From: Pseudomonadota bacterium
GTDB lineage: Bacteria; Pseudomonadota; Alphaproteobacteria; Rhizobiales; Aestuariivirgaceae
DNA: 34,821 bases
Direction of reading: 5' to 3'
Assembly (NCBI GenBank): GCA_963205315.1
Contig: CAUJIO010000007.1
Span: 1 to 34,821 of the forward strand
Position 1 is the stretch's first letter. Every line of letters begins with the position of its first letter. Positions 1 to 34,821 of the stretch are shown piece by piece. The position numbers and the translations under genes were made by a program. Under the pieces are notes generated by a model. The model was given only the letters and a program-made list of their open reading frames with translations. It did no database searches and was not told the DNA's origin.

Positions 1-68
1 TGGAACACGTTCTTGCCAATATCGATGCCGAACACTGATGCACGGCTGCTTCCGTTCTGCTCCTTCAT
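1..68 (-). CDS. IS110-family transposase, N-terminal fragment (runs off left edge)
   Basis: The reverse strand from 68 reads MKEQNGSSRASVFGIDIGKN followed by VF. The GIDIGKNVF string is the first conserved block of IS110-family DEDD (RuvC-like) recombinases and contains the first catalytic Asp. The start at 68 is preceded by GAGGAG eight bases upstream; an ATG at 76 is out of frame and stops at once. Only about 22 codons are in the window, so integrity and subgroup cannot be judged. The 5' non-coding flank up to the IS3 remnant is only about 66 bp. That is short for a bridge RNA at this end and hints at the IS1111 subgroup (inference). Confidence 0.75.
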   Translation of the reverse strand, partial: MKEQNGSSRASVFGIDIGKNVF

Positions 69-134
69 CTGACCATCTCCTCTGGAGTTGCTCCGCCATT
101 CTGAGCCGGGTGGACAGGGCGGGTCATCTCATTA

Positions 135-1061
135 ATGGTGAGGCCTGCCGCCAAGCGTGAAGCTGTCGTTCATCTGAGAGAACTATTCCAGATGAGCGAG
201 CGGCGGGCCTGTTCCGTCATTGATGCTGACCGTAAGATGATCCGTTACCGGTCGCGACGTCCACTGGAGAGAGACCTGCGTGAACGGCTTCGTTCCCTTG
301 CCAATGAACGGCGACGGTTTGGCTACCGCCGGCTGTTCATCCTGCTGCGCAGGGAGGGCGAGCCCTCTGGCGTCAACCGCATCTACCGGCTCTACCGGGA
401 GGAAGGGCTGGGCGTGCGCAAGCGCAAGGGCCGCAAACGTTCCATCGGTATCCGCGCACCCATTCTCGTGGAGGCCAGATCGAACGCCCGGTGGTCACTG
501 GACTTCGTGCACGACCAGATGGCGCATGGCCGACGCTTGAGGATTTTGAACATCGTCGATGATGTCACTCATGAGTGCCTCGCTGCCATTCCCGACACCT
601 CGATCTCGGGCCGCCGCGTTGCGCGGGAGCTGACAGCCTTGATCGAGCAGAGAGGACGCCCAAACATGATCGTGAGTGACAATGGCACGGAGTTTACCTC
701 GCATGCTGTCTTCGCCTGGGCGAAGGAACACCGCATCGACTGGCATTACATCATGCCAGGCAAGCCCATGCAGAACGGCTATGTCGAGAGATTCAACGGC
801 AAGATGCGGGACGAGCTGCTGAATGAGACGCTGTTCTTCTCGCTCGATCAGGCCCGCCAGATGGTCGCCGCGTGGATCGAGGACTACAACACCGCGAGGC
901 CGCACTCATCGCTGGCCTACGAGACACCTGCGGCATTCGCCGCGAAGCTCGCTGCAACAGGCTGTCATGCTACGCCCCTCCGGGGCTCCGCATGCCAACC
1001 TGTTGCCCAACCCGCTCCACAGGGCATACAACAGGCCAGGTCTCTAAAAGCTGCTGGATGA
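135..1061 (+). CDS. IS3-family transposase OrfB (DDE integrase core), probably orphaned
   Basis: This 308-residue protein is the integrase half of an IS3 transposase. It has an HTH_21-like N-terminal part (RRFGYRRLFILLRREG) followed by an rve DDE core. Catalytic residues are visible as Asp in WSLDFVHD, Asp in VSDNGTEF and Glu in YVERFNGK, with exactly 35 residues between the second Asp and the Glu, the D(35)E signature. In intact relatives this protein is made as an OrfAB fusion by -1 frameshifting from orfA, and the reading frame normally continues upstream of the first Met. Here the upstream DNA is unrelated and carries the IS110 5' flank, so autonomous transposition is unlikely. The reading frame is uninterrupted, suggesting a recent disruption. 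Confidence 0.9.
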   Translation: MVRPAAKREAVVHLRELFQMSERRACSVIDADRKMIRYRSRRPLERDLRERLRSLANERRRFGYRRLFILLRREGEPSGVNRIYRLYREEGLGVRKRKGRKRSIGIRAPILVEARSNARWSLDFVHDQMAHGRRLRILNIVDDVTHECLAAIPDTSISGRRVARELTALIEQRGRPNMIVSDNGTEFTSHAVFAWAKEHRIDWHYIMPGKPMQNGYVERFNGKMRDELLNETLFFSLDQARQMVAAWIEDYNTARPHSSLAYETPAAFAAKLAATGCHATPLRGSACQPVAQPAPQGIQQARSLKAAG

Positions 1062-1079
1062 AAACTCAGTGGCAGGTCA
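135..1079 (+). mobile_element. IS3-family element, right part only
   Basis: The segment contains a full-looking orfB and a probable right terminal repeat, but no orfA and no left end. Recognisable IS3 coding sequence begins at the ATG at 135. Immediately left of it lies the 5' flank of an IS110-type transposase gene on the other strand. The right end is placed at 1079, where AACTCAGTGGCAGGTCA ends in CA about 18 bp after the orfB stop, as expected for an IS3 inverted repeat right. The missing left part was either deleted or lies beyond an IS110 insertion outside the window. The exact boundaries are inferred. Confidence 0.65.
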
Positions 1080-1246
1080 CGAGTGCCACGAATGGCAATG
1101 CACATGAAAGCTGGATGTTGGGACCACTTTCTTGCGGGGAAAAGAATTCTCTGTCTGATCACCGGATAACAATAGGAGTTGTTGCGGCGGAGACCGACGA
1201 GGCAAAGAAGCAGGTAGTAGGAGTCAGTCCCATCGATGAGATTAGA

Positions 1247-1561
1247 TCAAGTGCCCTTGCTGAATGCCTTTAGAGAGTAGGCGCCGCTGTCTTTCTTGTC
1301 TTGCCTTAGAGATTCGATCTCTGAGGGCGTCAGCGTCACGGAGGTTTCTGAGGCAGAATCCTCTGTCATAGGTGCCGGAATGAAAAGTGGTTCCGAGTTC
1401 TGTTCTGACTTTAGCTCTTGATTCGCCGCCGCTCGGGCTAGCGTCTGGAACTTGTGCTGCTGGGCCAGCATCTTCTGCTTGGCCGACGGGGTCTGTGCCT
1501 TCGTTGCCAATTGGCCGAACGCCTGCGCCCGCTTCTTGTGGTCCTGGCTGCTGAACTGCAT
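1247..1561 (-). CDS. Small hypothetical protein in accessory region
   Basis: This 104-residue ORF starts MQFSSQDHKKRAQAFGQLAT. The start at 1561 is chosen because GAGGAG lies seven bases upstream; an earlier in-frame ATG at 1594 has no such site. The product is rich in Gln, Lys, Ala and Ser, with an N-terminal part likely to be helical and a Ser/Thr/Glu-rich C-terminal half. There are no cysteines, no signal peptide and no membrane segment. I do not recognise the family. It sits alone between the IS3 remnant and tRNA-Arg, so it may be island cargo. Reality is supported by the ribosome site and the clean frame but not by any motif. Confidence 0.55.
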   Translation of the reverse strand: MQFSSQDHKKRAQAFGQLATKAQTPSAKQKMLAQQHKFQTLARAAANQELKSEQNSEPLFIPAPMTEDSASETSVTLTPSEIESLRQDKKDSGAYSLKAFSKGT

Positions 1562-1581
1562 GTGACATCTCCTCGGGATCA

Positions 1582-1610
1582 ACGTTAAACTCACCTCATG
1601 TCAGCCTCAA
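1582..1610 (-). promoter_or_regulatory. Possible promoter for the small hypothetical gene
   Basis: On the minus strand TTGAGG (1605-1610) and TAACGT (1582-1587) are separated by 17 bases, about 20 bp upstream of the chosen start at 1561. Spacing fits a housekeeping promoter, but both boxes are imperfect. The remaining intergenic DNA from 1611 to 1810 shows no gene or clear repeat. Confidence 0.25.
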
Positions 1611-1810
1611 CATTGGCTAATGCTCGCTCCCTGCAATTCACTCCCTCAGTGTGGGCAAGAATACCATTGGAGTCTTAAGCGGCTTCGCCCCATCTGTGTT
1701 GACTGGCTAACCATTCATCTTTTTGATTTCGGTAGCAGTGTCGGTGCTTGCTATGTGCTTACTTCCTCGACGCACGCTCGAACAGAGATCTTTTAAATCA
1801 TTGAAACAAT

Positions 1811-1887
1811 TGGCGCACCCGACAGGATTCGAACCTGTGACCTCTGCCTTCGGAGGGCAGCACTCTATCCAGCTGAGCTACGGGTGC
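1811..1887 (-). tRNA. tRNA-Arg (anticodon CCG)
   Basis: The reverse strand folds as a complete 77-nt tRNA. Acceptor arm GCACCCG (1881-1887) pairs with CGGGTGC (1815-1821), there is a discriminator G, and the CCA end is encoded (1811-1813). The anticodon stem CTGCC/GGCAG encloses the loop CTCCGAA, giving anticodon CCG (plus-strand CGG at 1851-1853), which reads CGG arginine codons. The T arm contains GGTTCGAATCC. The gene separates mobile DNA on the left from conserved chromosomal genes on the right, and its 3' end points toward the mobile region, the usual geometry for tRNA-targeted integration. Confidence 0.95.
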
Positions 1888-1972
1888 AGCGCCGTGGGAA
1901 GACCTCTATAGCGGATTGACGTGGCGCTTCGCAATGGCTGGCGCTATCACCCGGGCTTGCGGAGGATCTTTC

Positions 1973-3022
1973 ATGAAAGCTGCCCTGTTCGAGGCCTATC
2001 GCGGCCCATTGAGCATCAAGACCGTTGCCGATCCCGTCTGCCCGACGGACGGCGTGGTTCTCAAGGTCGAGGCTTGTGGCGTCTGCCGGTCGGATTGGCA
2101 TGGCTGGAGCGGTGCCGACCCGGATGTGGCCGTGCCGCATGTGCCGGGCCATGAATTCGCCGGCATAATCATTGAAACCGGACGCGACTGCCGCCGCTTC
2201 CGCAAAGGCGACCGCGTCACCGCCCCTTTCATTCTGGCCTGTGGCGACTGCGCCGATTGCCGTGGCGGCGAGCCTACGGTGTGTAATCATCAATATGTCG
2301 TCGGCTTCTCCGGCTGGGGCGCCTTCGCCGAAATGCTGGCCGTGCCGCGGGCCGATTTCAATCTGGTGCTGCTACCCGACAATCTCGGTTTCACGGAGGC
2401 CGCCGCAATGGGCTGCCGCCTCACCACTGCCTTCCGCGGCCTTGTCGACCGCGCACAATTGCAGCCGGGCGAATGGCTGGCCATTCATGGCTGTGGCGGC
2501 GTCGGCCTCTCCGCCGTGATGATTGCTGCCGCGCTCGGCGCCCAGATCCTTGCGATCGACGTCAACGATGAGGCGCTTGCCATGGCCCGCACGCTCGGTG
2601 CCAATGTGACGCTCAATCCCAATGCTGTCGTGGACGTGGGGATGGCAATCCGTGAACTCACCGGGGGTGGCGCCCATGTGTCGATCGACGCCCTTGGCAT
2701 AACCGCCACGTTCCACAATTCCATTCGCGGTTTGCGAAAGCTTGGCCGCCACGTGCAGATCGGCCAACCATTGGAGCGCCACGCCAACCCGACGATTCCA
2801 TTGCTGGAAACAGTCTATTCCCGCCAGATCAGCATCATGGGTACGCGCGGCATTGCAGCGAGCCGATTCTCCGCGCTGCTGGGCATGATTGCCGGCGGCA
2901 GGCTCGATCCGGCGCGGATGATCACCAGACGGATCGGGCTTTCCGAATCCGGTGACGCATTGGCAGCGATGAATGGCTATAGCGGCGTTGGCGTCACGGT
3001 GATCGACAACCTCGCCGGATAG
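1973..3022 (+). CDS. Zinc-dependent alcohol dehydrogenase (MDR superfamily)
   Basis: This 349-residue medium-chain dehydrogenase oxidises an alcohol or polyol with NAD(P), in the cytoplasm; the substrate is not predictable. The catalytic-zinc Cys is in CGVCRSDWHGW (Cys38) and the GHE motif follows in VPGHEFAG. Four structural-zinc cysteines lie in CGDCADCRGGEPTVC. The Rossmann fold shows HGCGGVGLSA, with an Asp at the end of beta-2 (LAIDVND) that favours NAD over NADP. The start at 1973 is preferred over an upstream ATG at 1916 because GGAGG lies seven bases ahead and family members begin MKA. It lies 85 bp after the tRNA-Arg gene and 37 bp before polA. Co-transcription with polA is possible but not shown. 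Confidence 0.85.
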   Translation: MKAALFEAYRGPLSIKTVADPVCPTDGVVLKVEACGVCRSDWHGWSGADPDVAVPHVPGHEFAGIIIETGRDCRRFRKGDRVTAPFILACGDCADCRGGEPTVCNHQYVVGFSGWGAFAEMLAVPRADFNLVLLPDNLGFTEAAAMGCRLTTAFRGLVDRAQLQPGEWLAIHGCGGVGLSAVMIAAALGAQILAIDVNDEALAMARTLGANVTLNPNAVVDVGMAIRELTGGGAHVSIDALGITATFHNSIRGLRKLGRHVQIGQPLERHANPTIPLLETVYSRQISIMGTRGIAASRFSALLGMIAGGRLDPARMITRRIGLSESGDALAAMNGYSGVGVTVIDNLAG

Positions 3023-3059
3023 GCTGGCATCGCCGGACTCGCAGTGGCATAGTGCCGGC

Positions 3060-6017
3060 ATGTCTCACACATCCTCGCTCAAAGCCGGTGACCATCTCTA
3101 CCTGATCGATGGATCGGGTTATATTTTCCGCGCCTATCACGCGCTGCCGCCGTTGACGCGCAAGTCCGACGGGCTGCCGGTCGGCGCCGTGCAGGGTTTC
3201 TGCAACATGCTGTGGAAGCTGTTGAAGGAGACCAATTCCGGACAGAAGCCGACGCATCTGGCGGTGATCTTCGACAAGTCGTCGAAGACGTTCAGGAATG
3301 ACATCTACCCCGAATACAAGGCCCACCGGCCGGAACCGCCGGCTGATCTGCGGCCGCAGTTCGGGCTCATCAAGCTGGCGACACGCGCCTTCAACGTGCC
3401 GGCGATCGAGCAGGACAACTATGAGGCCGACGATCTCATCGCCACCTATGCCAGGCAGGCGGTGGAAGCCGGAGCCACCTGCCGTATCGTCTCCTCGGAC
3501 AAGGATCTGATGCAATTGATCCGCCCCGGCGTTGCCCTTTACGACACGATGAAGGACCGCGAGGTCGGCGAGCCCGAGGTCTTCGAGAAATTTGGTGTGA
3601 CGCCGGACAAGGTCATCGACATCCAGTCGCTGGCCGGTGACTCGGTTGACAATGTCCCGGGCGTGCCGGGCATCGGCGTCAAGACCGCGGCCCAGCTCAT
3701 CACCGAATATGGCGATCTCGAAACGTTGCTGGCGAAGGCCTCCGGGATCAAGCAACAGAAGCGTCGCGAGAATCTGATTCAGTTCGCCGAGCAGGCCCGC
3801 ATCTCGAAGCGGCTGGTAACACTCGACGAGCATGTGCCGGTGGAACATGACGTGGGCAGCTTCGCCGTCGATTCACCAAAGCCGATGCATCTCATTGGTT
3901 TCCTCAAGGCGCTGGAATTCACCAGTTTCACGCGCAAGGTCGCGGGCGAACTTGACTGCGACGCCGGCGCGATCGAACCGGTTCCGGTGGAAGTGAAGTT
4001 CTGGCCGCCGGAGGGCGAGGAGGCAGGAGCGGCAACGACCGAGAGTCGTCGTGACCGGGCAACGTCCCAGTCATCGGCCGAAGAGCCAAAGCCGATGACG
4101 GATGCCCGGCACAAGACCGGGCATGACGCAACGACGGGGAACCACGACGACGCGTTATTGAAGCTACCCATCGATCACGCCGCTTACGAAACCGTCACCA
4201 CGCTTGACGCTCTCCGCCATTGGATCGGCTCGGCCTATGAGCGCGGCTACATTGCGGTCGACACCGAGACCGATGCGCTCGATTCGATGCAGGCCAATCT
4301 CGTTGGCGTGTCGCTGGCGACCGAGCCGGGCAAGGCCTGTTACATTCCGTTGGCCCACAAGGCGTCGGGCGGCGGCCTCTTCGGCGGTGATCTGCTTGAC
4401 GGCCAGATTGCGCGCGATGCGGCCATTGCCGCACTAAAGCCCCTGCTGGAAGATCCCTCGATCCTGAAGATCGGCCAGAATCTCAAATATGATATCGAGG
4501 TGCTGAAGCGCTACAACATCGACGTGGCTCCGCTCGATGACACCATGCTGATGTCCTACGTGCTGGAATCGGGCGATGTCGGTCACGGCATGGATGAACT
4601 TTCCCTGCGTCACCTGAACCACAAGTGCATTTCGTTCAAGGACGTTGCTGGCTCCGGAAAATCGATGATCAGCTTCGATCAGGTGCCGGTCGATCGCGCG
4701 ACGCAATATGCAGCCGAGGATGCCGACGTCACTTTGCGGCTGTGGCTGCTGCTGAAGCCGCGTCTCGCGCAGATCGGCAAGCGGACTGTTTATGAAACGC
4801 TGGAGCGTCCGATGGTGCGCGTGCTGGCGGCGATGGAGATGGAGGGCATCCTCATCGATCCCGATTTGTTGAAGCGGCTGTCGAACGATCTCGCGTCCGC
4901 TGCCGCCGAAATCGAGAAGCACGTCTATGAACTGGCTGGCGAGCGCTTCAACATCGGTTCACCGAAACAGCTGGGCGACATCCTGTTTGGCCGCATGGGA
5001 TTGCCGGGTGGCCGCAAGACCGCGACCGGAGCCTGGAGCACCGATTCCGATGCGCTGGAAGATCTCGCGTCGCAAGGCATCGAGCTGGCGCGCCGGGTGG
5101 TCGACTGGCGTCAGCTGTCGAAGCTCCGCTCAACGTATACCGACGCATTGCCGGGTTACATCAATCCGGCGACGGGCCGCGTTCACACGTCTTACTCATT
5201 GGCCGCCACCTCGACCGGGCGCTTGTCCTCCACCGAACCCAACCTGCAGAACATTCCGGTACGCACGGAGGAAGGCCGCAAGATCCGCACCGCCTTCATT
5301 GCTCCTCAAGGTTCCAAGCTGATCAGCGCCGATTACAGCCAGATCGAGTTGCGCGTGCTGGCGCATGTGGCGGATATTCCGCAACTGAAGAAGGCCTTTG
5401 CCGATGGCCTCGACATTCATGCCATGACGGCATCCGAAATGTTCGGCGTTCCGATTGCCGGCATGGACCCGATGGTCCGGCGCCGCGCCAAGGCGATCAA
5501 CTTCGGCATCATCTATGGCATCTCGGCTTTCGGGCTGGCGAACCAGCTGTCGATATCGCGTGAAGAGGCGGGCGAATACATCAAGACATATTTCAAGCGC
5601 TTTCCCGGCATCCGCGAGTACATGGAGACAACCAAGCAGGCGGCGCGCGACAATGGCTATGTCGAAACCATCTTCGGCCGGCGCTGCCACTTCCCGCGCA
5701 TCAAGTCGCCCAATCCCTCGGAGCGCGCCTTTCTCGAGCGCGCCGCCATCAACGCCCCCATACAGGGAGCGGCCGCCGACATCATCCGCCGCGCCATGGT
5801 GCGCATGCCGGGCGCGCTTGCGGAAGCCGGCGTCAAGGCACGCATGCTGCTGCAGGTGCATGACGAACTGATCTTCGAGACAGTGGACGCCGATGTCGAA
5901 GAGACCAAGGATATCGTCAAGCGCGTGATGATCGCGGCACCTGAACCCGCTGTGAAACTGAGCGTGCCGCTTCAGGTGGATGCCCGTGCCGCGAAAAACT
6001 GGGAGGAGGCGCATTGA
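3060..6017 (+). CDS. polA: DNA polymerase I
   Basis: This 985-residue polymerase acts in Okazaki-fragment maturation and excision repair. Its N-terminal 5'-3' exonuclease begins LYLIDGSGYIFRAYHALPPL and includes DNYEADDLIA and SLAGDSVDNVPGVPGIG. The proofreading domain keeps its metal ligands (Asp401 and Glu403 in AVDTETDAL), unlike Taq polymerase, so it is probably active. The polymerase domain has motif A with Asp758 (SADYSQIELRVL), the O-helix block RRRAKAINFGIIYG and motif C with Asp935 (QVHDELIFE). It is longer than the roughly 930 residues of E. coli PolA, partly because the linker between the two exonuclease domains carries a palindromic repeat insertion (codons 325-357). The start at 3060 has only a weak ribosome site. 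polA is convergent with selO, 48 bp away. Confidence 0.97.
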   Translation: MSHTSSLKAGDHLYLIDGSGYIFRAYHALPPLTRKSDGLPVGAVQGFCNMLWKLLKETNSGQKPTHLAVIFDKSSKTFRNDIYPEYKAHRPEPPADLRPQFGLIKLATRAFNVPAIEQDNYEADDLIATYARQAVEAGATCRIVSSDKDLMQLIRPGVALYDTMKDREVGEPEVFEKFGVTPDKVIDIQSLAGDSVDNVPGVPGIGVKTAAQLITEYGDLETLLAKASGIKQQKRRENLIQFAEQARISKRLVTLDEHVPVEHDVGSFAVDSPKPMHLIGFLKALEFTSFTRKVAGELDCDAGAIEPVPVEVKFWPPEGEEAGAATTESRRDRATSQSSAEEPKPMTDARHKTGHDATTGNHDDALLKLPIDHAAYETVTTLDALRHWIGSAYERGYIAVDTETDALDSMQANLVGVSLATEPGKACYIPLAHKASGGGLFGGDLLDGQIARDAAIAALKPLLEDPSILKIGQNLKYDIEVLKRYNIDVAPLDDTMLMSYVLESGDVGHGMDELSLRHLNHKCISFKDVAGSGKSMISFDQVPVDRATQYAAEDADVTLRLWLLLKPRLAQIGKRTVYETLERPMVRVLAAMEMEGILIDPDLLKRLSNDLASAAAEIEKHVYELAGERFNIGSPKQLGDILFGRMGLPGGRKTATGAWSTDSDALEDLASQGIELARRVVDWRQLSKLRSTYTDALPGYINPATGRVHTSYSLAATSTGRLSSTEPNLQNIPVRTEEGRKIRTAFIAPQGSKLISADYSQIELRVLAHVADIPQLKKAFADGLDIHAMTASEMFGVPIAGMDPMVRRRAKAINFGIIYGISAFGLANQLSISREEAGEYIKTYFKRFPGIREYMETTKQAARDNGYVETIFGRRCHFPRIKSPNPSERAFLERAAINAPIQGAAADIIRRAMVRMPGALAEAGVKARMLLQVHDELIFETVDADVEETKDIVKRVMIAAPEPAVKLSVPLQVDARAAKNWEEAH
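4032..4135 (+). repeat. Palindromic mosaic repeat inserted in frame within polA
   Basis: About 96 bp (32 codons) are bounded by an 8-bp direct repeat GCAACGAC at 4032-4039 and 4128-4135, each encoding Ala-Thr-Thr in frame. Inside are three palindromic modules. The first is an imperfect one at 4051-4074 (GTGACCGGG...CCCAGTCAT). The second has arms GTCATCGGC (4070-4078) and GCCGATGAC (4091-4099). The third is GGATGCCCGG...CCGGGCATGACG at 4100-4128. An outer CGTCGT (4047-4052) pairs with ACGACG (4131-4136). The encoded peptide is charged and low complexity and falls in the linker between the 5'-3' and 3'-5' exonuclease domains. The last module resembles the extragenic palindrome common in Rhizobiales genomes. 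The insertion interpretation is inferred; the repeats are seen directly. Confidence 0.75.
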
Positions 6018-6065
6018 GGAACCCCAGCGCCGCTCTTCGGCCGGATCACGCCTGAGACAAATACA

Positions 6066-7496
6066 TCACGTGCCGCAAAACGTGCGATACACCTGCTCCG
6101 CGGGTGCGGGCGCCGCCGCGTAGCGTTCCGCACCTGGTTGTTCCTCATATGGATTCATCAGAATATGGAGCATCGTTTCGAACGGCGTGTAGTCGCCGTG
6201 TTGAATGGCTGCCGCGATCATCTCTTCCACAAGATGATTGCGCGGAATGTAGGCGGGATTGACGGAGCGCATCAAAAGCCTTCGATCCTCCGCAGACTGA
6301 GGATCGCGCGTCAGGCGATCTTGCCACAGGGGGCTCCATGAGGCGAGTGCGGAAACCGTCTCGCCGTTCGCGAGCTGGCGGAAGCTGTTGGTGAAGTCCG
6401 CCCGCGCCATCTGCAAGGCATCGAGAAGCTGCTGGATAAGCAGCGCGTCGCCATCTTCTTCTGTGACGAGGCCGATCTTCTTCCGGAAGCCCGCGAGCCA
6501 TTGCTGCGTATAGATTGCCGGGAAACCTTCGATCCGTTCCGTGGCGATGCGGATGGCCACGTCCCGGTCGGCATCAATCAAAGGCAACAGCGTCTCCGCC
6601 AAGCGCGCCAGATTCCATTGCGCAATGGGCGCCTGATTGTCATAGGCATAGCGTCCGCCCTGGTCGATGGAGCTGAACACGGTCGCCGGATCATAGGCGT
6701 CCATGAAGGCGCAGGGGCCATAGTCGATGGTCTCGCCCGACACGGAGGTGTTATCGGTGTTCATCACACCATGAATGAAGCCGGCCTGTACCCATCGTGC
6801 CACGAGACTGGCCTGCGCCTGCATCACCGAATCAAGAAGGGCGAGGTAGGGGTTGGCCGCGCCAGCCAGTGCAGGATAGTGCCTGGCGATGACATGGTCG
6901 GCGAGAAGCCTGAGCGAGTCGAGGTCGCGGCGAACGGCGAAGAACTGGAAGGTGCCGACGCGAATGTGACTCGCAGCGACCCGTGTCAGCACCGCGCCCG
7001 GCAGCACTTGCTCGCGGTAGACCCTCTCGCCTGTGGTGGCCGCCATCAGCGCCCGCGTCGTGGGGATGCCCAGCGCATGCATTGACTCGCTCACCAGGTA
7101 CTCGCGCAGCACCGGACCGAGCGCCGCCCGGCCGTCGCCACGCCGGGAGAACGGCGTGGGGCCGGCACCTTTGAGCTGGATGTCGCGGCGGCGGCCATGA
7201 AGGTCGATGACTTCGCCCATCAGGATCGCACGCCCGTCGCCCAGTTGCGGCACGAAATTCCCGAACTGATGCCCGGCATAGGCCTGGGCGATGGGGGTCA
7301 TTCCCTCCAGCAGGGCGTTTCCCACCCCGACATCGGCGGTCAACAGGGCAGGATCGAGTCTGAGTTCGGCGGCCAGCGCCGCATTTACCGTGATGAGGCG
7401 CGGGGCTTCCACCGGTGTTGGCGACACGCTGACATGCATGGTGCCGGGCAGGCGGGCATAGCTGTTGTCGAAGGCGACGGCGGGCGTGACTGTCAT
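6066..7496 (-). CDS. selO: Protein adenylyltransferase SelO (YdiU family)
   Basis: This 476-residue pseudokinase-fold enzyme transfers AMP from ATP to Ser/Thr/Tyr of target proteins, a role tied to redox stress in characterised members. It matches E. coli YdiU in length. Family blocks present are FDNSYARLPG at the N-terminus, QLKGAGPTPFSRRGDGRAAL (nucleotide-binding Lys and Arg), GFIHGVMNTDNTSVSGETID and the metal-binding DYGPCAFMD. The C-terminus ends FCGT, retaining the single Cys found in bacterial members where eukaryotes have selenocysteine. The start at 7496 (MTVTPAVAFDNSYARLPG) is chosen because it matches the family N-terminus; the frame stays open to 7613 but runs into the ahcY regulatory region. 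It is divergent from ahcY across a 119-bp intergenic region. Confidence 0.93.
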   Translation of the reverse strand: MTVTPAVAFDNSYARLPGTMHVSVSPTPVEAPRLITVNAALAAELRLDPALLTADVGVGNALLEGMTPIAQAYAGHQFGNFVPQLGDGRAILMGEVIDLHGRRRDIQLKGAGPTPFSRRGDGRAALGPVLREYLVSESMHALGIPTTRALMAATTGERVYREQVLPGAVLTRVAASHIRVGTFQFFAVRRDLDSLRLLADHVIARHYPALAGAANPYLALLDSVMQAQASLVARWVQAGFIHGVMNTDNTSVSGETIDYGPCAFMDAYDPATVFSSIDQGGRYAYDNQAPIAQWNLARLAETLLPLIDADRDVAIRIATERIEGFPAIYTQQWLAGFRKKIGLVTEEDGDALLIQQLLDALQMARADFTNSFRQLANGETVSALASWSPLWQDRLTRDPQSAEDRRLLMRSVNPAYIPRNHLVEEMIAAAIQHGDYTPFETMLHILMNPYEEQPGAERYAAAPAPAEQVYRTFCGT

Positions 7497-7529
7497 TCCG
7501 GTAATATAAGCGGTCTCGCACCAATCTGA

Positions 7530-7549
7530 ACATAAAGAATTCTTTATGT
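7530..7549. promoter_or_regulatory. Perfect 20-bp palindrome, candidate SahR operator
   Basis: ACATAAAGAATTCTTTATGT is a perfect palindrome in the selO-ahcY divergent region, 66 bp before the ahcY start and 33 bp before the selO start. Its ATAAAG...CTTTAT half-sites resemble the operators reported for SahR, the ArsR-family S-adenosylhomocysteine-responsive repressor that controls ahcY and methionine-cycle genes in many proteobacteria. The palindrome is seen directly. The regulator assignment rests on recalled motif similarity and on the ahcY context; no sahR gene is in the window. Confidence 0.6.
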
Positions 7550-7571
7550 CGTTGTGGACAGTCCCCCGCCC

Positions 7572-7587
7572 CGCTGCTATAGCAGCG
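7572..7587. promoter_or_regulatory. Second perfect palindrome overlapping a possible ahcY -10 box
   Basis: CGCTGCTATAGCAGCG is a perfect 16-bp palindrome 29 bp before the ahcY start. Its centre, TATAGC (7578-7583), could serve as a -10 hexamer with GTGGAC (7554-7559) as a poor -35 at 18 bp. It may be a promoter core, a leader hairpin or chance. The ahcY ribosome site GAGGA follows at 7606-7610. Confidence 0.3.
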
Positions 7588-7615
7588 CCCAATTGCACCC
7601 GATCCGAGGACAACC

Positions 7616-9025
7616 ATGACGCGCGCTCATCACGACTATCACGTTGCCGATATCAAGCTGGCCGACTGGGGCCGCAAGGAACTCGACATGGCCGAGGTCG
7701 AAATGCCCGGCCTGATGGCCACCCGCGCCGAATACAAGTCACTGCAGCCGCTGCGCGGTGCCCGCATCTCCGGCTCGCTGCATATGACGATCCAGACCGC
7801 CGTGCTGATCGAGACGCTGGTGGCGCTGGGCGCCGAGGTCCGCTGGGCCTCCTGCAACATCTATTCGACCCAGGACCACGCAGCTGCGGCAATTGCCGCT
7901 GCCGGCATCCCGGTCTTTGCCTTCAAGGGTGAGACGTTGAAGGAATACTGGGATTTCACTGCCCGCATTTTCGAATGGCCGGATGGCCAGCCGACCAATA
8001 TGATCCTCGATGACGGTGGCGACGCCACCCTCTACATCCTTCTTGGCGCCAAGGCCGAGAAGGACCCCTCGCTCATCGCCCATCCGAAGTCGGAAGAAGA
8101 GGAATGCCTCTTCGCCGCCATCGCCAAGCGCATCAAGGAGCAGCCAGGCTGGTTCGACAAGGTCAAGGCCTCGATCAAGGGTGTCTCGGAAGAGACCACA
8201 ACCGGCGTGCACCGCCTGTATGAGCTGCAGAAGAAGGGCGAATTGCCTTTCCCGGCGATCAACGTCAACGACAGCGTGACGAAGTCGAAGTTCGACAACA
8301 AGTACGGCTGCCGTGAATCGCTGGTCGATGCGATCCGCCGCGGCACGGACGTGATGATGGCCGGCAAGGTGGCCGTCGTCTGCGGCTACGGCGACGTCGG
8401 CAAGGGTTCAGCGGCTTCGCTGAAAGGCTCGGGCGCCCGCGTCGTGGTCACCGAAGTCGATCCGATCTGTGCGTTGCAGGCGGCGATGGACGGTTTTGCC
8501 GTGCAGACGCTCGAGGATGTCGTCTCGTCGGCCGACATCTTCGTCACCGCCACCGGCAACAAGGACGTCATCACCGTCGATCACATGAAGCAGATGAAGG
8601 ACATGGCCATCGTCTGCAACATCGGCCACTTCGACAACGAGATCCAGGTTTCGGAACTCAGGAACTTCAAGTCGGTGAACATCAAGCCGCAGGTCGACAT
8701 GATCCACATGCCGTCGGGCGCCCGCGTCATCCTGCTGAGCCAGGGCCGTCTGGTGAACCTCGGCAACGCCACCGGCCACCCGAGCTTCGTGATGTCGGCC
8801 TCGTTCACCAACCAGACGCTGGCCCAGATCGAACTTTTCACCAACGCCGGCACGGGCAAGTACAAGAACGAAGTCTATGTTTTGCCGAAACATCTCGACG
8901 AAAAGGTGGCCCGTCTGCACCTCGAAAAGCTTGGCGTGAAGCTGACGAAGTTGCGTGACGACCAGGCCGCCTATATCGGCGTGACACCCCAAGGACCCTA
9001 CAAGCCGGAATATTACCGCTATTGA
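7616..9025 (+). CDS. ahcY: Adenosylhomocysteinase (S-adenosylhomocysteine hydrolase)
   Basis: This 469-residue NAD-dependent enzyme splits S-adenosylhomocysteine into adenosine and homocysteine, relieving product inhibition of methyltransferases and feeding the methionine cycle. The NAD-binding loop GYGDVGKG lies at residues 257-264. The substrate region has [20 protein letters not shown] and [18 protein letters not shown], and the C-terminus KPEYYRY is the family terminus that reaches into a neighbouring subunit of the tetramer. The length is typical of the bacterial form with its central insert. The start at 7616 has GAGGA five bases upstream. It lies 100 bp before the DivL-like kinase gene on the same strand; the gap shows no strong terminator. 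Confidence 0.98.
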
Positions 9026-9125
9026 GTTTGAAGGATTCCGGCGCACCGCGACTTTGGCTATATCTTCTCCGGGGCGGATGACGTGCTGATTCGGGCGCCA
9101 TCCCAGGACTTTGACCGGAGAAGAC

Positions 9126-11513
9126 ATGGGCGCCGGCTTCGGCAACTTTTTGGTGGGCGATCCGATTGCCCTGGTTGCGGTGTTGGCGGTCATCGCCGTC
9201 GTCGTCTGGGCCATCTATGCAGTGCGCCGCATGTCGAAGGACGAGAGTGCTGCCCGCCGCCGCATCGCCGATCTTGAAATCCGCTTGAACGAAGCCGAAT
9301 CGGCGATCGCCTCGGAAGCCCACGTGCTTGTCATCTGGCGTGGACGCGGCGATACGCCGGAACGCATCGCCGGTTCAATGCATGGCGCGGCACATCTGCC
9401 AGAGGCGCCCGAGACGCTGCTGGACTTCGGCCAGTGGCTGGAACGGGATTCGGCTCTGGCCCTGATCGAGTCGCTGTATGCGCTCCGCAATACCGGTGAG
9501 CCCTTCAACATCGGCATCCGCACCCTCAGGGATGAATTGCTCGAGGCCGATGGCCGCACGGCTGGCGGCCTTGCAACCTTGCGGTTCCGGCCGCTGGCGG
9601 GCGAGCGGCGCAATGTGGCGGCTCTCGCCAATGATGCCCACAAGCTTGGCAAACAGGTCGAACGCCTGAGTGCCGTCCTCGATGCCGCGCCGCTGCCCGT
9701 CTGGCTGAGGAGTGCCGATGGCAAGCTCGCCTGGGTCAACCAGGCCTACGTGGCTTCGGTGGAGGCGCATGACAGCGACGTCGTCATCAAGGGCGGAATC
9801 GAGATTGCCAACCGTGCCACTCTCGACAAGTCCCGTGCCAATGAGCGCACCGGCTATGTCGGCCGCATCCATGCGGTGATTGGCGGCGCCATGCGTGCGC
9901 TTGATATCCATGAGGTCCAACTGCCCGATGGCACCGCGGGTTTCGCCATCGACATGTCAGCGCTTGAAGAGGCCGAGAAGGAACTCGACCGCCATATCAA
10001 AGCGCACACGTCGACCCTCAACAAGCTCGACACGGCCATCGCCATCTTCGGTCCCGACCAGCGGCTGCGTTTCCACAATGCGGCTTATGCCGCACTCTGG
10101 CCGCTCGATTCGATGTGGCTCGACGGCCATCCGACGGATGGCGAAATCCTCGACCGCCTGCGCGCGCAGCGCTGCATTCCGGAACAGGCCAATTATCGCG
10201 AGTGGCGCACCAAGCAGTTGGCCGCCTACACGACGCTCGATACCCGCGAGAGCTGGTGGTATCTGCCCGATGGACGCTCGCTGCACGTGGTGTGCGAACA
10301 GCATCCCTTTGGCGGCGTCACCTATCTCTATGAGAACGCCACCAAGGAAATTCAGCTGGAGAGCCGCTATAACGAATTGATCGGCGTGCAGCGCGAGACC
10401 CTCGACAATCTTGAGGAAGGCATTGCGCTGCTTGGTTCCGATGGCCGCATGAAGCTGTTCAATCCCGCCTTCGCGCGCTTCTGGAATCTCGACCCCGGCT
10501 TCCTCGAAACCGAACCGCATATCGAGGAACTCGCCGCTCATGGCCGCCGCTTCGCCGCCGATACGGTTGCCTGGGACGAAGTGCGTTTCGGAGTGACGCG
10601 GCTCGACGTCGAACGCAAACCCGTCAGCGGCAAGATCAATGCCGTCGACCGTATCTTGCAGTTCACTGCCGTGCCGCTGCCTGATGGCAACACCTTGCTG
10701 ACCTTTGCCGATATTACCGACTCGTCACGCATGGAGCGCGCGCTCCGCGACCGCGCCGATGCGCTCGAAGCCGCCGACCGCCTGAAGAATATGTTCCTGT
10801 CCAATGTCTCCTATGAGATTCGCACGCCGCTCACCTCCGTCCTCGGTTTTGCCGAAGGCCTGCAGATGGGGCTGGCCGGTCCGCTGCTGCCGAAGCAGCA
10901 GGACTATGTGCGCGACATCCGCAGGTCATCGACCGATCTCAAGACCATCATCGACGCCATCATCGATCTCACCGCGATCGATGCCGGCGCCATGGAACTG
11001 CATCTCTCCCGGGTCGACGTGCCCGGCATGCTGGAGGCCGTGGCCGAGAAGCTGGCCCCCTCCATTGACAGCCGCGATCTGACGCTCAACATCGAGGTCG
11101 GATCGGATGTGTCGAGCTTCGTCGCTGACCCGGTGCGCGTCGAACAGATCCTGTCAAATCTGCTGTCCAACGCCATCGGCTTCTCCACCGCGGGCAGCAC
11201 CATTCGCATGGGCGCCAAACGCTCCGGCAGCAGCATCCAGCTTTGGGTGTCGGATTCCGGCCGTGGCATCGAACCGGAATTCCAGAAACAGGCCTTCGAG
11301 CGCTTCCAATCGCGCCCGGTGCCGGGTGGCCATCGCGGCCCGGGCCTGGGACTTGCCATCGTCAAGAGCTTCGTCGAACTGCATGATGGCCAGGTGTCGC
11401 TGCTCTCCAAAGTCAACCAGGGGACGACGGTGCTGTGCACATTCCCGGCCGATGGTCCCTCGCTCTCCCACCGCAATGACGGTGCCTCCGCCGCGGATCG
11501 AAGGCGCGCCTGA
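9126..11513 (+). CDS. divL: DivL-like PAS sensor kinase with Tyr in place of the phospho-acceptor His
   Basis: This 795-residue membrane-anchored kinase-fold protein has one N-terminal transmembrane segment (about residues 14-33), several PAS-type modules (for example VLDAAPLPVWLRSADGKLAWVNQAY and LDTAIAIFGPDQRLRFHNAAY), a dimerisation domain and an HATPase domain. In the H-box the expected His is Tyr563 (LSNVSYEIRTPLTSVLGF). The ATP lid looks intact, with N-box SNLLSNAIGFS, G1 SDSGRGIEP and G2 GPGLGLAIV. Tyr at this site with serial PAS domains is the hallmark of Caulobacter DivL (Tyr550, 769 residues), which binds CckA and DivK to control CtrA. The start at 9126 has GGAG five bases upstream; a TTG at 9111 is less likely. 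Its stop overlaps the next start (TGATG). DivL orthology is inferred from architecture, the Tyr and length. Confidence 0.75.
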   Translation: MGAGFGNFLVGDPIALVAVLAVIAVVVWAIYAVRRMSKDESAARRRIADLEIRLNEAESAIASEAHVLVIWRGRGDTPERIAGSMHGAAHLPEAPETLLDFGQWLERDSALALIESLYALRNTGEPFNIGIRTLRDELLEADGRTAGGLATLRFRPLAGERRNVAALANDAHKLGKQVERLSAVLDAAPLPVWLRSADGKLAWVNQAYVASVEAHDSDVVIKGGIEIANRATLDKSRANERTGYVGRIHAVIGGAMRALDIHEVQLPDGTAGFAIDMSALEEAEKELDRHIKAHTSTLNKLDTAIAIFGPDQRLRFHNAAYAALWPLDSMWLDGHPTDGEILDRLRAQRCIPEQANYREWRTKQLAAYTTLDTRESWWYLPDGRSLHVVCEQHPFGGVTYLYENATKEIQLESRYNELIGVQRETLDNLEEGIALLGSDGRMKLFNPAFARFWNLDPGFLETEPHIEELAAHGRRFAADTVAWDEVRFGVTRLDVERKPVSGKINAVDRILQFTAVPLPDGNTLLTFADITDSSRMERALRDRADALEAADRLKNMFLSNVSYEIRTPLTSVLGFAEGLQMGLAGPLLPKQQDYVRDIRRSSTDLKTIIDAIIDLTAIDAGAMELHLSRVDVPGMLEAVAEKLAPSIDSRDLTLNIEVGSDVSSFVADPVRVEQILSNLLSNAIGFSTAGSTIRMGAKRSGSSIQLWVSDSGRGIEPEFQKQAFERFQSRPVPGGHRGPGLGLAIVKSFVELHDGQVSLLSKVNQGTTVLCTFPADGPSLSHRNDGASAADRRRA

Positions 11514-13033
11514 TGTCCACCGCGGTCAACGTGAGATTCGAGAGCGCGGCAGAACTTGAGGCCTATGCGGCAAGGCTTTCGCTCTTCGCGAGGCCCGGCA
11601 TGGTGTTGCTGCTGCAGGGCGATCTTGGCGCAGGCAAATCCACCTTTGCCCGCGCCTTCATCCGTGCGCTCGCCATGGATCAGGTCTTCGATGTCCCGAG
11701 CCCAACCTTCACCATCGTCCAGACTTACGACGAAACCCGAATACCCGCCGTCCATGCCGATCTCTATCGAATCGCCTCGCGTGAAGAGCTTGAGGAGTTG
11801 GGCCTCGAGGATCTGCTGAAGACCCATGTGCTGGCCGTCGAGTGGCCGGAGAAGATTCTCGACTGGCGGCTCGAGGATTCACTGCTTGTGAAGCTGAGCG
11901 GGTCGGGCGATGTCCGCAATGCTGTGATCACCGCCACAGGGAACTGGCAGCAGGCGCTGGCCCGCAATGACGCGATTGAAGGCTTCCTCAGGTCGACGCG
12001 CTGGGCAACGGCTGAACGCCGCTTCCTCGAGGGCGATGCATCGTTCCGCCGCTATGAAACGCTGAACTTGGGCTCGGACGCCGCAATACTCATGGACATG
12101 CCGGCACGGCCCGATGGTCCGCCCGTGAAGAACGGCCTGCCCTATAGCGCCATCGCCCATCTGGCAGAAGACATTCGCGCCGTTGTCGCCATCAATTCGC
12201 AATTGATTGCCGCTGGCTACTCGGCACCACGCATCGAGGCCGTCGATCTCGGTCAGGGCCTTGCCGTGATGGAGGATCTGGGGCGCAACGTATATGGCCG
12301 CATGATGCAAAACGGCGAGGACATGCGCGAGCCCATGGCCGAGGCCGTCGCGGTCCTGGCCGGCATGGCGGAGCGCGACTGGCCAATGGATGTGCCGCTT
12401 GCTGACGGCAATATCTATCATGTGCCGGCTTATGATGTAGAGGCACAGCTGATCGAAATCGATCTGCTGCCAAGCTGGTTCTGGCCCTATAGCTACGGCA
12501 TCGAAATACCAGCTGGCGCGCGCGCCGAATTCGAGTCCCTCTGGACCGATCTCCTGCCGCTGACGCAAGCCACCCGCCGCGTGTGGACATTGCGCGACTA
12601 TCACTCACCCAATCTGCTGTGGTTGGCGGAGCGGCAGGGGACCGCCCGCGTCGGCATCATCGACACGCAGGACTGCCTCCTTGGTCATCCCGCCTACGAT
12701 CTTGCCTCGATGCTGCAAGATGCGCGAGTCGACATTGACTTTGACTTCGCCGACGACCTTTATAAACACTATTGTACCTTGCGCCGCACGTCGGGCAATT
12801 TCGACCAGGCCAGGTTCGATGTGGCCTATGCCATTCTCGGTGCCCAGCGTGCCACCAAGATTCTCGGCATCTTTGCACGGCTGTCGAAGCGCGACGGCAA
12901 GCATGGTTATTTGCGCCATATGCCGCGTGTCTCGCGCTACCTCGAGCGCAATCTGGCACACCCGCGCCTGAACCAATTGAAGAGCTGGTTCGACCGCCAC
13001 CTGCCGGCGGCAATACGTGAACGTCAACCGTGA
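11513..13033 (+). CDS. TsaE (t6A37 ATPase) fused to AmgK-type sugar kinase
   Basis: This 506-residue fusion has two domains. Residues 1 to about 150 are TsaE, the ATPase needed with TsaB/TsaD to make N6-threonylcarbamoyladenosine in ANN-decoding tRNAs; Walker A is GDLGAGKST with Lys42, followed by SPTFTIVQTY and HADLYRI. Residues about 160-500 are an aminoglycoside-phosphotransferase fold resembling AmgK, the anomeric MurNAc/GlcNAc kinase of peptidoglycan recycling. Its catalytic Asp362 is in LRDYHSPNLLW and metal-binding Asp384 in IIDTQDCLLGHPAYDL. The next gene is MurU-like, which supports the AmgK reading. Its ATG overlaps the divL stop and its TGA overlaps the murU GTG, so translation is coupled. 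The fusion is known in alphaproteobacteria; the AmgK substrate is inferred. Confidence 0.85.
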   Translation: MSTAVNVRFESAAELEAYAARLSLFARPGMVLLLQGDLGAGKSTFARAFIRALAMDQVFDVPSPTFTIVQTYDETRIPAVHADLYRIASREELEELGLEDLLKTHVLAVEWPEKILDWRLEDSLLVKLSGSGDVRNAVITATGNWQQALARNDAIEGFLRSTRWATAERRFLEGDASFRRYETLNLGSDAAILMDMPARPDGPPVKNGLPYSAIAHLAEDIRAVVAINSQLIAAGYSAPRIEAVDLGQGLAVMEDLGRNVYGRMMQNGEDMREPMAEAVAVLAGMAERDWPMDVPLADGNIYHVPAYDVEAQLIEIDLLPSWFWPYSYGIEIPAGARAEFESLWTDLLPLTQATRRVWTLRDYHSPNLLWLAERQGTARVGIIDTQDCLLGHPAYDLASMLQDARVDIDFDFADDLYKHYCTLRRTSGNFDQARFDVAYAILGAQRATKILGIFARLSKRDGKHGYLRHMPRVSRYLERNLAHPRLNQLKSWFDRHLPAAIRERQP

Positions 13034-13743
13034 GCAACATTGGCAAGACCGCCATGGTGCTGGCGGCTGGCCTTGGCCAGCGCATGCGCCCGATCACCCT
13101 GACCAGGCCCAAGCCCTTGGTCGAGGTCGCCGGCCGTACACTGATCGACTACGGGTTTGACCGCCTGCGGCAAGCGGGAGTCGAGACAGCTGTTGTCAAC
13201 GTCCACTACCTCGCGGATCAGATCGAGGCCTGGGCAGCAGAGCAAACCTCACCCCGCATCGTCATTTCAGATGAGCGGACCGAACTCCTCGATACGGGTG
13301 GCGGCGTTGCCCATGCACTGCCCTTGCTGGGCCATGAGCCGTTCTTCGTCATCAACAGCGACAGCTTCTGGATCGACAGCGGCGAGCCCGCACTTGAACG
13401 CCTCCGCGCCGCGTGGGACGATGACAAGATGGATTGCTTGCTGCTCCTGTGTCCCCTGCCGCAAACTGTTGGCTATGACGGCAACGGCGATTTCGTGCGG
13501 GATGCCTCTGGACGCCTGGCCCGCAAGGCGAAGGCCGAGGGTGAACCGTTGGCCTATATTGGCGCCTACCTGGCTTCCCCGCGCCTGCTGGCCGGTGCGC
13601 CCGCCGGAAAGTTCTCGATGAACCTGCTATGGGACCGCGCCATTGCTGCGGGGCGGTTGTTCGGCGTATCGCACCTCGGCCGCTGGCTGCACGTCGGCAC
13701 GCCGGATGCAATTGCACTCGCCGAAACCGCATTAAGGAGCTGA
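13030..13743 (+). CDS. murU: MurNAc-1-phosphate uridylyltransferase-like nucleotidyltransferase
   Basis: This 237-residue sugar-phosphate nucleotidyltransferase begins at a GTG that overlaps the stop of the TsaE-AmgK gene (GTGA). The N-terminal signature AMVLAAGLGQRMRPIT, followed by RPKPLVEVAGRTLIDY, is the nucleotide-binding loop of this family. FVINSDSFW gives the metal-binding Asp, and LHVGTPDAI lies near the C-terminus. Paired with an AmgK-like kinase, the best reading is MurU, converting MurNAc-1-phosphate and UTP to UDP-MurNAc and thereby bypassing de novo UDP-MurNAc synthesis (the fosfomycin target MurA). A general NDP-sugar synthase is the alternative. addB starts four bases downstream. 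Confidence 0.82.
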   Translation: MSNIGKTAMVLAAGLGQRMRPITLTRPKPLVEVAGRTLIDYGFDRLRQAGVETAVVNVHYLADQIEAWAAEQTSPRIVISDERTELLDTGGGVAHALPLLGHEPFFVINSDSFWIDSGEPALERLRAAWDDDKMDCLLLLCPLPQTVGYDGNGDFVRDASGRLARKAKAEGEPLAYIGAYLASPRLLAGAPAGKFSMNLLWDRAIAAGRLFGVSHLGRWLHVGTPDAIALAETALRS

Positions 13744-13746
13744 CGC

Positions 13747-16700
13747 ATGAGCGCTCAGCCGTCGCGGGTCTTCACCATCGCGCCGGACAAGCCTTTCCTC
13801 GACGTGCTGGCGCGTGCCGTGCTGAATGGATTTCCACGCCAGCAGCAAGGCAAGCCCGACAGCTTCGATCTCGCCCACTGGACGATTCTTCTTCCCACCC
13901 GCCGCGCCGTGCGCGAACTCGAGGATATCTTCTTCCGCCTCACCGGCGGCACGGGGCTCCTGTTGCCGCGCATCAAACCCATTGGTGACATCGACGAGGA
14001 TCTCCTGGCGCCGGCTCATGACGTCGAGATGCCGGAAACACCACTCACCGCGCCCGGTCAACTGCTGCTGCTCATTGATCTGATCGATCAATGGGCGGGC
14101 GCCAATCCGCACACCAGGCTGGCGCAGGAAATCGCCGCGGCTCCGCAACAGGCCAAGGGACTTGCCCAGTCGCTGGCGGAATTGCTCGACACGCTCGAAA
14201 CCGAAGATGTCGATCCCACACAGGTGGCCGAACTCTATGGGCTTGAGGCGGCGCGGCACCGCGAGGCCATTCTCGATTTTCTCGCCATCGCGCGTGAATC
14301 CTATCCGCGCCGCTTGCGTGAGGCCAATGTCATCGGCCCGCAGGCGCGGCGCTCGATGATCCTCAGGCGCGAGGCTGCACGGCTGGCCTTCACGAAGACT
14401 GACAAGCCTTTCATCGCCGCAGGGTCGACCGGTTCGATCAAGGCGACGGCTGCACTCCTGCAGGCGATTGCCGGACTGCCGAATGGCGCCGTGGTTCTGC
14501 CGGGGCTCGACCAGGTCATGGACGAGCCAAGCTGGCTGGCGGTCGGACCCACACATCCACAACATGCAATCAAGCATCTGCTCTCGAGCATGGGCTTGCC
14601 CCGCCAGGCGGTGGCAGAACTGGGTGAGCCTGCGGCAGTGCCGCGCAACTGGCTGCTGAGCGAAATGATGCGGCCTGCAGAAACAGCACATCTCTGGCGC
14701 GAAGGTCTTGCCGGCCGCGCCGCCGCCGTTTCGGCGGCGATGACCGGCGTCGAACTCGTGGAGACGCGCAGCCTGCAGGAACAGGCAGCGGCTGCCGCGT
14801 TGATTCTGCGCCAATGTCTCGAGACGCCGGGGCGGACCGGCTGCCTCATCACGCCGGAGCGGCAATTGGCACGGCGCGTCAAGGCCGAGTTGCAGCGCTG
14901 GAACATCGCCATCGACGATTCCGCCGGTGAGCCGCTCATTCGCATGGGCGGCGGTTCGCTGGTCAATCTGCTGATGGAAGCGCAGCTGGACTCCTTCTCG
15001 GCTGAAAGCCTTGCGGCACTGTTGCACCATCCGCTCGCCACCTTCGGCGCGGCAGCGGATGAGGCGCGCGCGCATGCCAGCCTCATCGACATGGCGCTGT
15101 TGCGTGCCGGCACCGGTGCGCCAGGCATCGGCGCGCTCTCGCATGCCATGCGCCTGGCCGCTGCGAATACGCAACACCGCCATCTGGCGCTCCGTCCGGT
15201 GACTTCTGAACAGTGGGACGCGGCAGCCCTTCATTGTGCCCGCATCAGCGATCACCTTGCGCCGTTGCAGGCCTCGCAGGCGACGACACTCGCGGCCCAT
15301 CTCGATCTGCTGACCGGCGTGTGCGAGGCGATCGCCGGTGAAGCATTCTGGCAGGACGAGGGTGGTGACGAACTGCGCGGCGCCTTCGATGTATTGCGCG
15401 AGGAGTCACGGTTCCTTGCGTCTTGCGATGCACCGCGCGCCGCCGCGATCATCCGCCACTGGCTGCAAGGACTGCCGGTACGCCGCCAGGCCACGGGTGC
15501 AACGGCTGCGCTGTCGATCCTTGGCCTCCTCGAAGCCCGCCTGATCCGTGCCGATGTCATGGTTCTGGCAGGCTTGAACGAGAGCACCTGGCCGGGCGTG
15601 CCTGACAGCGGGCCGTGGGTCAACCGGCCAATGCGCGACACGCTGGGGCTGAAGCAACCCGAATCGCAGATCGGCCAGACCGCACATGACTTCGTTCAGG
15701 CTTTTGGCGCAGCCGAAGTCAAGCTGCTCTGGTCGCGCCGTATAGGGGACTCACCCGCGACACTGTCGCGCTGGATTCACCGGTTGCAGATGATCCTCAA
15801 GGCCGCGGGACTTGACTCCCTCACGGGCGCATCCGCGCATTGGCCGCTGCTGGCGCGGCAGATGATCGAGCCCGGCACCGTCGTCCCGATCGCCATGCCG
15901 AAGCCCCGCCCGCCGGTGAAGCTCAGGCCACGGCAGTTGAGCGTCACGCGCATCGAGTCCCTGATCCGCGACCCCTATGCCATTTATGCCCGCCATGTGC
16001 TGCGGCTCGAACCTCTCGATCCCGTGTCGGCGGCACCGGACTCATCGCGGCGTGGCATGATCTTCCACGCCGCCATCGGCGATTTCCTCGCGGCCTATCC
16101 CCGCCATTTGCCCGATGACGCAGAGGAACTGCTTTTGGCCGCGGGAAAAGTCCATTTCGCCGCGCTTGCCGACTATCCCGGCCTCACCGGTTTCTGGTGG
16201 CCGCGATTCCAGCGCATTGCGCATTGGCTAGCCGAGCAGGAATTCGGGCTTCGGGCCGGTGTCGAATCAATCGCTGCCGAGAGGGCTGGAGCGTTGCGCT
16301 TCGATGTCATCGGCGAACCCTTCGCCCTCACCTGTCGCGCCGATCGCGTCGATCTCTTCGCCGATGGCAGTGCCCGCATCATCGATTACAAGACAGGGAC
16401 GCCGCCGTCCGCAAAGCAGGTGATAGCCGGCCTCAATCCGCAACTCACACTGCAGGCTGCCATTCTTGCGGCAGGCGGCTTCGACGGGCTGCAAGCCCGC
16501 ACGACACGCGAGCTTGCCTATATCAAGCTTTCGGGTGGCGTGCCGGCAGGAGAGATCGTCTCGCTCAAACTCGGTCAGGTGATGGACCTCGCCGCCGGAC
16601 ATCTCGCAGGCGTGAAGCGGATGCTCACCGGCTATGCGAACCCCGGGCAACCCTACCTGCCGCGTGCCATGATGGAGAAGGACGACGAGGCGAGTGACTA

Positions 16701-16752
16701 CGACCACCTGTCGCGCTTCCGCGAATGGTCGCTGTCCGGGAGCAGATCATGA
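13747..16752 (+). CDS. addB: Double-strand break repair protein AddB
   Basis: This 1001-residue subunit of the AddAB helicase-nuclease resects double-strand ends for RecA loading. The N-terminal part is an inactivated helicase-like domain without a Walker A motif (HWTILLPTRRAVRELEDIFF), as in alphaproteobacterial AddB. The middle has VLAGLNESTWPGVPDSGPW. The C-terminus is a PD-(D/E)XK nuclease with Asp880 and Lys882 in IIDYKTG. The cysteine cluster that holds a 4Fe-4S centre in Firmicutes AddB is not visible around the nuclease domain. It starts three bases after the murU stop and overlaps addA by ATGA, the usual order in this class. Confidence 0.93.
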   Translation: MSAQPSRVFTIAPDKPFLDVLARAVLNGFPRQQQGKPDSFDLAHWTILLPTRRAVRELEDIFFRLTGGTGLLLPRIKPIGDIDEDLLAPAHDVEMPETPLTAPGQLLLLIDLIDQWAGANPHTRLAQEIAAAPQQAKGLAQSLAELLDTLETEDVDPTQVAELYGLEAARHREAILDFLAIARESYPRRLREANVIGPQARRSMILRREAARLAFTKTDKPFIAAGSTGSIKATAALLQAIAGLPNGAVVLPGLDQVMDEPSWLAVGPTHPQHAIKHLLSSMGLPRQAVAELGEPAAVPRNWLLSEMMRPAETAHLWREGLAGRAAAVSAAMTGVELVETRSLQEQAAAAALILRQCLETPGRTGCLITPERQLARRVKAELQRWNIAIDDSAGEPLIRMGGGSLVNLLMEAQLDSFSAESLAALLHHPLATFGAAADEARAHASLIDMALLRAGTGAPGIGALSHAMRLAAANTQHRHLALRPVTSEQWDAAALHCARISDHLAPLQASQATTLAAHLDLLTGVCEAIAGEAFWQDEGGDELRGAFDVLREESRFLASCDAPRAAAIIRHWLQGLPVRRQATGATAALSILGLLEARLIRADVMVLAGLNESTWPGVPDSGPWVNRPMRDTLGLKQPESQIGQTAHDFVQAFGAAEVKLLWSRRIGDSPATLSRWIHRLQMILKAAGLDSLTGASAHWPLLARQMIEPGTVVPIAMPKPRPPVKLRPRQLSVTRIESLIRDPYAIYARHVLRLEPLDPVSAAPDSSRRGMIFHAAIGDFLAAYPRHLPDDAEELLLAAGKVHFAALADYPGLTGFWWPRFQRIAHWLAEQEFGLRAGVESIAAERAGALRFDVIGEPFALTCRADRVDLFADGSARIIDYKTGTPPSAKQVIAGLNPQLTLQAAILAAGGFDGLQARTTRELAYIKLSGGVPAGEIVSLKLGQVMDLAAGHLAGVKRMLTGYANPGQPYLPRAMMEKDDEASDYDHLSRFREWSLSGSRS

Positions 16753-19700
16753 GCTTCAATGCCCAGGCCAGCCTCAGGCAGTTGCAGGCATCCGATCCCG
16801 CCACAACCGTCTGGGTGAATGCCAATGCCGGGTCGGGCAAGACCCATGTGCTGGTCGACCGCGTCATCCGCCTGATGCTTGGTGGTACCGATCCCTCGCG
16901 CATCATGTGTCTCACTTTCACCAAGGCGGCGGCCGCCGAAATGGCCAATCGCCTGTTCGAACGGCTGAGCACGTGGATCGTCATCGACGACGGCCAGTTG
17001 ACTGGCCTCTTGGCGAAGCTCGACGTCAACAACCCCCATGCCACAACACTTGAGCGCGCGCGCCAGCTCTTTACCCGCGCGCTCGAGACGCCGGGCGGCC
17101 TGAAGATCCAGACCATCCACGCCTTCTGCGAGCGCCTGTTGCAGCTGTTTCCGGTGGAGGCTGGAATCGTGCCGCATTTCACCACGCTGGACGAGCGCCA
17201 GGCCAAGGAGACGCTGCAGCAGGCGCGTGACGCCGTTCTGAGCCGTGCCCAGGCTGATGAGGCGGCGGATTTTGGCATTGCACTGGGCGACATTGCCTCC
17301 CGCCTGCAGGCCGACGCCTTCGACGCGCTGCTCAACACGCTGCTGGCAAAGCGATCCTCTTTGCATGGTTCATTCGATCCCGAGACCGGGTTGATGTCGA
17401 CCGAAGCATTGCTGCGCCATCAGCTCGGCCTTGCGCCCGGTGTGACGGCGGAGACTGTGCGGGCAACGTGCACAGCCGATGCTGCGCGCTACGGTGAACT
17501 CGTGGCGGCACTTGCAACCGGAACCAAAGCCGAAGGTGAACGCGCGGCCGAAATCCGTAACGTCCTGCGGGATGCCGGCAGCAACCTGTTCTCACTCGAG
17601 AAAATTCTGCTGACGGTGGAACGCGAACCCCGCAAGACGGTGGCCAACAAGCCGACGATGCAGCGGTTTCCCTGGATCGAGGACTTCATCAAGGCAGACC
17701 AGAAGCGGCTGTGCGACGCACTGGGCCGCCTCGGCGATCTCGACTGCATCGCGGCGACGCTCTCAGCACTCCGCCTGGCCGGTGCCATCGTGAGTGAATA
17801 CGAAGCAGTGAAGCGGCGTCAGGGATGCTACGACTTCGACGACCTCATCATCAAGACAAGCGAGTTGCTGCAGGAACGGCCGGATGCTGCATGGGTACTC
17901 TACAAGCTCGATGGCGGCATCGAGCACCTGCTGGTCGACGAGGCGCAGGATACCAGCCCGGCGCAGTGGGATATCATCCGTGCACTGACGGATGAGTTCT
18001 TCGCCGGCGAGGGCCGTCACGGATCAAAGTCCCGCACGGTGTTCGTGGTCGGCGATCGAAAGCAATCGATCTACTCGTTTCAGGGTGCGGACCCGGATAT
18101 CTTCGAAACGGTATACGAAAGCTACAAGGAGCTGGTGAGTGGTGCCGGCGGCGAGTTCCGTCCCGTGGATCTCACCGTGTCATTCCGGTCTGCACCGCAA
18201 ATTCTCGATGCCGTCGACCGTGTCTTCAAGCGGGACTCAGCTGCACGCAGCGGCCTTGACGGCGTGATTGAGCGCGACTGGGCCCATCAGTCCAACCGGC
18301 TCGGCGACAAGGGCACGGTCGAGGTCTGGGATCTGATCGAGCCACTGGAGGCGCCGCCGCAGGAACCATGGGACGTTCCAGTTGACCGCGAACCAGCCCA
18401 CGCCCCGGCCCGCCGCCTGGCAAGCCTCCTGGCCAGTACCATCAAGTCATGGATTGGTCGCCGTGATCTGCCTGCGCAAAAACGCGCCGTCGAGCCCGGC
18501 GATATCCTGATCCTCGTTCGCCAGCGCAACGTGTTCTTCGACGCGATGATCCGCGCCCTGTGGAGCGAATGCGTGCCGGTCGCTGGCGCCGACCGCCTGA
18601 AGCTTGGCCAGAACATCGCCGTCCTCGATCTCATGGCGATGGCGCAATTCTGCATCATGCCGGAGGATGATCACGCACTGGCGTGTCTGTTGAAGAGCCC
18701 GCTGCTGCCGCAGCCCTTGTCGGAAGACGATTTGTTGTCGGTTGCTGCAGATCGCAAGGGCACACTGTGGCAGAGCCTGAAGGAGCGGAGCGAGCCTGTA
18801 TTCACCGCGGCTGTCCTCGAACTGGCACCGCGCATCGCAGCTGCACCTGGCGCTCGTCCGTTCGAGTTTTTTTCCAACCTGTTGCAGCTCTCGCGCCTGC
18901 GCTTCCTCAGCCGCCTCGGCAGCGAAGCCAACGATGCGATCGATGCGCTGCTCGATCTGGCGCTCGACTATGAACAGGCCAACGGCACGTCGCTGACGGG
19001 CTTCGTCAACTGGTTCGCGGCTGGTGACGTCGAGATCAAGCGCAACATGGAGAAGGGCAAGGGTGAAGTCCGCATCATGACGGTGCACGGCGCCAAAGGC
19101 CTTGAAGCGCCGATCGTCATCTTGCCGGATACAACGACCGCCGCCGATGCCAAGCCGGCATCACTCATCTTCCTGCCGGCCGGCAATTCCAATGCCCGCG
19201 TGCCGCTCTGGCTGGTGCCGAAGAACTTCGACTCGGATCGCATCCGCACGCTGAAAGACAACGAGAAGGACAGCCAGACGGCGGAACACCGGCGCCTGCT
19301 TTATGTGGCGATGACACGGGCGCAAGACGAACTCTACGTCTGCGGATACCGGGGGGCCCGCGATGTTGCCGATCATTGCTGGTACAATACGGTCCGCAGC
19401 GAGCTGGAGAAACATCCTGACGCGCAGAAGATCGAACAGCCCGAGGGCTTCCGCATCGGCGCACCCCCTGGCTTCGGCGCGGCTCCCGCCACCAGCGCGC
19501 CCGCCCCTGTTCCGTTGCCGGACTGGATCAACACGCCCATCGGCCAGACAGCAGCAGGTCCGCCCGCCGGCAAGCCGCCTCAACCGAAACGCAACCCCGC
19601 TTATGTGGCACAGGGCATTCTGATCCACCGCATCCTGCAGCAATTGCCCGACCGGCCAGAGGCGGAGTGGCCGGCCTACATTGCCCAGAAGGTCGCTCAG

Positions 19701-20087
19701 TCTGGCGGCGGGCACAGCCTCACCGCCGAAATCTCGGCCTTGATTGCCCTTCCGCTCATGGCCGAGCTGCTGTCGTCCGCGGGGATTTCCGAAGTGCCGC
19801 TGATGGTGGAATTGACCGGCGGCGTGATGGAGCGCCGCCGCATCGACAGGTTGGTGCGCGGACCGCACGGCATCCTGGTTGCGGATTACAAGACCGACCG
19901 CGAGGTGCCGGCCAGCATCGAGGCCTGCAATCCGGAATATCTGCTGCAGATGGCCGTCTACCGCGACGCTCTGCGCCGTACCCATCCGGGCATACCCCTG
20001 CGCCTTGTGCTGGTGTGGACGGCGGCACCAAGCATCATGGAAATTCCTGATTTCGTTCTGGATGGCATGATCGAAAACCATGGCTGA
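16749..20087 (+). CDS. addA: AddA helicase-nuclease subunit
   Basis: This 1112-residue UvrD-family 3'-5' helicase is fused to a RecB-type nuclease. Walker A is NANAGSGKTHVL (Lys31) and Walker B is HLLVDEAQDTSP (Asp397-Glu398). Further helicase motifs are FVVGDRKQSIYSFQGAD, RIMTVHGAKGLEAPIV and RRLLYVAMTRAQDELYVCG. The C-terminal nuclease motif is ILVADYKTD (Asp1046, Lys1048). The start at 16749 gives an ATGA overlap with addB and a canonical N-terminus (MSFNAQASLRQLQASDP); the frame extends eight codons further up without a better site. A 97-bp gap with a likely promoter separates it from trxA. Confidence 0.95.
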   Translation: MSFNAQASLRQLQASDPATTVWVNANAGSGKTHVLVDRVIRLMLGGTDPSRIMCLTFTKAAAAEMANRLFERLSTWIVIDDGQLTGLLAKLDVNNPHATTLERARQLFTRALETPGGLKIQTIHAFCERLLQLFPVEAGIVPHFTTLDERQAKETLQQARDAVLSRAQADEAADFGIALGDIASRLQADAFDALLNTLLAKRSSLHGSFDPETGLMSTEALLRHQLGLAPGVTAETVRATCTADAARYGELVAALATGTKAEGERAAEIRNVLRDAGSNLFSLEKILLTVEREPRKTVANKPTMQRFPWIEDFIKADQKRLCDALGRLGDLDCIAATLSALRLAGAIVSEYEAVKRRQGCYDFDDLIIKTSELLQERPDAAWVLYKLDGGIEHLLVDEAQDTSPAQWDIIRALTDEFFAGEGRHGSKSRTVFVVGDRKQSIYSFQGADPDIFETVYESYKELVSGAGGEFRPVDLTVSFRSAPQILDAVDRVFKRDSAARSGLDGVIERDWAHQSNRLGDKGTVEVWDLIEPLEAPPQEPWDVPVDREPAHAPARRLASLLASTIKSWIGRRDLPAQKRAVEPGDILILVRQRNVFFDAMIRALWSECVPVAGADRLKLGQNIAVLDLMAMAQFCIMPEDDHALACLLKSPLLPQPLSEDDLLSVAADRKGTLWQSLKERSEPVFTAAVLELAPRIAAAPGARPFEFFSNLLQLSRLRFLSRLGSEANDAIDALLDLALDYEQANGTSLTGFVNWFAAGDVEIKRNMEKGKGEVRIMTVHGAKGLEAPIVILPDTTTAADAKPASLIFLPAGNSNARVPLWLVPKNFDSDRIRTLKDNEKDSQTAEHRRLLYVAMTRAQDELYVCGYRGARDVADHCWYNTVRSELEKHPDAQKIEQPEGFRIGAPPGFGAAPATSAPAPVPLPDWINTPIGQTAAGPPAGKPPQPKRNPAYVAQGILIHRILQQLPDRPEAEWPAYIAQKVAQSGGGHSLTAEISALIALPLMAELLSSAGISEVPLMVELTGGVMERRRIDRLVRGPHGILVADYKTDREVPASIEACNPEYLLQMAVYRDALRRTHPGIPLRLVLVWTAAPSIMEIPDFVLDGMIENHG

Positions 20088-20108
20088 TCAGCTTTCCGTG
20101 AGGCGCCC

Positions 20109-20137
20109 TTGACCCTGAGGGTGACCCCTCTTACCTT
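20109..20137 (+). promoter_or_regulatory. Probable promoter of trxA
   Basis: TTGACC (20109-20114) and TACCTT (20132-20137) are separated by 17 bases, about 48 bp upstream of the trxA start at 20185. The -35 sits in CCTTGACC, close to the alphaproteobacterial sigma-70 consensus. This would let trxA be expressed apart from the addBA operon. No experimental support. Confidence 0.45.
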
Positions 20138-20184
20138 CCTGTTCAACCCAACCCGGCGATTCCCGCCATGTCCCAGAGGTTCTC

Positions 20185-20505
20185 ATGTCCACCCACAAGG
20201 TGTCCGACGCATCCTTCGAGAAGGATGTGCTTCAGTCCGATACGCCCGTCGTCGTCGATTTCTGGGCCGAGTGGTGCGGACCCTGCAAGATGATTGGTCC
20301 CGCTTTGGAAGAGATTGCCACGAGTCTTGGCCCCAAGGCCAAGATCGTCAAGATCAACATCGACGAGAATCCCGGCACGCCATCGCGCTACGGCGTGCGT
20401 GGCATTCCCACGCTGATGGTCTTCAAGGGCGGCCAGGTTGCGGCCACCAAGGTTGGTGCAGCTCCCAAGAACGCCTTGCAGTCGTGGATCGAGCAGTCGA
20501 TCTGA
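20185..20505 (+). CDS. trxA: Thioredoxin 1
   Basis: This 106-residue cytoplasmic disulfide reductant has the active site WCGPC at residues 30-34 (Cys31 and Cys34), preceded by VVDFWAE. The family cis-proline is in [11 protein letters not shown]. It donates electrons to ribonucleotide reductase, PAPS reductase, methionine sulfoxide reductases and others. The length is typical and there is no signal peptide. It follows addA as in many alphaproteobacteria and is closed by a rho-independent terminator starting 23 bp after the stop. Confidence 0.97.
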
Positions 20506-20527
20506 GCGGATTGAGCTCGTGAGAAGA

Positions 20528-20553
20528 GGGCCGTCCCGGTGGGCGGCCCTTTG
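20528..20553 (+). terminator. Rho-independent terminator after trxA
   Basis: GGGCCGTCC (20528-20536), loop CGGT and GGGCGGCCC (20541-20549) form a nine-pair stem with one G-U, followed by TTT. It lies between the convergent trxA and HPr genes. The U tract is short. Confidence 0.75.
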
Positions 20554-20826
20554 CTATTCCTCGTCGAACTTCGATTCGACCAGTGCGCCAAGTGCGGCAA
20601 TGGCGGCCTCCGCCTGCGGGCCAGAGGCCTCGACCTCGATCGACGTGCCCATCGCCGCGCCGAGCATCATCAGGCCCATGATCGAGGTAGCCGGAACCGT
20701 CATGCCGTCGCGGCTCACTTTGATGTCGGCGTCAAAACTTTCAGCGCATTTTACGAACTTGGCGGAGGCGCGTGCGTGAAGGCCGCGCTGGTTGATGATG
20801 GCCATGTTCCTCTGCACTGCAGGCAC
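20554..20826 (-). CDS. HPr phosphocarrier protein
   Basis: This 90-residue HPr accepts phosphate from EI at His17 (RGLHARAS). Ser48 in ATSIMGLMML is the HprK phosphorylation site. The start is a GTG at 20826, one base after the EIIA stop, with GGAG six bases ahead inside the EIIA end; this gives the normal HPr length. The longer open frame upstream is not used. In alphaproteobacteria that lack sugar PTS permeases this HPr works in a regulatory relay with PtsP (EI-Ntr), a mannose-type EIIA and HprK, rather than in sugar uptake. No EI gene is in the window. Confidence 0.93.
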   Translation of the reverse strand: MPAVQRNMAIINQRGLHARASAKFVKCAESFDADIKVSRDGMTVPATSIMGLMMLGAAMGTSIEVEASGPQAEAAIAALGALVESKFDEE

Positions 20827-20827
20827 A

Positions 20828-21226
20828 TCAATCTCCGAGAATCTGGCTGGCGACGTTGATGTATTTGCGCCCGGCGTCCTGCGCGGCGGTGGCGGCCTTG
20901 TCCAGCGAGTAGTCCTTGCGGATGCGGGCAAGCTTTACCAGCATCGGCAGGTTCAGGCCGGCGACCACCTCGACCTTGCCGATTTCCAAGAGCGAAATGG
21001 CGAGATTTGACGGCGTGCCGCCGAACATGTCGGTGAGGATGATGACGCCCGCACCCTGATTGACCCGCGTGATGGCGGTGGCGATGTCGGCGCGGCGGTT
21101 TTCCATGCGGTCATCCGGGCCGATCGCAACGGCTTCGATCGCCTCCTGCGGGCCGACGATGTGTTCGAGCGCATGGCGGAACTCCTCGGCAAGACGGCCG
21201 TGGGTGACCAGGACGAGTCCGATCAT
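20828..21226 (-). CDS. PTS EIIA component, mannose (EIIA-Man) fold
   Basis: This 132-residue protein begins MIGLVLVTHGRLAEEF, where His9 is the phosphorylation site taken from HPr. DMFGGTPSNLA is the typical loop after beta-4 of EIIA-Man. There is no EIIB, EIIC or EIID domain here, so it is a lone regulatory EIIA as in rhizobial and Brucella PTS systems. The ATG at 21226 has a rather distant GGAG. It lies 80 bp after hprK and is translationally linked to HPr. Confidence 0.92.
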   Translation of the reverse strand: MIGLVLVTHGRLAEEFRHALEHIVGPQEAIEAVAIGPDDRMENRRADIATAITRVNQGAGVIILTDMFGGTPSNLAISLLEIGKVEVVAGLNLPMLVKLARIRKDYSLDKAATAAQDAGRKYINVASQILGD

Positions 21227-21306
21227 GGTAACACTGAAACTCCGCGCTCCCGCGTTTTGAAGGTGGCGCACCATGCCCGTAACGTGGCGGCGATGCAATA
21301 TGCCAT

Positions 21307-21771
21307 TCAGCGGTGCCCGATGTGGTCCATTGCCGCCCGGATGCGGGCCGGCGCCGAGGGTTTCCCGGGGTCGATCAGGATCAATGGCCGGGTCAGTCCC
21401 AGGATGTCGAACCGGCTGGTTTCGAGATCAGGCAGGCGCTCGATCTCCGAGGAAGGCGTTAGCCGGACCACGAGGTCAAGGGGCACGTCTGCCACGGCAG
21501 GAACATCGACAATACCCAGTCCGCGCACTTCCAGCTTTCCAGCCAGGGCCGATGGAGCAGACATCAGCAGCGCCGAGTCCTTGCGCGTGATCACCACCTG
21601 GTCATCCGCCACCAGATGGATCGTTCGCAGCTTGCCTGAGATGCCGCCGCCGTGATGATCGAGCAACCGCAACACCAGATCGGACTTGCCGCTGCCGGGT
21701 GCTCCCAGCAGCAATACGCCATGGCCGCCAATGGCCACGCAACTGCCGTGGATGACTGCAACGTCACTCAT
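21307..21771 (-). CDS. hprK: HPr kinase/phosphorylase, short alphaproteobacterial form
   Basis: This 154-residue enzyme phosphorylates and dephosphorylates the regulatory Ser of HPr. It lacks the N-terminal domain of Firmicutes HprK (about 310 residues), as is normal in alphaproteobacteria. It shows HGSCVAI (His8), Walker A GAPGSGKSD (Lys29), the acidic pair in LVADDQV and the signature LEVRGLGIVDV. The start at 21771 overlaps the chvG stop by eight bases (ATGAGTGA), so the two are probably co-translated; the frame upstream is only the chvG shadow. The ribosome site is weak, consistent with coupling. Confidence 0.93.
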   Translation of the reverse strand: MSDVAVIHGSCVAIGGHGVLLLGAPGSGKSDLVLRLLDHHGGGISGKLRTIHLVADDQVVITRKDSALLMSAPSALAGKLEVRGLGIVDVPAVADVPLDLVVRLTPSSEIERLPDLETSRFDILGLTRPLILIDPGKPSAPARIRAAMDHIGHR

Positions 21772-23563
21772 CGGCAGCGGCCGGAATACGCACGATGAAG
21801 CGGGCGCCCAGAATGGGTTTTTCGCCGGTGTCATCGGCTTTGCCATAGCGGTTCTCGGCCCAGATGCGGCCGCGGTGTGCCTCCACGATCTGTTTTGAGA
21901 TCGAAAGCCCAAGCCCCGAGTTCGAACCGAAGCTGCCCTCCGGCCGGTCGGTGTAGAATCGCTCAAAAATGCGCTCGAGATTGTCGGGGCGGATGCCAGG
22001 GCCACAGTCATCGACCCGCAGCTCGATCTCGCCCTTGATCTTCCGTAGACGGACGTTCAGCTTCGTCCCCGGTTTGGTGAAGGACCGCGCATTGTCGATG
22101 AGATTGCGCGCCACCTGGCCCAGGCGCGAGTCGTGACCCATCACCATGAAGCCCTTGCTCTTGTCGGTGGCCTGCGGGAACTTCGCCGCCTCATAGACGA
22201 TCTCGGCCTGCTCCGGCTTGCGCGTGTCATTGGCATAGGCAACGATGGTCTCAATCAGCTGTCCGAGATCCAGCGGCCTTGCCTCGGCGCGCGCCAGTTC
22301 GGCATCGAGCCGCGAGGCATCCGAGATGTCGGTGATCAACCGGTCCAGCCGCTTGACGTCGTGTTTGACGATGTCGACCAGACGGTTGCGCTGCTCGTCG
22401 TTCTTGGCATAGGCCAGCGTTTCGACGGCACTGCGCAGCGAGGTGAGCGGGTTCTTGAGTTCGTGGCTGACATCGGCCGCGAAGGCCTCGATGGCATCGA
22501 TGCGATTGTAAAGCGCATTGGTCATGTCGCGCACCGCCCCCGAGAGATCGCCGATCTCGTCGCGCCGCGCCGTAAAATTCGGAATTTCGACTCGCTTGTT
22601 GATGCCGCGCCGCACGCGTTCGGCCGCTGCTGCAAGCTTGCGCAATGGCAAGGCGATGGTCGAGGCCAGCAACACCGACAAGAGAATGGTGACCAGCGCC
22701 ACAAAGCCGAAGGTCATGAACACGACCTTGCGCTCGGCCCGCAGCACGTCGTCGATTTCCCCGCCGGTTGTCGACAGCACGAGAGCCCCCAGCACGGCCC
22801 GGAAGCGTTGCACCGGCACCGAGACGAGAACGATGATCTGCCGCCGGTCGTTGAGGCGCACGACGCTGACCGTTGCGCCATTGAGGGCCGCGGCGACTTC
22901 GGCAAAGTCCTTGCCGTTGTCGAGGCCATATTCCACCTGCAGCGGATAGTCATAGGAGAAGGCCCAGCTGATCAGCCGATTCCAAAGTGACGCGATGCTT
23001 CCGTCCTTCGACTTGTCAAGCGGCGGCAGGTCGGATTGCACGATGTCGCCGCGGCTGTAGAGGAAGCGGCTGTCGACGACCAGATTGCCCGCGTTGTCGA
23101 TGATTCGGGCGCGCACCGTGGTATTGGCCAGGAGGCGCTTGAGGATGGGGCCCGCTGATTCGGGATCGATCGGGAAATCGAGACCGCTCAGCTGATCGGC
23201 GTCGGGCAGCGTGTCGTCGGTGTTGTCATCGAGCGAATCCGGATCGATGACGATCGAGCCGGTATCGACAGTGGCGGAGCCGGCAATCGCTGCGGCAATG
23301 ATCTGCGCCTGCGTCGTCAGGCTTTGCACCCGCGCATCGATCAGTCCCTGGCGGAACTGGTTGAAGTAAAGGATACCGCTGACCAGGATGATGAGGCCGA
23401 GCAGGTTGAGCATCACGATGCGGCTGGTCAGGCGCTGCGGTGCCAGCCGCTGGATGAAGCTGCGCACCGCCGGTGCGGGACCATGTCCGCCCTCCACGCT
23501 CTCCGCCGATTCTTCGGCTTCGAGACGTTCGGCCGGCTCAGGCGTTTTCACCTTGTCCAGCAT
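21764..23563 (-). CDS. chvG: ChvG/ExoS-type sensor histidine kinase
   Basis: This 599-residue inner-membrane kinase of the ChvG-ChvI system senses acid and envelope stress and, in hosts such as Agrobacterium, Sinorhizobium and Brucella, is needed for host interaction. A cytoplasmic N-terminus is followed by a transmembrane segment (IVMLNLLGLIILVSGILYF) and a periplasmic sensor of about 200 residues. That sensor has an acidic stretch rich in Asp, PDSLDDNTDDTLPDADQ. A second membrane helix (VFMTFGFVALVTILLSVLL), HAMP, H-box His367 (FAADVSHELKNPLTSL), N-box RNLIDNARSF and GLGLSISKQI complete it. It starts 32 bp after the chvI stop. Confidence 0.95.
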   Translation of the reverse strand: MLDKVKTPEPAERLEAEESAESVEGGHGPAPAVRSFIQRLAPQRLTSRIVMLNLLGLIILVSGILYFNQFRQGLIDARVQSLTTQAQIIAAAIAGSATVDTGSIVIDPDSLDDNTDDTLPDADQLSGLDFPIDPESAGPILKRLLANTTVRARIIDNAGNLVVDSRFLYSRGDIVQSDLPPLDKSKDGSIASLWNRLISWAFSYDYPLQVEYGLDNGKDFAEVAAALNGATVSVVRLNDRRQIIVLVSVPVQRFRAVLGALVLSTTGGEIDDVLRAERKVVFMTFGFVALVTILLSVLLASTIALPLRKLAAAAERVRRGINKRVEIPNFTARRDEIGDLSGAVRDMTNALYNRIDAIEAFAADVSHELKNPLTSLRSAVETLAYAKNDEQRNRLVDIVKHDVKRLDRLITDISDASRLDAELARAEARPLDLGQLIETIVAYANDTRKPEQAEIVYEAAKFPQATDKSKGFMVMGHDSRLGQVARNLIDNARSFTKPGTKLNVRLRKIKGEIELRVDDCGPGIRPDNLERIFERFYTDRPEGSFGSNSGLGLSISKQIVEAHRGRIWAENRYGKADDTGEKPILGARFIVRIPAAADE

Positions 23564-23595
23564 CCGGTGTCAGGTCCCTTGGGCCCCGCGCTCTC

Positions 23596-24306
23596 CTATT
23601 GTTCCTTGAAACGGTAGCCGACGCCATACAGCGTCTCGATGCCGTCGAACGCCTCGTCGACGGCGTTGAACTTCTTGCGCAGGCGCTTGATGTGGCTGTC
23701 GATGGTGCGGTCATCGACATAGACCTGATCGTCGTAAGCCGCATCCATCAGCGCGTCCCTGCTCTTGACGATGCCGGGACGCTGGGCCAGCGACTGGAGG
23801 ATGAGGAATTCGGTGACGGTGAGCGTCACCGGCTTGCCATCCCAGGTGCAGGAATGGCGGTCTGGATCCATCGCCAGCTTGCCGCGCTCGATGACCTTGG
23901 CCGCTTCGGCAGGTGCGGCTCCCGGTTCGCGGTTGACGATGCGACGCAGCACGGCCTTGACGCGCTCGACCAGCAGGCGCTGCGAGAACGGCTTCTTGAT
24001 GAAATCGTCGGCACCCATCTTGAGGCCGAAGAGTTCGTCGATCTCGTCATCCTTCGAGGTCAGGAAGATGACCGGGAGATCGGATTTCTGGCGGATGCGG
24101 CGCAGCAGTTCCATGCCGTCCATGCGCGGCATCTTGATGTCGAAGATTGCCATGTCGGGCGGATTGTCCTGCAGGCCCTGAAGCGCTGCGGCTCCGTCAT
24201 TGTATTTCTGCACGCTGTAGCCCTCGTTCTCGAGCGCCATGCCCACAGAGGTCAGAATGTTGCGGTCGTCATCGACCAGCGCAATCGTCGGCATCTTCTT
24301 GTTCAT
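23596..24306 (-). CDS. chvI: ChvI response regulator (OmpR/PhoB family)
   Basis: This 236-residue regulator has a receiver domain with the acidic pair LVDDDRN, phospho-acceptor Asp56 in [10 protein letters not shown], conserved Ser/Thr in FLTSKDDE and Lys in IKKPFSQ. A winged-helix DNA-binding domain ends [19 protein letters not shown]...YGVGYRF. It is phosphorylated by ChvG. The start at 24306 ([11 protein letters not shown]) is used; the inner ATG at 24294 is equally common in relatives and cannot be excluded, as AAGG lies very close to the first. The open frame extends far upstream but is antisense to the HugZ-like gene and is rejected. Confidence 0.95.
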
Positions 24307-24402
24307 CCTTCGGATTTCCCTTCTTCTGGCACTAGGGGCGGAACTGGAACAAAATGTGGCGGAGATGATAAGTGCTCTTGGAGCAGATTGCGAGGCATGA
24401 TC

Positions 24403-25140
24403 ATGAATACATCCAGAAGCTTTACTGGCGCAGAGGCGCGCCAATTGCTGCGGCGGGCCAGAACAGGCACCTTGAGTACCCTGAACCGTGACGATGGCAC
24501 TCCCTATGCTTCTCTGGTGAATGTCGCGACCGACGTCACAGGCTGGCCGCTGATTCTCGTTTCCACTCTGGCGTGGCACACGAAGAACCTCGCGGCTGAC
24601 CCCCGCGCTAGCCTGATGGTGGCGGAAATGCCAGCCGCCGGCGATGCCCTGACCGGTGCCCGTGTCACGGTCATGGGGCGATTCGTGAAGGTCGCGGACG
24701 AGGCTTTGTCGCGCCGCTATCTGTCCCGGCATCCCGCCGCGGCCCTCTATTCCGGATTCGGCGATTTCGGTTTCTGGCGGATGGAGCCCGTGCGCGCCCA
24801 TGCGGTGGCCGGATTCGGCCGCATCGAGACCATGGACGCAGATGAGGTGTTTCCATCAGCTGATGAGATGATCAATCTGCAAGAGAGCGCCATTCAGCAC
24901 ATGAATGAGGATCATGCCGACGCGATACAGCGGTATGCTGAGTCCTTGGGCGCCACCCCGGGCGGCTGGCAGGTTGCGGGAATTGATCCGGATGGCGCTG
25001 ATCTGCTGCGTGGTGAAGAGGTTTTGCGGTTGAGCTTCCCCGCGCCCGTCTGCTCGGCTGCTGAACTTCGCGGCACTTTCGCGAAGCTCGGACAGAGATC
25101 CTGCTTGAGCGAAAAACATCAGAAGTGTGATTTACGATAA
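24403..25140 (+). CDS. HugZ-like flavin-binding split-barrel protein
   Basis: This 245-residue protein has an N-terminal PNPOx-like split barrel ([47 protein letters not shown]) and a C-terminal DUF2470-type domain ([19 protein letters not shown]). This is the HugZ/HutZ architecture, in which members bind FMN or heme and some degrade heme. The activity here is unknown. The ATG at 24403 is chosen because CGAGG lies seven bases upstream, against one base for the ATG at 24397. It is divergent from chvI across 96 bp and lies upstream of pckA, separated by a terminator. Confidence 0.85.
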
Positions 25141-25154
25141 CGCATTAAAATGAG

Positions 25155-25180
25155 GCGTTGTTAGCAATAACGCATTTTTT
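25155..25180 (+). terminator. Rho-independent terminator after the HugZ-like gene
   Basis: GCGTTGTT (25155-25162), loop AGC and AATAACGC (25166-25173) form an eight-pair stem with one G-U, then A and six T. It starts 14 bp after the stop codon. The right arm is part of a direct repeat ATAACGCATT also found at 25137-25146. Confidence 0.8.
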
Positions 25181-25182
25181 CC

Positions 25183-25211
25183 TTGCGAGCGGCTCTGGCA
25201 CCATCCTACAA
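25183..25211 (+). promoter_or_regulatory. Possible pckA promoter
   Basis: TTGCGA (25183-25188) and CTACAA (25206-25211) are 17 bases apart, about 30 bp before the pckA start, immediately after the terminator of the gene ahead. Boxes are partial matches. The pckA ribosome site is GCAGGAG just upstream of the ATG at 25242. Confidence 0.35.
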
Positions 25212-25241
25212 ACCCTGCATTGAACTGCAGGAGCCTGACCT

Positions 25242-26849
25242 ATGGACACCGCGACAGACAATCAGATCCGTTCCGAACTGGCCCGTCTGGGTCTCAGCTG
25301 GATTGATCGTATTTCCTGGAATGCTCCCGCGCCGATTCTCTATCAGGAGGCGGTGGCGCGCGGCGAAGGTCTGGTCGCGGTAGGTGGCGGCATTGCCGTG
25401 TCGACTGGGCAGCACACCGGCCGCAGCCCCAATGACAAGTTCGTGGTCCGCGATGGCACCACCGAGGACACGATCTGGTGGGACAACAACAAGGCCATGA
25501 GCCGCCACGCCTTCGAGACCCTGAAGAAGGACTTCATGGCGCATGCCCGCCTCAAGAATGTCTATGTGCAGGATCTGTTGGCCGGTGCTGATGCCAGCTA
25601 CCAGCTGCCCACCCGCGTCATCACCGAACATGCCTGGCATGCCCTGTTCATCCAGCATCTGCTGATCGTGCCGCCCGCTGGTACGTCCGCACAACCGAAG
25701 CTGACGATCATCAACCTGCCGAGCTTCAAGGCCGATCCGGCCCGCCACGGCACCCGCAGCGAAACCGTCATTGCGCTGGACCTGGCCAACGGCCTCGTTC
25801 TCATCGGCGGCACGCATTATGCCGGCGAGATGAAGAAGGCCGTCTTCACCGTCCTCAACTACCTGCTGCCCGAACAGGGCGTGATGCCGATGCATTGCTC
25901 CGCCAATGTCGGGCCAAAGGGCGACAGCGCCGTCTTCTTCGGCCTCTCCGGCACCGGCAAGACAACGCTGTCGGCCGATCCGTCGCGCACCCTGATCGGT
26001 GACGACGAGCATGGCTGGTCGGCCAACGGTATCTTCAATTTCGAGGGTGGCTGCTACGCCAAGGTGATCAAACTGTCGAAGGAGGCCGAGCCGCAGATCC
26101 ATGCCACCACCGAAATGTGGGGCACTGTGCTGGAAAATGTGGCGATCGATCCCGTGACCCGCAAACTCGACCTGAATGATGCCTCGGCGACCGAGAATAC
26201 CCGCGCCGCCTATCCCCTGTCGGCCATCGCCAATGCCAGCGCAACGGGCACCGCTCCGGTGCCGAAGACCATCGTCATGCTGACGGCCGACGCCTTTGGC
26301 GTGCTGCCGCCGATTGCCAGGCTCACCCCGCAACAGGCGATGTATCACTTCCTCTCGGGTTACACCGCCAAGGTGGCCGGCACCGAGCGTGGCGTCACCG
26401 AACCGCAGGCGACATTCTCCACCTGCTTTGGCGCCCCCTTCATCCCGCGCGACCCGAGCGTCTACGGCAATCTGCTGCGCGACCTGATCGCCCGGCATGG
26501 CGTCTCCTGCTATCTCGTCAACACCGGCTGGACCGGTGGCACCTATGGCGTCGGCCATCGCATGCCGATCAAGGCCACCCGCGCCTTGCTGAATACGGCG
26601 CTGGATGGCCGCCTCGAACAGGTCGAGATGCGGACCGATGCCAATTTCGGCTTTGCCGTGCCGGTTGCTGTCGACGGCGTCGATGCCGCCATCCTCGACC
26701 CGCGCGGCACCTGGGCCGACGGCAAAGCCTATGACGCCATGGCGCGAAAGCTTGTGGGCATGTTCGTCAAGAACTTCGCTCGCTTCGAAGCGCATGTCGA
26801 TGCCGAGGTGAAGGCCGCGAGCCCCATCACCCAGATCGCGGCGGAGTAG
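25242..26849 (+). CDS. pckA: Phosphoenolpyruvate carboxykinase (ATP)
   Basis: This 535-residue enzyme converts oxaloacetate and ATP to phosphoenolpyruvate, CO2 and ADP, the first committed step of gluconeogenesis from TCA-cycle acids. Substrate and metal residues are in [14 protein letters not shown] and [14 protein letters not shown]. The kinase-1a P-loop is [11 protein letters not shown] (Lys240), and kinase-2 is LIGDDEHGW. The length matches the rhizobial enzyme. In this class pckA is commonly next to chvI-chvG, as here with one gene between. A hairpin terminator follows 20 bp after the stop. Confidence 0.98.
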
Positions 26850-26868
26850 GACAGCCGTCGAGCCGCGG

Positions 26869-26894
26869 ATGGCCGGGCAAGGCCCGGTCATTTT
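26869..26894 (+). terminator. Hairpin terminator after pckA, resembling the Rhizobiales palindrome
   Basis: ATGGCCGGGC, loop AAG and GCCCGGTCAT form a ten-pair stem with one G-U, followed by TTT. It would end pckA transcripts. Its GGATG-CCGG...CAAG...CCGG-CAT pattern parallels the last module of the palindromic insert in polA (4100-4128), so it may be a member of the same repeat family. Confidence 0.7.
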
Positions 26895-26972
26895 AGGTGC
26901 CGTGCCGAATTGACTTGTTCGGACGCGGCAATCGGGCGAGGAGAGGCTTTCTGTGCCTTTCCGGAAACATCG

Positions 26973-27722
26973 GTGTTCGATCTCCTCTCCTCCTTCGATT
27001 CTCACACGCTCGCGCTGCTGGTGCTGGTTGCCGCGGTGGCTGGTCTGGCGCGTGGGTTTTCGGGTTTTGGCGCGGCGCTGATTTTTGTGCCCGCTGCCAG
27101 CGCGCTGGTGACGCCTGCGGTTGCAGCGCCCATCCTGCTGGTGACCGACGGTCTGCTCTCGCTGGGTTTCATCCCCGGGGCCTGGAGACGGGCTAGCCGC
27201 AGGGATGTAGCGGTGATGGCGGCCGGAACCATGATTGGCATTCCGCTCGGCACCTATATCCTCAACCATGCCGATCCCCTGCCGCTGCGCTGGGGGATTG
27301 CGGCGCTGGCCACGGCGATGTTCTTGCTGCTGGTCACCGGTTGGCGCTACACGGCAGAACCGAAGCCGCCGCTGACGGTTGCCGTGGGCGCCCTTGCCGG
27401 AGTCTTCGGCGGAATGGCTCAGCTGACTGGTCCGCCGGTCGTGGCCTACTGGCTTTCGGGCCGTGGTGAGCCGGCTGAGGTGCGAGCCAATCTCATCCTG
27501 CTTTTTGCCACCTCGACGGTATTCACCACCGTCTCCTATTTCGTGTCCGGGCTGCTGTCATTGAAGGTTGTCGCCATCGCGGCGCTGGTCGGCCCGCTTT
27601 ATGCGCTGGGGCTGTTTCTGGGAGCCAAGCTCTTCGGCAAGGCCAGCGAGATTGTCTTCCGCCGCATCTGCTACGGCTTGATCGCGCTGTCCGTCCTCTC
27701 CAGCCTGCCGGTGTGGCGTTAA
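26973..27722 (+). CDS. TauE/SafE-family membrane permease
   Basis: This protein of about 249 residues belongs to the TSUP family of anion permeases (proposed sulfite, sulfoacetate or other organosulfur anion export). It begins with LLVLVAAVAGLARGFSGFGAAL, the family's first helix with its GFSGFG-type motif. It repeats the pattern in the second half (GALAGVFGGMAQLTGPPVVAYWL), with about eight predicted membrane helices. The GTG at 26973 (MFDLLSSFDSHTLALL), with GGAAA upstream, fits relatives better than a TTG at 26910. There is no sulfur gene nearby, so the substrate is unknown. It is convergent with the MarR-type gene with a single base between stops. Confidence 0.82.
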   Translation: MFDLLSSFDSHTLALLVLVAAVAGLARGFSGFGAALIFVPAASALVTPAVAAPILLVTDGLLSLGFIPGAWRRASRRDVAVMAAGTMIGIPLGTYILNHADPLPLRWGIAALATAMFLLLVTGWRYTAEPKPPLTVAVGALAGVFGGMAQLTGPPVVAYWLSGRGEPAEVRANLILLFATSTVFTTVSYFVSGLLSLKVVAIAALVGPLYALGLFLGAKLFGKASEIVFRRICYGLIALSVLSSLPVWR

Positions 27723-27723
27723 C

Positions 27724-28311
27724 TCAGCCCGGTTCGTGTTCGACGCAGATGCGCTGTGAATCGGCGGCGGATAACGGCAGGTTCAGCAGCATGCAGTGGT
27801 GCGGCCCGGCGGAATCGGCGCTGCGGCCCTTCTCGCGGAAAAACCGGCAGCTGGCGCACAGGCCGAAGCTTTTCAGCTTTCCACGTTTCAACTCGCCGGC
27901 CAGGAGTTCCTTCAACCCTTTGGCGAGTCTGCGGCGCGTCTTGCCGCCCAAATCATCGATCCCGCCAGCAAGCTGTTTCCATGGATCTTTCGCCAGCACT
28001 GACTTGCCTTTCGGCGTCAGCACCAGCGTCACCGATCGCTTCTCGCCTTCCCGCGCCGCCTTGGTGATGAAGCCCTTGCGCTCCAGCGCCATCACCGTTT
28101 GCGAAATCGTGCCTTTGGTGGCACCGAGATACTGTGTGAGAGCGCCTGGAGAATTGGAAAATCCATTGGCGCGGTCGAGGTAGCGAAGCGCCTCCCACTG
28201 GGCGGGATTGAGTGCGTCCTCATGTTCCCGGGCTCGGATGAGACGCGCCAGCCGCTCCAACGGCCAGACGATCATCTCTGCCGAAACCTCATCGTCGTCG
28301 TCATTGGCCAC
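27724..28311 (-). CDS. MarR-family regulator with Cys/His-rich C-terminal tail
   Basis: This 195-residue winged-helix protein has a MarR core at residues about 20-140, with a recognition region ALTQYLGATKGTISQTVMALERKGFI and a wing around REGEKRSVTLVLTPKG. After it comes an added tail with Cys152-X2-Cys155, His171-His172-Cys173 and Cys189-X2-His192, suggesting a bound metal (Zn) or Fe-S cluster and possible redox or metal sensing. The start is the GTG at 28311, with GGAG seven bases ahead. A TATAAT -10 box for it lies at 28349-28354 (minus). It is divergent from the secreted-protein gene and may act at the inverted repeat between them. The ligand and metal are not predictable. Confidence 0.85.
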   Translation of the reverse strand: MANDDDDEVSAEMIVWPLERLARLIRAREHEDALNPAQWEALRYLDRANGFSNSPGALTQYLGATKGTISQTVMALERKGFITKAAREGEKRSVTLVLTPKGKSVLAKDPWKQLAGGIDDLGGKTRRRLAKGLKELLAGELKRGKLKSFGLCASCRFFREKGRSADSAGPHHCMLLNLPLSAADSQRICVEHEPG

Positions 28312-28382
28312 GAGATTGCTCCATGAACGGTTATGGTATCGAGTCGAGATTATACTTGCATGGTTTTAAGATTCATGCGAGG

Positions 28383-28421
28383 CATATTCAATCAGTAGCG
28401 AATCGATACTGATTGAATATG
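28383..28421. promoter_or_regulatory. Inverted repeat with perfect 15-bp arms, candidate MarR operator or leader hairpin
   Basis: CATATTCAATCAGTA (28383-28397) and TACTGATTGAATATG (28407-28421) are exact inverted copies around a nine-base spacer. The right arm touches the ribosome site GGGAGAG (from 28421) of the gene at 28433. As DNA it looks like a regulator site; as RNA it would be a 15-pair stem just before the ribosome site. Confidence 0.75.
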
Positions 28422-28432
28422 GGAGAGAGATC

Positions 28433-29149
28433 ATGAAGTTCACTGCCTTGATTGCGCTCGGCACCGCAGTCCTCGTCTCGCCGGCCTTCGCCGGCGCGAT
28501 TGAAACTGCGTCGAATTCGCAGGTTGCCCCGCAATTTGACATCGTTCGGGCTGCGGTTACGGCTGCCGATGGCAATCTGAGCTTTGCCATTGATGTATCA
28601 GGTGCGGCTGGCAGCGAGACGCCGAAGTCCATCGGCGCGGTGCTGGATAGCGCCGTATTTGCCTATGTATGGCCAACCAGTCTCGACTCGAGCGCGGTTG
28701 GTTTCGATGCGAAACAAGGAATCGTAGCCCTCGCTGTCACCGCGCATCCAGATTTTGATGACACCCCGAAATATGACGAGGACGGTGATGGCAACGCCGC
28801 CAACGACGGCAAGACCTGGCACAGCCATTGGGTTGTGCTGGTCAAGGATCAGGCCTGTCCGGCAGGTTTGAAAGTGCAGGATGTGGCACCGGGCGTCACC
28901 GTGAAGATGCCAGCCACGGCCCCCGGCGTTCCCCTACTGCTCGACAGCCCGGATGTTCGTCCGGTCCTTGGCGGATCGACCGTCACTGTATCCGTCCCGA
29001 TGCCGGAAGGGGGTGAGGCGATGTCCTTTGATGGCGTGGCGGCGGGCCTGCGTGTCAATGCCAAGATGGAGGCGCCGCTGCTCTGCGTGACCGACGTGTT
29101 CAAAGTGGCATCGGGCGATCTCAGCTTGCCCGGAAAGGTTGCGCCCTGA
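28433..29149 (+). CDS. Secreted protein of unknown function with EF-hand-like loop
   Basis: This 238-residue protein has a clear Sec signal peptide (MKFTALIALGTAVLVSPAFA, probable cut after residue 20), so it acts in the periplasm or outside. Around residues 115-126 it has DEDGDGNAANDG, a DxDxDG calcium-loop pattern, followed at once by KTWHSHWVVLV with two His that might bind metal. Two cysteines, Cys142 and one in LLCVTDVF, could form a disulfide. The remainder is rich in beta-type sequence. I do not recognise the family. The ribosome site GGGAGAGA lies before the ATG and the 15-bp inverted repeat directly upstream. It is divergent from the MarR gene and convergent with the GlpD-like gene four bases away. 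Confidence 0.8.
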   Translation: MKFTALIALGTAVLVSPAFAGAIETASNSQVAPQFDIVRAAVTAADGNLSFAIDVSGAAGSETPKSIGAVLDSAVFAYVWPTSLDSSAVGFDAKQGIVALAVTAHPDFDDTPKYDEDGDGNAANDGKTWHSHWVVLVKDQACPAGLKVQDVAPGVTVKMPATAPGVPLLLDSPDVRPVLGGSTVTVSVPMPEGGEAMSFDGVAAGLRVNAKMEAPLLCVTDVFKVASGDLSLPGKVAP

Positions 29150-29153
29150 CGGC

Positions 29154-30638
29154 TCAGGCCCCGACGAAGTCCTGCACGGCGCGGCGCTCGGCCTCGCTCA
29201 GGTGCAGCCCGTGCTTGGTGCGGCGGTAGAGAATATCCTCCGCCGTCACCGCCCATTCTGACTGGCGCAGGAAGGCGATCTCGCGTTCATAGAGCTCTCC
29301 ACCGAAATATTGGCCCAAATCCGCCAACTGCCGGGCCTTGCCGATCAGATCTTCCGTGCGGGTGCCATAGAGCCTGGCGTAGTGATGGGCCAGCGCCTGT
29401 GGCAGCCATGGATATTTCCGGCTGAGATTTGCAAGGAACGCACCGAAATCGCCATTCGGCATGGCGCCACCGGGCAAGGTCGTGCCGGCCGTCCACGGCG
29501 GCCGCATTGCCGGGAAGAAGGGTACCAGCTTGTCGAGCGCATGTTCGGCGAGCTTGCGATACGTGGTGATCTTGCCACCGAACACCGAGAGCATTGGCGG
29601 ATTGCCATCGACTTCGAAGACGTAGTCGCGCGTCACCGCAGACGGATTGTCGGAGTTGTCGTCATAGAGCGGCCGCACGCCCGAGAATTGGTGCACCACG
29701 TCCGTCCGCGTCAGCTGGGTCTTTACGTAGCGGTTGACCGCCGCGAGCAGGTAGTCGATCTCGCGGTCCTCGATCGCCACGTCCTCGGCCTTGCCCTCGT
29801 AGGGAATGTCGGTGGTGCCGATCAGCGCCTTGTCACCTTCATAGGGGTTGACGAAGATCACCCGTTTGTCATGGTTCTGGAACAGATAGGCCTGCGGGCC
29901 TTTCCAGAATTTCGGGACAATGATGTGGCTTCCCTTGACCAAGCGCACCCGGCGGGCGGAATTGACGCCCGACACCCGGCCGATGACATCCTCCACCCAC
30001 GGGCCCGCCGCATTGACCATCGCCTTGGCCATGACTTGCGATTTGCGTCCGTCAGCCGACTTGAATTCCACCTCCCAGCCGCCGCCGCTGCGCCGCGCCG
30101 AGGTGGCCGCGGTACGGGTCATTACCCGTGCTCCGCGCGCCTGAGCATCGAGCGCGTTCAGAACCACAAGGCGGGCGTCATCGACCCAGCAATCGGAATA
30201 CTCGAAGGCTCGGGTATAGGCCGGCTTGATCGCCTCGCCCTCCGGATCGCGCCTGAGATCGATGTTGCGGCAGCCGGGCAACTTCTTGCGGCCACCGAGG
30301 TGATCATAGAGGAACAGGCCCAGCCGCACCATCCAGGCCGGCCTTTGTTCGGGCGAATGCGGCAACACGAAACGCATTGGCCAGACAATGTGCGGAGCTG
30401 CGTTGAGCAACACCTCGCGCTCGATGAGGGCTTCGCGGACAAGCCGGAACTCGTAATACTCGAGATAGCGCAAGCCGCCGTGAATGAGCTTGCCGGAGCG
30501 TGACGAGGTGCCCTGCGCCAGATCATCCTTCTCGCACAAGATGACCGACAGCCCGCGGCCCACGGCATCGCGTGCGATGCCCGCACCATTGATGCCGCCT
30601 CCGATGACGACGAGATCGACAGGTGCCAGCTGTTCCAT
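29154..30638 (-). CDS. FAD-dependent glycerol-3-phosphate / polyol-phosphate dehydrogenase (GlpD/EryB type)
   Basis: This 494-residue flavoprotein has the N-terminal FAD-binding fold DLVVIGGGINGAGIARDAVGRG, then EKDDLAQGTSSRSGKLIHGGLRYLE, the GlpD signature region. VNAAGPWVEDV and FGGKITTYRKLAEHAL complete the FAD/substrate blocks. It transfers electrons from a polyol phosphate to the quinone pool at the membrane. GlpD and EryB (erythritol-phosphate dehydrogenase) share this fold. The EryA-like kinase in the same operon makes EryB plausible, while the Glp-type ABC ATPases favour glycerol, so no symbol is assigned. It is the last gene of the operon, 14 bp after the 2-hydroxyacid dehydrogenase. 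Confidence 0.88.
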   Translation of the reverse strand: MEQLAPVDLVVIGGGINGAGIARDAVGRGLSVILCEKDDLAQGTSSRSGKLIHGGLRYLEYYEFRLVREALIEREVLLNAAPHIVWPMRFVLPHSPEQRPAWMVRLGLFLYDHLGGRKKLPGCRNIDLRRDPEGEAIKPAYTRAFEYSDCWVDDARLVVLNALDAQARGARVMTRTAATSARRSGGGWEVEFKSADGRKSQVMAKAMVNAAGPWVEDVIGRVSGVNSARRVRLVKGSHIIVPKFWKGPQAYLFQNHDKRVIFVNPYEGDKALIGTTDIPYEGKAEDVAIEDREIDYLLAAVNRYVKTQLTRTDVVHQFSGVRPLYDDNSDNPSAVTRDYVFEVDGNPPMLSVFGGKITTYRKLAEHALDKLVPFFPAMRPPWTAGTTLPGGAMPNGDFGAFLANLSRKYPWLPQALAHHYARLYGTRTEDLIGKARQLADLGQYFGGELYEREIAFLRQSEWAVTAEDILYRRTKHGLHLSEAERRAVQDFVGA

Positions 30639-30652
30639 CGCTCATGCCACCA

Positions 30653-31696
30653 TCAGCACCGGTTGAGCGCGGGTTCGCCCGCCAGATAGCGCCGCACTTC
30701 CTCGGCAGCGAGACCCGCCGCATAGCTCACCGTCTTCACCGAGGCTCCGGCGATATGCGGTGTCATCGTCACGTTCGGCAGCGTGAGGAAGGGCGAATCG
30801 GGCGGCAGCGGCTCGATGTCGAAGGTTTCGAGCATGGCGCCGCGCAAGTGATTGGAGGTCAGGGCATCCAGCAGGGCGGGATAGTCCACCAAGGGTCCGC
30901 GGGCCGTGTTGATGAAATAGCTGCCCTTCTTCATCTGTCCCAGTGTCTCGCGATTGATCATCTTCGTCGTCTCCGCCGTGACGCGCGGGTGAAGCGAGAC
31001 AACGTCCGACTCGGACAGCACGCGCTCCAGCGAACATTGGATCACGCCATCGTTGAGATCCTCCGCCGTCAACTGCACATAGGGGTCGCTCACCAGGATG
31101 CGGCAGCCGAAGGCCTTGAGCAGCTTCACAACGCGCCGCCCGACTTCCCCATAGCCAATCAGCCCGACCGTCATTTCGCAGAGTTCCTGGCCTGCGAGAT
31201 CGGCGCGGTAGAGATCTCCGCGCCAGTTGCCACTCCGAAGCGCATCATGGCCACGCGTGATGTTGCGGGTCTCGCTGAGGATGGCGCCGATGGTGAACTC
31301 CGCCACGGCACTTGCATTGCGTCCCGGCGTGTTGACCACGAGAATGCCGCGCTCACGCGCCGCCTTCATGTCGATGTTGACAGGTCCGCCGCGCGAGACG
31401 GCAACGAACTTGAGATTGGGCAGCCTGTCCATGATCGAGGCTGACAACGGCGCCAGATGCGTGACCAGGATTTCGGCATCGCCTGTGAGCTCGACGATCC
31501 GATCGGCGGACCCCATATATTCCTTCAGACCATCCATGCCCTGAACGGCGTAACCATGTTCCATCGGTTCGTCCGGCCACGGAAGATCATGTGCCGCGAT
31601 ATCCATGTCGAACAGCCTGCAACGCTCGCGGATGGCCTGCTCGAACATCGAGGACAGCATGAAGAGATCGCCGATGATCGAAATTTTACGATGCAC
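30653..31696 (-). CDS. D-isomer-specific 2-hydroxyacid dehydrogenase (SerA-like)
   Basis: This protein of about 347 residues has the NAD-binding loop GLIGYGEVGRRV, catalytic Arg in NTARGPLVDY, Glu in DIEPLPPDSP and His in TPHIAGAS, so the R-E-H triad is complete. It lacks the ACT regulatory domain of many phosphoglycerate dehydrogenases. The start is taken as the GTG at 31696, overlapping the kinase stop by 11 bases; the site is weak, so coupling is likely. The longer frame inside the kinase gene is rejected. Position between a sugar kinase and a GlpD-like enzyme points to a polyol-derived hydroxyacid as substrate rather than serine synthesis (inference). Confidence 0.85.
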   Translation of the reverse strand: MHRKISIIGDLFMLSSMFEQAIRERCRLFDMDIAAHDLPWPDEPMEHGYAVQGMDGLKEYMGSADRIVELTGDAEILVTHLAPLSASIMDRLPNLKFVAVSRGGPVNIDMKAARERGILVVNTPGRNASAVAEFTIGAILSETRNITRGHDALRSGNWRGDLYRADLAGQELCEMTVGLIGYGEVGRRVVKLLKAFGCRILVSDPYVQLTAEDLNDGVIQCSLERVLSESDVVSLHPRVTAETTKMINRETLGQMKKGSYFINTARGPLVDYPALLDALTSNHLRGAMLETFDIEPLPPDSPFLTLPNVTMTPHIAGASVKTVSYAAGLAAEEVRRYLAGEPALNRC

Positions 31697-33242
31697 GATT
31701 TGCCACCATTGCGCGCCACAGCGGGCGCATTGTTTCACGGGTTTGCTTGTAGATGGCGAATCCGCCGTCATAAACGTTGCTCAAGGAAGTGTCTGGCGCG
31801 GTGATGCTGCCGAGCAGGGGGTCGACCCAGACCGCCGCGCAGGCCGCCATGTCAGGGTAGATCTTCTGCTGCACCGCCGCCATCATGGCGGCACCCGCAG
31901 CACCTGCCTCCTCGCGCGAGACGCTGCGGATCGGGGCCTTCAACACACTCGCCATCATGAGACGCAAGGCCTGCGAGCGCGCCGCACCACCGGTGACACG
32001 CACCTCGCGCGGGATGTCGCCCATCGCCGCATAGCAATCCCGCGATGCATAGCACAGGCCTTCGAACACGCCGCGCATTAGGTCGGCAAAGCCCATGCCG
32101 ATTTCAAGCCCGCTGAACATGGCGCGCGCCGACGGCTCGAGCACCGGGCCGCGTTCGCCGGCCTTTGAGATATAGGGATGGTACATGTTGCGCGCGGCAG
32201 GCGCGGCCAGAATTCTCTCATCCATGCCTTTGAGCAGATCGGACCTGCTGCGCTCCACGCCTTGAGAGTTCAGCACGTCGCGGCCCACATCCAGCAGCCA
32301 GTCGATGTTGAGCGTCGAGGCCATGTTGGACTGGATCTGCGCATACATGCCCGGTACCGGGAACGCCATGGTGTAGCCCGAGCGCTCCGAGTTGAGCCGC
32401 ACGTGGCCAGCCGTCGGCGCGATCTTCATGTGCATGCCGGTCGAGCCGACGATGGTGCAGCCAGTCTGGCCGGCTGGATCGAACAATCCGCCGCCAAGGC
32501 CGGTGCACAGCACGTCGACATAGCCGAGCACGATCGGCGTGCCCGCCCTCAAACCGGTCGCCAGCGCGGCCTCTCGTGTGAGATGTCCCGCAACCTCCGT
32601 GCCTTCGACCATCTCCGGCAACAGCCTTTTGGTTTCGGAAGCACCCAGTGAGTCGAGGATATGCGGCGCATAGCTCCGCGACTCGTAATCGCCGAAGGTG
32701 AAGTTGGCTTCAGATGGATCGGTGCGGCGGTCGCCCGTCAGTTTGAAATAGAGCCAGTCCTTGCAATGAAATCCGGTGGTGGCGCGGGTCAGCACCTCGG
32801 GCCGGTTCCGCGTCATCCACGCCAGCTGCATGCTCATCTGGCAGGCATTCACGCCGGTGCCGGTACGCGCGTAGTGCGCAGCATAGTCCGGGTGACGGGT
32901 AAAATCCTCAGCGATAGCCCCGGAGCGCGCATCGAGCCACAGCCAGGCTGGTGCGACGGGTTCTCCGGCCTTGTCGATCAGCCACGTGCCGTCGCCCTGG
33001 CCCGTCACTGAAATGGCAATCAGCCGCGCTGCAAGGTCAGGTACTTTCTCCGCCAGAAGCTTCAGCGTGATTGCCGTATCGGCCCAGGTGCGCGCCATGT
33101 CCTGCTCGGCGCCACCGTCGGCAAGCGTGACAAAATGGTTGGGCGTGGCAGCAGCGGCGATCTGCTCGCCAGTCGTGGTGAAGGCGACCGACTTGATCAC
33201 GGAGGTGCCGGCATCGATGCCGATCAGAACGCCGTCCTTCAT
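31686..33242 (-). CDS. FGGY-family carbohydrate kinase, erythritol kinase (EryA)-like
   Basis: This 518-residue ATP-dependent sugar/polyol kinase has the N-terminal phosphate motif GIDAGTSVIKSVAF, then ISVTGQGDGTWL, WLWLDARSGA and HCKDWLYFKLTGDRRTDPSEA. Its C-terminal ATPase part has VTGGAARSQALRLMMASVL and EEAGAAGAAMMAAV. The N-terminal run and the block around CKDWLYFKLTG look most like rhizobial and Brucella EryA, which makes erythritol 4-phosphate. Relatives act on ribitol, xylulose or AI-2, so the substrate is a best guess. Its ATG overlaps the stop of the ABC ATPase gene (ATGA). Confidence 0.87.
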   Translation of the reverse strand: MKDGVLIGIDAGTSVIKSVAFTTTGEQIAAAATPNHFVTLADGGAEQDMARTWADTAITLKLLAEKVPDLAARLIAISVTGQGDGTWLIDKAGEPVAPAWLWLDARSGAIAEDFTRHPDYAAHYARTGTGVNACQMSMQLAWMTRNRPEVLTRATTGFHCKDWLYFKLTGDRRTDPSEANFTFGDYESRSYAPHILDSLGASETKRLLPEMVEGTEVAGHLTREAALATGLRAGTPIVLGYVDVLCTGLGGGLFDPAGQTGCTIVGSTGMHMKIAPTAGHVRLNSERSGYTMAFPVPGMYAQIQSNMASTLNIDWLLDVGRDVLNSQGVERSRSDLLKGMDERILAAPAARNMYHPYISKAGERGPVLEPSARAMFSGLEIGMGFADLMRGVFEGLCYASRDCYAAMGDIPREVRVTGGAARSQALRLMMASVLKAPIRSVSREEAGAAGAAMMAAVQQKIYPDMAACAAVWVDPLLGSITAPDTSLSNVYDGGFAIYKQTRETMRPLWRAMVANRAS

Positions 33243-34357
33243 GCCAGACTCCCGCCATGCGCGATGGCCTTGCCGCTCGAAGGGTCGAACAAATGCAGGT
33301 CGGATGCCGCGACATTCAAGGCAACACCAGTGCCCGGCTTTAACGCCACGCGCTCATGCGCCACCGAGACGACGGTACGACCGTCGATATCCACGGCAAC
33401 ATGTGTCTGGTCGCCCAGCCACTGGCACGACAGGATCTTGCCCTTGATCGCACCTTCGCCCACATGCAGCGCATGCGGCCTGATGCCGACGGAAACCGCA
33501 TGGTTCTTCGACAACAAGGCTCGCACCGCGTCCGACAGGTCTGAGGCCGCGTAAGACAGGACGGTGCCACCACCCAGTGCTAAGTTGATGGCCTTGCCTT
33601 CCGTCGTCACGGCTGCGTTGAACACATTCATCGGCGGCTCGCCAATGAATGTGCCGGTGAAGAGATTGGCGGGCCTGGCCTTCAGTTCCGCCGGTGTCGC
33701 ATACTGTTGCAGTTCGCCACCTTCCATCACCGCGATTCGATCCGCCAGCGCATTGGCCTCGGTCTGGTCGTGGGTCACGAGGATTGTCGTGCACTTGTGT
33801 TCGCGCAGGTAGTGCTTGATGCGGCCACGCAGGATGGCACGCAATTGCGGTTCGAGCTGGCCCATCGGCTCATCGAGCAGATAGAGCCCGGCCTGACGGA
33901 CAAGCGCGCGTCCAAGGCTGGCGCGTTGCTGCTGGCCACCAGAGACCGAGGACGGATAGCGGTTGAGGATGTCGGAAATCTCCAGCATGTCGGCCATTGC
34001 CTTGACGCGCGACTCTTGCTCGGCCGCCGAGAGCTTCGAGGATTTGAGCGCGAAGGAGATGTTCTCGGCAATCGTCAGAGGCGGATAGAGAGAATAGGCC
34101 TCAAAGGCCATGGCAACGCCGCGCCGCGCCGGAGGCAGCGTATGTATCGCCTTGCCATCGAGCGCGATGGTGCCGTTCGACACGTCCTCAAATCCGGCAA
34201 TCATGCGCAGGGTCGAGGTCTTGCCGCAGCCCGACGAGCCAAGCAGGGCGACGATCTCGCCCGGCTTCACGACAAGATCGAGAGCCTTCACCGCATGCAC
34301 CGGCGCCTTGCGCGACTGGTAGATCTTGTCCACCTTGCTGATGACGAGTTCACCCAT
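33239..34357 (-). CDS. ABC transporter ATP-binding protein, GlpT-like (polyol uptake)
   Basis: This 372-residue ATPase of the carbohydrate-uptake CUT1/MalK class has Walker A GSSGCGKTS (Lys46), signature SVSGGQQQRASLGRAL, Walker B LYLLDEPMGQLE, switch His in VTHDQTEA and a C-terminal TOBE-type regulatory domain. The Q-loop glutamine is replaced by Glu86 (MAFEAYSLYPPLT) and the D-loop reads GQLE, features I associate with the paired GlpS/GlpT ATPases of the rhizobial glycerol transporter GlpSTPQV. The start at 34357 overlaps the upstream gene's stop by eight bases; the frame further up is a shadow of that gene. The permease and binding-protein genes are not in the window. Confidence 0.85.
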   Translation of the reverse strand: MGELVISKVDKIYQSRKAPVHAVKALDLVVKPGEIVALLGSSGCGKTSTLRMIAGFEDVSNGTIALDGKAIHTLPPARRGVAMAFEAYSLYPPLTIAENISFALKSSKLSAAEQESRVKAMADMLEISDILNRYPSSVSGGQQQRASLGRALVRQAGLYLLDEPMGQLEPQLRAILRGRIKHYLREHKCTTILVTHDQTEANALADRIAVMEGGELQQYATPAELKARPANLFTGTFIGEPPMNVFNAAVTTEGKAINLALGGGTVLSYAASDLSDAVRALLSKNHAVSVGIRPHALHVGEGAIKGKILSCQWLGDQTHVAVDIDGRTVVSVAHERVALKPGTGVALNVAASDLHLFDPSSGKAIAHGGSLA

Positions 34358-34821
34358 TGAGACGCTCACCTGTGTGCTGGTCGAAGAGATGCGTGCCTGC
34401 GGCGGCAAATGTCGCGTGCAGCTTCGTTCCTGGTTCAGGTACATGCGCTGCCGAGGAGGGCAGCGAGGCGAGGAACTCCCACCCGCCGTCCGACCTCAGC
34501 AGCAGCACGATGCGCTCGTTCAGCGGCGTCACCGCCATGACCGTGGCTACGAGTCCCGCTGTGCCTGAAATATTCACGGCTTCGGGCCGCACGGCAAATG
34601 TGACATTGCGTCCCCCGAGCGCAGCATAGCGGTTGTCGATCGCAATCTGTACGCCACCCAGTGACACGCTGGTCTTGCTGGTCTCGCTCTTGATGGTTGT
34701 ATCGATGGTATTGATCGACGGATCGCCAAACAGCCGCGCCACGCTCAGGTTGGCGGGCTTGAGGTAGATGTCTTCCGGCGTCGCTGTCTGAATGAAGCCA
34801 CCGCCACCCAGAACCGCGATG
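34350..34821 (-). CDS. ABC transporter ATP-binding protein, GlpS-like, C-terminal part (runs off right edge)
   Basis: The open frame continues past 34821, giving the last 156 residues. They read IAVLGGGGFIQTATPEDIYL, then KPANLSVARLFGDPSINT and FAVRPEAVNIS, which is the end of the ATPase domain and the TOBE-type regulatory domain of a MalK/UgpC-class ABC ATPase. An internal GTG at 34742 is not the start, since homology runs straight through it. Next to a second ATPase of the same class, this matches the GlpS-GlpT pair of rhizobial glycerol-type transporters. The catalytic motifs lie outside the window. Confidence 0.8.
   Translation of the reverse strand, partial: IAVLGGGGFIQTATPEDIYLKPANLSVARLFGDPSINTIDTTIKSETSKTSVSLGGVQIAIDNRYAALGGRNVTFAVRPEAVNISGTAGLVATVMAVTPLNERIVLLLRSDGGWEFLASLPSSAAHVPEPGTKLHATFAAAGTHLFDQHTGERLNG

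Follow-up and report, generated by a model that had tools for sequence, protein, structure and literature searches.

Why should a gene for DNA polymerase I carry a cluster of palindromes inside its reading frame, what kind of DNA is this, and does it do anything for its host? The gene, polA, occupies positions 3060..6017 (+ strand) of the 34,821-nucleotide stretch of alphaproteobacterial DNA that was analysed (the window), and encodes a full-length protein of 985 aa that scored above the cut-offs of the NCBIfam models PRK05755 and TIGR00593. Pfam recognised the domains 5_3_exonuc_N, 5_3_exonuc, DNA_pol_A_exo1 and DNA_pol_A. Since 5_3_exonuc covers residues 180–274 and DNA_pol_A_exo1 residues 376–569, the palindromic segment lies in the linker between them. 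In an AlphaFold2 model calculated from an alignment of 33 PolA sequences, with a mean pLDDT of 84.8, no run longer than four residues fell below pLDDT 50 except residues 320–359 (4017..4136, + strand), which are predicted to form a disordered interdomain linker. The original prediction of a palindromic segment, accompanied by an 8-bp direct repeat and placed in frame in this linker, agreed with the coordinates, the Pfam analysis and the fold.

A CGTC-tagged REP dimer in the polA linker

The sequence was scanned with a module descriptor consisting of a tag, a stem of 8–9 bp and a loop of 3–7 nt. The descriptor, the fold and the recurrence of the same dimer architecture elsewhere identified an 82-bp head-to-head dimer of REP modules at 4047..4128. 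Module 1 (4047..4074, + strand) has one mismatch, one wobble pair and a 6-nt loop, and is separated by a 27-bp spacer (4075..4101) from module 2 (4102..4128, − strand), which has a CGTC tag and a 9-bp stem, ATGCCCGGT, with one wobble pair and a 5-nt loop. The CGTC tags are at 4047–4050 on the + strand and at 4125–4128, read on the − strand. The dimer lies in frame and codes for residues 330–356, its last base being the first of codon 357. In the whole window the descriptor returned three matches, the two polA modules and a CCTC-tagged sequence at 17919–17943, whereas 20 simulated windows with the dinucleotide make-up of the 34.8-kb window averaged 0.5 matches. The region 4030–4140 folded at −47.5 kcal/mol, compared with a mean of −37.2 kcal/mol for shuffled sequences (z = −3.0), a value equalled by one of 200 shuffles.

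The segment had been described as 96 bp long. This is the spacing of the two copies of the direct repeat GCAACGAC (left copy 4032..4039, right copy 4128..4135, both on the + strand and both codon-aligned in the polA ORF), and to that extent the figure was right, but the palindromic element itself is confined to 4047..4128 and is unevenly bracketed, the left copy lying 7 bp outside it and the right copy overlapping its last base.

Repeats of this build were described by Di Nocera, De Gregorio and Rocco in 2013 (PMC3733652) as CGTC-tagged REPs, families CGTC-1 to CGTC-4. According to the available text of that paper, such a REP has an unpaired tag CGTC (or TGTC, CCTC) at one end, a stem of 8–9 bp that starts with A-T pairs, a loop of 4–5 nt and a tail that is mostly CCA; the repeats occur mostly as head-to-head dimers, mainly in alphaproteobacteria, and have no transposase. 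Among the in-frame copies, dimers or groups that encode 20–30 residues make up more than half; the decorated genes are biased to replication and repair, and the proteins named include DNA polymerase I and DnaE2. The window element matches this account in its tag, in the module 2 stem, which opens with A-T and T-A pairs, in the module 2 loop, in the head-to-head dimer and in having in-frame coding copies, and the alphaproteobacterial host and the decoration of DNA polymerase I and DnaE2 are the same as well. It differs in that module 1 is imperfect and has a loop of 6 nt, longer than the published 4–5 nt, and in that the tails are CCG and CGG, not CCA. We conclude that the element is a CGTC-tagged REP dimer, a member of a superfamily that has already been described.

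This has a consequence for the Rickettsia palindromic elements (RPEs), of which the polA insertion had been thought to be an independent parallel. Rickettsia conorii RPE-4 and RPE-6 are counted among the CGTC-tagged REPs in PMC3733652, and the independence has to be given up, since the available text of that paper puts them in a common superfamily and already lists DNA polymerase I as decorated. As far as they are described in the available parts of PMC3767692 and PMC3733652, RPE-4, RPE-6 and RPE-7 are like the present element in being in frame, in lying in exposed segments and in having an ATGAC motif, and RPEs also show varied repeat types per site across species and repair and replication targets. 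They differ in their hosts, and polA is absent from the available table of PMC3767692, which covers genes with RPE-4, RPE-6 and RPE-7 only and names dnaE, recB-family genes and uvrC among the RPE-bearing ones; the kinship itself is taken from PMC3733652. The in-frame palindromes of Rickettsia are in this way tied to a superfamily present in free-living Hyphomicrobiales.

Dispersed copies in the genus

We refer to the window's own genome as G000 and to the other genomes of its genus as G001–G036, while L-numbers denote individual loci. When a 121-base query was compared with its own genome by BLAST, 23 matches appeared at E values up to 10; the best other copies were 26–31 bp long, and none but the query itself exceeded 34 bp. 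Cores like module 2 were present at C6, C110 and C102 of G000. The family likeness lies in the architecture, GTCAT–hairpin–ATC, spacer, GAT–hairpin–ATGAC. The expectation of other genomic copies was thus borne out by architecture but not by plain similarity, which at 34 bp or less came close to a result that would speak against it.

Exact modules of the window's type (class A) were most numerous in G014 (14), followed by G000 (7, counting the window's own) and G006 (7), with 0–3 in each of the other 34 genomes. Exact modules of a second type, class B, were present in 24 of the 37 genomes, with two in G000 and up to 49 in G027. Reversed patterns, used as a control for both searches, gave no match in the 37 genus genomes. 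The repeat is dispersed in the genome and stands in frame as the Rickettsia elements do, in keeping with the resemblance to the extragenic palindromes of Rhizobiales originally seen in its last module. The Rhizobium-specific intergenic mosaic elements (RIME), which are found in rhizobia, measure about 100 bp and contain two palindromes, are likened to it here by description only.

A census of elements in three sets gave 205 entries (80 + 44 + 81), an incomplete list for these genomes. The loci of set 1 came mostly from genomes with a decorated polA; there were 82 without and 80 with the requirement for CCGG in the stem, and the 80 were used. Set 2 (44 elements) covered G001, G013 and G007, and set 3 (81 elements) G034, G035, G036 and G028. 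The census was restricted to CGTC and TGTC tags, so that CATC-tagged copies, of the type found in G025 and G007, escape it; G007 belongs to set 2, and the absence of its CATC-tagged polA copy exposes this blind spot. The 205 elements are also partly non-independent, as five pairs have common 40-bp flanks (four in G013 and one shared by G036 and G034). The +− order was found in 52 elements (35/80, 10/44 and 7/81), two of which are single hairpins read on both strands, and other multi-module orders were scarce (two −+ and one +++). By the strict descriptor, which misses decayed partners, 150 of the 205 are single modules, whereas CGTC-tagged REPs are mostly dimers in the available published account. 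The 45 elements with +− order in sets 1 and 2 included 43 of 60–105 bp, the other two being single hairpins read both ways.

Whether an element lies inside a gene was judged from the coding potential of the spanning frame, in the best window on each side, followed by a Pfam search on the candidates. The coding-score threshold was 0.05, later 0, and gene ends, with fewer than 20 codons on one side, were not scored as genic. Seven of the 205 elements were inside genes: in polA of G000, G014, G004 and G027, in dnaE2 of G000 and G014, and in an E2-type gene of G014, where the element lies between the lipoyl and E3-binding domains recognised by Pfam. In sets 2 and 3, none of 125 elements was genic, three candidates having no Pfam match. 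The share of polA among the genic elements is biased, because set 1 was picked on account of the hit in polA; the dnaE2 and E2-type copies surfaced without being targeted. The dnaE2 dimers of G000 and G014 occupy a common site and are absent from L253–L259. A further palindrome-rich insertion was seen at a second site in the dnaE2 genes of G014 and G031. The candidates L167, L003, L309, L403 and L407 had spanning ORFs that matched no Pfam family and antisense-like frames, and were not taken as genic, and L154 (position 2536), in a frame that is presumably valyl-tRNA synthetase-like, was rejected as a chance hairpin.

The PolA linker in related genomes

PolA matches were found in all 37 genus genomes, and linker DNA was obtained for 36 of them (G028 is missing; G005 polA, which changes frame within the linker region, went through the strict descriptor scan only). 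Thirty of these linkers came from the loci that matched best without a break, and six from further genomes. A recognised repeat was present in the linker of seven of these 36 members and absent from the other 29. Four carry the same class A dimer type (G000, G014, G025 and G007), two a class B dimer, also of CGTC type (G004 and G027), and G006 carries a different palindromic repeat, which matched 9 times in G006 (self included), 13 times in G014 and three times in G000, with no match in G008, G010 or G031. The linker repeats are multicopy in G004, G027 and G006, and also in the genomes of two loci outside the genus, L064 and L059.

The alignment of the four class A copies is gapless from the first tag through the second, and all four lie at one site and in one frame. 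The G014 copy has an intact module 1 and a damaged module 2, the reverse of the window copy; the module 1 stem starts with GT in the window and with AT in G014, where it is perfect over 9 bp, as it also is in the G025 and G007 copies. These last two are CATC-tagged. Both stems are perfect in G025, there is one wobble pair in G007, and in module 2 paired changes set the stems of both apart from the G000 stem.

The linker as a whole evolves fast and varies strongly between relatives. It had been expected that relatives would show a clean 32-residue gap with a single Ala-Thr-Thr; instead, the repeat-free linkers of L106–L111 consist of unrelated A/P-rich sequence and are only 9 residues shorter.

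A panel of 110 PolA genes was assembled from 30 genus loci and 80 others, in which at least four species appear twice, with identical linkers. The strict descriptor gave 14 matches in this panel, and seven of them fell in the linker, which makes up 4.5% of the bases. These seven, in four genomes, were the only ones with CCGG stems in the 110 genes, and when a CATC tag was allowed, two more genomes, G025 and G007, were added. The matches outside the linker (L042, L047, L064, L070, L089, L090 and L094) were discarded as coding coincidences: five were CCTC-tagged, four of these representing one recurring coding motif, and two represented one CGTC-tagged coding motif. When the linkers were ranked by folding energy, blind to repeat families, seven of the top nine of 110 were repeat-bearing (L117, L064, L105, L112, L115, L059 and L104), and the other two, L057 and L107, had no recognised repeat. 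Outside the genus, the L059 and L064 linkers contain long palindromes, and when 40 of 90 candidates were scored, a query built from L064 matched the L064 genome at least 8 times, two or more of these matches being the query itself, and the L059 genome at least 30 times. To the eye, the linker of G019 (L127) looks like a decayed repeat; it failed the descriptor and was left out of the count. An order-wide pattern, a repeat behind a WPP motif, hit 152 of 397 genomes among the matches listed, and was too loose to be used.

In a tree of 35 genus PolA proteins, calculated with the linker removed, all seven carriers fell within one well supported group of 17 rows. The class A carriers were not one clade: there were four label changes, and well supported branches force at least two. 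G014 and a clade free of repeats come after the branching-off of G000 (support 92/86). G025 and G007 group with G027, which carries class B, with the repeat-free G015 just outside and G004 beyond. Since the four class A carriers do not form one clade, a single origin of class A needs several losses, and their scatter leaves two histories, one in which an old class A insertion repeatedly disappeared or was overwritten and one in which the same subtype entered twice. We count three to five insertions in the genus, comprising one or two of class A, one or two of class B and one of the other repeat, and at least one further insertion outside it.

In the available text of PMC3733652, insertion sites differ within a functional category, save for recB of two Xanthomonas, whereas here one PolA linker is occupied in several species. 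The available part of PMC3767692 reports different RPE types at one site in different Rickettsia species, and discusses whether such sites are hot spots or hold a single ancient insertion that has since diverged, which is also the question here. Searches of the open-licence literature found no account of several repeat types occupying one PolA linker repeatedly. The repeat class and the decoration of DNA polymerase I are already known; what is new is the same PolA linker carrying repeats in seven members of a genus. Within this one genus, the linker is repeat-free in most species and holds one of three repeat types in seven, material from which insertions can be dated and the decay or persistence of hairpins traced.

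Passenger, functional element or transposon

Taken as a whole, these results are very probably best explained by a REP dimer that is an in-frame passenger, tolerated in the flexible PolA linker. A CGTC-tagged REP dimer would have entered the disordered linker in the ancestor of the window species and G014, or earlier. As a dispersed, non-autonomous hairpin repeat it would be translated as about 27 linker residues and then mostly drift, while an insertion that hit a folded part or broke the frame would not survive; in other species, this linker would have received other repeats. The dimer may persist because the linker that joins the 5' nuclease to the Klenow part already varies freely and tolerates additions, and the presence of repeats in the PolA linkers of several related species suggests that this spot tolerates them. 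The damage in the G000 and G014 copies, together with the 29 of 36 genus members that have no recognised repeat, argues for a passenger. The stems of G025 and G007, which are intact, would also be compatible with upkeep or a recent arrival, and their paired changes fit either separate insertions or some upkeep. Three parts of this account are inferred: that the dimer was inserted and not built up step by step, that it is nearly neutral, and that some activity mobilised it. Several observations do not sit easily with this explanation. There is no clean empty site, the repeat-free linkers of near relatives being unrelated in sequence; the class A carriers are not one clade; the stems have stayed intact in G025 and G007; the tails and the module 1 loop deviate from the published consensus; and the concentration in polA and dnaE2 exceeds what plain tolerance obviously predicts.

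Both neutrality in flexible linkers and an altered repair activity, the mutator idea, are offered as readings in the available text of PMC3733652. We consider it rather doubtful that the PolA and DnaE2 linkers are true hot spots, with REPs steered to them or a changed polymerase selected, independent repeat types arriving and hairpins partly kept. That the repeat is selected, either because its RNA or DNA serves polA, with mid-gene hairpins that would pause ribosomes between the domains or direct mRNA processing, or because the added residues tune the polymerase, is less likely again, even though seven genus members have repeats where the two enzyme halves join, the stems of G025 and G007 are perfect or near-perfect with paired changes relative to G000, and the second gene with more than one copy, dnaE2, also encodes a repair polymerase, matching the replication and repair bias reported in the available text of PMC3733652. 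Selection of this kind is hard to reconcile with hairpins that are damaged at different modules in G000 and G014, with a linker that lacks a recognised repeat in most of the genus and with its occupation by differing repeat types. The decorated repair polymerases, PolA and DnaE2 in one genome, can be tested for altered behaviour, as was suggested in 2013.

It is very unlikely that the element is a miniature transposon, either a MITE or a RAYT-mobilised REP, that left an 8-bp target duplication of the kind the original prediction considered. Its inverted-repeat architecture and the nearby direct repeat would fit, and random 82-bp segments of the window seldom (202 of 34691) had a word of at least 8 bases common to both 20-bp flanks. 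However, among 43 elements tested, all with complete flanks (41 dimers and two single hairpins read on both strands), the 20-bp flanks shared a word of at least 6 bases in three cases, where shuffled pairing of the flanks gave 1.4, and abutting duplications never exceeded 3 bp. Since GCAACGAC does not abut the element, lying 7 bp away on the left, and is absent from the copy in the nearest relative, G014, and since the 43 elements show no excess of such repeats, it is probably a coincidence and not a target duplication. As described in the available sources, GTAG-REPs and BIMEs mobilised by RAYT are likewise short tagged hairpins with head-to-head dimers and intragenic copies, but the tag here is CGTC, not GTAG, and the Y1 transposase PF01797, the only transposase family sought, had no match in G000, G014, G004, G027, G025 or G007, although it was found in seven of the 37 genus genomes, G006 included. 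Finally, ordinary linker sequence with chance palindromes, which the fast evolution of the linker and the lack of any other BLAST match in the genome above 34 bp might suggest, is scarcely credible, given that the tagged two-module architecture recurs in the genus while reversed patterns give zero matches, that simulated windows averaged 0.5 descriptor matches, and that a like dimer is present in dnaE2 of G000.

REP dimers in dnaE2

In G000, the genome containing the window, a second repair polymerase gene also carries REPs: a dimer lies in frame in dnaE2, the error-prone polymerase gene, at 1457-1527 of locus L002 (contig C6, about 17116-17186). The dnaE2 gene of G014, a further genome of the same genus (loci L182 and L264), has a REP dimer at the matching site, and the dimer was missing from this site in the loci compared, L253-L259. 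At a second dnaE2 site, palindrome-rich in-frame insertions containing CCTCCCC/GGGGAGG runs were observed in G014 (L264) and G031 (L267).

A REP in an E2-type protein

The G014 locus L149, 955-2433, has a class B REP in the linker separating the lipoyl from the E3-binding domains of an acetoin-dehydrogenase-E2-like protein that ends in an alpha/beta hydrolase.

Variation in and around polA

Matches to the window PolA were interrupted near residues 224-244 in three genomes (L420 in G025, L421 in G018 and L422 in G003) by about 220-280 bp of additional DNA, within the terminal part of the 5' nuclease domain. REP modules were also seen a short way 3' of polA in G035 (C30:3345) and G034 (C78:7010), two species with a repeat-free PolA linker. 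Val/Thr/Glu-rich low-complexity runs in the linkers of L040, L054 and L056 (Phyllobacterium and Brucella-like records) are a further mode of linker variation. The linker of L055, from a record titled Bacillus subtilis SK6B4, closely resembles that of Pseudochrobactrum, and this record is perhaps a mislabelled or contaminated assembly.

REPs at contig ends

REPs at several contig ends of G013 (L306, L308, L310 and L311) share identical 40-bp flanks, which suggests that a longer repeat interrupted the assembly.
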